Assembly: GCF_001189955.1 (NCBI RefSeq)
Contig: NZ_LFLT01000001.1
Span: forward strand, 124,001 to 188,000
Reading direction: 5' to 3'
From: Herbaspirillum chlorophenolicum
GTDB lineage: Bacteria; Pseudomonadota; Gammaproteobacteria; Burkholderiales; Burkholderiaceae_D
Length of the DNA: 64,000 nt
Of the stretch, positions 1-64,000 are shown one piece after another. The stretch's first letter is position 1; the number at the start of each line of letters is the position of its first letter. The notes beneath the pieces were generated by a model. It searched no databases and had not been told where the DNA came from. It worked only from the letters and a program-made list of their open reading frames with translations. Both the position numbers and the translations under genes were made by a program.

Positions 1-1
1 C

Positions 2-949
2 GAAGAAGCTTCCTGGAGCACCGGCGCCAAGATCGAAGGCGGCAACTCCGGCCACCGTCCGACCGTCAAGGGCGGCTACTTCCCGGTTCCCCCGGTCGAC
101 AGCTTCCAGGACATGCGTTCGGAAATGTGCCTGATCCTGGAATCCCTGGGCATCCCTGTTGAAGTGCATCACCACGAAGTCGCCGGCGCCGGCCAAAACG
201 AAATCGGCACCAAGTTCTCGACGCTGGTCGAGCGCGCCGACTGGACCCAGAACCTGAAGTACGTGGTCTGGAATGTTGCGCACACCTACGGCAAGACCGC
301 GACCTTCATGCCTAAGCCGCTGGTCGGCGACAACGGCTCCGGCATGCACGTTCACCAGTCGATCTGGAAAGATGGCAAGAACCTGTTCGCAGGCGACGGC
401 TATGCCGGTCTGTCCGAAACAGCGCTGTTCTACATCGGCGGCATCATCAAGCACGCCAAGGCGCTCAACGCGATCACCAACCCCGGCACCAACTCGTACA
501 AGCGTCTGGTTCCAGGCTTTGAAGCACCGGTCAAGCTGGCCTACTCGGCACGCAACCGTTCGGCATCGATCCGTATTCCGCACGTGGCCAATCCTAAGGG
601 CCGCCGTATCGAAACCCGTTTCCCGGATCCGCTGGCCAACCCGTACCTGTGCTTCGCTGCATTGCTGATGGCAGGCCTGGACGGCGTGCAAAACAAGATC
701 CATCCGGGCGAAGCCGCGACCAAGGACCTGTACCACCTGCCGCCGGAAGAAGACAAGCTGATCCCGACCGTCTGTGCGTCGCTGGAAGAAGCGCTGGACC
801 ACCTGGACAAGGATCGCGAGTTCCTGACCCGCGGTGGCGTCTTTACCGACAGCATGATCGATGCCTATCTGGAACTGAAGGGTCAGGAAGTTCAACGCTA
901 CCGCATGACCACTCATCCGATCGAATTCGATATGTACTACTCGCTGTAA
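2..949 (+). CDS. glnA: Glutamine synthetase type I, C-terminal part (5' end outside window)
   Basis: Cytoplasmic GS-I makes glutamine from glutamate, ammonia and ATP and is the main ammonia-assimilation enzyme. The gene enters from the left edge in the frame of base 2; 315 codons are visible of a family length near 470. Seen: the active-site stretch [10 protein letters not shown], the NRSASIRIP segment and the loop DLYHLPPEE near bases 727-753, whose tyrosine is the residue adenylylated by GlnE in proteobacterial GS-I. It ends at a TAA and is followed by a strong terminator. ntrB and ntrC lie just downstream, the usual glnA-ntrBC arrangement, so expression is probably nitrogen-controlled. The promoter is outside the window. 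Confidence 0.97.
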
Positions 950-965
950 TCGAAGACGGGTACTC

Positions 966-998
966 AAAAAAAGGGGAAGCTTGCTTCCCCTTTTTGTT
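966..998 (+). terminator. Rho-independent terminator after glnA
   Basis: A short, strong stem (GGGGAAGC paired with GCTTCCCC) is flanked by A-rich sequence on the left and a T run on the right. It begins 17 bases after the glnA stop. It should limit read-through from glnA into the downstream small gene and ntrBC, leaving those to partial read-through or their own promoters. Confidence 0.85.
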
Positions 999-1060
999 TG
1001 TACGCAGCCGGAGCGCTTGCCGTCTTGTCATAAGGCGGTGGATGTTTTCCGGAGGATGCG

Positions 1061-1498
1061 ATGAGGCACTGGTGTAGTTTGGGATGGGCGGCGGCACTGC
1101 TGGCCGGCGCGGCGGCGGGCCATGCTGCCGACATGTATGTCTGCACCGGCAGCGGCGGCGTCGAATACCGCGATGACGCGCGTGCGGCGAACTGCCGCAA
1201 GGGTGTACTGGCGCCGGTAGGCGCGGTCAGTGGAGATGGCGTCGGCAAAGGGCGGCAGGATGTGCCGCCGGCAGTGCCAATTGCCGAAGAGCGTTCGAAC
1301 ACGGATGTGCGCGAACGCCTGGCGGCCGAACGCAAAAAACTCGGCGAGCTCCGGCGCGAATACAACGGCGGCGAACCGGAGCGCCGCGGCGGCGAGCGCA
1401 ATTACGCCCGATACCAGTCGCGCACCGCGGCCTTGAAGGATGCGATCAGCCAAAGCGAGGCGGCAATCGCCGTATTGGAGCAGGCGCTGCAAGATTGA
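1061..1498 (+). CDS. Secreted DUF4124-like protein with C-terminal coiled coil
   Basis: A 145-residue protein of unknown function. The ATG is preceded by a good GGAGGA ribosome site. Residues 1-22 form a signal peptide ending GHA-AD. After this comes MYVCTGSGGVEYRDDARAANC, which resembles the short DUF4124 fold (an aromatic-rich strand pair reading a Y-x-C/W start) and carries two cysteines that could form a periplasmic disulfide. The last 60 residues are charged and heptad-like, suggesting a coiled coil. It lies between the glnA terminator and ntrB. No function can be assigned; the DUF4124 call is by resemblance only. Confidence 0.7.
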   Translation: MRHWCSLGWAAALLAGAAAGHAADMYVCTGSGGVEYRDDARAANCRKGVLAPVGAVSGDGVGKGRQDVPPAVPIAEERSNTDVRERLAAERKKLGELRREYNGGEPERRGGERNYARYQSRTAALKDAISQSEAAIAVLEQALQD

Positions 1499-1586
1499 CG
1501 CATAAAGTGCCGTGGGATGCGGGCTCGCCCGAAACTTGCTAGAGCAGGATCAATAACCAACGATTTCAGGGTCAACGATTATCCGA

Positions 1587-2660
1587 ATGAAGACAAATTT
1601 CCCTTCGCTTGACGGCCTCGACCTGTTGGCTTCGGCGGTGATCATTCTGGATGCCCGGGGCGGCATCGTGTACGCCAACGCTGCGGCAGAGAACCTGCTG
1701 GAAAGTTCATTCAAGGTCCTGTCGCAGCAGAAGCTCTCGGAGCTGTTCCTCAACGGCACGGAGCTATCCGCGCTGTTCTCCCAGGCCATCGAACACCAGT
1801 TTGCCGACAAGCGCCTGGACCTGGTGCTGGAACGCGCCAACCGCGAGCCCTTGCAGGTGCATACCATCGTCACGCCGCTGGACAACCCGGACATGCCGGT
1901 GCTGCTCGAGTTGCGGGAGAACGTGCAGCAACTGAAGCTGGACCGCGAAGAGCGCATGTTCGACCAGAGCCAGGCCAACAAGGAACTGATCCGCAACCTG
2001 GCGCACGAGATCAAGAACCCGCTGGGCGGCATCCGCGGCGCGGCGCAATTGCTGGAACTGGAGTTGCCCGAGCGCCACCTGAAGGAGCTGCGCGAATACA
2101 CCCAGGTCATCATCAAGGAAGCCGACCGGCTGCAGACGCTGGTCGATCGCCTGCTGGCGCCGCACCGCCATCCGCACATCGTCGGCGACGTCAACATCCA
2201 CGAAGTGTGCGAACGCGTGCGCAGCCTGATCATGGCCGAGTTCCCGCAGGGCCTGACCATCAAGCGCGACTATGACCTTTCCATTCCCGAATTCCGCGGC
2301 GACAAGGAGCAGCTCATCCAGGCGCTGCTCAACATCGTCCACAACGCAGCGCAAGCCTTGGTCGACCGCATCCGCGCCGGCGACGGCGAGCTGATTCTGC
2401 GCACGCGCGTGAGCCGGCAAGTGACGCTATCCAAGGTGCGATACCGGCTGGCACTAGACTTGCATATCATCGATAACGGTCCGGGCATCCCTCCCGACAT
2501 CCAGGAAAGGATTTTCTATCCGCTGGTGTCGGGACGCGAGGGAGGCAGCGGGCTCGGATTGACGCTGGCGCAGACTTTCGTTCACCAGCACATGGGCGTG
2601 ATCGAATGCGAGAGCCGGCCGGGATGTACCGATTTCAGAATACTAATACCGCTGCCGTGA
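1587..2660 (+). CDS. ntrB: Nitrogen regulation sensor histidine kinase NtrB
   Basis: NtrB (GlnL/NRII) phosphorylates and dephosphorylates NtrC in response to the PII protein and so reports nitrogen status. The 357-residue length is typical. An N-terminal PAS domain (about residues 10-110) is followed by the H-box NLAHEIKNPLGG with the phospho-accepting His near residue 140, then an N-box with NIVHNAAQAL, a G1 box DNGPGIP and a G2 box GGSGLGL of the ATPase domain. There are no membrane segments, as expected for this cytosolic kinase. The ribosome site before the ATG is weak. ntrC follows 132 bases downstream on the same strand. Confidence 0.95.
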   Translation: MKTNFPSLDGLDLLASAVIILDARGGIVYANAAAENLLESSFKVLSQQKLSELFLNGTELSALFSQAIEHQFADKRLDLVLERANREPLQVHTIVTPLDNPDMPVLLELRENVQQLKLDREERMFDQSQANKELIRNLAHEIKNPLGGIRGAAQLLELELPERHLKELREYTQVIIKEADRLQTLVDRLLAPHRHPHIVGDVNIHEVCERVRSLIMAEFPQGLTIKRDYDLSIPEFRGDKEQLIQALLNIVHNAAQALVDRIRAGDGELILRTRVSRQVTLSKVRYRLALDLHIIDNGPGIPPDIQERIFYPLVSGREGGSGLGLTLAQTFVHQHMGVIECESRPGCTDFRILIPLP

Positions 2661-2792
2661 GCCAATGGCCGCAGGCGGCGCGCCAAACCAGTGTGATGGA
2701 AGCATTTCGCCATCGGGGGCTGTCGTTGCGGTGTGCCGCTACGCTGCGCTACAGAAGCATTAACAGCATGACCAACGCAGGAAAAGTTATTT

Positions 2793-4286
2793 ATGAAGCC
2801 AATCTGGATTGTTGACGACGACGAATCGATACGCTGGGTTCTCGAAAAGGCCCTGGCCCGAGAAAATCTCGCCACGCAAAGCTTTTCCAGCGCGCGCGAT
2901 GCCATACAAGCCCTGCAGAGCGGCACCCCGCAGGTCCTGGTTTCCGATATCCGCATGCCGGGCGCGTCCGGGCTTGAATTGCTGCAAACCGTCAAGGCCA
3001 AGCATCCCGGTATTCCTGTCATCATCATCACCGCATTCTCCGACCTGGACTCGGCCGTCTCGGCTTTCCAGGGCGGCGCCTTCGAATACCTGGCCAAGCC
3101 TTTCGATGTCGACAAGGCGGTCGAACTGATCCGCCGCGCGCTCGATGAAAGCCTGCGCGAAATCGATGTCGAACAGTCCGCCGCGCAGACTCCGGAAATC
3201 CTCGGCCAGGCGCCGGCGATGCAGGACGTGTTCCGCGCCATCGGCCGCCTGTCGCAGTCCAATGTGACGGTGCTGATCACCGGCGAGTCCGGTTCCGGCA
3301 AGGAGCTGGTGGCGCGTGCATTGCACAAGCACAGCCCGCGCGCCAGCCAGCCTTTCGTCGCGCTCAATACTGCGGCGATTCCCAAGGACCTGCTGGAGTC
3401 CGAACTGTTCGGTCACGAACGCGGCGCCTTCACCGGTGCGCAAGCGATGCGCCGCGGCCGCTTCGAGCAGGCCGAGGGCGGCACGCTGTTCCTCGATGAA
3501 ATCGGCGACATGCCGCTGGACCTGCAGACGCGCTTGTTGCGCGTGCTGTCGGATGGCCATTTCTACCGTGTCGGCGGCCATCAGTCCTTGAAGGCCAATG
3601 TGCGCGTGATCGCAGCCACGCACCAGAATTTGGAACACCGTGTACGCGAAGGTTTGTTCCGGGAAGACTTGTACCATCGTCTTAACGTGATCCGCCTGCG
3701 CTTGCCGAGCCTGCGCGAGCGCAGCGAAGACATCCCCATCCTGGCGCGCCATTTCCTTACGCAGAGCGGGCGGCAACTGGGCGTGGAGGCCAAGCGCCTG
3801 TCGCCGCAGGCGATGCAGTTCCTGTCGCAGCTGGAGTTCGCCGGGAACGTGCGCCAGCTGGAAAACCTGTGCAACTGGATCACCGTGATGGCACCCGGCC
3901 AGACGGTCGAGATCAAGGACCTGCCGCAGGATCTGGTGGAAGAGCGCACCCATGCGCCGCAGCCGGCACAGACATTGTCGGCTCCGGCCTCGGCGGCCAT
4001 GCCGCTGCCGGCGGGCAGCGATGCCGGCTATACCGCAGCGCCTGCGGAAGCCAGCAACGCCAACTGGATCTCCCTGCTGGAAGTGGAAGCCGCGCACATG
4101 CTGGCGCAGGAACAGCCGGAAGTGATGGACATTCTGGGCCGTCAGTTCGAGGCGGCGCTGATCAAGATCGCACTCAAGCACACGCATGGTCGCAAGAACG
4201 ACGCGGCGGTACGTCTTGGGATCGGGCGCAATACCATCACCCGCAAGATCCAGGAGCTGGGCATCGGCGGCGCCGAAGACGATTGA
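2793..4286 (+). CDS. ntrC: Nitrogen regulation response regulator NtrC (sigma-54 activator)
   Basis: NtrC (GlnG/NRI) activates sigma-54 promoters of nitrogen-scavenging genes once phosphorylated by NtrB. The 497-residue protein has a receiver domain with acidic pocket VDDDES and phospho-acceptor Asp52 (SDIRMPG), then a central AAA+ domain with Walker A GESGSGKE at residues 164-171 and the sigma-54 contact loop GAFTGA at 211-216. A Fis-type helix-turn-helix ([18 protein letters not shown]) sits at the C-terminus. A low-complexity Ala/Pro linker precedes the Fis domain. The ATG has AGGAAA upstream. A strong terminator closes the locus. Confidence 0.97.
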
Positions 4287-4332
4287 GCTGTGCGGCGTTG
4301 CCGGGAAGGGAACGCCACGGAAAGAAAAAGAG

Positions 4333-4372
4333 AAATGGCCCGCATCGTTTAACGATGCGGGCCATTTTTTTT
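4333..4372 (+). terminator. Rho-independent terminator after ntrC
   Basis: A near-perfect stem AAATGGCCCGCATCG / CGATGCGGGCCATTT with a short loop is followed by eight T residues. It lies 46 bases after the ntrC stop and separates it from the convergent transporter gene. Confidence 0.9.
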
Positions 4373-4434
4373 GCACTGACTTGCGGTCATCGATGCGTCG
4401 GGCACGCCGTTTGCAGGCCTGCCCGGCGTAGCTG

Positions 4435-5718
4435 TCATCGCAGGCGCAGCACCAGGCGTGCGGACAGGCTGGCCAACAGGCTCAGCACGGCGCCGAAGAT
4501 CACGAAGTAGCTCACCGACAGCTTGTCGCCGGTGAAGTCGATCAGCCAGGTGATGATCAGGCCGGCGAAGCCGCCGAAGATGGTCACGGCGATGTTATAG
4601 GCCAGCGACATGCCGGTGCCACGGGTGGCGACCGGGAAGATGTCGGCCAGCAGCGCCGGCATCGCGGCGAAGTACATGGTCATCAGCACGCCGATCACGG
4701 TCTGCAGCAACAGCAGCTGCATGAAGCCCGGCGAGTTGGTCAGGAACACGAACATCGGGTAGGTCAGCACGATGTACAGCGCGCTGCTGGCGATCATGAA
4801 CGGGGTGCGGCCGATCTTGTCGGACCAGGCGCCGACCAGCGGCGAACCCAGCGCCATGATGATGCCGGCCACCGACATGGCGGCGAACGAGGACCATGCC
4901 GGCAGGCCGAGCTGCTTGACTGCATATGTCGGGATGTACAGCGACAGGTAGACCGAGACGGTGGCCATGATCACGCTGCCCGAACCGATCAGGAGGCGCA
5001 GCTTCTGGCTGGAGAAGGTGTCGCGCAGCGGGGCGTCGGTCTTTTCGTTGGAATCCTTGAACTCGGGCGACTCGTCCAGGTGGCGGCGGATGTAGATACC
5101 GGCCGGCGCGATCAGCAGGCCGAACACGAACGGCACGCGCCAGCCCCACGAGGCCAACTGGTCGGCTGTGAGCATGTTGTTGAGCACGGCGCCGAAGATG
5201 GCCGCCAGCAGCAGGCTCACGCCCTGGCTGGCGACCTGCCAGCTGGAGAAGAAGCCGCGGCGGTGCGGCGCGTGCTCTACCAGGAAGGCGGTCGAGCTGC
5301 CGAATTCGCCGCCGGCGGAAAAGCCCTGGATCATCTTGCCCAGCGCGATGCCGGCCGGGGCCAGGAGGCCGATGCTTTCATAGTTGGGCATGAACGCGAT
5401 CAGCGCGGTGCCGATGGTCATGAGCATGATCGACAGCATCAGCGCCGCCTTGCGGCCAACACGGTCGGAATACGCGCCGAGCACGATCGCGCCCAGCGGG
5501 CGCATGAAGAAAGAGACCCCGAAGGTGCCGAAGGTCAGCAGCAGCGATACGGTGTCGTTCCCGGTCGGGAAGAACTGTTTGGCGATGACGACTGCGAAGG
5601 CGCCGTAGATCAGGATGTCGAACCATTCGAGCGCATTGCCGATGGACGAGGAGATGATGGCTCGCCGGGCCTGCGGATGCGTATGTCCGGCCGTCGGTGA
5701 GGCGGTTGTGCTGGTCAT
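4435..5718 (-). CDS. MFS transporter, metabolite:H+ symporter (MHS) type
   Basis: A 427-residue inner-membrane symporter with about 12 hydrophobic segments. The N-terminal SSIGNALEWFDILIYG, the loop motif DRVGRKAAL and the GEFGSSTAFLVEHAP region are characteristic of the MHS family, which includes citrate, alpha-ketoglutarate, proline/betaine and shikimate transporters. The start at 5718 is chosen because AGGGGAAG lies just upstream; an in-frame 47-codon extension has no transporter character. It sits downstream of prpR on the same strand but has its own predicted promoter at 5855-5884. Proximity to prp genes hints at an organic-acid substrate, but this is inference only. Confidence 0.85.
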   Translation of the reverse strand: MTSTTASPTAGHTHPQARRAIISSSIGNALEWFDILIYGAFAVVIAKQFFPTGNDTVSLLLTFGTFGVSFFMRPLGAIVLGAYSDRVGRKAALMLSIMLMTIGTALIAFMPNYESIGLLAPAGIALGKMIQGFSAGGEFGSSTAFLVEHAPHRRGFFSSWQVASQGVSLLLAAIFGAVLNNMLTADQLASWGWRVPFVFGLLIAPAGIYIRRHLDESPEFKDSNEKTDAPLRDTFSSQKLRLLIGSGSVIMATVSVYLSLYIPTYAVKQLGLPAWSSFAAMSVAGIIMALGSPLVGAWSDKIGRTPFMIASSALYIVLTYPMFVFLTNSPGFMQLLLLQTVIGVLMTMYFAAMPALLADIFPVATRGTGMSLAYNIAVTIFGGFAGLIITWLIDFTGDKLSVSYFVIFGAVLSLLASLSARLVLRLR

Positions 5719-5820
5719 GGTTCTTCCCCTTTTTGAATGACGCCTGCGGATGAAAGTGCGGAGTTCGATGGCCTCGTCTGAGAGGGCGAACAGCCGCCGC
5801 TTGAGTTTGTATGTCGATGC

Positions 5821-5842
5821 CGATATAGCCGCGATATAGCCG
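5821..5842. repeat. Perfect tandem 11-bp repeat in transporter leader
   Basis: CGATATAGCCG occurs twice head to tail between the predicted -10 box and the start codon of the minus-strand transporter gene. Placement just downstream of the predicted transcription start makes it a candidate operator; no regulator is identified. Confidence 0.7.
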
Positions 5843-5854
5843 GTACAGCGGCCG

Positions 5855-5884
5855 AGCATAGGTGGCGGGCGGACATGCTGTCAA
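5855..5884 (-). promoter_or_regulatory. Predicted sigma-70 promoter of the MHS transporter gene
   Basis: On the minus strand a consensus -35 TTGACA (5879-5884) and a -10 TATGCT (5855-5860) are separated by 18 bases. This would start transcription near 5848, giving a leader of about 130 bases that contains the tandem 11-mer. Confidence 0.55.
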
Positions 5885-6000
5885 GAAGCAGAATTGCCTG
5901 ATTATCAGCTAATGGGAAGGTATCGGGAATTTCATGTGGTGCAAACAATTTACAGTCATGCGATGGCCGGGTTTGCCGGCGAGGCGCCGTTGAGGCGCCT

Positions 6001-7653
<1,653 letters not shown>

Positions 7654-7664
7654 CGAAGAGAAAA

Positions 7665-7712
7665 ATGTTTCATTTGATGTTTCGTGAAACAAAAATGTAA
7701 CACATATGAAAC
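7665..7712. promoter_or_regulatory. Candidate PrpR binding region (GTTTC/GAAAC boxes)
   Basis: Just upstream of prpR are ATGTTTCAT (7665-7673), the inverted repeat TGTTTC-GT-GAAACA (7678-7691) and ATGAAAC (7706-7712). These lie about 150-200 bases upstream of the sigma-54 promoter of prpB, the usual distance for an enhancer site, and close enough to prpR to allow autoregulation. Assignment to PrpR is inference from position. The 308-base gap between prpR and prpB holds only these boxes and the prpB promoter. Confidence 0.5.
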
Positions 7713-7860
7713 GCTTTTGCTGTCCGATAGGCACATGGAAGAACACGCCTCTGTCGCATTGCCGATGGAAGGAGGGTTCCTTTAAGTCATTGATTTTGCT
7801 TCGCTTTGAGACAAGGGCGGGGCACTGCCGGCAGCAAGATTCGCTTTTCGATTCGGGGTG

Positions 7861-7876
7861 TGGCACGGGCGTTGCA
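7861..7876 (+). promoter_or_regulatory. Sigma-54 (-24/-12) promoter of prpB
   Basis: TGGCACGGGCGTTGCA matches the sigma-54 consensus TGGCAC-N5-TTGCW at every defined position. GG and GC elements are correctly spaced. Transcription would start near 7886, 76 bases before the prpB ATG. A PrpR-type sigma-54 activator encoded divergently makes the match convincing. Confidence 0.88.
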
Positions 7877-7961
7877 ATGCAGTCTGCCAGTTTGTCCGCT
7901 GAAACGTCGCGGCTGTTGCCTCGCTTCAGCGTATCCAGCAACCCATTCAGAAGGTGTCACC

Positions 7962-8852
7962 ATGGCTCTCCACTCCGCAGGCGCAGCATTCCGCAAGGCC
8001 GTCCAGGAAGAATCCCCGCTGCAGGTCATCGGCGCGATCAACGCCAACCACGCATTGCTGGCCAAGCGCGCCGGTTTTCGCGCAATCTACCTGTCCGGCG
8101 GCGGCGTGGCGGCAGGCTCGTTGGGCTTGCCCGACCTGGGCATCTCCAACCTCGACGATGTGTTGACCGACGTGCGCCGCATCACCGACGTCTGCGATCT
8201 GCCGCTGCTGGTGGACGTCGATACCGGCTTCGGCGCCTCGGCCTTCAACGTCGCCCGCACCGTCAAGTCGATGATCAAGTTCGGCGCCGCCGCCATCCAC
8301 ATCGAAGACCAGGTCGGTGCCAAGCGTTGCGGCCACCGTCCCGGCAAGGAGATCGTCGGCAAGCAGGAAATGGTGGACCGCATCAAGGCCGCCGTCGATG
8401 CCCGTACCGACGACAACTTCGTGATCATGGCGCGTACCGATGCATTGGCCGTCGAAGGCCTGGACGCGGCAATCGAGCGCGCGGTGGCCTGTGTCGAAGC
8501 CGGCGCCGACATGATCTTCCCGGAAGCCATCACCGACCTGCAGATGTACAAGAAATTCGCCAATGCGGTGAAGGTGCCGATCCTGGCCAACATCACCGAG
8601 TTCGGCTCGACCCCGCTGTTCACCGTGGATGAGCTCAAGGGCGCCGATGTCGGCCTCGTGCTGTATCCGCTGTCGGCCTTCCGCGCGATGAACAAGGCGG
8701 CCGAGAATGTCTACAACGCGATCCGCCGCGACGGCACGCAGAAGAACGTGGTCGACACCATGCAAACGCGCATGGAGCTCTACGACCGCATCGACTACCA
8801 CACCTACGAGCAGAAACTGGATGCGCTGTTCGCGCAGCAGAAGAACAAGTAA
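7962..8852 (+). CDS. prpB: 2-methylisocitrate lyase
   Basis: PrpB splits 2-methylisocitrate into pyruvate and succinate, the last step of the 2-methylcitrate cycle for propionyl-CoA. The 296-residue protein has the isocitrate-lyase superfamily signature KRCGHR around the catalytic cysteine, the Mg-binding stretch VDVDTGFG and IEDQVGAK. The ATG at 7962 begins [10 protein letters not shown], typical for the family; a longer open frame upstream would cross the sigma-54 promoter and is rejected. prpC follows 43 bases downstream. Confidence 0.96.
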
Positions 8853-8895
8853 GCAACGTCATCAACGCATAACCGACACCTTTGAGGAGAACACG

Positions 8896-10062
8896 ATGAG
8901 CGAGCAGCAGACAAATCCGGCAGCAGGCGGCTTCAAGCCCAAGAAATCCGTGGCGCTGTCCGGCGTGACCGCCGGCAACACCGCGCTGTGCACCGTCGGC
9001 AAGACCGGCAATGACCTGCATTACCGCGGCTACGACATCCTGGACGTGGCCGATAGCTGCGAATTCGAAGAGATCGCCCACCTGCTGGTGCACGGCAAGC
9101 TGCCCACCGCGGCCGAACTGCGCGCCTACAAGGCCAAGCTCAAGGAGCTGCGCGGCCTGCCGGCCAATGTGAAGGCGGCGCTGGAATGGCTGCCTGCCGC
9201 TTCGCACCCGATGGACGTGATGCGCACCGGCGTCTCCGCGCTGGGCTGTGTGCTGCCCGAGAAGGACGACCACAACACGCCGGGCGCACGCGACATCGCC
9301 GACCGTCTGATGGCGTCGCTGGGTTCCATGCTGCTGTACTGGTACCACTACAGCCACAACGGCAAGCGCATCGAAGTCGAGACCGACGATGAGTCGATCG
9401 GCGCCCACTTCCTGCACCTGCTGCACGGCGAAAAGCCGTCCGAGCAATGGGAAAAGGCAATGCACACTTCGCTGATCCTGTACGCGGAACACGAATTCAA
9501 CGCCTCCACCTTCACCGGCCGCGTCATCGCCGGCACCGGTTCCGACATGTACTCGGCCATCACCGGCGCCATCGGCGCGCTGCGCGGTCCCAAGCATGGC
9601 GGCGCCAACGAGGTGGCGTTCGAGATCCAGAAGCGCTACGACAACCCGGACGAAGCCGAAGCCGACATCCGCCGCCGCGTCGAGAACAAGGAAGTGGTGA
9701 TCGGTTTCGGCCACCCGGTCTATACCATCTCCGACCCGCGCAACAAGGTGATCAAGGAAGTGGCGCGCAAGCTGTCCAAGGAGGCCGGCTCGACCAAGAT
9801 GTTCGACATCGCAGAACGCCTGGAAACGGTGATGTGGGATATCAAGAAGATGTTCCCCAACCTTGACTGGTTCTCGGCCGTGTCCTACCACATGATGGGC
9901 GTGCCGACCGCGATGTTCACGCCGCTGTTCGTGATCGCCCGTACCTCGGGCTGGGCCGCGCACATTATCGAGCAGCGCGTCGACAACAAGATCATCCGCC
10001 CGTCGGCCAACTATGTCGGCCCGGAAGACTTGAAGTTCGTCCCCATCTCCAAGCGCAAGTAA
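8896..10062 (+). CDS. prpC: 2-methylcitrate synthase
   Basis: PrpC condenses propionyl-CoA with oxaloacetate to 2-methylcitrate. The 388-residue length matches the short citrate-synthase-like family. Seen: the LHYRGYDI motif near the N-terminus, the catalytic stretch GPKHGGANE with its histidine, the GFGHPVYT motif and the C-terminal [10 protein letters not shown] strong GAGGAG ribosome site precedes the ATG at 8896. It is co-directional with prpB and probably transcribed from the sigma-54 promoter. No dehydratase gene (prpD or acnD/prpF) follows. Confidence 0.95.
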
Positions 10063-10240
10063 GCCGGTTTGCCGGCGGTGCTTATCCGCCGCCGGCAATC
10101 GTGAAGATTTGTAACAAGAGCGTGGAGAAGTCGAGGGAATTGCAATTAATTGCTAAGATGCGGTCGGATCAGTTTTGCCATCGTCGATCCGGTTCACTGC
10201 ATTGCGGTATCCGGGGCTGACACCTCTTCTGGATACTCCG

Positions 10241-10669
10241 ATGACCGCATTCAACGCTTCGCGCCTTTCCTCCGTCTTCAAGTCTTGTTCCGTATTCGCC
10301 GCCACGGCTGTGCTGGCCTCCTGCGCTTCGGACAAAATGCCCGTGAGCGACACCAAGCCGGTGCTGCCCCAGATCGCCAAGGCGCCGGCCGCCAGCCAGC
10401 CTACCTGGGCCACGCAATTGGTCACCGGCAACTTCAAGTGCGAACTGGGCAACAAGGTGGAGCTGCGCATGGACGGCCGCGTTACCGATGGCGTCACGCT
10501 GGTGTGGAAGGGCAGTTCGTACATGATGAGTCCGGTCGGCACATCGACTGGCGCCGTACGGTTGGAGAACAAGAGTGAAGGACTGGTGTGGATCCAGATT
10601 CCGGCCAAGTCGATGCTGCTCAATTCCAAGATCGGGCAGCAACTCGCCAACGAATGCAAGGCCGGGTAA
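10241..10669 (+). CDS. Putative outer-membrane lipoprotein, MliC-like domain
   Basis: A 142-residue protein with a signal peptide ending in the lipobox-like LASC (TAVLASC-ASDK), so probably a lipoprotein. The second half (FKCELGNKVELRMDG to IGQQLANEC) has the spacing of a small beta-barrel with two cysteines and resembles MliC/PliC-type lysozyme inhibitors; this is resemblance, not a firm family call. The ATG at 10241 is preferred over an upstream in-frame one because the signal peptide begins there. It lies between prpC and prpE and has no obvious link to propionate metabolism. Confidence 0.6.
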   Translation: MTAFNASRLSSVFKSCSVFAATAVLASCASDKMPVSDTKPVLPQIAKAPAASQPTWATQLVTGNFKCELGNKVELRMDGRVTDGVTLVWKGSSYMMSPVGTSTGAVRLENKSEGLVWIQIPAKSMLLNSKIGQQLANECKAG

Positions 10670-10981
10670 GTCCGCCTCCGATGGGCGCATTCGCGGGAGA
10701 GCGGATGCGCGTTTTCCCTTCCCGGGTGGCGTTCGCCGCCTGATCTCCATGCCTTTGCGAGCGACGGATGTGCGCTCCGCGCGAGCGGCATGCCGACCGG
10801 TTCCGCAGCACGCAATTCAGTCGACATTCAGCAGCAAGTAAGTTTGGGATGCCACACTTTCGCATCGTCGCGATGAAATGCATCCGGCCTGTCGCGCAAA
10901 GACGCGATGCCTGCAACACCAACAAGCAATAGCGGGCAATTCACATTCCAGATTCCAATTCGAAAGACATGAGGAGACGTC
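10670..10981. other. 312-bp intergenic stretch before prpE
   Basis: It holds a weak dyad (GCGCAT 10685-10690 with ATGCGC 10705-10710, then GTTTT) that could be a poor terminator for the lipoprotein gene. The prpE ribosome site (GAGGAG) is at its right end. I see no clear promoter or convincing small gene. Confidence 0.4.
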
Positions 10982-12868
10982 ATGCAATACGAGGAATTCT
11001 ATAAGCAGTCCATCGAACAGCCGCAAGTCTTCTGGGCCAAGGAAGCTGAACGCATCCACTGGGAGCAGCCGTTCTCCCAAACGCTGGATGATTCGCGGCC
11101 GCCGTTTGCGCGCTGGTTCATCGGCGGCCGGACCAATCTCTGCTACAACGCGGTCGACCGCCATCTGCCGCAGCGGGCGCAGCAGCCCGCGCTGATCGCC
11201 ATTTCCACCGAGACCGGCAGCGAGCGCACCTATACCTATGCCGAGCTGCAGCAGGAGGTCATGGCCATGGCCGCCGCCATGCAGTCGCTGGGCGTGGCGC
11301 GCGGCGACCGCGTGCTGATCTACATGCCGATGATCGCCGAAGCGGTCTTCGCTATGCTAGCTTGCGCGCGCATCGGCGCCGTGCATTCGGTGGTGTTCGG
11401 CGGTTTCGCCTCCAATAGCCTGGCGTCGCGCATCGACGATGCCAAGCCGCGCCTGATCGTCTCGGCCGATGCCGGTTCGCGCGGCGGCAAGGTAATCCCG
11501 TACAAGGGCCTGCTGGATGAAGCAATCCGGCTGGCGGAGCACAAGCCGGCGCGTGTGCTGCTGGTCGACCGCGGCCTGGCGGAAATGCCGCGCACGCTTG
11601 AGCGTGACGTCGATTACGCGCTGCTGCGCGAGCAGCATCTGGGGACGCAAGTGCCGGTCGCCTGGCTGGAATCGAACGAGACCAGCTACATCCTCTACAC
11701 CTCGGGTACCACCGGCAAGCCCAAGGGCGTGCAGCGCGATGTCGGCGGCTATGCGGTGGCGCTGGCATCGTCGATGCAGCATATCTTCTGCGGCAATCCC
11801 GGCGAGACTTACTTCTGCACCTCCGACATCGGCTGGGTGGTCGGGCATTCCTACATCGTCTACGGCCCGCTGATCCAGGGCATGGCGACGGTGCTCTATG
11901 AAGGCTTGCCGATCCGGCCAGATGCCGGCATCTGGTGGAGCATCGTCGAAAAATACAAGGTCACGCGCATGTTCTCGGCGCCGACCGCCATCCGCGTGCT
12001 GAAGAAGCAGCCGCCGGAATTCATGAGGAAGTACGACACCTCGTCGCTCAAGGCGCTGTACCTGGCCGGCGAACCGCTGGACGAAACGACATCGAGCTGG
12101 ATCGCCGGCGAGCTGGGTGTGCCGGTGATCGACAATTATTGGCAGACCGAGAGCGGCTGGCCCATCATCTCCATCGCCCGCGGCGTGGACGACAAGCCCA
12201 CCCGCCTGGGCAGCCCGGGCGTGCCGATGCCCGGCTACAAGATGGCCATCATCAACGAGGCTACCGGCGAGCAATGCGGCGCCAATGAGAAGGGCGTGGT
12301 GGTGATCGACGGCCCCTTGCCGCCGGGCTGCATGCAGACCGTGTACGGCGACGACCAGCGCTTCGTCAATACCTACTGGCGCAATTTCGCGCGCGAGACT
12401 TACTCCACGTTCGACTGGGGCATCCGCGATGCGGACGGCTATTACTTCATCCTCGGGCGCACCGACGACGTGATTAACGTGGCCGGCCACCGGCTGGGCA
12501 CGCGCGAGATCGAGGAGAGCATTTCCAGCCATCCCAATGTCTCGGAAGTGGCGGTGGTCGGCGTGGAAGACAAGCTCAAGGGGCAGGCGGCCTACGCCTT
12601 TGTCATCCTGAAGAATGCCGATGCCGCTGCCACGCCGCAGCAGAAGCAGGCGCTGGAGGCCGAGATCATGGGCGTGGTGGACAAGCAGATCGGCGCCGTC
12701 GGGCGGCCTTCCCGCGTGCTCTTCGTCGGCCTGCTGCCCAAGACGCGCTCGGGCAAGCTGCTGCGCCGGGCGATCCAGGCCATCTGCGAAGGACGCGATC
12801 CTGGCGATCTGCCGACGATTGAAGATCCCGCGGCCCTGGATCAGGTGAAGGTGGCGTGGCGCGGGTAA
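10982..12868 (+). CDS. prpE: Propionate-CoA ligase
   Basis: PrpE activates propionate to propionyl-CoA through an acyl-adenylate, feeding the 2-methylcitrate cycle. The 628-residue protein has the AMP-binding signature YTSGTTGKPKGVQRD, the core motif GRTDDVINVAGHR and the C-terminal KTRSGKLLRR, whose lysine is the acetylation-controlled catalytic residue in this family. The N-terminus (YEEFYKQSIEQPQVFW) is PrpE- rather than Acs-like. A GAGGAG ribosome site precedes the ATG. It is separated from prpC by a lipoprotein gene and a 312-base gap, so it may have its own promoter. Confidence 0.93.
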   Translation: MQYEEFYKQSIEQPQVFWAKEAERIHWEQPFSQTLDDSRPPFARWFIGGRTNLCYNAVDRHLPQRAQQPALIAISTETGSERTYTYAELQQEVMAMAAAMQSLGVARGDRVLIYMPMIAEAVFAMLACARIGAVHSVVFGGFASNSLASRIDDAKPRLIVSADAGSRGGKVIPYKGLLDEAIRLAEHKPARVLLVDRGLAEMPRTLERDVDYALLREQHLGTQVPVAWLESNETSYILYTSGTTGKPKGVQRDVGGYAVALASSMQHIFCGNPGETYFCTSDIGWVVGHSYIVYGPLIQGMATVLYEGLPIRPDAGIWWSIVEKYKVTRMFSAPTAIRVLKKQPPEFMRKYDTSSLKALYLAGEPLDETTSSWIAGELGVPVIDNYWQTESGWPIISIARGVDDKPTRLGSPGVPMPGYKMAIINEATGEQCGANEKGVVVIDGPLPPGCMQTVYGDDQRFVNTYWRNFARETYSTFDWGIRDADGYYFILGRTDDVINVAGHRLGTREIEESISSHPNVSEVAVVGVEDKLKGQAAYAFVILKNADAAATPQQKQALEAEIMGVVDKQIGAVGRPSRVLFVGLLPKTRSGKLLRRAIQAICEGRDPGDLPTIEDPAALDQVKVAWRG

Positions 12869-12964
12869 TACACGTATTGGAAAAGATTTGAGAGTTGTAT
12901 AGAGATTGCAGATGGCAGCTCGGGTGGTAACCGAGTGGTCATATAGCCTTCTTAGCATCAATTC

Positions 12965-13003
12965 ACGTCCAGCCCTGCATTTGCAGCGCTGGACGTTTTT
13001 TTT
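12965..13003 (+). terminator. Rho-independent terminator after prpE
   Basis: The stem ACGTCCAGC / GCTGGACGT encloses a second small stem CTGCA / TGCAG and is followed by a run of eight Ts. It ends 10 bases before the porin start codon, so the porin promoter would have to lie upstream of or within it unless there is read-through. Confidence 0.85.
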
Positions 13004-13012
13004 AACTAATGG

Positions 13013-14101
13013 ATGAATCTGATGCGAAATACTCTCTTTCTGGGCGTGGCTTTGCCGTGCGCTGCTTTCTTCTCGATGCCAGCGCCGGCTGCGGCAGCGC
13101 CCGTATCCCAAGGGGTGACGCTGTATGGCTTGATCGATGTGGGCATGGAATATATCAACAACGCCGGCCCCAGGGGCGGTGCGATCTTGCGCATGCATTC
13201 GGGCGGCAGATCCACTTCGCACATCGGCATGCGCACCGAGGAGGATCTGGGCGGAGGCAACAAGGCCTTCGTGCATCTGGAAACCGGTTTCCATCCCGAC
13301 ACCGGAGGCCTGGCGGTTCCTGCCTCATTTTTTAACCGCCAGGCCAATGTCGGCATCGAGGGGGCGTACGGACGCTTGCTTGTGGGGCGCAGTGAAAGCA
13401 CCACCGGAGACTTCTTTCTCAATGATGCGCTCGCCAACAACTATTCGTGGTCAGGCGTCAGTACCCATCTGCGCGGAGGCCGGCGCGACGGTACGCTGGG
13501 GCGCATCTCCAATTTGATCAAGTACCAGGGAAGCGCCGGCCGCTACAAGTTCGGCGCCAGCTATGGCCTGGGCGAAGTGGCCGGCCAGGTCTCAGCCGGG
13601 GCCAAATACTCGGCGGCGCTGGATTACCGCAACGACGGCTTCGGATGGACGCTGACCTACGACAGGGACAACAGCGATACCCTGGAGCCCGGCTACAGCC
13701 GCGCAGGCAATGTGTCTTTGTCCGGTGTGCTTCCGATCGGCAAGGTGAAGACCTATGCGGGTTATCGCCGCCATGTCAAACACGGCATCGGCGATCGCCC
13801 TGACCGGCGCAGCGACTTTGTCTGGCTGGGATTGGCGATGCCGTTGAGTGAGCGCAATGCCTTGGCGTTCGGCTATTACCACGTCGATGTCCGTAATGCG
13901 GCGATGGGCCTCAGCGGCAATCCCAACCTGCTGGCGATGCGCTTGACGCACACGATGTCCGCGCGCACCGACTTGTATACGACGCTGGCTTATGCCTGGG
14001 TTCCCTGCGGCGACCCGATCGGCGTCGGCAATTCGCCCCAGCTGTATGCCGAGAATGGCCGCCAGACTGGCCTCAATGTCGGCATGCGGCATCGCTTCTG
14101 A
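13013..14101 (+). CDS. Gram-negative porin
   Basis: An outer-membrane trimeric porin of the betaproteobacterial (OmpC-like) family. The 362-residue product has a signal peptide ending in an Ala-rich AAAAP, the opening strand VTLYGLIDVGMEYI typical of these porins and a terminal strand GLNVGMRHRF ending in Phe, the outer-membrane assembly signal. A second ATG at 13022 (MRNTLFL) is equally plausible and is closer to GGATG. Substrate selectivity cannot be told. The preceding terminator lies only 10 bases upstream. Confidence 0.9.
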   Translation: MNLMRNTLFLGVALPCAAFFSMPAPAAAAPVSQGVTLYGLIDVGMEYINNAGPRGGAILRMHSGGRSTSHIGMRTEEDLGGGNKAFVHLETGFHPDTGGLAVPASFFNRQANVGIEGAYGRLLVGRSESTTGDFFLNDALANNYSWSGVSTHLRGGRRDGTLGRISNLIKYQGSAGRYKFGASYGLGEVAGQVSAGAKYSAALDYRNDGFGWTLTYDRDNSDTLEPGYSRAGNVSLSGVLPIGKVKTYAGYRRHVKHGIGDRPDRRSDFVWLGLAMPLSERNALAFGYYHVDVRNAAMGLSGNPNLLAMRLTHTMSARTDLYTTLAYAWVPCGDPIGVGNSPQLYAENGRQTGLNVGMRHRF

Positions 14102-14183
14102 GGGGCGAAGCGCGGCCGGCATGGGCCGCGGCTTTTGGTTAAACTGTAGGCTTTGCCGATTCCCGGCCACGCTCACGACCGCC

Positions 14184-14690
14184 ATGTCCGATCCCATCCG
14201 CCACGCCCTTGCTTCCGATGCCGCAGCCATCTGCGGCATCTACAACTATTACGTTGAAAATACCACCATCAGCTTCGAGACCGAACCGGTCGGCGTGGAA
14301 ACCATGCAGGCGCGCATTGCCGAAGTGCAGTCGCAGTTTCCCTGGCTGGTGTACGAGGAGGACGGCGTCGTGCTGGGCTATGCCTATGCCAGCAAATGGA
14401 AGCCGCGCGCGGCTTATCGCCATTCCGTCGAGTGTTCGGTTTACTTGCACCAGGATGCTGCCGGACGCGGTGCGGGCAAGCGGCTGTATGCGCACCTGTT
14501 CGACGCGCTGAAGCCGCTGGGCGTGCATCTGGTGCTTGGCGGCATTACCCAGCCCAATCCCGCCAGCGTGGCCTTGCATGAACGCATGGGATTCGTGAAA
14601 TGTGCGCATTTCAGCCAGGTCGGCCGCAAATTCGACCGCTGGCTGGATGTCGGCTACTGGCAGCTCAACCTGGAGGAACCGCTCCAATGA
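14184..14690 (+). CDS. GNAT N-acetyltransferase, phosphinothricin-acetyltransferase-like
   Basis: A 168-residue acetyl-CoA-dependent N-acetyltransferase. IYNYYVENTTISFETEP at the N-terminus, the acetyl-CoA loop DAAGRGAGKRLY and the HERMGFVKCAHF segment match the phosphinothricin/methionine-sulfoximine acetyltransferase group, whose natural substrates are amino-acid analogues. The ATG at 14184 is chosen because the conserved domain begins within ten residues. Its stop codon overlaps the next start (ATGA), so the two are probably translationally coupled. Confidence 0.88.
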   Translation: MSDPIRHALASDAAAICGIYNYYVENTTISFETEPVGVETMQARIAEVQSQFPWLVYEEDGVVLGYAYASKWKPRAAYRHSVECSVYLHQDAAGRGAGKRLYAHLFDALKPLGVHLVLGGITQPNPASVALHERMGFVKCAHFSQVGRKFDRWLDVGYWQLNLEEPLQ

Positions 14691-14956
14691 GATCGACCCG
14701 GGCCGCCAGCGCCATTGAACGCCTCAACCGGCGTGCCGAGACCAAGCAGTATTCGATGCTGCGCACGTCGGATGAACGTTTTCAGCTGGTCCAGCGCGTG
14801 GCAGGCAAGCCGATGGAGAAGCTGAGCGAGGCGCTGGAGCTGGACGACTTTGTTGCCTTCGTCAATGCCTATGGACCGCAGACGCCCAGGCGGGTGAGCA
14901 AGCTGGACGTGCAGTTCGAGAAAAACATGCGCAACAAGAAAGACGACGCATCATAA
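14687..14956 (+). CDS. Small conserved-looking protein of unknown function
   Basis: An 89-residue basic protein that I do not recognise. It starts in an ATGA overlap with the acetyltransferase gene and has GGAGGAA upstream, so translation is well supported. There is no signal peptide or membrane segment; the middle (VQRVAGKPMEKLSEALELDDFVAFVNAYG) looks helical. Its last codons (KKDDAS) lie in a sequence that is partly repeated at 15409-15452. Confidence 0.65.
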   Translation: MRSTRAASAIERLNRRAETKQYSMLRTSDERFQLVQRVAGKPMEKLSEALELDDFVAFVNAYGPQTPRRVSKLDVQFEKNMRNKKDDAS

Positions 14957-15452
14957 GAACCCTGTTGCGGGTTCCTGCACAACTGTTACATGAGGACAAA
15001 TATGGATCTGGCGATCATAGAAAAGTATGAAACAGCGTTGCAGGCAGCCATGCTGGCAGGCGACGTCGAGGCGCTTGCCCAGTTGCTGGACGATGCACTT
15101 GTCTTCACTGGACCAGATGGAAAAATTCTGTCCAAGGATGATGATCTTTCCATCCACCGAAGCAGGACATTACGTCTGGAGCGCCTGGAGCTGTACGAGA
15201 TGAAAGCCCACCCCATTGGGGATATGATTCTGACGACCACAAAAGCGATGCTTGCCGGCCACTTCGGGGCGACGCCATTCGACGGCATATTCGCATATAC
15301 CCGAGTATGGCGGCGGTCCGGCGAGCTCTGGCGGGTCGTGGCTGGGCACGCGGCTCAAATTGGAGCAGCTGCTGGCAACTAGTGGCTGGATGCCGGCTAC
15401 TGGCCGTTCAAGAAAGACGATGCATCGCAAGAGCCTGTTGCGGGTTCTTGCG
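14935..15452. repeat. Imperfect direct repeats flanking the NTF2-like gene
   Basis: The segment 14935-14978 (end of the small gene and its downstream GTTGCGGGTTC) recurs with a few changes at 15409-15452. Just before the second copy, 15383-15404 repeats 14640-14661, part of the acetyltransferase 3' end. In the first copy these two segments are about 270 bases apart; in the second only about four. This looks like a duplication of the acetyltransferase/small-gene 3' region followed by an internal deletion, with the NTF2-like gene between the copies. Confidence 0.75.
15002..15382 (+). CDS. NTF2-like (DUF4440-type) protein
   Basis: A 126-residue protein with the SnoaL/DUF4440 pattern: an N-terminal helix (IEKYETALQAAMLAGDVEALAQLLDDA), a strand with VFTGPDGKILSKDD and a last strand with RVWRRSGELWRVVAGHAAQI. 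Such cone-shaped proteins are often small enzymes or ligand binders; the function is unknown here. The ATG at 15002 has GAGGA at the right distance, better than the alternative four codons upstream. The gene ends directly at a duplicated sequence, suggesting it arrived by or was displaced in a rearrangement. Confidence 0.75.
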   Translation: MDLAIIEKYETALQAAMLAGDVEALAQLLDDALVFTGPDGKILSKDDDLSIHRSRTLRLERLELYEMKAHPIGDMILTTTKAMLAGHFGATPFDGIFAYTRVWRRSGELWRVVAGHAAQIGAAAGN

Positions 15453-15458
15453 CCGCTC

Positions 15459-16202
15459 TCAGGTCAGGTTCAGGCCACCATCGGATAGCAGGATTTCCCC
15501 GGTCAGGTAGTTCGATGCCACCAGCATTGAAACAACTTGTGCAATGTCTTCCGGCTTGGCGGACCGTCGCATGGGAGCGCGTTCCTTCCAGAGTTGCTGC
15601 GCCTGTGTCCACTCGGCAGTAAGGGGCGTGTCGACCAGGCCAGGGGCAACAGCATTGACCCTGATCTCCGGGGCCAGCGATAACGCCAGCAGGCGAGTCA
15701 CATGATTGAGTGCCGCCTTGGTCGCCGCATAGGGGATGGACGCTCCCTTGGGGCGCACACCGGCATGTGAACTCACATTGACGACACAGCCTGGCCGGCC
15801 TCGCGCGGCCGCCTCACGCAGCGCAGCCGATGCTTCGGCGACGAGGCGAAACGGCGCCACCACATTCACTTCATGCAATTCTTGCCACACATCGGGTGTG
15901 GCCGCAGCCAGATCGGTGTGAGGGATGACGCGGCTGATCCCGGCATTGTTGATGAGAACGTCGAGCCGGCCCCATATTGCAATGGCTTCACGAACGAGCC
16001 TGATGCGGTCGGCATCGATCGCGAGATCGGCTTGCACATAAGCGGCTGACCCGAGTTCGCCGGCCAGTGCGCGGCCCGTGTCGGCCGAGCTGCGCGAATG
16101 CAGCACAATGGAATAGCCGTCGTTTGAGAGCCGGCGCGCTATTGCAGCACCAATTCCTGAGGTTGATCCGGTCACCAGGGCGACAGGACGTGAATCGTTC
16201 AT
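15459..16202 (-). CDS. SDR family oxidoreductase
   Basis: A 247-residue classical short-chain dehydrogenase/reductase using NAD(P)H. Seen: the nucleotide-binding TGSTSGIG at the N-terminus, NNAG, a catalytic Ser in VVNVSSHAG and the YAATK active-site motif. It resembles 3-oxoacyl-ACP reductase-like enzymes of secondary metabolism, but the substrate is unknown. The start MNDSRP is chosen because it places the Rossmann motif 11 residues from the N-terminus; a 29-codon upstream extension overlaps the neighbouring gene. Confidence 0.9.
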   Translation of the reverse strand: MNDSRPVALVTGSTSGIGAAIARRLSNDGYSIVLHSRSSADTGRALAGELGSAAYVQADLAIDADRIRLVREAIAIWGRLDVLINNAGISRVIPHTDLAAATPDVWQELHEVNVVAPFRLVAEASAALREAAARGRPGCVVNVSSHAGVRPKGASIPYAATKAALNHVTRLLALSLAPEIRVNAVAPGLVDTPLTAEWTQAQQLWKERAPMRRSAKPEDIAQVVSMLVASNYLTGEILLSDGGLNLT

Positions 16203-16237
16203 ATGGCCTGCTTTCTGCGTACGTGAATAAACGGGCC

Positions 16238-17005
16238 CTAATCCGCCAGCGTTGCAATCACCGGCGCATGGTCGGACGGCTGCTCCCATTTACGCGGAAC
16301 CTTGTCGACCACGCAGGCAGTGCAGCGTTCTTTCAATTCCTGCGTGAGCAGGATGTGGTCGATGCGCAAGCCGCGGTTGAGGCGGAAGCCCATCTGGCGA
16401 TAATCCCACCAGCTGTATATTTTTTCCGGTTGTTCGAACAGGCGGAACGAGTCTGTCAGGCCCATCGCCTGCAGCTTGCGGAAAGCCTCGCGCTCCGGTT
16501 CCGACACCAGCACCTGCCCTTGCCAGGCGGCCGGATCGTGCACGTCGCGGTCTTCCGGCGCAATGTTGTAGTCGCCCAGGAGCGCCAGGCGCGGATGCTG
16601 TGCCAGCTCCTGCTGCAGCCACGCATGCAGCGCCGATAGCCAGCTAAGCTTGTACGGATATTTTTCCGACTCCAGCGACTGGCCGTTGGGGATGTAGGCG
16701 CACACATAGCGCACGCCTTCGATGGTGGCGGCGATGATGCGCTGCTGCTCATCCGGGAACAGCGGGTTGTTCTTGACGATGTCGCTCATCGGATGGCGCG
16801 ACAGGATGGCCACGCCGTTGTAGGTTTTCTGCCCGCTGAATTCCACCATGTAACCGGCCGCAGCGATTTCCGCCACGGGGAACTTGTCGTCAGTCAGTTT
16901 GGTTTCCTGCAGGCACAGCACATCGACCGGATTTTCTTCCAGCCATTTGAGCACTTGCGGCAGGCGGACCTTGAGGGAGTTGACGTTCCAGGTGGCGATT
17001 TTCAT
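16238..17005 (-). CDS. xth: Exodeoxyribonuclease III
   Basis: An AP endonuclease and 3'-5' exonuclease of base-excision repair. The 255-residue length is typical. Motifs of the EEP fold are present: MKIATWNVNSLK, LQETKL with the metal-binding Glu, YIPNG, LLGDYNIAPEDRD with the Asp/Asn pair, and the C-terminal SDHAPV catalytic His. The start is the conserved MKIATWNVNS. The adjacent SDR gene is on the same strand, 35 bases downstream. Confidence 0.94.
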   Translation of the reverse strand: MKIATWNVNSLKVRLPQVLKWLEENPVDVLCLQETKLTDDKFPVAEIAAAGYMVEFSGQKTYNGVAILSRHPMSDIVKNNPLFPDEQQRIIAATIEGVRYVCAYIPNGQSLESEKYPYKLSWLSALHAWLQQELAQHPRLALLGDYNIAPEDRDVHDPAAWQGQVLVSEPEREAFRKLQAMGLTDSFRLFEQPEKIYSWWDYRQMGFRLNRGLRIDHILLTQELKERCTACVVDKVPRKWEQPSDHAPVIATLAD

Positions 17006-17082
17006 GATAGGGATGGCAGATGATGAACAGGCGGTTTCACCCATGCGGGCGAAGGCCGCCATCTTACCGTATTCATCGAGGA

Positions 17083-17844
17083 CTATTTGAAGTGGTAATT
17101 CAAGGCGACCAGCCCCATGTCTTCGATCTTGTGGTTGAGGATCGGGCTATCGGATGAGCCGCTGCCAAGCCATTTGCGGCGCCAGGTGATATTGACTCGC
17201 CAATCGGCATTCACGGGAATATCGGCACTCAGGCCGACAATGGCGTTGTTGGAAGCGCCGGCGTGGTATTCGCGGTAGCCGCTGGCAGCCGACTCTGCCG
17301 CGCTTACGCCCAGGAAATAATTGTTGTAGTTGGCGCTGCGGCGTTCCACGCCGATCTGGGGATAGATGCTGACCGGCCCGACATCGACCTGGGCGGCATA
17401 GATCGCTTCTGCCAGGGTGCCGTGCGATTGGTTGAAGTCATAGAAGGCGTTCAGGAAAAAAGCGCCGTAAGGCGTCTCCTGGAAGGTGCCGATGCCCAAG
17501 GGGATGGGATTGGAACGGCGCCGCAAGCCGCGCTCCGCATTGAAGCCGTCGAAACTGACGCGTGTGGCGAACTCCAGGTAGCCGGCGCCGATCCTGGCGG
17601 TCTTGATGCCGAACGTATCCAGGCGGGCGAAGAAGCGTCTGTAATCGAAATAGGCATAAGGCAGCAGGGTGTTGTGGCCGTTCTTGTCGAGCACATTGCG
17701 CTCGAGGTGATAGACGCCGGCGCCCAGGTCGCCGACGATGCGATCAGGCAGCGCGGCGCTGTCGATGCCGTCGGGGGCGGTTTGTTGCGCCATGGCGGGT
17801 GCGGCGCATAACAAGGCCAGGGTGATCGCGATAGACGTCTTCAT
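17083..17844 (-). CDS. MipA/OmpV family outer-membrane protein
   Basis: A 253-residue predicted beta-barrel with a cleavable signal peptide (MKTSIAITLALLCAAPAMAQ). The family (MltA-interacting protein/OmpV) is seen in the segments LLPYAYFDYRRFFARLD, the two-strand pattern around YGAFFLNAFYDF, IYPQIGVE and a terminal strand LVALNYHFK. Family members scaffold peptidoglycan hydrolases or act as adhesins; the role here is open. It ends 77 bases before the xth start codon. Confidence 0.82.
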   Translation of the reverse strand: MKTSIAITLALLCAAPAMAQQTAPDGIDSAALPDRIVGDLGAGVYHLERNVLDKNGHNTLLPYAYFDYRRFFARLDTFGIKTARIGAGYLEFATRVSFDGFNAERGLRRRSNPIPLGIGTFQETPYGAFFLNAFYDFNQSHGTLAEAIYAAQVDVGPVSIYPQIGVERRSANYNNYFLGVSAAESAASGYREYHAGASNNAIVGLSADIPVNADWRVNITWRRKWLGSGSSDSPILNHKIEDMGLVALNYHFK

Positions 17845-17979
17845 TATTTTTCCGGTTGAAGAGACTGCATGAGTCTGGAACATGGCTGTATAGCGCGTCA
17901 TTGTATCTGGATTGAACCCGGCGGGTTTGTGCGCAATTCCGGTTGCTGAGGTTTGTTTCGCCCGGAAATGCGCAGGGCA

Positions 17980-18960
17980 TTATCGCGATGGCACCTGGTC
18001 CATCCAGGGGCCGAGGCGTTCCAGGGTATCCTGGCGCGCCGCGCGATTGGCGTCCAGGCTTTGGCGCTTGCGGCCAGGATCGTCGAAGTCATGCGTGGCG
18101 CCGGGATAGGTGGTGACAAGCGGAGGCGGCGTATCGGCAGCGATGCGGGCACGGGCCAGCACGCGTTCGCAATTTGCCGCCGAGACTTCCTCGTCGTCGG
18201 CGCCCAGCAGCACTTGCATCGGGCGATCGATGTGCGGCGCTTGCGAGAGCAGGGCGCGTGGGCCGCAGCCGGGATAGAAGGCAAGCGCCGCCGCAAACGC
18301 GGGCTTGCCGTCGCCATGCCGCAAGGCCTGGCGATGCATCACGTTCAGTACCGTGCTGGCGCCGTTGGACCAGCCTTGCAGCATGATGCGCGCAGGCGCG
18401 ACATCGGCGCGCCCGGCCAGATAGGCCAGTGCGCCTTCCGCATCCAGCGGGCGCACATCCAGCTCATTGACGGCGGCGCGTTCGGGGGCACCGTGGGTGT
18501 GGCGGCCGAAGCCATGGGCCACGCCGCGCGGGCCGAAGCTGTCGACGTGCAGGGCAAGGTAGCCGCGCCCGGTCCAGTAGCGTGCCCATGCACGATGGCG
18601 CAGCGTCAGCGCGCCGGCATCGCAAGGCGAGGCGATGCCGCGGCCGACCAGCGTGCATTGGGCATTGACGTTGGTGGAGTAGGGGCCGCTGCGCCCGTGC
18701 AGCATCACGATGGCGGGATGCGGGCCGGGGCCGGCAGGTTCAAAGAGATAGCCGGTCAGCTCGGTCCGGCCGTTGGCGGAGGGAAAGTAGACAGTCTGCG
18801 GCAACGCCGCCTCGGCGGCATGCGACGGCGTTGCCGGCAGTAGCGCCAAGCCCAGTACCAGCGCCGCTGAAGCGGACAAGAAAAAAAGCCACCGGCGAGG
18901 CGGTGGCTTGCAGTGCTGCCGGTTGTCAGGCGACGCCATCGCATGCGAGGAACAGGGCAT
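17980..18960 (-). CDS. Secreted dienelactone-hydrolase-like alpha/beta hydrolase
   Basis: A 326-residue alpha/beta hydrolase. The N-terminal hydrophobic run (WLFFLSASAALVLGLALLP then SHA-AEA) is a signal peptide, so it is exported. The oxyanion region IVMLHGRSGPYS, the nucleophile elbow LQGWSNGAS with Ser in G-W-S-N-G, an acid in GADDEEV and a His in ATHDFDD complete a catalytic triad. Substrate unknown. The start is uncertain: ATGs at 18960 and 18939 both lack a good ribosome site. The first codons overlap a minus-strand terminator hairpin of pepA (18883-18911). Confidence 0.8.
   Translation of the reverse strand: MPCSSHAMASPDNRQHCKPPPRRWLFFLSASAALVLGLALLPATPSHAAEAALPQTVYFPSANGRTELTGYLFEPAGPGPHPAIVMLHGRSGPYSTNVNAQCTLVGRGIASPCDAGALTLRHRAWARYWTGRGYLALHVDSFGPRGVAHGFGRHTHGAPERAAVNELDVRPLDAEGALAYLAGRADVAPARIMLQGWSNGASTVLNVMHRQALRHGDGKPAFAAALAFYPGCGPRALLSQAPHIDRPMQVLLGADDEEVSAANCERVLARARIAADTPPPLVTTYPGATHDFDDPGRKRQSLDANRAARQDTLERLGPWMDQVPSR
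18883..18911 (-). terminator. Terminator-like hairpin after pepA, inside the next gene's 5' end
   Basis: On the minus strand AGCCACC / GGTGGCT forms a stem with a GC-rich loop, directly followed by TTTTTTT. This has all features of the intrinsic terminator for pepA, 77 bases past its stop. The same bases encode the Pro-Pro-Arg-Arg-Trp-Leu-Phe-Phe part of the downstream hydrolase signal peptide. Confidence 0.7.
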
Positions 18961-18987
18961 GGCTCATGCGAGGCGCGCCGCCGTTCA

Positions 18988-20508
18988 TCAGGCGCGCGAC
19001 GACTTGCTGCGTGCCTGGTTGAGCAGGTACGTGGTCAGCAGGGGCACCGGACGGCCGCTGGCGCCCTTGGCGGCGCCGCTCTTCCAGGCAGTGCCGGCGA
19101 TATCCAGGTGAGCCCAGGTGTACTTGCGGGTGAAGCGCTCCAGGAAGCAGGCGGCGGTGACGCTGCCGCCCGGCTGGCCGCCGATGTTGGCGATGTCGGC
19201 GAAGTTGGACTTCAGCTGTTCCTGGTAGACATCCTGCACCGGCATGCGCCATGCGGTGTCGCCGGTGGCTCGGCCGGCTGCCAGCAGGTCGTTGGCCAGT
19301 TGGTCGTGGGCGTCGTCCTCGCGCGTGAACAGGCCGGAGTTGTGGTGGCCCAAGGCCACGATGCAGGCGCCGGTCAGGGTAGCGATGTCGATCACGGCAG
19401 CCGGCTTGAAGCGCTCGACGTAGGTCAGCGCGTCGCACAGGATCAGGCGGCCTTCGGCATCGGTATTGAGCACTTCGATGGTCTGGCCCGACATCGAGGT
19501 GACGATATCGCCCGGCTTGGTGGCGCGGCCGGACGGCATGTTTTCGCAGGTCGGGATGACGCCGACCACGTTGAGCTTGAGGCCCAGTTCGGCGATCGCG
19601 CGGAAGGTACCCAGCACGGAAGCGGCGCCGCACATGTCGTACTTCATTTCATCCATGTTCAGGCCGGGCTTCAGCGAAATGCCGCCGGTGTCGAAGGTGA
19701 TGCCCTTGCCCACCAGCACGATCGGCGCATCCTTGCTTTTGCCGCCCATGTGCTTCAAGACGATGAACTTGGGCGGCTCGTCGCTGCCGTTGGTGACAGA
19801 CAGGAAACTGCCCATCTTCAGCGCTTCGAGCTGCTTGCGGTCCAGCACTTCCACGCCCAGCTTGAATTCCTTGGCCAGCTTCTTGGCCGTGTTGGCCAGG
19901 TAAGTCGGGGTGCAGACGTTGCCGGGCAGGTTGCCCAGTTCCTTGGTCAGCGCCATGCCGTTGGCCAGTGCCACGGCTTCGGCCACGGCGGTCTTGGCGG
20001 CCGGCGTGTCGGCCAGTGATGTCAAAAAGGTAATTTTCTTCACGCCGGTGGGGGCGGGGTCCTTCTTGCTTTTCAGGGTGTCGGAGCGGTAGACGAAATC
20101 GCGGCCGGCCAGCACGACGTTGCGCACGGCCCAGGCCAGGTCGCGGCCCTTGACGCCGGAAAACGGCAGCGCCAGCGCCGCGTCGTCGCAGCCCAGCGTC
20201 GCCAGCGTGCGCACCAATGCTTGCGCGGCGGCGGCGAAGTTCTTGTCGGAGATCTCTTCTTCGGCGCCCAGGCCCAGCAGCACGATGCGTTCGGCGGCGA
20301 TGCCGGTCACGCCGCGCAGCAGCAGGGTCGAGCCGGGTTTGCCGGAAATGTCGCCGGACTTCAGCGCGGCGCTGATCGCACCCAGCTTGTCCAGCGCGGA
20401 GGCCGCCTTGGTCAGCTTGCGGTTTTCATGGATGCCGACCACCAATGCGCCAGTCTTGACAGTGGTTACAGCGTTTTTTGCGTCCAATGTTTTTGTGCTA
20501 AAGTCCAT
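18988..20508 (-). CDS. pepA: Leucyl aminopeptidase (M17)
   Basis: A cytosolic hexameric metallopeptidase that removes N-terminal residues from peptides; in E. coli it is also a DNA-binding accessory protein. The 506-residue length is typical. The M17 signature [14 protein letters not shown] is present, with the metal-binding [15 protein letters not shown] and the catalytic [11 protein letters not shown] segment. AAAGGAC precedes the ATG. It is divergent from lptF, as in E. coli and many proteobacteria. Confidence 0.96.
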
Positions 20509-20657
20509 CGTTCGTCCTTTGTTTGATTTACCCGGCGATTATAGAGCCCATTTCGCTGCCACGTGCGGTGGAGATGCCTCTCGGATACGTAGCATGCCGG
20601 GTCGGACAGGATCTTTCTGCATTTACGCCCACCTATTCAACAAGTTCCTGGTTTCGC

Positions 20658-21788
20658 ATGATTTTCCAGCGCGCACTTCGACGCGAATTGACGAGCACCG
20701 CAGGTGCCGTCTTCACCACGCTCTTCACCATCACGCTGACCGTGATGCTGATCAAGATCCTCGGCCAGGCCGCAGGCGGCCAGGTCGCGTCGCAGGACGT
20801 GATCGCCCTGATCGGTTTCCAGTCGCTCAACTACATGCCGGTGATCCTGGTCCTGACCGGTTTCATTTCGGTGCTGCTGGTCATGACCCGCAGCTACCAG
20901 GATTCCGAAATCGTGGTCTGGTTTTCCGCAGGGCTTTCCCTGACGCGCTGGGTCAAGCCGGTGCTGCTGTTCGGCTGGCCCATCGTGGTGCTGGTGGCCG
21001 TGCTTTCCTTTGTCGTCACTCCCTGGGCCAACCAGCAGAGCAGCGCATACCGCGAACGTTTTGAAAAACGCGAGGATATCGCGCGGGTCTCTCCCGGCAA
21101 GTTCCAGGAGTCGGCCAGCGCCAACCGCATCTTCTTTGTCGAAGGCATTTCCGGCGATGCCGCCAAGGTGCGCAACGTGTTCGTCAATACCATCAACGCT
21201 GGCGGAAAGAACAGCGTGGTGGTGGCCAAGGAAGGCGAGACCGTGACCGACAAGGACGGCGAGAAGTTCGTGGTCATGAACAAGGGCCGCCGTTATGACG
21301 GCGCCCCCGGCCTGCCGGATTTCCAGATCGTCGACTTCGAGCGTTATGGTCTCCTGATCGGCAACCAGTCGCAGGCTGCCGCCGGCGACCGCTCGGCGCG
21401 GGCGATGCAGATGAACGAGCTGCTCGCCAAGAACGACGGCTTCGCCCGCGGCGAATTGCTGTGGCGCATCGCGCTGCCGCTGATGGGGCTTTCCCTGATG
21501 CTACTGGCGATTCCGCTGTCCTTCGTCAATCCGCGTGCGGGCCGCTCGCTGGGCCTGCTGGTGGCGCTCTTGCTGTTCGTGGTCTACAGCAACACGGTCA
21601 GCGTATTCCAGGCGTCGGTGGCGCAGGGGCGCATGTCCTTCATACTGGCCTGGTGGCCGGTGCATGCGATCGTGGCGCTGCTGATCGTGGGCATGTTCGC
21701 ACTACGCCTCAACATCAACAGCCGCTATCATCCGGCGGTCATCTGGTCGGCCGTGCGCCGCGCCCTGATCTTCAAGCGCGAGGCCTGA
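20658..21788 (+). CDS. lptF: LPS export ABC transporter permease LptF
   Basis: LptF is one of the two inner-membrane subunits that, with LptG and the LptB ATPase, extract lipopolysaccharide and drive it to the outer membrane. The 376-residue protein starts MIFQRALRRELTSTAGAVF, the conserved LptF N-terminus, with about three N-terminal membrane segments, a periplasmic jellyroll (about residues 130-260) and three C-terminal segments. The start at 20658 is chosen over upstream in-frame codons on this basis. lptG follows after one base. Confidence 0.95.
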   Translation: MIFQRALRRELTSTAGAVFTTLFTITLTVMLIKILGQAAGGQVASQDVIALIGFQSLNYMPVILVLTGFISVLLVMTRSYQDSEIVVWFSAGLSLTRWVKPVLLFGWPIVVLVAVLSFVVTPWANQQSSAYRERFEKREDIARVSPGKFQESASANRIFFVEGISGDAAKVRNVFVNTINAGGKNSVVVAKEGETVTDKDGEKFVVMNKGRRYDGAPGLPDFQIVDFERYGLLIGNQSQAAAGDRSARAMQMNELLAKNDGFARGELLWRIALPLMGLSLMLLAIPLSFVNPRAGRSLGLLVALLLFVVYSNTVSVFQASVAQGRMSFILAWWPVHAIVALLIVGMFALRLNINSRYHPAVIWSAVRRALIFKREA

Positions 21789-21789
21789 C

Positions 21790-22923
21790 ATGAGAGTCAT
21801 CCAACGTTATTTCAGAACCGAGATCACCCGCTCGGTGCTGTTCGCACTGGCGGCCTTCCTGGCGCTGTTCGCCTTCTTCGAGATGATGGGCCAGCTGGAC
21901 CAGGTCGGCCGCAACGGCTACCAACTGCAGCAGGCGGTGCTGTATGTGGTGATGGGGCTGCCGGGCAACGTCTATGAACTGATGCCCACGGCGGTGCTGA
22001 TCGGTACCATCTACACGCTGTCGCAATTGGCGGCGCGCTCCGAGTTCACCATCATGCGCGTGTCCAGCATGTCCACCGGCATGGCTGCGCGCGTGCTGGC
22101 GCGCATCGGCATCGGCTTCGCGGTGCTGACGATCGTGTTCGGCGAAATCGTCGCCCCCAAGGCCTCGGAATGGGCCGAGAAGCTCAAGCTGCAGGCCCAG
22201 GGCGCCTCGCTGTCGTCGCAGTTTCGTTCGGGCATGTGGGCCAAGGATGTGATCAAGGACAACGGCCTGGAAGGCAACGTCACCGGTAGCCGCTTCATCA
22301 ACATCCAGGCCATCCAGCCGGACGGCCGCATCGAAGGCGTCAAGCTTTACGAGCTGGACACGGATTTCCACATGGCGCGCATGATCACGGCAACGTCAGG
22401 CGACTATGAGGGAAACCATGTCTGGAAACTCTCCGGCGTGGTGCAATCGGACTTCGCCGACGGTAACAAGGACCGCAAGATCACCGAACCGATCAAGACC
22501 ATCAAGCTGGACAGCATGCAACTGGTGTCGGAAGTGACGCCGGAAATCCTGTCGGTGCTGTTCGCCGATCCGGACCGCATGTCGGCCTACGACCTGCTCG
22601 CTTACACCAAGCACCTGGAAGCCAATAACCAGCGTACCGACCGTTACGAGATCGCGTTCTGGAAGAAGATCGTCTATCCCTTGTCCATCTTCGTGATGAT
22701 GGCGCTGGCGCTGCCGTTCGCCTACCTGCATTTCCGTGCCGGCGGCGTGAGCCTGAAGATTTTCACCGGGATCATGATCGGTGTGTGCTTCCAGCTCATC
22801 AACAGCCTGTTTTCGCACCTTGGCCTGCTCAATACCTGGCCGGCCTTTGTGACGGCGGCACTGCCCAGCCTGCTGTTCATGGCGCTGGCCGTCGGCGCGT
22901 TGTGGTGGGTTGAACGCAACTAG
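21790..22923 (+). CDS. lptG: LPS export ABC transporter permease LptG
   Basis: The partner of LptF. The 377-residue protein opens MRVIQRYFRTEITRSVLF, characteristic of LptG, and has the ...FFEMMGQLDQVG... first loop, a central periplasmic domain and C-terminal membrane helices (FVMMALALPFAYLHFR). The start lies one base after the lptF stop, so translation is coupled. Together they make a classic lptFG operon divergent from pepA. Confidence 0.95.
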   Translation: MRVIQRYFRTEITRSVLFALAAFLALFAFFEMMGQLDQVGRNGYQLQQAVLYVVMGLPGNVYELMPTAVLIGTIYTLSQLAARSEFTIMRVSSMSTGMAARVLARIGIGFAVLTIVFGEIVAPKASEWAEKLKLQAQGASLSSQFRSGMWAKDVIKDNGLEGNVTGSRFINIQAIQPDGRIEGVKLYELDTDFHMARMITATSGDYEGNHVWKLSGVVQSDFADGNKDRKITEPIKTIKLDSMQLVSEVTPEILSVLFADPDRMSAYDLLAYTKHLEANNQRTDRYEIAFWKKIVYPLSIFVMMALALPFAYLHFRAGGVSLKIFTGIMIGVCFQLINSLFSHLGLLNTWPAFVTAALPSLLFMALAVGALWWVERN

Positions 22924-22943
22924 GCGATACGCCCAAGCCGCCC

Positions 22944-23333
22944 ATGCCTGCCTCCATTGCCCACAGCCTGATCCTGTTCGCGCACGGCGCGCGCGATCCT
23001 GCCTGGGCGGCGCCGTTCGAACGCCTTCGGGCGCTGACGCAAGCGGCCTTGCCGGAGGCCAGCGTGCAATTGGCTTTTCTTGAACTGATGCAGCCTGACT
23101 TGCCTGCGCTGGCGGCGCAAGAAGTGGCCAAGGGCGTAAACCGGATGACGATCGTTCCGGTTTTCCTTGGGCAGGGCGGGCACGTGCGGCGCGATTTGCC
23201 GCAACTGATAGAGCAACTGCGGCAAGCCCATCCGGCCGTGCATATCGACGCGGTCGCCGCCGCCGGCGAAGATGACGCCGTGCTGCAGGCGATTGCCGCT
23301 TATTGCGTCAAAGCGGGTTCCCCGCCCGCTTAG
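22944..23333 (+). CDS. cbiX: Short-form sirohydrochlorin chelatase CbiX
   Basis: A 129-residue single-domain chelatase that inserts a metal (Co or Fe) into sirohydrochlorin. Visible are the catalytic-His motif [10 protein letters not shown] and the second His region [13 protein letters not shown]. The size fits the CbiX-short/SirB-like class. It starts 20 bases after lptG. Because cobA and siroheme-dependent cysI lie close by and there is no cobalamin synthesis gene in view, a siroheme ferrochelatase role is the more likely inference. Its stop overlaps the stop of the convergent csaA by two bases. Confidence 0.85.
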
Positions 23334-23701
23334 AACAGCCGGGCTCCATTGGGTACGGCCTGGTCGGGATTGAACAGCACCACCTCGCCTGCGGCATCCG
23401 GAAAGCCCAGCGTCAACACTTCCGACATGAACTTGCCGATCTGGCGCGGCGGGAAGTTCACCACTGCCGCCACCTGGCGACCCACCAACTGCTCAAGCCG
23501 GTAATGTGCCGTGATCTGCGCGCTGCTCTGGCGCACGCCGATGCCGGAGCCGAAATCGATCTTCAGTTTGTAGGCAGGCTTGCGCGCTTCGGGAAATGCT
23601 TCAGCCGAGATAATGGTGCCGATGCGGATGTCGACCTTGAGGAAAGCATCGAAATCGATGGGATCGGCGGCGGGGGCGTTGGTGTCGTGCAGCAGGTGCA
23701 T
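23330..23701 (-). CDS. csaA: CsaA-type tRNA-binding/chaperone-like protein
   Basis: A 123-residue protein made of a single OB-fold tRNA-binding domain, as in the MetG C-terminus and CsaA. Seen: [32 protein letters not shown], the SSAQIT strand, [20 protein letters not shown] and the terminal [13 protein letters not shown], all typical of CsaA. It forms a homodimer in known members and has been linked to protein export or tRNA handling. It is convergent with cbiX. Confidence 0.9.
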
Positions 23702-23803
23702 GGCTGGACCTCATAACGGTGAAGCCGCGATGATAGCAATCATTGCTGGCAGCCGGGCAAGTGCGACAGTTTCTATAGGTGGGAGAGCTACGAAAGCCGC
23801 TGG

Positions 23804-23823
23804 GTCCTGACTTTCGTCAGGAC
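23804..23823. repeat. Perfect 8-bp inverted repeat with tetraloop
   Basis: GTCCTGAC-TTTC-GTCAGGAC lies between cobA and csaA, with a further imperfect AGCC/GGCT pairing outside it. There is no T run on either side, so it is not a standard terminator. It may still act on the cobA transcript 3' end. Confidence 0.55.
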
Positions 23824-23875
23824 GATGGCTGTGGCGTTTTTGGCGAGGGCAATTGCTGCCCAAAGTGAAGCCGCA

Positions 23876-24637
23876 TCAATCGCGATCAGCCAGTGCCGGC
23901 CCTATCATCACCAGCACCGGCCCGCTGCAGACTTGCAGCCCGGCTTCCAGGCCTGCCAACTGCAGGTTGTAGATATGTTCATCCGGACGGCTGCAATTTT
24001 CCACCACCACCACCGGAGTGCTTGGTGCATAGCCCAGCTCGAGCAGCCGGCGCGCGGTGGCGGTGGCTTCGCGTCCGCCCATGTACTGCACCAGCGTGTC
24101 GCCGTTGGGCATGATCACTTCGTTGGGCTGGTCGGGAGCGGTGCTGGAGGTGAACAGTGACACGCTGCGGGCGATGCCGCGCCGGGTCAGCGGGCGTTTG
24201 GCAGAAGCCGCGGCCGCCAGGGCGGCGGTGATGCCGGGGACGACTTCGTAGGGGATGCCGTGCGCTTCCAGCGCGCGCATTTCCTCGTCGGCGCGGCCGA
24301 ACAGCATGGGGTCGCCGCCTTTGAGGCGCACCACGCGGCGGTACTGCTGCGCCGCAGCCACCAGCTTTGCGTTGATCTCCACCTGCGCGGTGGAGCGCTG
24401 GCCACTGCGTTTGCCGACCGAAATCTTCACGGCCTGCGGGCATAGCTCAAGGATGTCTTCCGTCACCAGCGCGTCGTGCAGCACGACGTCGGCTTGCGCC
24501 AGCAGGCGTGCACCGCGCACAGTCAGCAGGTCGGCGGCGCCGGGGCCGGAACCGATCAGCCACACCCGACCCGGATGTTTCGGGCTGGGGGGAGGGGCGT
24601 CGGAGGAGTGTGAAGATGCTGCCGGATCGGTGGCCAT
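23876..24637 (-). CDS. cobA: Uroporphyrinogen-III C-methyltransferase
   Basis: SUMT methylates uroporphyrinogen III twice with SAM to precorrin-2, the precursor of siroheme and cobalamin. The 253-residue protein is the stand-alone form, lacking the N-terminal dehydrogenase/chelatase domains of CysG. Motifs: VWLIGSGPGAADLLTVRG, DVVLHDALV, the SAM-binding VVRLKGGDPMLFGRADEE and PGITAALAAAA. It is the last gene of the cys operon, 31 bases after cysN, so siroheme supply is co-expressed with sulfite reductase CysI. Confidence 0.94.
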   Translation of the reverse strand: MATDPAASSHSSDAPPPSPKHPGRVWLIGSGPGAADLLTVRGARLLAQADVVLHDALVTEDILELCPQAVKISVGKRSGQRSTAQVEINAKLVAAAQQYRRVVRLKGGDPMLFGRADEEMRALEAHGIPYEVVPGITAALAAAASAKRPLTRRGIARSVSLFTSSTAPDQPNEVIMPNGDTLVQYMGGREATATARRLLELGYAPSTPVVVVENCSRPDEHIYNLQLAGLEAGLQVCSGPVLVMIGPALADRD

Positions 24638-24668
24638 GGCCTGGTAATGAATTTGAATCGATGAGAAA

Positions 24669-26003
24669 TCAGTCGATTCGAATCATACCAGCGGCAACTG
24701 TCTGGTGCGTCACTTCGTCGATCAGGATGAAGGCGCCGGTGGCGCGGATGGCTTCGTAGCTGTCGGCGGCGATGGGTTGCTGTACGTTCACCGTCACGCG
24801 GGCGATGTCGTTGAGCTTCAAGGTGTCGGCCGGGCGGCGTTCCTGGGTGTTGATGTCCAGCAAGGTATCGACCTTGGACACGCGTGCCGCCACCTGCTTG
24901 GTGGTGTGCTTGAGCCAGTACTTGCGGCGCAGGTCCAGCGGGTCTTCGGACAGCCAGCAGACGTCGGCGGTGACCGACTTCAGCGCGACTGGTGCCTGGT
25001 CGGCCGCAGCCAGCAGGTCGCCGCGCGAGATGTCCAGGTATTCGTCCAGCAGGATGGTGACCGACTGGCCGGCCGAAGCGGTTTCCAGCGAGCCGTCCAG
25101 TGTCTGGATTTCCTTCACGGTGGCGCTCTGGCCGCCGGGCAGCACCACCAGCTTGTCGCCGCGGCTGACTCGGCCGGCTTCGATGCGGCCCATGTAGCCG
25201 CGGAAGTCATTGGCCTCATGGCCGTTGTGGCGCGCCACCAGTTGCACCGGGAAGCGGAATGGTTCTGCGTGCGCATCTTCGTACACCGACAGCGACTCAA
25301 GCAGCTCGATCAGCGTCGGGCCCTTGTACCACGGCATCTTCGCGCTCTCGGCCACGACGTTGTCGCCCACCAGCGCCGACAGCGGGATGGCGTGCACGTC
25401 TTTCAGGCCCAGTTGCTGCGCGAACTGCTGGTAAGCGCCGACGATGCGGTTGTAGACGGTTTCGTCATAGTCGACCAGGTCCATCTTGTTGATCGCCACG
25501 ATCACGTGCTCGATCTGCAGCAGGTGGGCGATGGTCGAGTGGCGCTTGGTCTGGGTCAGCAGTTCCACGCTGCCGTCGTCGCCCAGCTTTACCTTGGAAA
25601 CGTCCACCAGGATGATCACGGCATCGGCGGTCGAGGCGCCGGTCACCATGTTGCGGGTGTACTGCTCGTGGCCCGGGGTGTCGGCGATGATGAACTTGCG
25701 CTTGGGCGTGGCGAAGTAGCGGTAGGCAACGTCGATGGTGATGCCTTGCTCGCGCTCGGCTTCCAGGCCGTCGGTCAGCAGCGATAGGTCGACCGTGTCG
25801 CCCACGGTGCGCTTGTGCTTGGCGCGCGAGATGGCATCCAGCTGGTCGGCGAAGATGCCCTTGCTGTCGAACAGCAGGCGGCCGATCAGCGTGCTCTTGC
25901 CGTCGTCCACGGAACCGGCGGTGATGAAACGCAGCAGGCCGCGCTCATGCGGCTGCACGGCAGAGGCATTGTTCAATTGTTCTTGTGTCACTGCGGCGTT
26001 CAT
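24669..26003 (-). CDS. cysN: Sulfate adenylyltransferase large subunit CysN
   Basis: The GTPase subunit of ATP sulfurylase; GTP hydrolysis drives adenylyl sulfate (APS) formation with CysD. 444 residues. G motifs are clear: GSVDDGKST (P-loop), DTPGHEQYTRNM, NKMDLVDYD. The C-terminal EF-Tu-like barrels follow. The protein has no fused APS kinase domain, fitting the direct APS-reduction route implied by cysH. Its ATG shares one base with the cysD stop (TGATG), indicating coupling. An upstream in-frame extension inside cysD is rejected. Confidence 0.96.
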   Translation of the reverse strand: MNAAVTQEQLNNASAVQPHERGLLRFITAGSVDDGKSTLIGRLLFDSKGIFADQLDAISRAKHKRTVGDTVDLSLLTDGLEAEREQGITIDVAYRYFATPKRKFIIADTPGHEQYTRNMVTGASTADAVIILVDVSKVKLGDDGSVELLTQTKRHSTIAHLLQIEHVIVAINKMDLVDYDETVYNRIVGAYQQFAQQLGLKDVHAIPLSALVGDNVVAESAKMPWYKGPTLIELLESLSVYEDAHAEPFRFPVQLVARHNGHEANDFRGYMGRIEAGRVSRGDKLVVLPGGQSATVKEIQTLDGSLETASAGQSVTILLDEYLDISRGDLLAAADQAPVALKSVTADVCWLSEDPLDLRRKYWLKHTTKQVAARVSKVDTLLDINTQERRPADTLKLNDIARVTVNVQQPIAADSYEAIRATGAFILIDEVTHQTVAAGMIRID

Positions 26004-26938
26004 CAGAAATATCCTTCCTTCTTGCGTTTTTCCATCGAGGCTTCGGACGTCTGGTCGTCCATGCGGGTGGCGCCGCGCTCGGTAATCTGGGTCACCGCTG
26101 TTTCGGCGATGATGGCTGCAACCGTTGCGGCATCGGACGCCACCGGGCAGGTGCAGGAGATGTCGCCCACGGTGCGGAAGCGCACGACCTGTTTTTCCAC
26201 GGTCTCGCCTTCGCGCGCCGGCGTCAGGTCGGTCAGCGGTACCAGCAGGCCGTTGCGCGGGATCACTTCGCGTTCGTGCGCGAAGTAGATCGGCGGCAGC
26301 GCCAGCTTCTCGCGGGCGATGTATTGCCATACGTCCAGCTCGGTCCAGTTGGAGATCGGGAACACGCGCATGTTCTCGCCCGGATGCACGCGGGTGTTAT
26401 ACAGGTCCCACAGTTCGGGGCGCTGGGCCTTGGGGTTCCATTGGCCGAATTCGTCGCGGAAGGAGAAGATGCGTTCCTTGGCGCGCGCCTTTTCCTCGTC
26501 GCGCCGCGCGCCGCCGATACAGGCGTCGAACTTGAATTCCTCGATGGTTTCCAGCAGCGTCACCGCTTGCGCGGCGTTGCGCGAATCGGTTTGCGGGTTG
26601 CGCAGGCGCACGGTGCCGCGCCTGATCGAGTCTTCCACCGAACGCACCACCAGGCGCTCGCCCAGTTCGGCAGCACGGCGGTCGCGGAATTCGATCACTT
26701 CCTGGAAATTGTGGCCGGTATCGATGTGCACCAGCGGGAACGGGAACTTGCCGGGGCGGAAGGCCTTTTCGGCGATGCGCAGCAGCACTACCGAATCCTT
26801 GCCGCCGGAGAACAGCAGGGCAGGGTTGCTGCACTCGGCCGCGACCTCGCGCATGATGTGGATCGCTTCCGATTCCAGCCAGTCCAGGTGGCGGTTGCTG
26901 GCGTTGTCCAAAAAGAGTTTGTCTACCGCAGTGTTCAT
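26003..26938 (-). CDS. cysD: Sulfate adenylyltransferase small subunit CysD
   Basis: The catalytic subunit of the CysDN ATP sulfurylase, transferring AMP from ATP to sulfate. 311 residues. The PP-loop SGGKDSVVLLR, the HIDTGHNFQEVIEFRD strand and the C-terminal TERGATRMDDQTSEASMEKRKKEGYF tail are CysD hallmarks. It lies 62 bases after cysH and overlaps cysN by one base. Confidence 0.96.
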   Translation of the reverse strand: MNTAVDKLFLDNASNRHLDWLESEAIHIMREVAAECSNPALLFSGGKDSVVLLRIAEKAFRPGKFPFPLVHIDTGHNFQEVIEFRDRRAAELGERLVVRSVEDSIRRGTVRLRNPQTDSRNAAQAVTLLETIEEFKFDACIGGARRDEEKARAKERIFSFRDEFGQWNPKAQRPELWDLYNTRVHPGENMRVFPISNWTELDVWQYIAREKLALPPIYFAHEREVIPRNGLLVPLTDLTPAREGETVEKQVVRFRTVGDISCTCPVASDAATVAAIIAETAVTQITERGATRMDDQTSEASMEKRKKEGYF

Positions 26939-27000
26939 GCCGGGCCTTCCGATGCTTGCTTGTTGTTGCGTTGTTTGATTGTGTTGCCGGATTCAGGAGC

Positions 27001-27741
27001 TCATGCCGGCGCGTGCGCCTTGATGCGCACCAGCTTGCCGTCCACCACGTGCAGGCCGCATTCCTTGGAATCCGGATTTTCCCACCACCAGCGGCCGGCG
27101 CGGATGTCTTCGCCGGGCTGGATGGCACGAGTACAGGGTTCGCAGCCGATCGACGGGTAGCCCTGGTCGTGCAGCGGGTTGTAGGGCACGTCGTTGGCAC
27201 GGATGTAGTCCCACACGTCCTGCTCGGACCAGTCGGCCAGCGGGTTGAATTTCTCCATGCCGTGCGCCCCATGTGATTCATCGCGCTCCTGCACGTGCAG
27301 TTCGGCACGGGTGACCGACTGCGCGCGGCGCTGGCCGGTGATCCAGGAAGCCTTGCCGGCCAGGGCGCGGTTCAGCGGTTCCATCTTGCGGATGCGGCAG
27401 CATTCCTTGCGCAGCTCGACGCTGTCGTAGAAGGCGTTCAGGCCGTGGTTCTTGACGTAGGCTTCGATCGCTTCAGGTTGCGGGCGATAAGGCGTGACGT
27501 CGTAATCGTAGGTTTCGCGGATGCGGTCCAGCATGCCCAGGGTTTCCTTGTGCAGGCGGCCGGTTTCCAGCGTGAAGATGCCGATCTTGTCCTGCAGCTT
27601 GCCGCGCAGGATCAGGTCGGTCAGCACCATGTCTTCGGCCGCGAGGCTGGAGGCGAATACGGCCGGGGCATATTGCGCGGCGATGGTGTCCAGCGTCGCT
27701 TGGGTTTTTGCGATGAGATCCTGCAAAGCCTGGTTCGACAT
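27001..27741 (-). CDS. cysH: Assimilatory adenylyl-sulfate (APS) reductase
   Basis: CysH reduces activated sulfate to sulfite with thioredoxin. The 246-residue protein carries two cysteine pairs, Cys114-Cys115 (RKECCRIRK) and Cys200/Cys203 (GCEPCTR), that bind a 4Fe-4S cluster and mark it as an APS rather than PAPS reductase; the catalytic Cys is near 228 in ECGLH. The start MSNQALQ is chosen from length and family; an in-frame extension of 14 codons is not needed. The absence of an APS kinase in the operon agrees with this route. Confidence 0.94.
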   Translation of the reverse strand: MSNQALQDLIAKTQATLDTIAAQYAPAVFASSLAAEDMVLTDLILRGKLQDKIGIFTLETGRLHKETLGMLDRIRETYDYDVTPYRPQPEAIEAYVKNHGLNAFYDSVELRKECCRIRKMEPLNRALAGKASWITGQRRAQSVTRAELHVQERDESHGAHGMEKFNPLADWSEQDVWDYIRANDVPYNPLHDQGYPSIGCEPCTRAIQPGEDIRAGRWWWENPDSKECGLHVVDGKLVRIKAHAPA

Positions 27742-27795
27742 GATGTTGCCTTTTTCTTCAATGCTGCCGGTGACTGGTGTCACCGGCGGTTTGCT

Positions 27796-28323
27796 TCAGT
27801 CCGCGGTTTGCACCGCTTCGCGTTTGACGCGGCGAAACAGCGGGTTCTTCTCGTCCCACGAGGTCTGGTACTTCTCGGAGAAGTCGGTCAGGCCCTTGAC
27901 GGCGTCGTGGATGTTCTTGTCGGCACGCACGGCGAAGGCATCGAAGCCCACGCGCTGCATGTAGAACAACTGGTCGCGCAGCACGTCGCCGACCGCGCGC
28001 AGCTCGCCGGTATAGCCCAGGCGCGCACGCAGGTTGTAGGCGATCGAGTAGCCGCGGCCGTCGGCAAACTTGGGGAAGTCCACCGCCACCACCTTGAACT
28101 GGGCCAGTTCGCCCTTGAGCTCTTCGGCGCGTTCGTCGCTGGCGAACCAGACACCGATGTCGGGGCGGTTCTTGAGCGTGTCGCGCTGCGCCTGCCAGGT
28201 CTTGAGCGGGACGATGACTTTCCCTTCCGGGACGGTCACGGTTTCCGCAGCTTCACCTTCAGCCAGGCGCAGGATGTTCCAGTCGTCGGCGACGACGGTC
28301 TTGTTCTTGATGATGTCAGGCAT
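27796..28323 (-). CDS. DUF934 protein of the sulfate-assimilation operon
   Basis: A 175-residue protein of the DUF934 family, consistently found beside cysI/cysH in proteobacteria but without a settled biochemical role. The conserved half (VDFPKFADGRGYSIAYNLRARLGY and LRDQLFYMQRVGFDAF) is clear. The start at 28323 overlaps the end of cysI by eight bases, implying translational coupling. It may help electron delivery or subunit assembly for the sulfite reductase; that is inference from context. Confidence 0.88.
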   Translation of the reverse strand: MPDIIKNKTVVADDWNILRLAEGEAAETVTVPEGKVIVPLKTWQAQRDTLKNRPDIGVWFASDERAEELKGELAQFKVVAVDFPKFADGRGYSIAYNLRARLGYTGELRAVGDVLRDQLFYMQRVGFDAFAVRADKNIHDAVKGLTDFSEKYQTSWDEKNPLFRRVKREAVQTAD

Positions 28324-30016
28324 TGGCGTCTTCTCCTGCGAGATAGTCGGCCGACGTTGCGATCGGCGTTGCGTAAACGAATTCCTTGAATGGGGCGACG
28401 CCGATGCGGCGCACGGTATCGATGAAGAGTTCATCTTCGGTGCGCTGCTTCACGTACACCTGCAGCAGCCGATCGATCACGGTGGGCATCTGCTGCGCCG
28501 AGAACGAAGGGCCGATGATTTTGCCGATCGACGAGGTGTTGCCCTGTGCGCCGCCCAGCGAGACCTGGTACCACTCGGAGCCGTCCTTGTCGACGCCCAG
28601 GATGCCGATGTTGCCGACGTGGTGGTGGCCGCAGGCGTTGATGCAGCCCGAGATGTTCAGTTCGATGTCGCCGATGTCGTGCTGGTAGTCGATGTCTTCG
28701 AACTTCTCGGCAATCGCCTGGGCGATCGGGATCGACTTGGCGTTGGCCAGCGAGCAGAAGTCGCCGCCGGGGCAGCAGATGATGTCGGTCAGCAGGCCGA
28801 TGTTGGGCGTGGCCAGGCCGTGCGACTTGGCCAGTTTCCACAGCGTGTACAGCTCGGACTGCTTGACGTCGGCCAGCACCAGGTTTTGCTCGTGCGTCAC
28901 GCGCAGTTCGCCGAAGCTGTACTGGTCGGCCAGGTCGGCCGCGAAATTCATCTGGTCGGCGGTGATGTCGCCCGGCGGCACGCCCGGCTTCTTCAGCGAC
29001 AGGATCACGGCGGCGTAGCCGGGGACCTTGTGCGCCTTGACGTTGCGCAGCAGCCAGTTGGCGAAGCCGCGGTCTTCCGCTTTTAGGCGTTCGAATTCGG
29101 CGTCCACTGCCGGCAGGGTTTCGTAGGCGGGCGGCACGAAGTATTGCGCCACGCGCTGCAGTTCTTCCTCGGTCAGGGTCGACGGGCCGTCCTTGATTTC
29201 GGCCCATTCCGCTTCCACCTGGCGCGCGAACTCTTCAGGGCCGATGGCCTTGACCAGGATCTTGATGCGCGCCTTGTAGATGTTGTCGCGGCGGCCGTAC
29301 TGGTTGTACACGCGCAGGATCGCTTCCAGGTAGGACATCGCGTGGTGCCAGGGCAGGAACTCGCGGATCACGCTGCCGAGGATAGGCGTGCGGCCCATGC
29401 CGCCGCCCACCAGCACGCGGAAGCCCACTTCGCCGGCCTCGTTCTTGACCACGTGCAGGCCGATGTCGTGCACGGCGGTGGCGGCGCGGTCTTCCTTGGC
29501 GCCGCTGATGGCGATCTTGAACTTGCGCGGCAGGTAGGCGAACTCGGGGTGGAAGGTGCTCCACTCGCGGATCAGTTCAGCGTACGGGCGCGGATCGACG
29601 ATTTCGTCGGCGGCCACGCCGGCCAGCTCGTCGGAAGTGGTGTTGCGGATGCAGTTGCCGGAAGTCTGGATGGCATGCATCTCGACGCTGGCCAGTTCGG
29701 CCAGGATGTCGGGGGACTCTTCCAGCTTGATCCAGTTGAACTGGATGTTCTGGCGGGTGGTGAAGTGGCCGTAGCCGCGGTCGTTCTTGACGGCGATCTC
29801 GGCGAACTTGCGCAACTGCTTGGAGGCCAGCATGCCGTAGGGAATGGCAATGCGCAGCATGTAGGCATGGCGTTGCAGGTAGAGGCCGTTCTGCAGGCGC
29901 AGGATACGGAACTCGTCTTCTACCAGCTCGTCCGACAGGCGCCGGCGCACCTGGTCTCGATATTGTGCAACTCGCTCTTTGACGATCTGGTGATCGTATT
30001 GGTCATAGCGGTACAT
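28316..30016 (-). CDS. cysI: Sulfite reductase hemoprotein (CysI-type nitrite/sulfite reductase)
   Basis: Reduces sulfite to sulfide on a siroheme coupled to a 4Fe-4S cluster. The 566-residue protein has two ferredoxin-like/siroheme repeats. The cluster ligands are visible as ICCPGGDFC and NISGCINACGHHH, the latter also carrying the siroheme ligand Cys; the N-terminal GHFTTRQNIQFNW and TSGNCIRNT are the matching substrate-side motifs. It is the second gene of the operon, 76 bases after the TSUP gene. No flavoprotein CysJ is present, so a ferredoxin or similar donor is likely. Confidence 0.95.
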   Translation of the reverse strand: MYRYDQYDHQIVKERVAQYRDQVRRRLSDELVEDEFRILRLQNGLYLQRHAYMLRIAIPYGMLASKQLRKFAEIAVKNDRGYGHFTTRQNIQFNWIKLEESPDILAELASVEMHAIQTSGNCIRNTTSDELAGVAADEIVDPRPYAELIREWSTFHPEFAYLPRKFKIAISGAKEDRAATAVHDIGLHVVKNEAGEVGFRVLVGGGMGRTPILGSVIREFLPWHHAMSYLEAILRVYNQYGRRDNIYKARIKILVKAIGPEEFARQVEAEWAEIKDGPSTLTEEELQRVAQYFVPPAYETLPAVDAEFERLKAEDRGFANWLLRNVKAHKVPGYAAVILSLKKPGVPPGDITADQMNFAADLADQYSFGELRVTHEQNLVLADVKQSELYTLWKLAKSHGLATPNIGLLTDIICCPGGDFCSLANAKSIPIAQAIAEKFEDIDYQHDIGDIELNISGCINACGHHHVGNIGILGVDKDGSEWYQVSLGGAQGNTSSIGKIIGPSFSAQQMPTVIDRLLQVYVKQRTEDELFIDTVRRIGVAPFKEFVYATPIATSADYLAGEDANA

Positions 30017-30092
30017 CTTGTATAAGTCCCTGTTAACGTCTTATTGAGGCTGCGCCTTCACGTCCGGCGCCGCCCCGCATTGAAAAACCAGC

Positions 30093-30866
30093 CTACCAAA
30101 TCAGCTTCACGGCGACGCTCGTCAGCGTAATCGCCAGCAGGCCACGCAAGAATTTCTCCGGCACCGCGCGCGCCGCGAGCGAACCGAGTGTGATGCCCGG
30201 GAGCGAGCCCAAGAGCAGTGTTGCCAACAATTCCCAGTTGATCGAACCCAACCACCAGTGGCCCAGGGCAGCGATCGCGGTCAGCGGCACCGCGTAGGCG
30301 ATGTCGGTGCCCGCGATTTCCGCCGGCGACAGGCGGGGGTAGAGCAAGACCAGCAGGGTCGCGCCGACGGCACCGGCGCCGATCGAGGAGATCGTCACCA
30401 GCGTACCGAGTACGGCGCCGGCGATGATGGTCGCATTGCACAAGTCGGCGCCTTGCAACTGGCGCTCCGGATGGGCATTGAGCCACCCTTGCAGTTTACC
30501 CTTGAACAGCAGGGCGATCACGGTGAGGAATACCGAGATGGCGATCGAATAACGGATGACCAGGCTGATGCCGTCGCTGACGGCGCCGAAATGTTTCAGC
30601 AGCAGCGTGGTTGCCAGCGCGGCAGGCAGGGCGCCGTAGGACAGGCGGCGCACGATGTCCCAGCGTACCGTGCCCTTGAAGCGGTGGGCCAGGGTGCCGG
30701 CGGTCTTGGTGGCCGAGGCAAAGGCCAGGTCAGTGCCGACTGCGACACTGGGATGGATGCCAAACAGCAAGGTCAGGAGCGGGGTCATGAGCGAGCCGCC
30801 GCCGACGCCGGTCAGCCCGACCAGCAGTCCCACAGCAAATCCGCTCACTACATAAGAAACAGTCAT
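30093..30866 (-). CDS. TSUP (TauE/SafE) family membrane transporter
   Basis: A 257-residue inner-membrane protein with about eight hydrophobic segments. The family-defining GFAVGLLVGLTGVGGGSLMTPLL and its half-repeat ISSIGAGAVGATLLVLLYPRLSPAEIAGTDIA are present. TSUP proteins move sulfite, sulfoacetate, sulfate or related anions. As first gene of the cys operon it could import sulfate or export excess sulfite; the sequence does not decide. It is divergent from cysB with a 177-base shared control region. Confidence 0.9.
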   Translation of the reverse strand: MTVSYVVSGFAVGLLVGLTGVGGGSLMTPLLTLLFGIHPSVAVGTDLAFASATKTAGTLAHRFKGTVRWDIVRRLSYGALPAALATTLLLKHFGAVSDGISLVIRYSIAISVFLTVIALLFKGKLQGWLNAHPERQLQGADLCNATIIAGAVLGTLVTISSIGAGAVGATLLVLLYPRLSPAEIAGTDIAYAVPLTAIAALGHWWLGSINWELLATLLLGSLPGITLGSLAARAVPEKFLRGLLAITLTSVAVKLIW

Positions 30867-31043
30867 AACACCTCGCCCATTAGTCTGCGAATCGTAATAA
30901 ACTTATGTTTCAAACCAAACTACATAGTATTTATTTGCTTATATACGCCTTTGGCATATGCAAATGAGGCGGCTGAGCGCATGAGCGCGCGTCGCCCGGC
31001 AAATAAGCGGTGATGGCCGCCAGGTAGTCAGCGAGGGCATTTC
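30867..31043. promoter_or_regulatory. Divergent control region of the cys operon and cysB
   Basis: A stretch markedly more AT-rich than its surroundings (about 30885-30965) lies between the TSUP-led operon and cysB. CysB-type activators bind such AT-rich regions upstream of weak -35 boxes, and LysR regulators usually act on a divergent target. No single promoter hexamer pair stands out. Confidence 0.55.
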
Positions 31044-31985
31044 ATGAATCTTCATCAATTCCGTTTCGTGCGCGAAGCGGTACGCCAGAATTTCAATCTG
31101 ACCGAGGCGGCCAAGGCCTTGTATACCTCGCAGCCGGGCGTCTCCAAGGCCATCATCGAGCTGGAAGAGGAACTTGGCGTGGATATCTTCACCCGCCACG
31201 GCAAGCGCATCCGCGGCCTGACCGAGCCCGGCCGCGCCGTGCTGCGTTCGGTGGAGCTGATTATGCAGGAAGTCGATGGCTTGAAACGCATCGGCAAGGA
31301 ATTCGCCGCCCACGACAGCGGCAGTTTCACCATCGCCACTACCCACACCCAGGCGCGCTATACGCTACCCAAGGTGGTGCAGGCCTTTACCCAGAAATAC
31401 CCGAAGGTGCGCCTGTCGTTGCTACAGGGAAATCCCAAGCAGATCACCGAGATGGTCCGCAACGACCAGGCCGACATCGCCATCGCCACCGAAGCGCTGG
31501 CTTCGGGTGAAGGGCTGGTTTCGTTGCCGTGCTACCAGTGGGAGCACGTGGTGGTGGTACCGCCAGAGCATCCGCTGCTGCAATCCAAGAACCTGACGCT
31601 GGAAGAGATCGCGGCCTATCCGCTGATTACTTACGATTCGGCCTTCAGCGGCCGCAGCAAGATCGATCACGCTTTTTCGCTGCGGGATCTCAAGCCCGAT
31701 GTGGTGCTGGAGGCAATCGATGCCGACGTCATCAAGACGTATGTCGAGCTGGGTATGGGCGTGGGCATCATCGCCGGCATCGCCTTCGATGCCGAACGCG
31801 ACCGCGGCTTGCGTTCGATCCCGGTCGGCCATCTGTTCGGCACCAACGTCTCGCGCGTGGCCCTGAAGCAGGGGGCTTACCTGCGCGGCTATGTCTACAC
31901 GTTCATCGAATTGCTCACGCCCACCCTGAACCGCAAGCTGATCTCGCAGGTAATGGAAGGCGAGAAGGCCATGTACGAGCTGTAA
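31044..31985 (+). CDS. cysB: LysR-type regulator CysB (or Cbl-like)
   Basis: A 313-residue LysR-type activator of sulfur-assimilation genes. An N-terminal winged helix-turn-helix (FNLTEAAKALYTSQPGVSKAIIELEEELGV) is followed by an inducer-binding domain with the CysB-like segments GSFTIATTHTQARYTLP and LGMGVGIIAGIAFD. In CysB the inducer is N-acetylserine/O-acetylserine with sulfide as antagonist. The divergent cys operon is the obvious target. CysB and its paralogue Cbl cannot be told apart with certainty without a search. Confidence 0.92.
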   Translation: MNLHQFRFVREAVRQNFNLTEAAKALYTSQPGVSKAIIELEEELGVDIFTRHGKRIRGLTEPGRAVLRSVELIMQEVDGLKRIGKEFAAHDSGSFTIATTHTQARYTLPKVVQAFTQKYPKVRLSLLQGNPKQITEMVRNDQADIAIATEALASGEGLVSLPCYQWEHVVVVPPEHPLLQSKNLTLEEIAAYPLITYDSAFSGRSKIDHAFSLRDLKPDVVLEAIDADVIKTYVELGMGVGIIAGIAFDAERDRGLRSIPVGHLFGTNVSRVALKQGAYLRGYVYTFIELLTPTLNRKLISQVMEGEKAMYEL

Positions 31986-32150
31986 GAGCCTGTTCAGCGG
32001 CCATCCATGTGTAATGAAAGACGCTGGGGCCCGGCGTTGGGCCGTCACTAAATAAACACAGCATCAAGGCTTAGCGGCCATCAGTTGATACAGCGCTGTA
32101 AGTCGCCGTGCCTGTGGGCATGGCGGCGGCAAGAAGAGGGAAATTGACCA

Positions 32151-33899
32151 ATGAGGAAAGTATGGGCAGCGGCATCACGGCCGCAGCGCCATTTGCGCCG
32201 TTTGTGGCTGCAATATGGAATCCTGTGGACGGGGGCGGTGGTCACCGGCCTGGTGGCGGTGATGTATGCGCGCCTGATCGATTTCGGCTTCGAACTGTTC
32301 CAGGGCATGCAAAGCCGCCACCACTGGTTGCCGCTGTTGCTCACGCCGGCCATGGGCGCGCTGTGCGTCTGGCTGACGCGCAAGTATTTTCCCGGCTCGG
32401 AAGGCAGCGGCATCCCGCAGGTGATCGCTTCCCTGGCTGAGCAGGGCGAGCACACTTCCAAACTGGCGCGCAAGCTGCTGACCGTGCGCATCGTGGTGGG
32501 CAAGATCGGCATTTCTTTCCTCGGCATTTTCTCCGGTTTCACTATCGGTCGCGAAGGCCCGACGGTGCAGGTGGGCGCGGCGCTGATGTACAACATGCGC
32601 CGCTTTTACCCGCGCCCGAGCGCCATCCTGGAGAAACGCCTGATCCTGGCGGGCGCCGCCGCGGGGTTGGCGGCCGCCTTCAATACCCCGCTGGCCGGTA
32701 TCGTGTTCGCCATCGAGGAGCTCTCGCGCAGTTTCGAGCAGCGCGCCAGCGGCGTGGTGATCACCACCATCATCTTTGCCGGCGTGGTGGCCCTGGGCCT
32801 GACCGGCAACTACACCTATTTCGGCACCATCACTGCGGGCGTCGACAGCGCGCGCGAGGTGATCGTGGCGGTGATCCTGTGCGGTCTGCTGATGGGCGCG
32901 GCCGGTGGTTGCTTCTGCTGGCTGCTGCTCAATACGCAGAAATGGATTCCGGCATCGCTGTTGCGCCTGCGCACGGAGCGTCCGGTCGTTTTCGGCGCGC
33001 TGTGCGGCCTGTTGGTGGCAGTCATCGGCGTGGTCGCGGGCGGCGCTACCTTTGGCAGCGGCTATGTTGAAGCCAAGGGCTTGCTCACCGGGCAGCAGGA
33101 GTTGTCGGGCATTTATCCGCTGGCCAAGATGGCGTCGATGGTGGGTTCCTACCTGCCGGGCACCCCCGGCGGCATTTTCGCGCCATCGTTGTCCATTGGC
33201 GCCGGTTTCGGCAATTTGCTGCACATGCTGTTTGGCGACATCTCGTTGCCGGTGCTGATCGCGCTGGCCATGGTCGGCTATCTGGCGGCGGTGACGCAGT
33301 CGCCGATCACTTCCTTCGTGATCGTGATGGAAATGATCAACGGCCATGCGCTGGTGATCTCCTTGATGGCCACCGCTTTGCTGGCCAGCCGCGTGTCGCG
33401 CTTCTTCGCACCGCCGCTGTATGAAGCGCTGTCGGAGCGTTACTCGCACAAGCCCCACAACGTTGTGCCGACGCCGGCGCCAACACCACCAACACCCGCA
33501 GTCGAACCGGCATCTGCATCTGCTCCGGCAGTTGTGCCGGAAGTAGAGGTGCCTACGCCGCAAGCTGCAGATTCAGTGCCCGGTGTACTGCAAAGCGAAG
33601 AACCGGACGTGCAATTGGCAGTGGCAGCACAGGCCGAACCGCAAGTGCAGATCCCACCGCAAGCGCCGGTTGCCAGCGTTCCTGAGTCGTCCTCAAGCGC
33701 CGATGAAAAGGTAGCGCCCGGCAAGCCGAAGCAAAAGCGCAAGCGGCAGGAGGCAAGAACAGAGCAACCGTCTGCGGCAGTTGTGCAGGCAGCTCCGCCG
33801 GCCCGTGCAGATGTTGCGCCTCCAGCGGAAGCCAGGCCGCAGTCGCCCAGGCAAGCCAGGAAGGTCTATCGCCAAGGCGACCTGTTCGACGAGATGTGA
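32151..33899 (+). CDS. ClC-family chloride channel/antiporter with long C-terminal tail
   Basis: An inner-membrane anion channel or Cl-/H+ antiporter. The core (about residues 1-430) has the selectivity motifs GSEGSGIPQ, GREGPTVQVGA with the gating Glu, and GGIFAPSLSIGAG. The remaining 150 residues (from about 33441) are rich in Ala, Pro, Val and Glu, lack CBS domains and end in basic clusters and RQGDLFDEM. This tail is unusual for a bacterial ClC. GAGGG precedes the ATG. A strong terminator follows. Confidence 0.92.
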   Translation: MRKVWAAASRPQRHLRRLWLQYGILWTGAVVTGLVAVMYARLIDFGFELFQGMQSRHHWLPLLLTPAMGALCVWLTRKYFPGSEGSGIPQVIASLAEQGEHTSKLARKLLTVRIVVGKIGISFLGIFSGFTIGREGPTVQVGAALMYNMRRFYPRPSAILEKRLILAGAAAGLAAAFNTPLAGIVFAIEELSRSFEQRASGVVITTIIFAGVVALGLTGNYTYFGTITAGVDSAREVIVAVILCGLLMGAAGGCFCWLLLNTQKWIPASLLRLRTERPVVFGALCGLLVAVIGVVAGGATFGSGYVEAKGLLTGQQELSGIYPLAKMASMVGSYLPGTPGGIFAPSLSIGAGFGNLLHMLFGDISLPVLIALAMVGYLAAVTQSPITSFVIVMEMINGHALVISLMATALLASRVSRFFAPPLYEALSERYSHKPHNVVPTPAPTPPTPAVEPASASAPAVVPEVEVPTPQAADSVPGVLQSEEPDVQLAVAAQAEPQVQIPPQAPVASVPESSSSADEKVAPGKPKQKRKRQEARTEQPSAAVVQAAPPARADVAPPAEARPQSPRQARKVYRQGDLFDEM

Positions 33900-33927
33900 C
33901 AGGAACCGCCAGCGGCAGCCATCCAAT

Positions 33928-33967
33928 AAAAAACGGCCGGGTCTGTGAAGACCCGGCCGTTTTGTTT
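33928..33967. terminator. Bidirectional terminator between ClC gene and cheA
   Basis: AAACGGCCGGGTCT / AGACCCGGCCGTTT (32 bases from the ClC stop) has a short loop and T-rich flanks on both strands, with a T run on the minus side. It can serve both convergent transcripts. Confidence 0.88.
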
Positions 33968-33992
33968 GGTGCTGAAGACGCGTATTGGCCTG

Positions 33993-35861
33993 TCAGACTT
34001 GCGCCACCGCCGAACGCTCGGTGTCGTTGCAGCCATCCAGCAGGAAGGACAGGCCCACCACCAGCACCAGTTCGCCTTCGGCCGAGCGGGCCGTGCCGGT
34101 GATGCCGTTGGTATGGATGGCCGTCAGCGGCTTGATCACCAGGTCGGCCGTGCCTTCCACCGATTCCACACCGAGGATGTAGGGATGGGGCACTGCCATG
34201 ACGACGCCCACGCGTTCATTGCCCGGTTCGTAGCCCAGCACGCCGGCCAGCGAATGCACCGGCAGCGGGCGGCCCTGGTCGCGCAGCACCGGTGCACCGC
34301 CGACTTCGTCGAAGGTTTCCGGCAGTTCGACCACGCGCTCCACCACCGCCATCGGCAGTGCCAGCGGCGCGCCGGCGCAGCGCACCAGCATGGTCGGGAT
34401 GATCGACAGTTCGATCGGCAGGCGGATCGAGAACTTGGTGCCCTTGCCGATGGTCGAGTCGATGCGGATGGTGCCGCGATGCTTTTCCACGGCGGTCTTG
34501 ACCACGTCCATGCCGACGCCGCGTCCGGACACGCTGGAAGCCACTTCCTTGGTCGAGAAGCCGGGCAGGAACACCAGTTGCAGCGCCTCGTCGGTGGTCA
34601 GCGCCTGATGCTCGGTGATCAGGCCCTTGGCCAGCGCCTTGTTGCGCAGCATATCGGGGTCCATGCCCTTGCCGTCGTCGAACACTTCGATCATGACGCT
34701 GCTGCCGGCTTGCCAGGCGTGCAGTGAGATGGTCGACTTGCTCGGCTTGCCGGCGGCGGCACGGTCGACTTCGATACCGTGGTCCAGCGAGTTGCGCAGC
34801 ATGTGCACCAGCGGGTCGTAGAGGCTGTCCACCACCACGCGGTCCACTTCGGTTTCGGCGCCGGTAATGACCAGGTCGACATCCTTGCCGAGGTCCTTGG
34901 CCAGTTCGCGCACCAGGCGGGGGAATTTCTGGAACAGGCGGCCGACCGGCTGCATGCGGGTTGACAGCGTGGCGCGCTGCAGTTCGCTGGAATAGCGCGA
35001 GGCACGACCCAGCGTCTCGGCCAGAGTCGACATCAGCGCACCGGCAGTGCCTTCGAATTTGAATTGCTGCAGTTTTTCCAGCAGCACAGCGGCCTGGTTG
35101 GCTGCCTGCACCGATTCGCCAGCCACTTCCAGCAGGGCATCCAGCTTGCCGGCATCGATACGGATGCTTTCTTCCTTGGCGTTGTCCGAGGCGCGGCGGT
35201 TCTGCTGTTGAGCCGGGGCTGCCGCGGCAGGCTTGGCTTCGCCGCCGGCTTCTGCGACAGGCGCAGCAGCCGGGACTTCCGAGACGGCGGTTGCAGCCGG
35301 TGCGCTGGTTGCAGGCGCGCCGGTAGCGGTGCCGGTCACTGCCTGGTACATCGATTCCCAATCCAGCTGGCCGTCTTTCATGACGCTGGCGCCGTTGGCC
35401 TCGGCACTACCGGCAGGGGCAGCAGCAAGAGCCGGCGCTGCGGCAGGCGCGGCAGCAGCGACAGGCGCCTCGCCCTTGCCTTCGATGGCTTGGGTCAGGA
35501 TGCCTTCGAGGTCCGACGGCATCGACGCCAGGCTGTCGGGCGCGGCGCCGTTGGAGAGCTCGTTCAATTGGTCGGCCACAAAGCCGCTGGCTTGCAGTGC
35601 GGCTTCGATCGCCAGCGGCGTGACCGGCGCCTTGCCGGTGCGCAGCGCGTCGAACAGGTTTTCCGTGAGGTGGCAGGCCGACACCATGGCGGGCAGGTTC
35701 ACGAACCCGGCGCCGCCTTTGATGGTGTGGAATGCGCGGAAAACCGCGTTGAGGATTTCCAGATCGTCAGGATGCCGTTCGAGCGTCAGCAGATGCTCTT
35801 CCACGTTGGAGGCGAGCTCCAACGCTTCAACGACAAAGTCCTTGAGCATTTCGTCATCCAT
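33993..35861 (-). CDS. cheA: Chemotaxis histidine kinase CheA
   Basis: CheA autophosphorylates on its N-terminal HPt domain and passes phosphate to CheY/CheB. The 622-residue protein has the HPt motif AFHTIKGGAGF with His45, an Ala/Pro-rich linker (about residues 130-215) and no clear P2 (CheY-binding) domain, a dimerisation helix pair, an ATPase domain with HMLRNSLDHGIE, DDGKGMD and GRGVGMDVV, and a C-terminal CheW-like domain. Its ATG shares one base with the cheZ stop. No methyltransferase, methylesterase, CheW or receptor gene is adjacent. Confidence 0.93.
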   Translation of the reverse strand: MDDEMLKDFVVEALELASNVEEHLLTLERHPDDLEILNAVFRAFHTIKGGAGFVNLPAMVSACHLTENLFDALRTGKAPVTPLAIEAALQASGFVADQLNELSNGAAPDSLASMPSDLEGILTQAIEGKGEAPVAAAAPAAAPALAAAPAGSAEANGASVMKDGQLDWESMYQAVTGTATGAPATSAPAATAVSEVPAAAPVAEAGGEAKPAAAAPAQQQNRRASDNAKEESIRIDAGKLDALLEVAGESVQAANQAAVLLEKLQQFKFEGTAGALMSTLAETLGRASRYSSELQRATLSTRMQPVGRLFQKFPRLVRELAKDLGKDVDLVITGAETEVDRVVVDSLYDPLVHMLRNSLDHGIEVDRAAAGKPSKSTISLHAWQAGSSVMIEVFDDGKGMDPDMLRNKALAKGLITEHQALTTDEALQLVFLPGFSTKEVASSVSGRGVGMDVVKTAVEKHRGTIRIDSTIGKGTKFSIRLPIELSIIPTMLVRCAGAPLALPMAVVERVVELPETFDEVGGAPVLRDQGRPLPVHSLAGVLGYEPGNERVGVVMAVPHPYILGVESVEGTADLVIKPLTAIHTNGITGTARSAEGELVLVVGLSFLLDGCNDTERSAVAQV

Positions 35862-36592
35862 TAGAACCCCAGGCTATCGAGTAAATCGTCCACGTCATTT
35901 TGAACCATGGCGGCGCCAGGAGCGGCGGGGCCATTGAGCAGGGAAACCGGTTTTTCCGCTTCGATCTGCGCACGCACTTCAGGCGGCGCGTTGTCGCGCA
36001 GCAACTGCGCCAGTTCGCGTTCGGCGACGGCGGTGATGCCCACGATCTTCTTGATCAACTGGCCGGTGATGTCCTGGAAATCCTGGGCCATCATGATTTC
36101 CAGCATGCGGGCCTTTTCCGCTTCGGTCGATTCCAGCACCGCAGTGGAGAACTTCTGCGAGTCGCCGGCCAACTGCTTGAATTCGTCGATGCTCATCTGG
36201 CCTGCATACAGCCTGGCCCAGCGCTCGTTGATGTTCTTGGCATGTTCCTGCAGGCGGTCTTGCGCGGGCATGCCGGAGTCCAGCGCATTGAGCACCTTGT
36301 TGGCGGCCTGCTCGGTGAGGGTGGCGACGTGCTCCAGGCGGCCTTGCGCATCGCCGATCTGGGCGGCCACATCGGTGAGCGAGCGGTCGTAGCCCAACTC
36401 ACGCATGGAGTCGTGCAGCAGGCGGACAATGCCGCCCAGACGTTCGTACATCGGCTTGTCGGACTGGTCTTCCGCCACGGCCGGTTGCGCATTGCTTGCG
36501 GCAGCGGCAGGGGCCGCGCTGGTAACCGAGGTCGGCAGCGCCTGTGCGGAAATTTCGTCGAACAATGCTTCCAAATCAACGTCGTCGCTCAT
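35861..36592 (-). CDS. cheZ: CheY-P phosphatase CheZ
   Basis: CheZ dephosphorylates CheY-P to end the chemotactic signal. The 243-residue, mostly helical protein has an Ala-rich N-terminal linker, the active-site helix MMAQDFQDITGQ with the catalytic Gln, and the C-terminal CheY-binding helix NDVDDLLDSLGF. It is the first gene of a two-gene unit with cheA (one-base overlap). AGGGAG lies upstream of the ATG. A possible sigma-28 -10 box is found at 36725-36732. Confidence 0.93.
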   Translation of the reverse strand: MSDDVDLEALFDEISAQALPTSVTSAAPAAAASNAQPAVAEDQSDKPMYERLGGIVRLLHDSMRELGYDRSLTDVAAQIGDAQGRLEHVATLTEQAANKVLNALDSGMPAQDRLQEHAKNINERWARLYAGQMSIDEFKQLAGDSQKFSTAVLESTEAEKARMLEIMMAQDFQDITGQLIKKIVGITAVAERELAQLLRDNAPPEVRAQIEAEKPVSLLNGPAAPGAAMVQNDVDDLLDSLGF

Positions 36593-37054
36593 GATTTCTG
36601 GTTCTCCCTACAAATTTGGTGCACTTCCATGTTGCCCGCTCCGGCAGATCAAACGGGTCGTCCTTTGAAGCTGCGCTTCATGCCTGAACCGCCTGGCCCG
36701 GTTTTCCGGCAGGGTATTCAATGCTTATCGGCGCAAGCCATCGGAGTCTGAAGGCCGCACAGGCCACGACAGCGATTCGGCAGCAGCGTCGGGCGGTACA
36801 GGCTGTCGCCGGACCGACCCACGTTACCAGATGGCTGAGTATAGGACGCGTGCCAGCCATGCCATCGGCTAAACAGCGAGTGAAATCCCCCATTTGTTCC
36901 CGTTTCTCCGGCGTTTCGGGTCCCCTTGACCCGGCCATGTCAGCGACATTTTTCCATTCTTTTGCGACGTCGCGTCAGATTTTAACGAGCTTTTTCCTAA
37001 AAGCAATCCTTGGCCTTCGTTTGCCATGATTTTCATCATAGATCGTGCATAACC
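36593..37054. other. Intergenic stretch between cheZ and the btuB riboswitch
   Basis: About 460 bases without a convincing gene. It contains the possible sigma-28 -10 box (36725-36732) and a perfect palindrome GCGACGTCGC (36964-36973). Short open frames on both strands have no ribosome site and no recognisable features. Confidence 0.5.
36725..36751 (-). promoter_or_regulatory. Possible sigma-28 (FliA) promoter of cheZ-cheA
   Basis: On the minus strand GCCGATAA (36725-36732) matches the sigma-28 -10 consensus at all eight positions. The expected -35 region (CTTCAGACTC, near 36743-36751) is only a poor match to TAAAGTTT. Transcription would start near 36718, about 126 bases before cheZ. Genes for chemotaxis are usual FliA targets. 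Confidence 0.35.
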
Positions 37055-37084
37055 TTGTTGCCCAGGGTTTGTCGCGCTTACAAT
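37055..37084 (+). promoter_or_regulatory. Predicted promoter of the cobalamin riboswitch-btuB transcript
   Basis: TTGTTG (37055-37060) and TACAAT (37079-37084) are 18 bases apart. Transcription would begin near 37090, just before the riboswitch, which supports the assignment. Confidence 0.5.
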
Positions 37085-37093
37085 TGCGCGGTT

Positions 37094-37344
37094 TTGGTGC
37101 CCGCTGGCGCGTCCGCGCCGGCAGTTAAACGGGAAACACACATTGGCGCATGCCGGATGCCTGCATCCGTATTGTCGAAAATGTAACGTGTGCTGCCCCC
37201 GCAACGGTAATCAGGCGCCGGCCCCCGGATGCTCATGCATCAGGCAACACAGGGCCGGCCATCCATCTCCAAGCCACTGTGCTCACAGCGCGAGCTGCAG
37301 CATGGGAAGGCCGATGGTGCCGCCTGAAGCCCGGATACCGGCCA
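37094..37344 (+). promoter_or_regulatory. Cobalamin (AdoCbl) riboswitch
   Basis: The leader of btuB shows the conserved parts of the cobalamin riboswitch in order: GGTGCCCGC at the P1/P2 side, the GTTAAACGGGAAACAC stretch, CTGCCCCCGCAACGGTAATC, GCCACTG (37273-37279), ATGGGAAGGC (37312-37321) and the B12 box GAAGCCCGGATACCGGCC (near 37326-37343). Binding of adenosylcobalamin should lower expression of btuB and following genes, probably by masking the ribosome site since no terminator is seen between it and the btuB start. Confidence 0.93.
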
Positions 37345-37438
37345 AGACAGGAGGCGATCGTGGACAGGTTCGTCACGGTTTCCGTGGAATTCGGCTTGCG
37401 GGGAGGCAGGCCGGAGAATTCATATTGATAGATCCCTC

Positions 37439-39433
37439 ATGACGCAATACCAATTCCATCCGCGCCGCAAGGCCGGTAAGCCGGCCGCCATCCGTGCCGC
37501 CGTTTCGTTCACCTTGTCCGCGTTGGCCGCATGGGGCTACACCCCGGCGCATGCCCAGACCAGCGGCAATGCCGTTGCCGACAGCACATTGGCACCGGTG
37601 GTAGTGTCGGCCTCGCGTTTTCCGAACGATCCGGCATTTCCGCCGATAGCTGCTACTGTCATCACCGCCGAGCAGATCCGCGAGGCCGGGATCGACAATG
37701 CCAATGAGGCGATCCGCAAGCTGGGTGGCGTCTATGGCCGCCAAAGCTCGGCCGGCCCCAACGACTTTCCGCTGGACTTGCGCGGCTTCGGCACCAACGG
37801 CGACCTGAACATGGTGGTGCTGGTGGACGGCGTGCGCATTTCCGAAAATGAATTGACGACGCCGCTGCTGTCCTCGATCCCGATCGAGACCATCGAACGT
37901 ATCGAAATCGTGCGCGGCGGCAGTAGCGTACTGTACGGCAGCGGCGCTACCGGCGGCACCATCCAGATCATCACCAAGCGTCCGCAAGCCAATGCCGGTC
38001 ACGGTTCCGTCGTCGCCGAAGTCGGCACCGACGGCCAGCGCGCTGGGCGCGCCTTTGTCGCCCGCGGCTGGGACAACATGTCGATCGACGCCAGCTACGC
38101 CAAGGCGCATAACGATAATTACCGCGACAATACCAAGTCCAACCAGGAAAATTTCAGCACCACGGTGCAATGGTTCGCCAGCGACTGGCGCTTCGGTTTG
38201 CGCGCCAATATCGCGCGCGCCGATTACGGTTTGGCTGGCGGGCTTTCGCTGGCACAGTTCAACGCCAATCCGCGCCAGGCGAAAACGCCGCTCGACTACG
38301 GTTCGTATGACAACGACAGCATCACGGCCTTCCTGGAACGCCGTTTCGGCGCTTTCGACGTCGCGGCTGAACTGTCGCACCGTGAAAAGATCGCGCGCGC
38401 CAATTACGTCAGTTCGGCCACCACGCTACAGACCAATGTGCGCAATACGCAATTCTCGCCGCGCATTCGCCACGTGCTGGAAGCCGGGCGGATCAAGAAC
38501 GAGCTGATTGCCGGGATCGACCTTGCCGAATGGAACCTCAATACTGTCGCTTCTTATGGCAATAGCGATGCTGCCCAGCGCTCCAAGGCGTTTTACCTGC
38601 GCGACGAGATCGAGTTCGACAAGAACGCCCGCATCGCCGCTGGCGTGCGCCGCGAGATCTTCACGCAAAGCAGCGTATCGAGCGTCTACGGGATGAACAG
38701 CGGCGTCAATGCCTGGGACCTGCAGGCTAGCTACGCATTGGTGCCTTCGTTGCGCGCGTTCGCCAAGACCGGGCAAAGCTACCGCCTGGCGACGGCCGAT
38801 GAGAACGGCTTCAATGGCTTGCCGACCGGCCAGATCCTCAAGCCGCAGGTATCGCATGACCTGGAGATCGGTGCGACCTGGGGCTCGGCGGATCGCCAAC
38901 TGACGGCCAAATGGTTCCGCCACCGTGTGCGCGACGAAATCTACTACGATCCAACCGGTGGTGCTTTCGGCTTCGGCGCCAACTCCAATCTTGATCCGAC
39001 CAAGCATCAGGGTGTGGAACTCGAAGGCAAGTTGCGCGTGACCGAGGCTGTTACCGTCAGCGCCACTTACCAGCACGTCGAAGCCAAGTTCACCGAAGGC
39101 GTGAATGCGGGCAAGGAATTGGCGCTGGTCCCACGCAACATGCTGTCCACCCGGGTCAATTGGAAATCAGGCAACCAGAGTGCCGACGCCGGCATAAGGT
39201 GGGTCGACAGCCAGCGCTATGGCAGTGATTTCTCCAATACCTGCGCGGCGCGCATACCGTCCTACACCACACTGGATGCCCGTTATGCGATCCGAGTGAA
39301 TGCCTGGGAGTTCGCGCTGACCGGCACCAACCTGGCCGGCCGCGATTACTACTCGCAAGCCTTCTCGTGCCAGGGCAGCATCTATCCGGAAAATGGCCGG
39401 GCGGTAAAATTCACCGCCCGTTACGACTTCTGA
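37439..39433 (+). CDS. btuB: TonB-dependent vitamin B12 receptor BtuB
   Basis: An outer-membrane gated receptor for cobalamin. The 664-residue protein has a signal peptide ending AHA-QT, a TonB box (TLAPVVVSASR), a plug domain with LDLRGFGTNGDLNMVVLVDGVR and GSSVLYGSGATGGTIQIITKRP, and a 22-strand barrel ending in AVKFTARYDF. The cobalamin riboswitch directly upstream and btuC-btuD downstream identify the ligand. The ribosome site before the ATG is weak, compatible with control of translation. Confidence 0.94.
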   Translation: MTQYQFHPRRKAGKPAAIRAAVSFTLSALAAWGYTPAHAQTSGNAVADSTLAPVVVSASRFPNDPAFPPIAATVITAEQIREAGIDNANEAIRKLGGVYGRQSSAGPNDFPLDLRGFGTNGDLNMVVLVDGVRISENELTTPLLSSIPIETIERIEIVRGGSSVLYGSGATGGTIQIITKRPQANAGHGSVVAEVGTDGQRAGRAFVARGWDNMSIDASYAKAHNDNYRDNTKSNQENFSTTVQWFASDWRFGLRANIARADYGLAGGLSLAQFNANPRQAKTPLDYGSYDNDSITAFLERRFGAFDVAAELSHREKIARANYVSSATTLQTNVRNTQFSPRIRHVLEAGRIKNELIAGIDLAEWNLNTVASYGNSDAAQRSKAFYLRDEIEFDKNARIAAGVRREIFTQSSVSSVYGMNSGVNAWDLQASYALVPSLRAFAKTGQSYRLATADENGFNGLPTGQILKPQVSHDLEIGATWGSADRQLTAKWFRHRVRDEIYYDPTGGAFGFGANSNLDPTKHQGVELEGKLRVTEAVTVSATYQHVEAKFTEGVNAGKELALVPRNMLSTRVNWKSGNQSADAGIRWVDSQRYGSDFSNTCAARIPSYTTLDARYAIRVNAWEFALTGTNLAGRDYYSQAFSCQGSIYPENGRAVKFTARYDF

Positions 39434-39459
39434 TGATGCACTCCTGACCGCTATCGCCG

Positions 39460-40443
39460 ATGCGACGTTACCTCTGGCCGTTATCTGCCTTGCTGCTGCT
39501 GGCGCTACTGGCGCTGGCTGCCGCCGCCTTGTGCGGCAGCAGCGGCTGCCTGCGTCCATCGGCATCGGCCGATACGGTGTCCTTGCTGCTATCGCTGCGT
39601 GTGCCGCGCGCGCTGACCGCCTTCGCGGTGGGCGCGCTGCTGGCCCTGGCCGGCGCGCTGATGCAGGTGCTGTTGCGAAACCCGCTGGCCGACCCTTATG
39701 TACTGGGATTGTCGGGCGGGGCGGCTGCCGGTGCCTTGCTGTCCATGCTGGCGGCGTTGTACTTCGGCTTGCCGCCGAGCCTGGTCACCGCACCCGGCGC
39801 GTTGCTGGGGGCGGCGCTGGCGGTGCTGCTGCTGTTCGGGCTGGTGCGCCAGTCGCTGCGGCATCTGGCCTTGTCGCCGCTGTTGTCGAGCCAGCGCCTG
39901 TTGCTGACGGGAGTGATGCTGGCTGCAGGCTTCGGCGCCATCATTTCCCTTTCTTTATCGATCGCTCCCGATTCGCAGTTGCGCGGTATGGTGTTCTGGC
40001 TGATCGGCGATCTGGATGATGCGCGCCTGCTGCCGCTGGCGGCGGGCGTACTGCTGCTGGCGCTGCTGTGGGCGGTGCGCCATGCGCCGGCGCTGAACCT
40101 GCTGGCGCGCGGGGACAGTTTCGCCCAGCTGTTGGGCGTGCCGGTCTTGCGCCTGCGCGTGATGACGCTCTGCGCGGCGTCGGCGGCCACGGCGGCAGCT
40201 GTCGCCATGGCAGGCACCATCGGTTTCGTCGGCTTGGTGGTGCCGCATACTTTGCGCCTTCTGGTCGGTAACGACCAGCGCCTGTTGTTGCCGGCATCGG
40301 TGCTGGCCGGCGGTGCGATGTTGACGCTGGCCGACCTGGCTGCGCGTACCGTGGTCGCCCCGACGCAATTGCCGGTGGGTGTCATCACGGCGCTGGTCGG
40401 GGTGCCGGTGTTTTTGTGGCTGCTGGCGCGGAGCCGGATGTGA
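39460..40443 (+). CDS. btuC: Cobalamin ABC transporter permease BtuC
   Basis: A FecCD-family inner-membrane permease of 327 residues with about ten membrane segments. Family motifs: RVPRALTAFAVGALLALAGA, NPLADPYVLGLSGGA and GLVVPHTLRLLVGNDQR. It lies 26 bases after btuB and forms the transmembrane channel with BtuD. The 3' end overlaps the start of btuD. Confidence 0.92.
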   Translation: MRRYLWPLSALLLLALLALAAAALCGSSGCLRPSASADTVSLLLSLRVPRALTAFAVGALLALAGALMQVLLRNPLADPYVLGLSGGAAAGALLSMLAALYFGLPPSLVTAPGALLGAALAVLLLFGLVRQSLRHLALSPLLSSQRLLLTGVMLAAGFGAIISLSLSIAPDSQLRGMVFWLIGDLDDARLLPLAAGVLLLALLWAVRHAPALNLLARGDSFAQLLGVPVLRLRVMTLCAASAATAAAVAMAGTIGFVGLVVPHTLRLLVGNDQRLLLPASVLAGGAMLTLADLAARTVVAPTQLPVGVITALVGVPVFLWLLARSRM

Positions 40444-41213
40444 GCGCCGGCGACATCGTGCTGCAGGCGCGGCAGTTGTCCTTGCGCGTGCCGGGGCGGA
40501 ACTTGCTGGAAGGTTTCGACTGGCAGGTGCGCGCGGGCGAATTCTGGTGCGTACTGGGCCGTAACGGCATCGGCAAGAGCAGCCTGCTTCATGCTGCGGC
40601 AGGTTTGCTGCGGCCGGCCCAGGGCGATTTCATCTTATGCGGTTCGCCGTTGACTTCGCTGTCTGCCATGCAAATGGCGCAGCGTCGCGGCTTGTTGCTG
40701 CAACAGCAGCATGATGCGTTTTCAATGGCGGTGGTCGAGGCCGTGATGGCAGGGCGGTTCTCCAGCGGCGGCTGGGCCGATGAAGCGGAGAAGCGCGGCG
40801 CGGCATTGCAGGCACTTGCACGCGTCGGGTTGGCGCACCTGTCACAGGCCGATTTGCTCAAACTGTCCGGCGGCGAACGCCAGCGTGTGGGCCTGGCGAC
40901 CTTGCTGGTGCAGGCGCCGCGGCTTTACCTGCTGGACGAGCCGACCTCGCACCAGGACATTGCCGCCCAGTTGGAGGTGATGGCGTTGCTGCGTTCTCTT
41001 GCTGAAGAAGGCAATGCGGTGGTGGCCAGTTGCCACGACATCAACCTTGCGCGCCGTTTTGCCAGTCATGTGCTGTTGCTGGGAGAGCGGACCAGCCAGG
41101 GCACGGTCGCCGAGGTCATGCGCACCGATATGTTGGAGGAAGCCTTCGGTTGTCGCTTTCGCAGCGTGGATGTCGGCGGCAGTGAATTGTTCGTGTCGGA
41201 AGCAGGGCGCTAG
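40440..41213 (+). CDS. btuD: Cobalamin ABC transporter ATPase BtuD
   Basis: The 257-residue ATP-binding subunit. Walker A GRNGIGKSS, signature LSGGERQRVG, Walker B LYLLDEPTSHQD and H-loop SCHDINLARR are all present. The start is taken as GTG at 40440, whose GTGA overlaps the btuC stop, with GGAG just upstream; another in-frame GTG at 40416 is possible. The gap that follows (41214-41474) holds no clear gene. Confidence 0.9.
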   Translation: MSAGDIVLQARQLSLRVPGRNLLEGFDWQVRAGEFWCVLGRNGIGKSSLLHAAAGLLRPAQGDFILCGSPLTSLSAMQMAQRRGLLLQQQHDAFSMAVVEAVMAGRFSSGGWADEAEKRGAALQALARVGLAHLSQADLLKLSGGERQRVGLATLLVQAPRLYLLDEPTSHQDIAAQLEVMALLRSLAEEGNAVVASCHDINLARRFASHVLLLGERTSQGTVAEVMRTDMLEEAFGCRFRSVDVGGSELFVSEAGR

Positions 41214-41474
41214 GCCGTAATTGCGGCATGGAAAGGAAATCAAAAGGGTTTTGACGTTCGCTTCATCCGACTTTGGGGCGCTCTTTTGAAAGTATGGAGA
41301 AATCCACGAAATTGCAGGGCCCGCGGGGGCTGGCGGCAGATACCTTCTTATGATCTGCACCGGACTTCATCGAAGCGTCCGTCATGGCATGCGATGAAGC
41401 TCTGGGTCACAGCGCTGTCTTCCATGGCGATGTCGGCCTTGTCGAAACCCTCCGTAGATTTCCTGTCACCATCC

Positions 41475-42086
41475 ATGAAAAAACACGTACTGATGACCGC
41501 CGGCGCCATGCTGGCAATGGCTGCCGTCTCTGCTTCCGCGCAAGCCGTCAAGTCCAATCAAGGCGTCTATGTCGGCCTTGAAGGAGGCTATGCCAATGCG
41601 ACTTCCCTGAGTTCCGTCCGCGGTGAACGCACTACCTCCGAAACCAGGAATGCCGGCTTCGTCCGCGCTGCGCTGGGCTATCAGTTCACGCCCAACTGGG
41701 CGCTGGAACTCGGCTACTTCGGCACCGGCGACTTCAAGCGTAACGGTACCGATGGCGTGAACCGCTATCATGACAAATACAAGGCATCCGGCGCCGATTT
41801 TGCCGGCGTCTACAAATTCACGGAAGGTGTTCCCGGTTTGTACCTGAAGGCAGGCTTGAGCTATGCGGAAGTATCGGGCGACCGCGTCAGAACCACCGCC
41901 GGCGTCAAGACTGGCAGCGGGTCGGCGTCGACATCGGGTACGGGTTATCTGTTGGGCCTGGGCTACGAATATGACATCACCAAGAACTGGAGCGCCTCGG
42001 CTAACTACACCCGCTATCAGCGCGTGGGCAGCGCCACCGACGTGAATGCCAACGTGTTGAGTGCCGGCCTGAAATATCGTTTCTAA
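41475..42086 (+). CDS. Outer-membrane beta-barrel protein, first of a tandem pair
   Basis: A 203-residue OmpA/OmpW-size barrel with signal peptide (MKKHVLMTAGAMLAMAAVSASAQA). The segments GVYVGLEGGYANA, LGYQFTPNWALELGYFGTGDFK, FAGVYKFTEGVPGLYLKAGLSYAEV and a final strand GLKYRF show an eight-stranded barrel. It is clearly paralogous to the protein at 42380. The role is unknown. The ribosome site is weak and no promoter is obvious. The pair separates btuCD from btuF. Confidence 0.85.
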   Translation: MKKHVLMTAGAMLAMAAVSASAQAVKSNQGVYVGLEGGYANATSLSSVRGERTTSETRNAGFVRAALGYQFTPNWALELGYFGTGDFKRNGTDGVNRYHDKYKASGADFAGVYKFTEGVPGLYLKAGLSYAEVSGDRVRTTAGVKTGSGSASTSGTGYLLGLGYEYDITKNWSASANYTRYQRVGSATDVNANVLSAGLKYRF

Positions 42087-42107
42087 TCCGTCCCGACGAC
42101 AAGAGAG

Positions 42108-42133
42108 ATCCCTCCCGTGTGGAGGGATTTTTT
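42108..42133 (+). terminator. Terminator after the first barrel gene
   Basis: ATCCCTCC / GGAGGGAT with a five-base loop and a T run starts 22 bases after the stop. The same stem recurs after the second paralogue (43008-43030). Confidence 0.85.
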
Positions 42134-42297
42134 CGTTCTGGCGCTGCTGATGCAGTGTTCTTGCTTCGTCCAACTGCTTGCATGCTTCCGCGACTGCTAG
42201 CTGTAGGAGGTCGGCGAAAATTGTCCCGCTGGTGTATCACTTGTACAGGATCTCGTGGGCGGCTGTGAAAAAAATCACACACAAAACTTTACCTTTA

Positions 42298-42325
42298 TTT
42301 ACGTTTTCTCCGCCGACGATATAAT
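42298..42325 (+). promoter_or_regulatory. Predicted sigma-70 promoter of the second barrel gene
   Basis: TTTACG (42298-42303) and a perfect TATAAT (42320-42325) are spaced by 16 bases. The region just upstream is AT-rich. Transcription would begin near 42332, leaving a leader of about 48 bases before the ATG. Confidence 0.7.
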
Positions 42326-42379
42326 GCCGGCCGGGGGTATTCCCTATAAAAATCTGACAAACCTAAGGGATCAATAAGA

Positions 42380-42979
42380 ATGAAGAAAAACGTTTTGTTC
42401 GTCGCAGCAATGATGGTCGCCGGTTCGGCCGCTGCCCAAACCGCAGACAGCGGTGTGTATGTGGGCGTGGAGGGCGCTTATGTCTCCGTCAACTCTATCG
42501 AGACGCCTAGTGGCGCTCGCAAGACCTCCGAAACCACCGACGTCGGTGCCCTGCGCGCCCTGATTGGCTACCAGTTGAACAAGAACCTGGCGCTGGAACT
42601 GGGTTACTTCGCCACCGACGATTTCAAGCAGTCGGGCACCAATTTGGCTGGTACCGCCACCTATGAAACCAAGATTGACGCCAAGGGCGTCGATCTGGCC
42701 CTGCTCTACAAGTTCACAGAGTTCGTGCCTGGCCTGTATCTGAAGGCCGGTGCGACCCACTCCAAGGTTTCCTCTTCGGTTACCGCGCGTAGCGGCACCG
42801 CCAGTGCCTCGGCCAGCGATTCCGTGTCTGGCGCCGGTTACCTGTTTGGTCTGGGTTACGAGTTCGCCGTATCGCAAAATTTTGGTGCGCGCCTGGGCTA
42901 TACCCGCTACGAAAAGTTGGGCGGTGAAAGCAGCAACAAGGCCAACATGTTTTCGCTGGGCGTGAAGTACAAGTTCTGA
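42380..42979 (+). CDS. Outer-membrane beta-barrel protein, second of a tandem pair
   Basis: A 199-residue barrel with signal peptide (MKKNVLFVAAMMVAGSAAAQ). It matches its neighbour at 41475 along its whole length: GVYVGVEGAYVSV, LIGYQLNKNLALELGYFATDDFK, LALLYKFTEFVPGLYLKAG, GAGYLFGLGYEFAVSQNF and a final GVKYKF. AAGGGA precedes the ATG and a strong promoter lies upstream, so this copy is likely the better expressed. Function unknown; general porin or stress-related barrel are options. Confidence 0.87.
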   Translation: MKKNVLFVAAMMVAGSAAAQTADSGVYVGVEGAYVSVNSIETPSGARKTSETTDVGALRALIGYQLNKNLALELGYFATDDFKQSGTNLAGTATYETKIDAKGVDLALLYKFTEFVPGLYLKAGATHSKVSSSVTARSGTASASASDSVSGAGYLFGLGYEFAVSQNFGARLGYTRYEKLGGESSNKANMFSLGVKYKF

Positions 42980-43001
42980 TCATCGCATCAGGCTGTACTA
43001 T

Positions 43002-43036
43002 AAAAAAATCCCTCCGAGATTCGGAGGGATTTTTAT
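43002..43036. terminator. Bidirectional terminator between second barrel gene and btuF
   Basis: ATCCCTCCGA / TCGGAGGGAT is flanked by a run of A on the left and T on the right. It can stop both the plus-strand barrel transcript and the convergent btuF transcript. Confidence 0.88.
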
Positions 43037-43054
43037 TTCGGCGATCAGGTTGCG

Positions 43055-43927
43055 TTATTTCCGAGCACGATCTAGCAAATCGCACACTTGTTCTGCCGCA
43101 TCCAGCACACGCGGTCCGGCACGGTTGAGCCAGTCGGCATTGACCGCGTACAGATGCCCATCACGCACCGCGCGCAGGCGCGGGAACTGGCGCCAGCGTT
43201 CCAGCGGCTGGTCTTTGGCATCGCCGGGCGTGAGGATGACCTGCGGATCGGCCGCCAGCACCGCTTCCACGCTGACGGTGGGGGCCAACTGCGGCAGGTC
43301 GGCGAAAATATTGCGGCCTCCGCATAGTTTCAGCACCGAGGACACCATGTGGCGGCCGTTGAGCGTCATCGGCGGCTGGCTCCAGATCTGGTAGAACACG
43401 CTGACTTCGGTGCGGCCGCGATATTGGGTTTGCAGCGCTTGCCACCGCGCGCGGAAATCCTTGGCGGCAGTATTGCCGATACTTTCGCTGCCGGCCAGGC
43501 GCGATAGTTTTTCCAGCGAATCGGCGATCATGCCGAAATCCGCCGGCTGGCTTTCGTAGATGGGGATGCCGAACTCGCGCAGGCGCGCCAGTTGCGAGGG
43601 TTTGTTGCCGCTGTGCCAGGCGACGACGAGATCCGGCTTGAGGCTGAGCACGCGCTCCAGGTCGAGGGCGGCGAAGCTGCCGACCGAAGGCAGTTTGGCG
43701 GCTGCGGCAGGGAAGTCGCTGAAGTTGCTGGCGCCGATCAGTCTGTCGCCGGCGCCGGCGGCATACAGCAGTTCGGTGACGTGCGGCGCCAGGCTGACGA
43801 TGCGCCGGGCGGGTTGCGCCAGCGTGACCTCGTTGCCGAGATCATCTTTGACGGTGATGGCCGCAGAAGCCGCGCTCAAAGAGAGCGCAGCGCCGAACAG
43901 GAATACGCCTGCCTCGGCGGCGCCCAC
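43055..43927 (-). CDS. btuF: Cobalamin-binding periplasmic protein BtuF
   Basis: The substrate-binding partner of BtuCD. 290 residues with the class-III binding-protein pattern: RIVSLAPHVTELLYAAGAGDRLIG, DLERVLSLKPDLVVAW and FYQIWSQPPMTLNG. It starts at a GTG two bases after the panC stop, so it is translated by coupling to panC rather than with btuBCD. The signal peptide (MGAAEAGVFLFGAALSLSAASA) lacks the usual basic n-region; no better in-frame start exists upstream before panC codons, which is odd. Confidence 0.9.
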   Translation of the reverse strand: MGAAEAGVFLFGAALSLSAASAAITVKDDLGNEVTLAQPARRIVSLAPHVTELLYAAGAGDRLIGASNFSDFPAAAAKLPSVGSFAALDLERVLSLKPDLVVAWHSGNKPSQLARLREFGIPIYESQPADFGMIADSLEKLSRLAGSESIGNTAAKDFRARWQALQTQYRGRTEVSVFYQIWSQPPMTLNGRHMVSSVLKLCGGRNIFADLPQLAPTVSVEAVLAADPQVILTPGDAKDQPLERWRQFPRLRAVRDGHLYAVNADWLNRAGPRVLDAAEQVCDLLDRARK

Positions 43928-43929
43928 GT

Positions 43930-44811
<882 letters not shown>

Positions 44812-44839
44812 TCAGCGAGGGGGATCGTACTCGTCGCGC

Positions 44840-45739
44840 TCAACTCGGCGAGTACGAGAGTCTGACATAGATGGGGGCGAAGGCTTCGGCCTGGGTGATT
44901 TCGATCAGCGTCTCCTTGGCCAGCTCCAGCAAGGCGATGAAGTTCACCACCACCACCGGCACGCCGCGCGATGGTTCGAACAGGTCGGAGAATTCGACGA
45001 ACCGCGCCGATTGCAGCCGGCGCAGGATGCCGGTCATGTGCTCGCGCACCGACAGTTCTTCGCGGCTGATATGGTGGTGCGCGGTCAGCTTGGCGCGCTT
45101 GATCACATCGGCCCAGGCTGCCTTGAGGTCGTTCATGTCGACGTCCGGCCAGCGCGTGACCACGGTCTGCTCGATGTAGACCTGGGTGCGCACGTAATCG
45201 CGGCCGACCTGCGGCAGCGCATCCAGCTCCTGCGCGGCCAGCTTGATCTGTTCGTATTCCAGCAGGCGCCGCACCAGCTCGGCACGCGGATCTTCCGGTT
45301 CCTCGCCGGTGTCGGCCTTTTTGGCCGGCAGCAGCATGCGCGATTTGATCTCGATGAGCATGGCCGCCATCAGCAGGTATTCGGCCGCCAGTTCCAGGTT
45401 CTGCTTGCGGATTTGCTCGACGTATTCCAGGTACTGGCGGGTGACCTGGGCCATCGGGATGTCCAGGATGTTGAAGTTTTGCTTGCGGATCAGATAGAGC
45501 AGCAGATCCAGCGGACCCTGGAACGCATCGAGGAAGACCTCCAGCGCGTCCGGCGGGATGTACAGGTCGTTGGGCAGCTGGAACAGCGGCTCGCCGTACA
45601 GGCGCGCCAATGCCACGCCGTCGATCACATCGGGCGTGGTGTCCGGTTGTCCTGCGGGGGTGATTTCCAGGGCGTCGGCGTTGCGCTGTTGCTCGCCGGC
45701 GCTGCCGGACGGATCGCCGCCGCCTGCGTTTGCCGTCAT
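44840..45739 (-). CDS. scpA: Segregation and condensation protein A
   Basis: ScpA is the kleisin subunit that bridges SMC heads in chromosome condensation. The 299-residue protein has the N-terminal motif FQGPLDLLLYLIRKQNFNILDIPM, the helical LAAEYLLMAAMLIEIKSRMLLP and a C-terminal winged helix near VVVNFIALLELAKE. A 45-residue acidic extension precedes the conserved part. It lies 10 bases after DUF3460; no scpB is seen nearby. Confidence 0.93.
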   Translation of the reverse strand: MTANAGGGDPSGSAGEQQRNADALEITPAGQPDTTPDVIDGVALARLYGEPLFQLPNDLYIPPDALEVFLDAFQGPLDLLLYLIRKQNFNILDIPMAQVTRQYLEYVEQIRKQNLELAAEYLLMAAMLIEIKSRMLLPAKKADTGEEPEDPRAELVRRLLEYEQIKLAAQELDALPQVGRDYVRTQVYIEQTVVTRWPDVDMNDLKAAWADVIKRAKLTAHHHISREELSVREHMTGILRRLQSARFVEFSDLFEPSRGVPVVVVNFIALLELAKETLIEITQAEAFAPIYVRLSYSPS

Positions 45740-45749
45740 GCCGCCTTAA

Positions 45750-45950
45750 TTAGTGCGACTGGTAGACGTAAGGCTGTTGCGCAACGCGCGAAGCCTTGTC
45801 GCGGGCAGTCTTGTCCAGGTCGACGGGCTCTTTGTCCCACAGCAGGGCGCGGCCGGCGCGTTGCTGTTCTTCCAGTGCCGGATTCTTGGTCTTCAGTTCC
45901 TCGATGAACTGGGTGATTTCCGATACGTAGGCGGTTTTCTTGGAGAACAT
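45750..45950 (-). CDS. DUF3460 family small protein
   Basis: A 66-residue protein (MFSKKTAYVSEITQFIEEL...) belonging to a small beta-proteobacterial family of unknown function, commonly beside scpA. It is charged and helical with no membrane segment or signal peptide. The gene heads the scpA-panC-btuF run and is divergent from the BamE-like gene, with 68 bases between them. Confidence 0.85.
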   Translation of the reverse strand: MFSKKTAYVSEITQFIEELKTKNPALEEQQRAGRALLWDKEPVDLDKTARDKASRVAQQPYVYQSH

Positions 45951-46018
45951 AGTAATTTCGGCCAGGTTGATGCAAAGAGGGTTATTTTACCCTGTCTTTA
46001 TCAGGGATAATCAAAAGG

Positions 46019-46546
46019 ATGAATAAGCGATTTTTCCAATTTGCCCGCCGTTGCGCCGCTACCGCGGGTGCTCTTGTTGCCGCTGTAGCAATGTTCGGTT
46101 GCGACAGCAACGGCAATCCGATCGAGGAGTTCGGCTTGGACAAGCTGCAAAAGGGCGTTTCCACCGAGGCCGACGTGCGCGGCGTGATGGGCCAGCCCGA
46201 CACCGTCTGGGAGGACGGCAACGGCGCCCGCACCCTGGAGTATCCCAAGGGGCCGGAAGGTATCCGTACCTGGATGTTCGCCATTGGCGCCTCCGGCACG
46301 TTGATTGACTACAGGCAAGTCCTGACTCAAGAGAACTTCGACACCATCCGCCCCGGCATGTCGGCCGATGAGGTGCGGCGCATGCTGGGCCGGCCGCGCA
46401 GCGTGGTGCAGTTCGTCCGCAAGAACGAAGAAGTGTGGGACTGGAAGTACCGCTATGTGCATGAGGACCGCCTTTTCAACGTGCATTTCGATATCGGCAC
46501 GAAGCAGGTGGTGCGCACTTCCTTCTCCGAGATATCCGGCCATTGA
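46019..46546 (+). CDS. BamE/SmpA-type outer-membrane lipoprotein
   Basis: A 175-residue lipoprotein: signal peptide ending VAMFGC-DSNG with a lipobox-like cysteine. Two SmpA/OmlA-like repeats are visible, VSTEADVRGVMGQPDTVWEDGNG and MSADEVRRMLGRPRSVVQFV, each with the Gx2-hydrophobic-GxP pattern of BamE. Canonical BamE has one such domain, so this is a double-domain relative rather than certain BamE. It is followed by a strong terminator. Confidence 0.8.
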   Translation: MNKRFFQFARRCAATAGALVAAVAMFGCDSNGNPIEEFGLDKLQKGVSTEADVRGVMGQPDTVWEDGNGARTLEYPKGPEGIRTWMFAIGASGTLIDYRQVLTQENFDTIRPGMSADEVRRMLGRPRSVVQFVRKNEEVWDWKYRYVHEDRLFNVHFDIGTKQVVRTSFSEISGH

Positions 46547-46557
46547 GCATGCAAGGC

Positions 46558-46596
46558 ATAAAAAAGGCCGGCATCCAATGCCGGCCTTGTCTTTTG
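46558..46596. terminator. Bidirectional terminator between the lipoprotein gene and the Na/Pi gene
   Basis: AAGGCCGGCAT / ATGCCGGCCTT with a three-base loop has T-rich sequence on the plus side and a run of seven Ts on the minus side. It ends the nine-gene minus-strand operon. Confidence 0.88.
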
Positions 46597-46619
46597 CGTG
46601 CTGGATTCGTCCGTCGCCG

Positions 46620-48323
46620 TCAGGGCGGATGCGAATAATCGCCTTCCGGCCTTTCCATCATGCGAAGCCGTTCTTCATCTTCATGGCTGTTTTCCATGCG
46701 GCTGTGGCGTAGCAGTCCAGCCTCGTCCAGTACCGAATAGGCCGTCGAGCAGAACAGCGAGTGCATGCGTTTCATATCGCTGATCAGGTCCAGGTGCAGC
46801 GAGCTGGTTTCGATGCTTTGCTGGGTCTGGCCGGCCAGGCGGATCAGGTGGCTCTTGGCGTAGGCGCGCTCGAGGTCGCGGAAGGATTCTTTCTCGGCCA
46901 GCAGTTTCTGGGCGCTGCGCAGGTCGCCTTCGAGGAACACCGACAGCCCCAGTTGCAGGCTGGCCAGCAGGCGCGCGTGCAACTCGCAGAGTTCTTGCAT
47001 GCCGGCTTCGGAGAAGGTGCGCTGCGGCGCGATCTTCTTGTTTTCCAGGCCCTTGACGATGCGCACGATGATGTCGCCGGCCTGTTCCAGGTTGATGGTG
47101 AGGGTGATGACATCGGTCCAGCGCCGCACTTCGCGGGCCGACAGCTCCTCGCGCGAGACGCGCGCCATATACATTTTCACTTCGGTATAGAGCTTGTCCA
47201 CGTCATCATCGATGCGGCGGATCTGCTGGGCGCGGATGGTATCGTTTTCACGAATGACCGGCAAAAGGCAGTGCAGCATTCTTTCGATCAAATCCCCGAT
47301 GCGCAGCACCTCGCGCGAGGCATTGGCCAGCGCCAGGGTGGGCGTATCGATGGCGGCCGGGTCGAGGTGGCGCGAGTGGATGGCATCGTCATCCAGCGGA
47401 TTCTCGGGCAGCAGGCGTATGCACAGGCGCGCCATGGGTTCCACCAGCGGCAATAGCAGGCCGCAGCGCACACTGTTGTATATCACATGGAATGCCACTA
47501 CGCCGAAGCGCAGGTCATTGCTGAACTGCGCGATCACCAGCTCAAGCTGGTTGATGAAGGGCAGCACCACGATGGCGCCCGACAGGCGGAACAGCATGCT
47601 GCCCAGCGCCACGCGGCGCCCGGCTACATTCTGGCTGGCCGCCGAGAGCAGGGCGGTGACGCCGCTGCCCAGGTTGGCGCCGATCACCAGGCACAGCGCC
47701 ACCTTCAGCGAGATGATGCCGGACGTGGCCAGCGTGGCCGACAGCAGCACCGCCGCCAGGCTGGAATAGGTCAGCATGGCGAACAGCGCGCCGATCAGTG
47801 CATCGAGCAGTACATCCCCGGTCAGCGAAGAGAACAGCACCTTGATGCCGGCCGTGTGCATCATCGGCTGGGTGGCCGATCCGATCAGTTCCAATGCCAG
47901 CAGGATCAGGCCGAGGCCGATCACCGCGCGTCCCAGGCGGCCCACGGAGGTGTGGCGGCGCGACAGGTAGACCACTACGCCGCCGAAGATCAGCAGCGGC
48001 GATACCCACGACAGGTCGAAACTGAGCACGCCCGTCATCAGCGCGGTGCCGACATCCGCGCCCAGCATGATGGCCAGCGCCGGCGTCAGGCCGACCAGGC
48101 CCTGGGCCACGAAGGAGCACACGATGACGGCGGTGGCGTTGCTGCTCTGGACCAGGCTGGTCACGCCCACGCCGGCGGTGAAGGCCATCCAGCGGCGGGT
48201 GATGCTGGTCGAGAGGATGCGGCGCAACTGCGCCCCATAGACCCGCAGGACATCCGTGCGCACGATGTGCGTGCCCCACACCAGCAGGGCCAGCGCGGAC
48301 ATCAGGTGCAGCAGGGTAATCAT
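46620..48323 (-). CDS. Na/Pi cotransporter family protein (YjbB/NptA-like) with PhoU-like tail
   Basis: A 567-residue membrane protein. Two inverted Na_Pi_cotrans repeats are seen: the first with SLVQSSNATAVIV, the second with LAAVLLSATLATSGII. The C-terminal third (about residues 330-540) is helical and PhoU-like (DDDVDKLYTEVKMYM, INLEQAGDIIVRIVKG). E. coli YjbB of the same type has been reported to export phosphate. The ATG overlaps the stop of the HAD gene (ATGA). It is the last gene of the operon. Confidence 0.88.
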   Translation of the reverse strand: MITLLHLMSALALLVWGTHIVRTDVLRVYGAQLRRILSTSITRRWMAFTAGVGVTSLVQSSNATAVIVCSFVAQGLVGLTPALAIMLGADVGTALMTGVLSFDLSWVSPLLIFGGVVVYLSRRHTSVGRLGRAVIGLGLILLALELIGSATQPMMHTAGIKVLFSSLTGDVLLDALIGALFAMLTYSSLAAVLLSATLATSGIISLKVALCLVIGANLGSGVTALLSAASQNVAGRRVALGSMLFRLSGAIVVLPFINQLELVIAQFSNDLRFGVVAFHVIYNSVRCGLLLPLVEPMARLCIRLLPENPLDDDAIHSRHLDPAAIDTPTLALANASREVLRIGDLIERMLHCLLPVIRENDTIRAQQIRRIDDDVDKLYTEVKMYMARVSREELSAREVRRWTDVITLTINLEQAGDIIVRIVKGLENKKIAPQRTFSEAGMQELCELHARLLASLQLGLSVFLEGDLRSAQKLLAEKESFRDLERAYAKSHLIRLAGQTQQSIETSSLHLDLISDMKRMHSLFCSTAYSVLDEAGLLRHSRMENSHEDEERLRMMERPEGDYSHPP

Positions 48324-49111
48324 GAGTGCGCCAGCAGATGCCGGGTCAGCTCTGCGAAACCCGCGCCGCAGGGCTCGCGGGTAATGAAATGCGGCGCATG
48401 CGCCAGGCGGTCGGTGAATTCGAGCACGTTGGCCACGCCCACCGACAGCGGGAAATAGGCGAACATCGGCGCATCGTTGGGCGAATCGCCGGCGAACACG
48501 CAGCGGTTGCGTTCTGCCTTGTCGGCCAGATCGACGCCATAGCGTTCGCGCATCATCAGTCGCGCCATGCTCAGTTTGTCGTAATCGCCGAACCAGCCAT
48601 TGACGTGGATGGAACTGATTTTCGCGGTCATACCCGATTCCTCCATGATTTGCACGATGCGGTCGATTGCATCGCGCGGCAGCGGCGGCACGTCCTCGCA
48701 GAAATCGATCGCCAGATCGTACTGGCGGCAGAACTGGTCGGAAGCGACCGCGCATCCGGGCACTTCATGCAGGATGCGTTCGCATACCGCCGCCAGGCGC
48801 TCGGCATTGCCGGCGCGGCTTTCTTCATCAAGAAGATGGCGTGTGCGCAGCTTGCCCGTGTGCGCGTCGTGCCACATATAAAGAGCCCCGTTTTCCCCAA
48901 TGATACCGTCCACCGGCCACAGGCGTGCGATCTGGTCGCACCATCCGGCCGGACGACCGGTCACGGGGATCACCCGCAGTCCCGCCCGCTGCAATTCTTC
49001 CAGGGCTTCATACGCCAGGGCGCTCAGTTTTCCGCCGGTGGTCAGCGTATCGTCGATATCGGTGAACACGGTGGCGACCCGCGCATGCGGCATTTGCTCC
49101 AGAGGTCTCAT
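48320..49111 (-). CDS. HAD-IIB family phosphatase
   Basis: A 263-residue phosphohydrolase. Motif I FTDIDDTLTTGG, motif II PVTGR, the cap domain and motif IV FAGDSPNDAPMF are clear. The cap and the GENGAL segment resemble mannosyl-3-phosphoglycerate/sucrose-phosphate/trehalose-phosphate phosphatases, but the substrate cannot be named. It overlaps both neighbours by ATGA, so the EEP protein, this one and the Na/Pi transporter should be made together. Confidence 0.87.
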   Translation of the reverse strand: MRPLEQMPHARVATVFTDIDDTLTTGGKLSALAYEALEELQRAGLRVIPVTGRPAGWCDQIARLWPVDGIIGENGALYMWHDAHTGKLRTRHLLDEESRAGNAERLAAVCERILHEVPGCAVASDQFCRQYDLAIDFCEDVPPLPRDAIDRIVQIMEESGMTAKISSIHVNGWFGDYDKLSMARLMMRERYGVDLADKAERNRCVFAGDSPNDAPMFAYFPLSVGVANVLEFTDRLAHAPHFITREPCGAGFAELTRHLLAHS

Positions 49112-49983
49112 CGCAACTCCAGCAATTGCGGCTGATGGTCGGAGGACTGCGTATGGCCGTCGACTTCAAAGGCGCGTAGATGCGGCAGCAGGTCTTCGCT
49201 GGCGAAGATGAAGTCGCAGGTGAACGCTTCGGGCCATTGGTCTCGGTCATATTGACCGACATTGATCGGATGCGCTTGGTTCCCGTGCAGGTGCTGCCAG
49301 GCGTCCACCAGGCGCGGCACATGTTGCGACGCATTGCCGTCGCGGCCGGCGAACGGCTCCTGCAGGCGCGCATGCATCGGATCTTCCGGGCGGAAGTTGA
49401 AATCGCCGGTAAGGATGGTCTTGGTGGCGTGCGGGAAGACGTGATAGGGCGAGCCGCGGCGGTCCACCGCCATCTCGCCGGCGGCCCGGCCGCAGGTCTC
49501 TTCGTGGCAGCGGCGGATGGCCTCCACCTGCGCACGGCGCTGCAGCGCGGAATAATATTCGAGGTGGGTATTCATCACCCGCACCGGGCCCAGCGGCGTG
49601 TCCAGCGTCACTTCCAGCAGCGTACGCGGCATGCTGATCACGTTCGGGTCGACCGGCCACGGCAACTGGTGGCGCAACACGCGCTGCACCGGATAGCGCG
49701 ACAGCACCATGTTGCCGAAGCAGCGGCGCCCGCCGTCGGCGGCGATCACGTCGACGCCGGCGATGGGTACCGGCGTGAAGCCGGGCAGCAATTGCGCGAA
49801 CTGCTCGAACTGATTTTCGCCGGCGCTGCCGGCCAGGCCCGGCGCCGGATAATTGGCGCCCACTTCCTGCAGGCACAGCACGTCGAAGTCGCCCATGGCG
49901 CGTGCGTCGCGCACGATGCGGGCCGGATCCACGTGGCCGTCAATGCCGCGGGCCCACTGGATGTTCCAGCTGATGAGTTTCAT
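49108..49983 (-). CDS. Endonuclease/exonuclease/phosphatase (EEP) superfamily protein
   Basis: A 291-residue phosphodiesterase/phosphomonoesterase fold. MKLISWNIQWARG, LCLQEVG with the metal Glu, NTHLEYYSALQRRAQ, TGDFNFRPED and SSDHQP place it firmly in the EEP superfamily. Such enzymes include inositol phosphatases, sphingomyelinases and nucleases. There is no signal peptide, so it is cytosolic. AAGGAAG precedes the ATG. It follows the UgpE-like gene by 118 bases, where a ugpQ phosphodiesterase gene may occur in other ugp operons; substrate inferred, not shown. Confidence 0.88.
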   Translation of the reverse strand: MKLISWNIQWARGIDGHVDPARIVRDARAMGDFDVLCLQEVGANYPAPGLAGSAGENQFEQFAQLLPGFTPVPIAGVDVIAADGGRRCFGNMVLSRYPVQRVLRHQLPWPVDPNVISMPRTLLEVTLDTPLGPVRVMNTHLEYYSALQRRAQVEAIRRCHEETCGRAAGEMAVDRRGSPYHVFPHATKTILTGDFNFRPEDPMHARLQEPFAGRDGNASQHVPRLVDAWQHLHGNQAHPINVGQYDRDQWPEAFTCDFIFASEDLLPHLRAFEVDGHTQSSDHQPQLLELR

Positions 49984-50063
49984 TTGTCTTCCTTGCTCTG
50001 TTGCCGACTGCGATGTTGCGATGTCGCGCGATGTAGGTGATGCCGTTTTATGGTCTTGCGAAG

Positions 50064-50081
50064 CGGGCCTCTGCGGGCCCG
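50064..50081 (-). other. Stem-loop between the UgpE-like and EEP genes
   Basis: CGGGCC / GGCCCG with a six-base loop lies in the 118-base gap. There is no T run on the minus strand, so it is a candidate processing or partial-termination element. Confidence 0.4.
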
Positions 50082-50101
50082 TCATTGTTTAGATAATTGT
50101 T

Positions 50102-50935
50102 TCAGCGGATGCCGGCGCGCATGAAGGACTGTACAAACTGGCGCTGGAACAGCAGGAAAGCCAGCAGCAGCGGCGCCGAGGTCATCAGGGTGGCGGCGGT
50201 GATGATGGACCAGTCCACGCCCTGGTCGGTAGAGGAGAACACCTGCAGGCCAACGGTGAGCGGGCGCGACTCGACCGAGTTGGTGACGATCAGCGGCCAC
50301 AGGAAGTTGTTCCAGTGGGTGCTGATCGAGACCAGCCCGAAGGCGATGTAGATCGGCTTGGCCAGCGGCACGTAGACCTGCATCAGCACCTGCAGCGCCG
50401 AGGCGCCTTCCACCGTGGCGGCCTCGTCCAGCTCGCGCGGCACGGTCTTGAAGGTCTGGCGCAGGAGGAAGATGCCGAAGGCCGAGGCGAAGTAGGGCAG
50501 GCCGATCGACAGGATGGTGTCGCGCAGGCCGAGCAGGTTCATGGTGTTGTAGTTCTCGACGATCAGGATGTCGGGCATCACCATCAGTTGCATCAGCACC
50601 AGCATGAACATCACATTGCTGCCGCGGAACTCGAAGCGGGCGAAGGCATAGGCCGCCAGCGTGGCCAGCAGCATCTGCGCCGCCAGGATCATGGTCACCA
50701 GCAGGAAGGTGTTCAGGAAGTAGCGCGGGAAAGGCGCGGCATCCCAGGCATTGGCGAAGTTCTGCAGCGTCAGCGGGGCCGAGAGCGAAAAGCGCGTGGC
50801 GAATTCGGACGGATGGAAGGCGGTCCACACCGCATACAGCAGCGGCAGCAACCACAGGAAGCCCAGCACCCAGGCCGAAATCGTTTCCAGCGCCTGGTTG
50901 CGCTCGCCAAAGGGATTGGAAGTCTGCGAGATCAT
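50102..50935 (-). CDS. ugpE: ABC transporter permease, UgpE-like
   Basis: A 277-residue MalG/UgpE-type inner-membrane permease with six membrane segments. The EAA loop is seen as ELDEAATVEGASALQVLMQVYVPLAKP. It starts in an ATGA overlap with the UgpA-like gene. The symbol rests on order and on the UgpB- and glpD-like neighbours. Confidence 0.85.
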   Translation of the reverse strand: MISQTSNPFGERNQALETISAWVLGFLWLLPLLYAVWTAFHPSEFATRFSLSAPLTLQNFANAWDAAPFPRYFLNTFLLVTMILAAQMLLATLAAYAFARFEFRGSNVMFMLVLMQLMVMPDILIVENYNTMNLLGLRDTILSIGLPYFASAFGIFLLRQTFKTVPRELDEAATVEGASALQVLMQVYVPLAKPIYIAFGLVSISTHWNNFLWPLIVTNSVESRPLTVGLQVFSSTDQGVDWSIITAATLMTSAPLLLAFLLFQRQFVQSFMRAGIR

Positions 50936-51807
50936 TGGTAATGGGTCCTGCGGTCGAGGATACGGAATTTAATGAAGGCAATGATGCCCAGCATGGCCAG
51001 CAGCACCACGGTCAGCGCGGCGGCATAGGACGAGTCCCAGAAGGCGAAGCCGACTTCATAGATGTAGTACAGCAGGAGCGAGCTGGCGTTGTCCGGCCCG
51101 CCCTTGGTCATCACCACGATATGGTCGACCAGGCGGAAGGAGTTGATCAGCGCATTGATCAGCACGAACAGCGTAGTCGGCATCAGGAGCGGGAACTGCA
51201 CCTTCCAGAAGTACTGCCAGCGCGTTGCGCCTTCCAGGCCGGCGGCCTCGGCCAGTACCGGTGAAATCTGCTGCAGCGCGGCCAGGTAGAAGATCATGAA
51301 GAAGCCGGCTTCCTTCCAGATCGCCACCACCATCATCGCGCCCAGCACGGTGTCCGGATTGCCCAGCCAGTTATGCGAGGGCAGGCCGAGCGCGGCGGTG
51401 ATCTGTTCCAGCAGGCCGTATTGCGGCGTGTAGAAGAACAGCCAGATATTGGCTACCGCGATCATCGGCAGCACGGTCGGCGTGAAATAGGCCAGGCGCA
51501 GCAGGCTGCGGCCGAACAGGCGGTCGTTGACCCACAGCGCCATCATGATGGCCAGCGCGATCGAGACCGGGATGGTGCCCAGCGCGAACCACAGGTTGTT
51601 GAAGAAGGCGCGCCAGAATACCGGGTCGTCGGCCATCAGCGCATAGTTCTCCAGGCCGACGAACACCGACGGGTTGGCACCCTTGGGCGTGGAGAAGAAG
51701 CTGTGCCAGATGGTGGCTACGGCCGGGTAGTGGGTGAAGGCGACCAGCAGCACCATGGCCGGCAACAGCAGCAGCCAGGGTGTGACGGAAGAATGGGTAC
51801 GGTTCAT
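50932..51807 (-). CDS. ugpA: ABC transporter permease, UgpA-like
   Basis: A 291-residue MalF/UgpA-type permease with six membrane segments. The EAA loop is LAEAAGLEGATRWQYFWKVQFPLLMP. It is preceded by a 147-base gap after the binding-protein gene that holds a large stem-loop (51879-51930), a common device for making more binding protein than permease. Confidence 0.85.
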   Translation of the reverse strand: MNRTHSSVTPWLLLLPAMVLLVAFTHYPAVATIWHSFFSTPKGANPSVFVGLENYALMADDPVFWRAFFNNLWFALGTIPVSIALAIMMALWVNDRLFGRSLLRLAYFTPTVLPMIAVANIWLFFYTPQYGLLEQITAALGLPSHNWLGNPDTVLGAMMVVAIWKEAGFFMIFYLAALQQISPVLAEAAGLEGATRWQYFWKVQFPLLMPTTLFVLINALINSFRLVDHIVVMTKGGPDNASSLLLYYIYEVGFAFWDSSYAAALTVVLLAMLGIIAFIKFRILDRRTHYQ

Positions 51808-51878
51808 CGGTGACCTTTATGCCTTGTCCGGACGGCAAGGGCGCAGCAGCGTGCGCCGAAAAATTCAAGTTTGAAACC

Positions 51879-51930
51879 CCGGCCCGCGAGGCAGCCCCGG
51901 CCGCAAGGACGAGGGGCTGCGGCGGGCCGG
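51879..51930 (-). other. Large stem-loop between the binding-protein and permease genes
   Basis: Nested arms CCGGCCCGC / GCGGGCCGG and GCAGCCCC / GGGGCTGC form a GC-rich hairpin. On the minus strand it is not followed by a clean T run, so it may block 3' exonucleases and protect the upstream binding-protein mRNA, or attenuate transcription. Confidence 0.7.
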
Positions 51931-51954
51931 TTTTACAGCGGGTGCCGCACAGGC

Positions 51955-53238
51955 TTAACGGCCGTAGGAACGCAGGATGCGGTCCGATTCGCGCTGGGCG
52001 TCCTTCAACGCCGCTTCCGGCGTCTTGGTACCGGACAGGGCGGCTTGCAGGTTGTCGTTCAGCGCCTTGGTCACACGCTGGTTGTCATGCGTCGACAGCT
52101 CGGCCACGCCGTACTTCATCTGCTCGCGCGCCACATCGGCGGCTGGTACTTCCTGCAGGTACTTCTTCATTTCTGGCGTATCCCAAGCATCCTGGCGCGG
52201 GGCCACGTAGCCGGTGGCGATCGACCATTGCGCCGCGCGCGCCGGTTCGGTGGCGAAGCGGATGAACTTCATCGCCGCCTTTTGCTGCTCCGGCGAGGTC
52301 TTGTTGAAGACGTAGAAGTTACCGCCGCCGGTCGGGCTGCCCGGATGCTTGTTACCCGGCAGCATGGCCACGCCGAACGGGAAGCTCGCGTTGCTGCGGA
52401 TGTTGGTCAGGTTGCCGGTGGTGGTCCACACCATGGCGGCCTTCTGCTCCAGGAAGTCCTTGGGCGTGGTGCCCCACTCGATCGTGCCGGATGGCATTAC
52501 CTTGTCCTTGGCGGCCAGGTCGACCCAATGCTGCAGCGCCTGAACCGCGCCCGGCTTGTCGAAGTAGGTCTTGGTGCCGGCACTGTTCATCAGGATGGTG
52601 TCGTTGGACGCGGTCATGGCCTGGAACATCCAGTAGCCGAAGCCGGTCGAGGGGATCTTCACGCCCCACTGGCTGACGTTGCCCGATGCGTCGCGCTTGG
52701 TCAGCTTCTTGGCGGCTTCAACCATGTCGGTCCAGGTGGCGGGCGCCTTGTCCGGGTTCAGGCCGGCTTCCTTGAACAGGTTCTTGTTGTAGTACATGAC
52801 GATGGTCGAACGCTGGAACGGCACGCCCCAGGTCTTGCCGCCGGTCTGGCTGTTCTCCATGAAGCCCTTGTAGAAGCCGTCAATCCAGGGCTTGTCGTTG
52901 GCCAGGCCATCGATGGGTACGATGGCGTTTTCATCGATCAGGGTGAACAGGTCGGTGGACAGCAGCACCGCCAGCGTCGGCGGAGTGCCGCTCTTGAATG
53001 CGGTCAGCGCCTTGACGATGCTTTCCTGGTAGGTGCCGGCATAGACTGCCTTGACCTTGATGTCCGGGTTGGCCTTTTCGAAGTCGGCCACCATGCTGTC
53101 GATGGTCTTGGTAACGGCGCCGCCGACGGCGACCGGGTAGTAGAAGCTGATTTCGACCGGGTTGGCGGCGAAGGCGCTGGCGCCGAAAACGGCGCTGACG
53201 GCCAGGGCGGCCACGGATTTCAGAATTGCTCTACGCAT
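51955..53238 (-). CDS. ugpB: ABC transporter substrate-binding protein, UgpB-like
   Basis: A 427-residue periplasmic binding protein with signal peptide (MRRAILKSVAALAVSAVFGASAFA). The SBP family 1 features are GTYQESIVKALTAFKSGTPPTLAVL, GVPFQRSTIVMYYNKNLFKEAGL and the C-terminal GKKT-like SGTKTPEAALKDAQRE. This order of segments resembles E. coli UgpB, which binds glycerol-3-phosphate and glycerophosphodiesters. The start at 53238 fits the signal peptide; a 13-codon extension is rejected. Confidence 0.87.
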   Translation of the reverse strand: MRRAILKSVAALAVSAVFGASAFAANPVEISFYYPVAVGGAVTKTIDSMVADFEKANPDIKVKAVYAGTYQESIVKALTAFKSGTPPTLAVLLSTDLFTLIDENAIVPIDGLANDKPWIDGFYKGFMENSQTGGKTWGVPFQRSTIVMYYNKNLFKEAGLNPDKAPATWTDMVEAAKKLTKRDASGNVSQWGVKIPSTGFGYWMFQAMTASNDTILMNSAGTKTYFDKPGAVQALQHWVDLAAKDKVMPSGTIEWGTTPKDFLEQKAAMVWTTTGNLTNIRSNASFPFGVAMLPGNKHPGSPTGGGNFYVFNKTSPEQQKAAMKFIRFATEPARAAQWSIATGYVAPRQDAWDTPEMKKYLQEVPAADVAREQMKYGVAELSTHDNQRVTKALNDNLQAALSGTKTPEAALKDAQRESDRILRSYGR

Positions 53239-53324
53239 GATTGCGTCTCTCCCATAAGGTTGAAAAGTTGGTTGCAACTTGGCGGTTGCTATTGTTGGGT
53301 CTCACTCTGCCGGCATGGGCCGGT

Positions 53325-54377
53325 TTAGTTGGGATGACGTCGCATCCCGGTCTGCCTGTCGAAGAAATACTGATCCTTTGCGTCCCAGTTGAGCCGGACG
53401 CGGTCGCCTGCGCGCAGCGACAACTGGCCGGGTACGCGCACCAGCAATGCCGCGTCGCCGACCTTGGCGCCGATGATGGTGTCGGCGCCGAAATATTCGA
53501 CCGTCTCTACTACCGCCGCCACGCCCGCCTCATTCAGGGTGATGTGCTCCGGGCGCAGGCCCAGTTGCCATTGTTCGCCGCCGCTGCCGGTCGTCACCGC
53601 CGGGCCATCGCTGCCTTCGATGACCAGGCCGCCAGCACTCTGCACCAGCGGCAGGATGTTCATCGGCGGCGTGCCGATGAAGCGTGCTGCAAAGACCGTG
53701 GCCGGCTGTGCGTACAGTTCGGCCGGCGGCGCGTTCTGTTCGATCTTGCCGTCGCGCAGCAGGATTACCTGGTCGGCCATGCTCATCGCCTCGGTCTGGT
53801 CGTGGGTGACGTAGATCATGGTCATGTTGAGTTGCTGCTGCAGGGCGCGGATCTCGCGCCGCATCTCTTGCCGCAGCTGGGCGTCGAGGTTGGACAGCGG
53901 CTCGTCCATCAGGCACACCGGTGCGTCGGCGATGATCGCCCGGCCCAGCGCCACGCGCTGCTGCTGGCCGCCGGACAATTGGCCCGGGCGGCGATCCAGC
54001 AGGTGCGACAGGCCGAGGATGTCGGCCACGCGTTTGAGGCGCGGTTCAAAATCCTGCTTGGGTTCCTTGCGCACGCGCACGCCGAACAGGATGTTGTCGC
54101 GCACGTTCAGATGCGGGAACAGCGCGTATGACTGGAACACCATGGCGATCTTGCGCTGCGCCGGCGGCAGGTTGGTGACGTCGCGCTCGCCGATGCGGAT
54201 GGTGCCGGTAGTGGGAATGTCCAGCCCGGCGATCAGGCGCAGGGTGGTCGACTTGCCGCAGCCGGACGGCCCCAGCAAGACGGTGAAATCGCCCGACTTC
54301 ACTTCGAAGTCGATGCCCTTGACGGCCTGGGCTTCGCCCCAGCTCTTGGTAATGCCTTGCAACGAAATTGCTGCCAT
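53325..54377 (-). CDS. ugpC: ABC transporter ATPase, UgpC/MalK-like
   Basis: A 350-residue ATPase with Walker A GPSGCGKST, signature LSGGQQQRVALGRA, Walker B VCLMDEPLSNLD, H-loop YVTHDQTEAMSM and a C-terminal TOBE domain (from about residue 235). Such long ATPases serve CUT1-type sugar and glycerol-phosphate importers. It is preceded by a 110-base gap after glpD that carries operator-like dyads. Confidence 0.92.
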   Translation of the reverse strand: MAAISLQGITKSWGEAQAVKGIDFEVKSGDFTVLLGPSGCGKSTTLRLIAGLDIPTTGTIRIGERDVTNLPPAQRKIAMVFQSYALFPHLNVRDNILFGVRVRKEPKQDFEPRLKRVADILGLSHLLDRRPGQLSGGQQQRVALGRAIIADAPVCLMDEPLSNLDAQLRQEMRREIRALQQQLNMTMIYVTHDQTEAMSMADQVILLRDGKIEQNAPPAELYAQPATVFAARFIGTPPMNILPLVQSAGGLVIEGSDGPAVTTGSGGEQWQLGLRPEHITLNEAGVAAVVETVEYFGADTIIGAKVGDAALLVRVPGQLSLRAGDRVRLNWDAKDQYFFDRQTGMRRHPN

Positions 54378-54421
54378 CCCGCGTTCCCCTTGCTATTCGG
54401 TCGGTGTCTCTTGGTGCTGAT

Positions 54422-54481
54422 CCGTTCATTGCAGCAGGACTGCGCTGAACGGCTGTAATCGTTTTCACGCGCGGCGTGAAA
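54422..54481. promoter_or_regulatory. Operator-like dyads before the UgpC-like gene
   Basis: A perfect inverted repeat CCGTTCA (54422-54428) / TGAACGG (54446-54452) lies in the glpD-ugpC gap. The right half extends to TGAACGGCTGTAATC, close to TGAACGTTTGTAACA at the regulator promoter. A second dyad TTTCACGC / GCGTGAAA (54463-54481) follows. Confidence 0.55.
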
Positions 54482-54487
54482 TCCTGC

Positions 54488-56065
54488 TCAATCGTTCTTG
54501 GCCTGCATGCGGCTCGGGCAAAAGCGGTTGACGCTGAATTCGGTAAACCAGGCCTTGAACTCCTGCCGCTGCTGTTCGGTCATGTGCAGGCCGCACTTGG
54601 TGCGGCGCCACAACACATCGTCGGCTTCGCAGGCCCATTCATGCACGGCCAGGTATTCCACTTCGCGCTGCCGCAGTCCGCCGCCGAAATCGCGTCCCAG
54701 TTCGGCGGAGGTTTGTGCTTCCCGCAGGATGCTGTGGCTCTTCAAGCCGTGGCGGGAAAACAGGCGCGCCAGATAGGCGGCATCGAGCTGCGCATACTTC
54801 TTTTGCAACCGTGCCACTTCGTCGGCCCGGTCGGCGCGCTTGAACTTGGCGCCGGGCAGGGCCTCGGTCGCGGTCCAGGAGGCGCGGTGCGCGCGGCTTT
54901 CCATCCAGGGCGCCAGCTTGTCCATGACCGACTCGGCCAGGCGGCGGTAGGTAGTGATCTTGCCGCCGTAGACCGAGACGCAGGGCAGTTCGCGTTCGGA
55001 CTGCAGCACCAGCGTGTAGTCGCGGGTGACGGCCGACGGATTGTCGGATTCGTCGTCGAACAGCGGACGCACGCCGGCGTAGCGCCAGGCGATGTCCCGT
55101 TCGTTGATCGGGTGTGCCAGGTATTGGTTGACCGCGCGCAGCAGGTAGGCCTCTTCCTCGGCGCTGATCTGCGCGCCGTGGTCCATGTTTTCTTGCGGGA
55201 CGTCGGTGGTGCCGATCAGGGTGTAGCGTTCTTCATAAGGAATCATGAAGACGATGCGCTTGTCATCGTTCTGCAGGATGTAGGCGTGTTCACCGTCGAA
55301 CAGGCGCGGCACCACGATATGGCTGCCGCGCACCAGCTTGACGGCGGCGTGCTTGGCCTGGTCGCCGGGGCTTGCATTGAGCAGATGATCCATTTTGGCC
55401 ACCCAGGGACCGGCCGTATTGACGATGGCGCGCGCCTGCACGGTGCTGCGTTCGCCGGTGCGGGTGTTTTCCAGCGTGCAGACCCAGCGGTTGTCGCCGC
55501 CGTCCTGGGATTCGCTGCGCTGCGCATCGACCAGGCGGGTGCGCGCCATGATTTCGGCGCCGTACTCCTGTGCGGAGAGCAGGTTGAAGATGACCAGCCG
55601 GGCATCGTCGACCCAGGCATCGGAATAGGCGAAGCCGCGCGTGATGCTCTTTTTCAGGCCGCTGGGATGCACCATGCGGTTCAGATGCACGCCCCTCGAT
55701 TTGGGCAGGCTGATGCGGCCGCCGATGTGGTCGTACAGCCAGAGGCCCAGGCGGATCATCCAGCGCGGGCGCAGGCCGGCCACGTGCGGCATGACGAAGC
55801 GCAGCGGCCAGGCGATGTGCGGGGCGATGTCGAGCAGGTGTTCGCGTTCGGACAGCGCTTCGGCCACCAGCCGGAATTCGTAGTATTCGAGATAGCGCAG
55901 GCCGCCATGGATCAGCTTGGTGCTGGCCGAGGAGGTCGCGCCGGCGAAGTCGGCCTGTTCGCACAAGGCCACCGACAGGCCGCGTCCGGCGGCATCGCGC
56001 GCCACGCCGGCGCCATTGATGCCGCCGCCGATCACCAGGATGTCGTAAAGGTGGTTGGTATTCAT
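54488..56065 (-). CDS. glpD: Aerobic glycerol-3-phosphate dehydrogenase
   Basis: A membrane-associated flavoenzyme oxidising glycerol-3-phosphate to dihydroxyacetone phosphate and feeding electrons to quinone. The 525-residue protein has the FAD motif VIGGGINGAGVARDAAGRG, the SASTKLIHGGLRYLEYYEF signature and the C-terminal DNA-like helical domain of GlpD. The start overlaps the regulator stop by ATGA, coupling the two. A glycerol kinase gene is not seen nearby. Confidence 0.96.
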   Translation of the reverse strand: MNTNHLYDILVIGGGINGAGVARDAAGRGLSVALCEQADFAGATSSASTKLIHGGLRYLEYYEFRLVAEALSEREHLLDIAPHIAWPLRFVMPHVAGLRPRWMIRLGLWLYDHIGGRISLPKSRGVHLNRMVHPSGLKKSITRGFAYSDAWVDDARLVIFNLLSAQEYGAEIMARTRLVDAQRSESQDGGDNRWVCTLENTRTGERSTVQARAIVNTAGPWVAKMDHLLNASPGDQAKHAAVKLVRGSHIVVPRLFDGEHAYILQNDDKRIVFMIPYEERYTLIGTTDVPQENMDHGAQISAEEEAYLLRAVNQYLAHPINERDIAWRYAGVRPLFDDESDNPSAVTRDYTLVLQSERELPCVSVYGGKITTYRRLAESVMDKLAPWMESRAHRASWTATEALPGAKFKRADRADEVARLQKKYAQLDAAYLARLFSRHGLKSHSILREAQTSAELGRDFGGGLRQREVEYLAVHEWACEADDVLWRRTKCGLHMTEQQRQEFKAWFTEFSVNRFCPSRMQAKND

Positions 56066-57054
56066 GTCGTGCTTTCCTTGCCGTCGGCTGCGCGGATCTG
56101 TTCCACCAGCAGGCGTGCGCTCGGCTCGTCGATCACCAGTTCATTGATGAAGCCGCCTTGCAGCGCTGCGCGCAGGCCCGGGATCTTGCCGCGGCCCGAC
56201 ACCACGCAGATCGAATGCGCGGCGCGCTGGAAGCAATCCATGTCGGGGCCGCTGCTGCGCGCGTTGAGTGCGACGTCGCGCCAGCTGCCGTCTTCGCGGA
56301 AGAACACGGTGGCGATATCGCCTACCAGGCCTTCTTCCCGGATCAGCTTGCGCTCTTCGTCGGATAAATAGCCGCCGGTATGGACGTGGCTGCCGGTGGC
56401 TTCGGCGCCGATGGAGAACAGCAGGATGGAAGCGCTGTCCTGCAGCGCGCGGATGGATTTGATGCTTCTTTCGCGCCACAGCGCGGTGCGGGTGTCGGCG
56501 TAGTCGAAAAAGGCCGGCACCGGGAAATGGTGGGCGCGCGCGCCGTAGTTCTGCGCGAAGCGCGAGACGATGGATTCGCCGATGGTATTGACGAAATTGA
56601 GGCCGGTGCCGGAGCCGTTCAACTGCACCACGTCGACATCATGGACGTGCTTGGGCAGCAGCCTGTCGGCGATTTCGGCCACGGTGGTGCCCCAGGCCAG
56701 GCCGATCACGGTGGACGGCGCCACCAGCGAACTGACATAGGCGGCGGCATGTCCGGCCACGCGCTGCAGGGTTTCCTTCTCGGTGGCGGCGGCCGAGACC
56801 GGCACCACCTGGATCGAGCGCAACTGGTAGCGTTCGGCGATGGCGGTTTCGAGGTTGCCGGAGACTTCCTGCGGATCGTGCACGCGGATTTCCACCAGGC
56901 CGCGGTCCAGTGCATAGGACAGCAGGCGCGACACCGTAGCGCGCGAAGTGCCGATTTCCTCGGCGATCGCGGCAGTGGTCATGTTCTGGAAGTAATACAG
57001 GCGCGCTACGCGCACGGCCATGTACGCTGTTTCCTGGCGTTCCCCGTTAGCCAT
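56062..57054 (-). CDS. SorC/DeoR-type sugar-binding transcriptional regulator
   Basis: A 330-residue regulator with an N-terminal helix-turn-helix (MTTAAIAEEIGTSRATVSRLL around residues 25-45) and a large sugar-phosphate-binding domain with the motif STVIGLAWGTTVAEIADRL and VVSGRGKIPGLRAAL. SorC proteins respond to phosphorylated sugars such as glycerol-3-phosphate-like ligands. It is first in the minus-strand run and overlaps glpD, so it probably controls its own operon. TGAACG boxes flank its promoter. Confidence 0.88.
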   Translation of the reverse strand: MANGERQETAYMAVRVARLYYFQNMTTAAIAEEIGTSRATVSRLLSYALDRGLVEIRVHDPQEVSGNLETAIAERYQLRSIQVVPVSAAATEKETLQRVAGHAAAYVSSLVAPSTVIGLAWGTTVAEIADRLLPKHVHDVDVVQLNGSGTGLNFVNTIGESIVSRFAQNYGARAHHFPVPAFFDYADTRTALWRERSIKSIRALQDSASILLFSIGAEATGSHVHTGGYLSDEERKLIREEGLVGDIATVFFREDGSWRDVALNARSSGPDMDCFQRAAHSICVVSGRGKIPGLRAALQGGFINELVIDEPSARLLVEQIRAADGKESTT

Positions 57055-57064
57055 TTTTCTCGCT

Positions 57065-57199
57065 TGAACGAATGATCATTAATATTGAACGTTTGTAACA
57101 ATAATGAAATTGATGCGATAAGTAAAGGCTTATCGATGTGGCTCTGCAGCAGTTGGGGATAGTAATGAGCTTTTGTTACGGCTTGATGAACGAATGTTC
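57065..57199. promoter_or_regulatory. Three TGAACG boxes at the regulator promoter
   Basis: TGAACGAATGATC (57065-57077), TGAACGTTTGTAA (57086-57098) and TGAACGAATGTTC (57187-57199) share the core TGAACGnnTG. The first two are 21 bases apart (two helical turns) and touch the predicted -10 and start site; the third is 101 bases further upstream, suited to a DNA loop. Confidence 0.6.
57098..57126 (-). promoter_or_regulatory. Predicted promoter of the SorC-glpD-ugp operon
   Basis: On the minus strand TTTACT (57121-57126) and TATTGT (57098-57103) are 17 bases apart. The start would lie near 57091, within the second TGAACG box. Confidence 0.5.
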
Positions 57200-57294
57200 T
57201 GAGGATTTTTGAGGGAGGGAAGCGGCAGGATTCATCCCGCACAGGGTGGGGCTTGACGCCTGCTGCCATGCGCCGGGCTGCATGCATTGCGCCA

Positions 57295-57326
57295 GAAAAA
57301 AAGCGACGCCAGGCGTCGCTTTTGAT
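57295..57326 (-). terminator. Terminator after the GNAT gene
   Basis: AAGCGACGCC / GGCGTCGCTT with a one-base centre and a run of Ts on the minus strand lies 20 bases past the GNAT stop codon. Confidence 0.85.
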
Positions 57327-57345
57327 CGAGGGAGAGCCGTCCGGC

Positions 57346-57825
57346 TCAGTACCGCATTACCCGGCGCATCACGATAGGCGGCGCTTCGTTCGGGTTGGCG
57401 CGGGTGTATTCGAGTTCGGGGGCGATTTCGAAGCCGAAGGCGGCATACAGGTCGACCAGTTGCGCCTGGTCGGTACGCACGGCCAGCCGCAGCTCGCGCA
57501 CATCGGCGGCCTGGGCGCGGTGGATTAGCGCTTCCATCAGGTGCTGCGAGAGGCGTTCGCCGCGGAAGGCGGGCGAGATGCCCATGCGGCGGATTTCCCA
57601 GACATCCCGTTCGGTATCCAGCGGCAGCCAGCGCACCGAGCCGGCGGGAATTTCCCCGCGTAGCAGGATGAAGGCGCCGCCATGCTGCAGGTCTTCGATG
57701 ACGTGGTCCGGCTCCTCGCGGTGGCCGGACGAATTCGGAGCCACCTTGTTGGCCCAGCTGGTGCGGGTCAGTTCCGCAATCAGCAGGGCATCTTCAGAGG
57801 TGGCTTCGCGTATCAGCAGTTCCAT
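57346..57825 (-). CDS. GNAT family N-acetyltransferase
   Basis: A 159-residue acetyltransferase. MELLIREATSEDALLIAELTRTSW is the opening strand-helix, GSVRWLPLDTERDVWEIRRMGISPAFRGERLSQHLME carries the acetyl-CoA loop, and YAAFGFEIAPELEY is the closing segment. The substrate is unknown. It is downstream of metG on the same strand, 39 bases away, and may be cotranscribed. Confidence 0.85.
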   Translation of the reverse strand: MELLIREATSEDALLIAELTRTSWANKVAPNSSGHREEPDHVIEDLQHGGAFILLRGEIPAGSVRWLPLDTERDVWEIRRMGISPAFRGERLSQHLMEALIHRAQAADVRELRLAVRTDQAQLVDLYAAFGFEIAPELEYTRANPNEAPPIVMRRVMRY

Positions 57826-57864
57826 GGCGTCGTCTGGTCTTCCCGTATTGCAGGCACTTGCCGA

Positions 57865-59928
57865 TCAGCGCACGCGCATGCCCGGTTCCGCGCCGGGCCA
57901 CGGGGTGAGTACATAGATGCCCGGATTGGCCTTCTCATCCTTGGCCGACGCCGCCAGCACCATGCCTTCGGAGATGCCGAACTTCATCTTGCGCGGCGCC
58001 AGGTTGGCCACCATCACGGTCAGCTTGCCGACCAGCTCTTCCGGCTTGTAGGCCGAGGCGATGCCGGAGAACACGTTGCGGGTTTTGCCTTCGCCGGCGT
58101 CCAGCGTCAGGCGCAGCAGCTTGGTCGAGCCTTCCACTGCTTCGCAGTTGACGATCTTGGCGATGCGCAGGTCGACCTTGGCGAAGTCGTCGATGGAGAT
58201 TTCCGGCGCCAGCTCTTCGATGCCGCTCTCTGCTGCAGCAGGTGCGGCGGCAGCAGGTTCAGGGGCGTCGAACAACGCATCCAGCATCTTCGGGTCGACG
58301 CGTTGCATCAGGTGCGCGTAGGCGTTGATCACGTGGCCGTCGGCCAGCGGCGCACTGACGTCGCTCCACTGGAAGGGCTGCACGTTGAGGAAGGATTCCA
58401 CTTGCGCAGCCAGTTGCGGCAGCACCGGTTTCAGATAGACGGTCAGGATGCGGAAGGCTTCCAGCAGGCGGCTGCAGACTTCGTGCAGTTGCGCGTCGCG
58501 GGCGGTGTCCTTGGCCAGTTCCCACGGCTTGTTGGCGTCGACGTAGGCGTTGATGGCGTCGGCTTGTTCCATCACCAGGCGCAGGGCCTTGCCGTATTCG
58601 CGCTGCTCGTACAGCGAGCGGATGTCGCCGGCCACGCCGCGTAGCTTGGCGAGGAAAGCGTCGTCGCCGGTCGCCCACTGGGTGGAGACACGGCCGTCGA
58701 AGCGCTTGGCGATGAAGCCGGCCGCGCGGCTGGCGATGTTGACGTACTTGCCGATCAGGTCGGCATTGACGCGGGCGACGAAGTCGTCCGGGTTGAAGTC
58801 GACGTCTTCCACCTTGGCGTTGAGCTTGGCGGCGATGTAATAGCGCAGCCATTCCGGGTTCATGCCGATATCGAGGTAGCGCAGCGGCGAGATGCCGGTG
58901 CCGCGCGACTTCGACATCTTTTCGCCGGAGACGGTGATGAAGCCGTGGGCGAACACGTTGGTCGGCGTCTTGCGGCCGGCGAACTTGAGCATGGCGGGCC
59001 AGAACAGCGTGTGGAAGTAGGTGATGTCCTTGCCGATGAAGTGGAACTGCTCGGTCTTGTCATCGGCCATGAAGGCGTCGAAGTCGCGGCCGGTCTTGCT
59101 GAAGTAGTTCTTCAGCGAGGCCAGGTAGCCGATCGGCGCGTCCAGCCAGACGTAGAAGTACTTGCCCGGCGCGTCCGGGATCTCGATGCCGAAGTAGGGG
59201 GCGTCGCGGGAAATGTCCCAGTCGCCCAGGCCGCCTTCGCCGTCCAGCCATTCGCGGCACTTGTTGGCCACTTCCGGCTGCAGGCGATTGTTGTCCAGCG
59301 CCCATTCGCGCAGGAAGGCCACGCACTTTGGGTCCGACAGCTTGAAGAAGAAGTGCTCGGACGACTTCATCACCGGCGTCGCGCCCGACAGGGTCGAGTA
59401 CGGATTCTTCAGGTCGGTCGGCGAATAGACCGCGCTGCAGTTCTCGCAGGAGTCGCCGTACTGGTCCTTGGTGCCGCACTTGGGGCACTCGCCCTTGATG
59501 TAGCGGTCCGGCAGGAACATGTTCTTGACCGGGTCGAAGAACTGGTCGATGGTCTTGGTCGAGATCAGCTTGGCTTCGTCGCGCAGGGCGCGGTAGATCT
59601 CTTGCGACAGTTCGTGGTTCTCGGGGCTGTCGGTAGAGCTCCAGTTGTCGAAGGCGATGTGGAAGCCGTCCAGGTATTGCTTGCGTCCGGCAGCGATGTT
59701 GGCCACGAACTGCTGCGGCGTCACGCCGGCCTTTTCGGCCGCGATCATGATCGGCGCCCCGTGCGCGTCGTCGGCGCCGACGAAATGGACTTCATTGCCC
59801 TGCATTCGCTGGAACCGGACCCAGATGTCGGCCTGGATGTACTCCATGATGTGGCCGATGTGGAACGCGCCGTTGGCGTAGGGGAGTGCGGTCGTGACGA
59901 AGAGTTGGCGGGGTGCTGAAGTGCTCAT
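57865..59928 (-). CDS. metG: Methionyl-tRNA synthetase
   Basis: Charges tRNA-Met. The 687-residue protein has HIGH within [14 protein letters not shown], a zinc-binding [17 protein letters not shown], the KMSKS loop [12 protein letters not shown], an anticodon-binding helical domain and a C-terminal tRNA-binding OB domain ([20 protein letters not shown]). The OB domain is related to the separate csaA gene in this window. The ATG at 59928 is chosen; a TTG two codons upstream is not needed. It is divergent from apbC, a common arrangement. Confidence 0.96.
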
Positions 59929-60101
59929 TGGCAATGCTGGCTGTGCGGAGGTGAAAGGGAAAAACGATCATTCTATCAGCCACGGCGCAATGAGCGCAGA
60001 AGTTGCTCCTTTGGAAATGGGAATTGCCGGTTTCCAGGGCCGGGCGCGAGGCGGCCAAAGGCCGATTGGTTTAGACTTGCGGCATTCATGAAGGAGAGTC
60101 A

Positions 60102-61190
60102 ATGAGCATCACCGTGGAAGAAGTCAAGGCGGCCCTGTTGCAGGTGATCGATCCCAATACCGGCCGCGATCTCATCAGCGGCAAGGAAGCCAAGAACATC
60201 CGCGTCGAGGGTGGCCGCGTGCTGCTGGACGTGGAGCTGGGCTATCCGGCCAGGAGCCAGGTCGAACCGATCCGCCGGCTGGTGGCCGATGCGCTGGGCA
60301 AGCTGCCGGGTGTCGCCGGCGTCGAGGCCAACGTGTATTTCAAGATCGTCGCGCATGCGGTGCAGCGCGGCATCAAGTTGAAGAGCAACGTCAAGAACAT
60401 CATCGCCGTGGCCTCCGGCAAGGGCGGCGTGGGCAAATCCACCACCGCGGTCAACCTGGCGCTGGCGCTGGCGGCCGAGGGCGCGCAGGTCGGCATCCTG
60501 GATGCCGATATCTACGGCCCTTCGCAGCCGATGATGATGGGCATTTCCGGCCAGCCGGAAACCAAGGACGGCAAGACCATGGAGCCGCTGGAGAACCACG
60601 GCCTGCAGGTTTCCTCGATCGGTTTCATGATCGACCCCGACGAGCCGATGGTCTGGCGCGGCCCCATCGTCACCCAGGCCCTGCAGCAGTTGCTGGACCA
60701 GACCAACTGGCGCGACCTGGACTACCTCGTGGTCGACATGCCGCCCGGCACCGGCGACGTGCAGCTGACCCTGTCGCAGAAGGTGCCGGTGACCGGCGCG
60801 GTGATCGTCACCACGCCGCAGGACATCGCGCTGCTGGACGCGCGCAAGGGCTTGCGCATGTTCGAGAAGGTCGGCATCCCGATCCTGGGCATCGTCGAGA
60901 ACATGAGCATGCACGTGTGCTCCAACTGCGGCCATGCCGAGCCGATCTTCGGCGTGGGCGGTGGCGAGAGGATGTGCGCCGACTTCGGCGTGGATTTCCT
61001 GGGCGCCTTGCCGCTGACCATGGAGATCCGCCAGCAGACCGATTCCGGCACCCCCACCGTGGTGGCCGACCCGGATGGCAAGGTGGCGGAAATTTACAAG
61101 AACATTGCGCGCCGTGTCGCGGTCAAAGTGGCCGAGAAGGCCCGTGACATGACCAGTAAATTCCCCAGCATCGTGATCCAGAACGACTGA
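60102..61190 (+). CDS. apbC: Fe-S carrier protein ApbC/Mrp
   Basis: A P-loop ATPase that carries and delivers Fe-S clusters. The 362-residue protein has an N-terminal MIP18/DUF59 domain (residues 1-90), Walker A GKGGVGKST at 106-113, ILDADIYGPSQP and the cluster-binding HVCSNCGH. AAGGAGAG precedes the ATG. It could assist cluster supply to enzymes such as CysI and CysH. Confidence 0.95.
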   Translation: MSITVEEVKAALLQVIDPNTGRDLISGKEAKNIRVEGGRVLLDVELGYPARSQVEPIRRLVADALGKLPGVAGVEANVYFKIVAHAVQRGIKLKSNVKNIIAVASGKGGVGKSTTAVNLALALAAEGAQVGILDADIYGPSQPMMMGISGQPETKDGKTMEPLENHGLQVSSIGFMIDPDEPMVWRGPIVTQALQQLLDQTNWRDLDYLVVDMPPGTGDVQLTLSQKVPVTGAVIVTTPQDIALLDARKGLRMFEKVGIPILGIVENMSMHVCSNCGHAEPIFGVGGGERMCADFGVDFLGALPLTMEIRQQTDSGTPTVVADPDGKVAEIYKNIARRVAVKVAEKARDMTSKFPSIVIQND

Positions 61191-61253
61191 TGACGATGTG
61201 GGTCATGAGCAGGGGAACGTTGTTCCATCCATTTAAATAAAAGGAGATTGCCC

Positions 61254-61679
61254 ATGATTACCCATCGCTATCCGCGCCTGCTCAACAGCGTGTTCGCGGC
61301 GTCGCTGCTGATGGCCGGCCTGGTGTCGTCGGCAGCGTATGCCGCCGACAAATCGGTTTCCATCCTTGAGCCCAAGGATGGCGCCACCGTTTCCAGTCCG
61401 TTCAAGGTGAAGTTTGGCGTCACCGGAATGACCGTGCATCCCGCCACTGAAATCATCGAAGGCACCGGCCACCATCATTTGCTGATCAACATGGGGCCGA
61501 TCAAGGAAGGCGAGGTCATCCCCATGGATGCTACCCATTTGCACTACGGCAAGGGACAGACCGAGGCCGAAGTGACGCTGCCGCCCGGTCAGTACAAGCT
61601 GACCGCCCAGTTCGCCAATGGCGCGCACCAGTCCTATGGGCCGGCCATGGCCAAGACCATCAATATCACTGTGAAGTGA
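61254..61679 (+). CDS. Periplasmic DUF4399 protein
   Basis: A 141-residue secreted protein with a signal peptide (about residues 1-27, ending AYA-AD). The mature part has the DUF4399 pattern: VSILEPKDGATVSSPFKVKFGVTGM, GHHHLLINMGP and LPPGQYKLTAQFANGAHQSYGPAM. The histidine-rich GTGHHHLLI looks like a metal site. The function is unknown. The ATG has a perfect AAGGAG upstream. Confidence 0.87.
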   Translation: MITHRYPRLLNSVFAASLLMAGLVSSAAYAADKSVSILEPKDGATVSSPFKVKFGVTGMTVHPATEIIEGTGHHHLLINMGPIKEGEVIPMDATHLHYGKGQTEAEVTLPPGQYKLTAQFANGAHQSYGPAMAKTINITVK

Positions 61680-61830
61680 GCGTAGACAGGTTCCGATGCA
61701 TCCGGGCGCCGCGCCGGCATGGCGTGGCGGCCCTCAAAGGCAGTAAAATACCGGTTTTCCGATTGACGACCCTTCACCGTTCGACGGCTTTGGCGTGCCA
61801 AGGCCGTTTTGGTTTTTACCTGCCCCGACC

Positions 61831-63231
61831 ATGACCGCAACCACTGTCCGTACTCGCTTCGCTCCCAGTCCCACCGGCTACCTGCACCTGGGCGGCGCCC
61901 GCACCGCGCTGTTCTCGTGGGCCTATGCCCGCCGTTTCGGCGGCACTTTCGTGCTGCGCATCGAAGACACCGACCTGGAGCGTTCGACCCCGGAAGCGGT
62001 GCAAGCCATCATCGAAGGCATGCAATGGCTCGGCCTGGAGCATGACGAAGGCCCGTTCTACCAGATGAAGCGCATGGACCGCTACCGCGAGGTAGTGGCG
62101 CAGATGCTGGAGCAGGGCACTGCTTACTACTGCTATTGCTCGCCGGAAGAAGTCGAAGCCATGCGCGAGCGCCAGCGCGCTGCCGGCGACAAGCCGCGCT
62201 ACGACGGTACCTGGCGTCCGGAGCCGGGCAAGACCCTGCCGGCCATTCCTGAAGGCCGCAAGCCGGTGGTGCGCTTCAAGAATCCGCTCGATGGCGAGGT
62301 CACCTGGAACGACGTGGTCAAGGGACCGATCACGATTTCCAATCGCGAAATGGACGACCTGGTCATCGCCCGCCCGGACGGCACGCCGACCTATAACTTC
62401 TGCGTGGTGGTGGACGACTGGGACATGAAGATCACCCACGTCATTCGCGGCGACGACCACGTCAACAACACGCCGCGCCAGATCAACATCCTCAAGGCGC
62501 TGGGCGGCACGCTGCCTGAATACGGCCACGTGCCGATGATCCTTGGGGCCGATGGCGAGAAGCTGTCCAAGCGCCACGGTGCGGTGAGCGTGATGGACTA
62601 TCCGGCGCAAGGCTACCTGCCGGAAGCGATGCTGAACTATCTCGCCCGCCTGGGCTGGAGCCACGGCGACGACGAGATCTTCTCGATGCAGCAGTTCTGC
62701 GAATGGTTCGACCTGGATCACTTGACCAAGGCGCCGGCGCAGTTCAATCCCGAAAAACTGAACTGGCTCAACAACCACTACATCAAGCTGGCCGACAACG
62801 CGCGCCTGGCGACGCTGGTGCGTCCGCTGCTGGAAAAGGACGGGGCTTCCTTCGAGGGCGCGCCCGATCTGGATGCGGTGATTGGATTGTTGAAGGACCG
62901 TGCCAACACCATCAACGAGATTGCGGCCGCGGCCCTGATGTTCTACCGCCAGCCGGCGCCGGAAGCGGCGCTGGTCGAGCAGCACATCACCGAAGCCATC
63001 AAGCCGGCGCTGGCCGAATTCGCGCAGCGTTGCGCCACCGTCGAATGGACCAAGGAAGCGATCGCGCCGATGATCAAGGAAGTGCTGGCCGCGCACAAAC
63101 TGAAGATGCCGCAGCTGGCCATGCCGCTGCGCCTGATCGTGGCAGGGCAATTACAGACGCCTGCGATCGACGCCGTGCTGCAATTGTTTGGCCGCGATGT
63201 GGTGTTGGCGCGCCTGAAAAATACTCTTTAA
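61831..63231 (+). CDS. gltX: Glutamyl-tRNA synthetase
   Basis: Charges tRNA-Glu, needed for translation and for tetrapyrrole (C5-pathway) synthesis. The 466-residue protein has [20 protein letters not shown] (HIGH-type), the KLSKRHGAV loop and the C-terminal anticodon-binding domain. The start MTATTVRT is preferred over an in-frame ATG-like site 12 codons upstream. Two tRNA-Glu genes lie directly downstream, so synthetase and substrate tRNA genes are adjacent. Confidence 0.96.
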
Positions 63232-63261
63232 AAAATAAATGAGGGTTTTTCAAAAAAGGTG

Positions 63262-63290
63262 TTGTCTTTTGAAAGTAGGTATTGCATAAT
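63262..63290 (+). promoter_or_regulatory. Predicted promoter of the tRNA cluster
   Basis: TTGTCT (63262-63267) and CATAAT (63285-63290) have a 17-base spacer. The start near 63297 is just before tRNA-Ala. Confidence 0.6.
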
Positions 63291-63305
63291 CTCGCTTCTT
63301 CGCAA

Positions 63306-63381
<76 letters not shown>

Positions 63382-63448
63382 GCGACCCGCAGTAGTTTGG
63401 CGGTGATTTCAAGCGAAGCTTGATTGAAGAAAAAAGCAGTACCTGTAT

Positions 63449-63524
63449 GTCCCCATCGTCTAGAGGCCTAGGACATCACCCTTTCACGGTGAGTACGGGG
63501 GTTCGAATCCCCCTGGGGACGCCA
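63449..63524 (+). tRNA. tRNA-Glu (TTC), copy 1
   Basis: A 76-base gene. The acceptor stem GTCCCCA/TGGGGAC, the D-arm TCTAGAGGCCTAGGAC, the anticodon loop CTTTCAC with anticodon TTC at 63483-63485 and T-arm GTTCGAATCC are intact, with CCA encoded. Confidence 0.95.
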
Positions 63525-63582
63525 GATTTCAATATCGGCGTTGTGACCCAGCAGGCAACGCAGGTATAAAAGCAAGATACGT

Positions 63583-63658
63583 GTCCCCATCGTCTAGAGG
63601 CCTAGGACATCACCCTTTCACGGTGAGTACGGGGGTTCGAATCCCCCTGGGGACGCCA
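63583..63658 (+). tRNA. tRNA-Glu (TTC), copy 2
   Basis: Identical in sequence to the copy at 63449-63524; anticodon TTC at 63617-63619. The spacers between the two copies differ in sequence from other spacers. It is followed by a terminator. Confidence 0.95.
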
Positions 63659-63667
63659 GGAATATAC

Positions 63668-63697
63668 AAAAAGCCCGCATCAGCGGGCTTTTTTGTT
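63668..63697 (+). terminator. Terminator after the tRNA cluster
   Basis: AAGCCCGC / GCGGGCTT with ATCA loop and a T run of six begins about 10 bases after the last tRNA. A second similar stem, AGCCCGC / GCGGGCT (63767-63784), followed by TGATTGTTTTT, may be a back-up. Confidence 0.88.
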
Positions 63698-63911
63698 TCT
63701 GGCATGTCTTCCGCAGGCGCCATGTCCGCGCGCATGCCCATCATCGACATTCAAGCGACAGAGCCGAGCCCGCCATCGCGGGCTTGATTGTTTTTGCGCT
63801 ATCCTGCACGGCAGCCCAGCGGCCGCCCTGAGATCCTGAACAGGTCCCAGGATGCGTGCCCGGGACGACCGCCGGCAAGGCGGCACATCAAGAGACAAAC
63901 CAGGAGCGCAC

Positions 63912-64000
63912 ATGACAGCGGCAGCAAATCTCGACATCGATGGGCGCGGCATCGCCACCATCACATTGAACCGTCCCGATGTGCATAACGCCTTCGACGA
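63912..64000 (+). CDS. Enoyl-CoA hydratase/isomerase family protein (3' end outside window)
   Basis: The first 29 codons read MTAAANLDIDGRG then IATITLNRPDVHNAFD, the start of a crotonase-fold enoyl-CoA hydratase. CCAGGAG lies upstream of the ATG. The gene runs off the right edge, so the substrate class (for example methylglutaconyl-CoA hydratase) cannot be fixed. Confidence 0.8.
   Translation, partial: MTAAANLDIDGRGIATITLNRPDVHNAFD

Follow-up and report, generated by a model that had tools for sequence, protein, structure and literature searches.

The boxes at 57065/57086 and 57166/57187 very likely serve as a pair of tandem operators for the SorC/DeoR-type regulator whose gene lies at 56062–57054; the regulator–glpD–ugp operon would be controlled through them, and a glycerol phosphate would release the protein from them. 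The dyads, their register, their conservation in two phyla and their presence at glpD or ugp-like genes where the regulator stands apart were computed directly. For the promoter, the operator reading is well supported by sequence comparison; a looping model with a second target in the glpD–ugpC gap is not supported.

The window, by which the whole 64-kb stretch of analysed DNA is meant, covers C1:124001–188000 of a 5.3-Mb genome in 192 contigs. On its minus strand the regulator gene is followed by glpD, by ugpC-, ugpB-, ugpA- and ugpE-like genes and then by a hydrolase gene, which is probably the last gene of the operon:

56062–57054, minus strand: SorC-family DeoR-type regulator, 330 aa (PF04198, 9.4e-61; Bacillus subtilis DeoR 8r7y, 1.2e-49 over residues 8–318)
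54488–56065, minus strand: glpD, aerobic glycerol-3-phosphate dehydrogenase (NF008899, 703.9 bits, cut-off 360), overlapping the regulator gene by 4 bp
53325–54377, minus strand: ugpC-like transporter ATPase (NF008653, 412.3 bits, just below the cut-off of 432)
51955–53277, minus strand: ugpB-like substrate-binding protein (SBP_bac_8; NF008211, 174 bits against a cut-off of 411)
50932–51807, minus strand: ugpA-like permease (131.8 bits against a cut-off of 335)
50102–50935, minus strand: ugpE-like permease (112.2 bits against a cut-off of 297)
49108–50085, minus strand: endonuclease/exonuclease/phosphatase-family hydrolase (PF03372, 2.1e-9)

The genome holds a single glpD match at E 1e-60. Because the ugp-like proteins score under their NCBIfam cut-offs, the substrate of the transporter is a guess. 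The genes of H. seropedicae that respond to phosphate supply include glycerol-3-phosphate transporter genes (PMC8222739). Upstream, between a GNAT gene and the regulator, a perfect 12-bp inverted repeat, AAAAGCGACGCC/GGCGTCGCTTTT, at 57299–57323 is a probable bidirectional terminator; in four relatives (L039, L040, L041 and L044) these two genes are separated by a gene for an ABC-type ATPase in the opposite orientation.

Tandem dyads at the regulator promoter

Plus-strand copies of TGAACGNNTG begin at 57065, 57086, 57187 and 54446, and an earlier note on this DNA had rightly placed TGAACGnnTG at these four positions. Taken alone, the excess of TGAACGNNTG in the window is modest (6 matches against 2.48 expected; 3 of 100 shuffles reach 6), and it is the clustering that is improbable. 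Three copies within 135 bp occurred in none of 300 first-order Markov windows and two copies within 30 bp in two of them, while three copies on one strand were seen in none of 5000 simulated 289-bp gaps of local composition. The boxes are thus confirmed as real and clustered beyond chance. TGAACGnnTG itself was ruled out as the motif because what recurs is two half-sites with a variable N4. Every TGAACG makes up half of a 14-bp dyad of approximately TGWNC-N4-GNWCA, and the operator unit is this dyad, repeated in tandem at a 21-bp register.

Related loci, 31 in number, were sorted by upstream region into group A (9, the window's clade), group B (10, including H. huttiense, H. aquaticum and H. 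frisingense GSF30) and group C (12, more diverged, with two loci from other genera). A symmetric matrix with its central four positions flat was trained solely on the 24 proximal boxes of the 12 group C loci. In the 64 kb, exactly two pairs score at least 8 with this matrix at register 21, and both lie upstream of the regulator: 57065–57099, over the inferred start site, and 57166–57200. The second includes a dyad absent from the earlier note, at 57166–57179, which stands 21 bp from 57187, the same spacing as that of 57065 and 57086. The elements are as follows:

57065–57078, minus strand: downstream box of the proximal tandem (TGAACGAATGATCA on the plus strand), a 14-bp dyad with the top single-box score of the window, 15.3; kept in 6/9 group A genomes
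57086–57099, minus strand: upstream box of the proximal tandem (TGAACGTTTGTAAC on the plus strand), over the inferred start site and 21 bp from 57065; scores 4.5 alone
57098–57126, minus strand: inferred promoter P1, TTTACT-N17-TATTGT, read from sequence
57159–57164, minus strand: TACTAT next to the distal tandem, a possible -10 hexamer for a second promoter, suggested by TACTAT, TATCAT or TACCAT in groups A and B
57166–57179, minus strand: downstream box of the distal tandem (TGAGCTTTTGTTAC on the plus strand), 21 bp from the 57187 box and kept in 19/19 of the aligned groups A and B; scores 2.3 alone
57187–57200, minus strand: upstream box of the distal tandem (TGAACGAATGTTCT on the plus strand), the second-best single box of the window at 12.6; 19/19 in groups A and B

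The best two single boxes of the 64 kb are therefore those at 57065 and 57187, with partners at 57086 and 57166 that are weak alone. The proximal tandem scores 19.8, which none of 200 shuffles reaches, and the distal tandem 15.0. A loose tandem pattern gave 16 matches in the whole genome against 4 for a reversed control. Of the matches other than the two operators, L112 and L116 (rescored at 14–16) sit in long coding frames and were rejected as targets; L113, L123 and L125 rescore near 9–10.

The earlier note had the first two boxes touching a predicted -10 and start. The proximal tandem does cover the inferred start, spanning roughly -8 to +27 on P1, so that a bound tetramer should block initiation; the hexamers, however, are themselves inferred and weak, and a promoter scan at a 9-of-12 threshold found none at P1. 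The TTGATT/TATTGT positions that correspond to P1 are largely kept in group C. The role of the distal tandem is less clear than that of the proximal one. A TAYYAT sequence without a recognisable -35 abuts it, and most of the spacer (TCAAG) is also kept; at such a place an activator could contact RNA polymerase at a -35-less promoter. Activation is nevertheless unlikely, as binding of the proximal tandem should block the inferred start, the distal tandem would overlap the polymerase footprint, and the studied relatives DeoR and CggR are repressors (PMC11229326).

In the preferred repressor model, two 14-bp dyads 21 bp, or two helical turns, apart would fit a SorC tetramer, with one DNA-binding dimer on each dyad and the dimers joined through their sugar-phosphate-binding domains. 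We infer binding by this regulator, the repressive sign and the effector, and, from homologues, the tetramer on DNA. When no inducer is present, the proximal tandem over the P1 start would be occupied and transcription of regulator, glpD and ugp genes blocked; the distal tandem would overlap the upstream part of the second, weaker promoter. A glycerol-phosphate metabolite would then free the protein from the DNA. The target genes glpD and ugp point to glycerol-3-phosphate as the most likely one, since glpD and a ugp-type importer have this metabolite in common.

Conservation in Herbaspirillum, related genera and Actinobacteria

The proximal tandem, with its two 14-bp dyads at the 21-bp register, is found in 12/12 group C loci, which is so by construction and is no test because group C is the training set. 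Group A keeps the distal tandem in 9/9 genomes and the proximal one in 6/9, and group B has the distal tandem only (10/10). Phylogenetic footprinting, which the earlier note had proposed as a check, thus finds the promoter boxes kept across relatives, with the distal tandem in 19/19 of groups A and B; the boxes behave as an operator would, in keeping with the note's assignment of them to the SorC-type regulator. In the six group A genomes that carry both tandems, 95% of the 40 positions in half-sites do not vary, compared with 36% of the 121 positions elsewhere, related promoters not being independent samples. The group B tandems score lower (8.4–11.1), and one shuffle of 200 reaches the score in 4/10 of them. 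Looping between the two tandems, 101 bp apart, is possible but dispensable, since group B has the distal tandem alone and group C the proximal tandem alone.

The tandem also follows the target genes. In five related-genus loci where the regulator stands apart (L016–L020), no tandem lies upstream of the regulator (5/5). Four of these five genomes, all except G078, were examined over a longer stretch, and in 4/4 the tandem accompanies ugp-like or glpD genes: a ugpB-like gene 26–28% identical to the window's has one upstream (L129, L130), the divergent glpD/ugpC gap of L131 contains two, and the glpD of L132 has one upstream. Across 601 kb of 50 loci, every tandem scoring at least 12 lies upstream of the regulator or of those glpD or ugp-like target genes; 14 of the 50 have no tandem at this threshold, including seven of group B. 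A 26% paralogue scored as a negative (L002) has a best tandem that 111 of 200 shuffles reach. In the DNA examined, the regulator accompanies glpD alone in L053, L054 and L056–L058, and ugp alone in group B. The regulator occurs in 29/34 genomes of a genus sample, in 19/195 genomes and 5/44 genera of a family sample (1e-60), and in 2/349 genomes of an order-wide sample (E ≤1e-70), both of the latter from its own genus. The group B loci L043–L049 carry an operon without glpD; G129, G026 and G101 have a glpD at another place, no more than about 1 kb from a DeoR/GlpR-type gene.

In other bacteria, glpD and ugp are targets of GlpR or Pho, and the promoter boxes could be operators of a conventional DeoR-family GlpR instead of the SorC protein. 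Such an assignment is highly improbable here: the tandem carriers G000 (the window's own genome), G206, G185, G100 and G039 have no PF00455 protein above the cut-off, and none of 20 glpD copies without a nearby SorC gene has a pair with a score over 0 within 300 bp upstream, six of these copies standing beside a DeoR/GlpR-type gene (G163, G142, G152, G101, G129 and G026).

Actinobacterial homologues are 35–52% identical to the regulator. Among 22 loci, 21 were long enough for scoring (L065 was dropped as too short), and with the group C matrix the best tandem lies beyond all 200 dinucleotide shuffles in 16 of the 21, several of the 16 being near-identical; it does not in the other five (L061, L066, L069, L070 and L077). 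The mean score peaks at register 21 with 13.8, the next value being 5.6. In 13 of the 22 loci the regulator has a divergent glpD relative (24–37% identity) as its neighbour; L065 and L070 are cut off. Seven loci (L071–L075, L077 and L079) have no glpD relative nearby, and the tandem is present in six of them (L071–L075 and L079).

A search of 149 Micrococcaceae genomes gave 95 with a match and 29 loci, 65 of the 95 yielding no locus; L145 was dropped as the same place as L078, and L146 and L149 repeat L063 and L078. The tandem lies beyond all 100 simple shuffles in 15/29 loci and not in the other 14, with L157, L158 and L159 plainly negative. The mean score again peaks at register 21 (6.4; next 2.0). 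A glpD-like gene is divergent in 28/29 loci, and the divergent gene of L161, L078 and L059 has glycerol-3-phosphate dehydrogenase as its best match, under the equivalog cut-off. In 13 Micrococcaceae loci (L162 and L165–L176), one dyad closely resembles TGCACAAACGTGCA and the other consists of only a GTCA half-site 21 bp away.

The gap between glpD and the ugpC-like gene

The fourth TGAACG box and its neighbour lie in this gap:

54422–54452, no strand assigned: CCGTTCA/TGAACGG inverted repeat with perfect 7-bp arms, inside 13-nt arms that are 85% complementary
54454–54467, minus strand: probable operator of a LacI-family regulator (TGAAAACGATTACA on the minus strand), with GTGAAAACGATT in 7/7 gaps and an identical 14-mer at a LacI gene

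In the earlier note, the boxes fit a repressor with two target sites, the gap copy being the second, and possible looping; the loop would span the 2.6 kb between promoter and gap. Two of the note's observations, which speak for this model, are accurate: the extended core TGAACGnnTGTAA is common to 57086 and 54446, with TGAACGNNTGTAA exact in the window only at these two places, and the perfect inverted repeat before the ugpC-like gene is present at 54422–54428 and 54446–54452. Conservation argues the other way. A long gap occurs in 7/9 group A genomes, the window's included; footprinting of these seven finds GTGAAAACGATT in all, TGAACG in four and the perfect repeat in two. The gene order is unchanged in L042 and L052 of group A, whose gaps are short (29 and 55 bp), and in L051 and L055 of group C, and all four lack both the LacI-type element and the repeat. 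No pair scoring at least 8 at register 21 occurs in the gap. The 54446 copy is therefore poorly supported as a second target, and a loop from gap to promoter is unsupported because TGAACG is kept in 4/7 and the repeat in 2/7 gaps, against 7/7 for the adjoining LacI-type element, which recurs at a LacI gene in 5/5 genomes; that all four boxes are SorC targets is very unlikely.

The conserved part of the gap is TGTAATCGTTTTCA (54454–54467), whose sole other identical copy in the genome is at the start of a LacI-family gene (C165:512–525, L202). LacI-family operators are typically near-palindromes with a central CG, and the gap element is of this form and also occurs at a regulator gene. The pattern TGAAAACGWTDDCA matched three to four times per genome in five genomes, the reversed control giving 0. 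In 5/5 genomes one of the matches is located where a LacI-family gene carrying the same N-terminal motif starts. Another is in the glpD–ugpC gap in G000, G206 and G163, and upstream of the SorC gene in G129 and G026. In group B, which lacks glpD in the operon and has ugpC directly after the regulator, a similar element is found upstream of the regulator, as TGAAAACGTTGTCA in 8/10 and TGAAAACGTTGCCA in 2/10. The LacI-type element thus seems to travel with the ugp transcription unit, and the site at 54454–54467 probably lets a second regulator control ugpC and the genes downstream. Third copies in G000 and G026 (L182, L186) were rejected as a common target, their neighbourhoods being different; L180, L183, L184 and L192 are further copies.

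In G129 (L203) the LacI gene heads a second transporter operon, in which a PhnS-like binding protein is encoded together with two permeases, a PhnT2-like ATPase and, in addition, a calcineurin-like phosphodiesterase, with all these proteins under equivalog cut-offs; for the G000 counterpart the scan covered the LacI protein and the phosphodiesterase only. According to PMC12718374, both glycerol-1- and glycerol-3-phosphate are taken up by GpxB, a member of the PhnT family, so the two transporters may share substrates, which is a lead only.

As for RNA structure, no Rfam family was found in 53200–57500, so the gap repeat was rejected as a structure of known type, and folds of the seven gaps, judged by eye, had no stem in common. 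A palindrome, TTTCACGC-GCG-GCGTGAAA, at 54463–54481 overlaps the LacI-type element and is not kept in L039–L041 and L127.

The regulator and known SorC-family systems

By domain content and homology, the regulator is a member of the SorC family, DeoR subclass. It combines an N-terminal helix-turn-helix, with HTH-type matches within residues 15–60, and a PF04198 effector domain (205.7 bits, cut-off 27), and its putative half-operators are spaced by about two helical turns, register 21 holding for the window and for homologues outside the training set. E. coli-type GlpR, which would serve the same genes, glpD and ugp, belongs to another protein family, DeoR (PF00455); the regulator has no PF00455 match at E 0.001. 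In its genome no PF00455 protein exceeds the cut-off, the one sub-threshold match reaching 24.5 bits against 31.8. Because the genome has no DeoR/GlpR-type repressor above the cut-off, the regulator may take the place of GlpR.

On balance, the evidence leans slightly towards a broader reading, in which an undescribed SorC/DeoR-type clade of Herbaspirillum, its kin and many Actinobacteria acts as a glycerol-3-phosphate repressor replacing GlpR. The clade would have retained its 21-bp tandem operator in both phyla, and in Herbaspirillum the ugp genes would also answer to a LacI-family protein that regulates a second organophosphate transporter; turnover of the operator, with the proximal tandem, both tandems or the distal one present, would be traceable within one genus. 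The kind of system, SorC/DeoR operators, is known; the glycerol-phosphate assignment and the occurrence in two phyla appear to be undescribed, and a literature search without RegPrecise or most subscription journals found no paper naming a SorC-type regulator of glpD. If true, this reading would provide SorC-family proteins that lack an assigned ligand (3nze among the relatives) with a function, target operon and operator, would explain glpD control in genomes without GlpR, and would offer a natural series of operator rearrangements showing how a tetrameric repressor tolerates promoter changes.

The closest solved relative is PDB 3nze, a putative sugar-binding regulator present as effector domain only (E 1.2e-62, residues 62–317). 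It has the QLNGAG and FPVPAFFD motifs of the actinobacterial glpD-linked homologues; no ligand or target is assigned to it in the results here, and its code is in no paper found by the literature search. CggR of B. subtilis, which acts at the gapA operator, is likewise a SorC-family protein with two palindromic half-operators bound by a dimer of dimers, and binds triose and hexose phosphates; it differs in its winged HTH, its CGGGAC-type half-sites and its operator position at +32 to +77 (PMC11229326).

The likeness to B. subtilis DeoR extends over the whole length (E 1.2e-49), although the regulator reaches 247.6 bits against a cut-off of 420 in the NCBIfam DeoR equivalog and so is not placed as a DeoR ortholog. 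The lysine of the DeoR motif VVQLKG, which we take to be the covalent-effector lysine, is Asn in the regulator and in 9/9 aligned sequences, and a covalent aldehyde effector is therefore unlikely for the regulator. The effector of DeoR itself is deoxyribose-5-phosphate, covalently bound, and its base contacts are made via R34 and R39 (PMC11229326). These arginines correspond to R38 and R43 of the regulator and are invariant in 9/9 aligned sequences, so both base-contacting arginines of DeoR are present. In the same paper, the DeoR operator for a tetramer is TGAACAAAATTTCA and TTTACATATGTTCA, 22 bp apart, the split into 14-mers being a division of the present analysis. The half-operators at dra-nupC-pdp, TGAAC-N4-TTTCA and TTTAC-N4-GTTCA, have the DeoR-like form that is found here too, whereas the register is 21 bp here instead of 22 bp, and the targets are glpD and ugp, unlike DeoR's dra-nupC-pdp.
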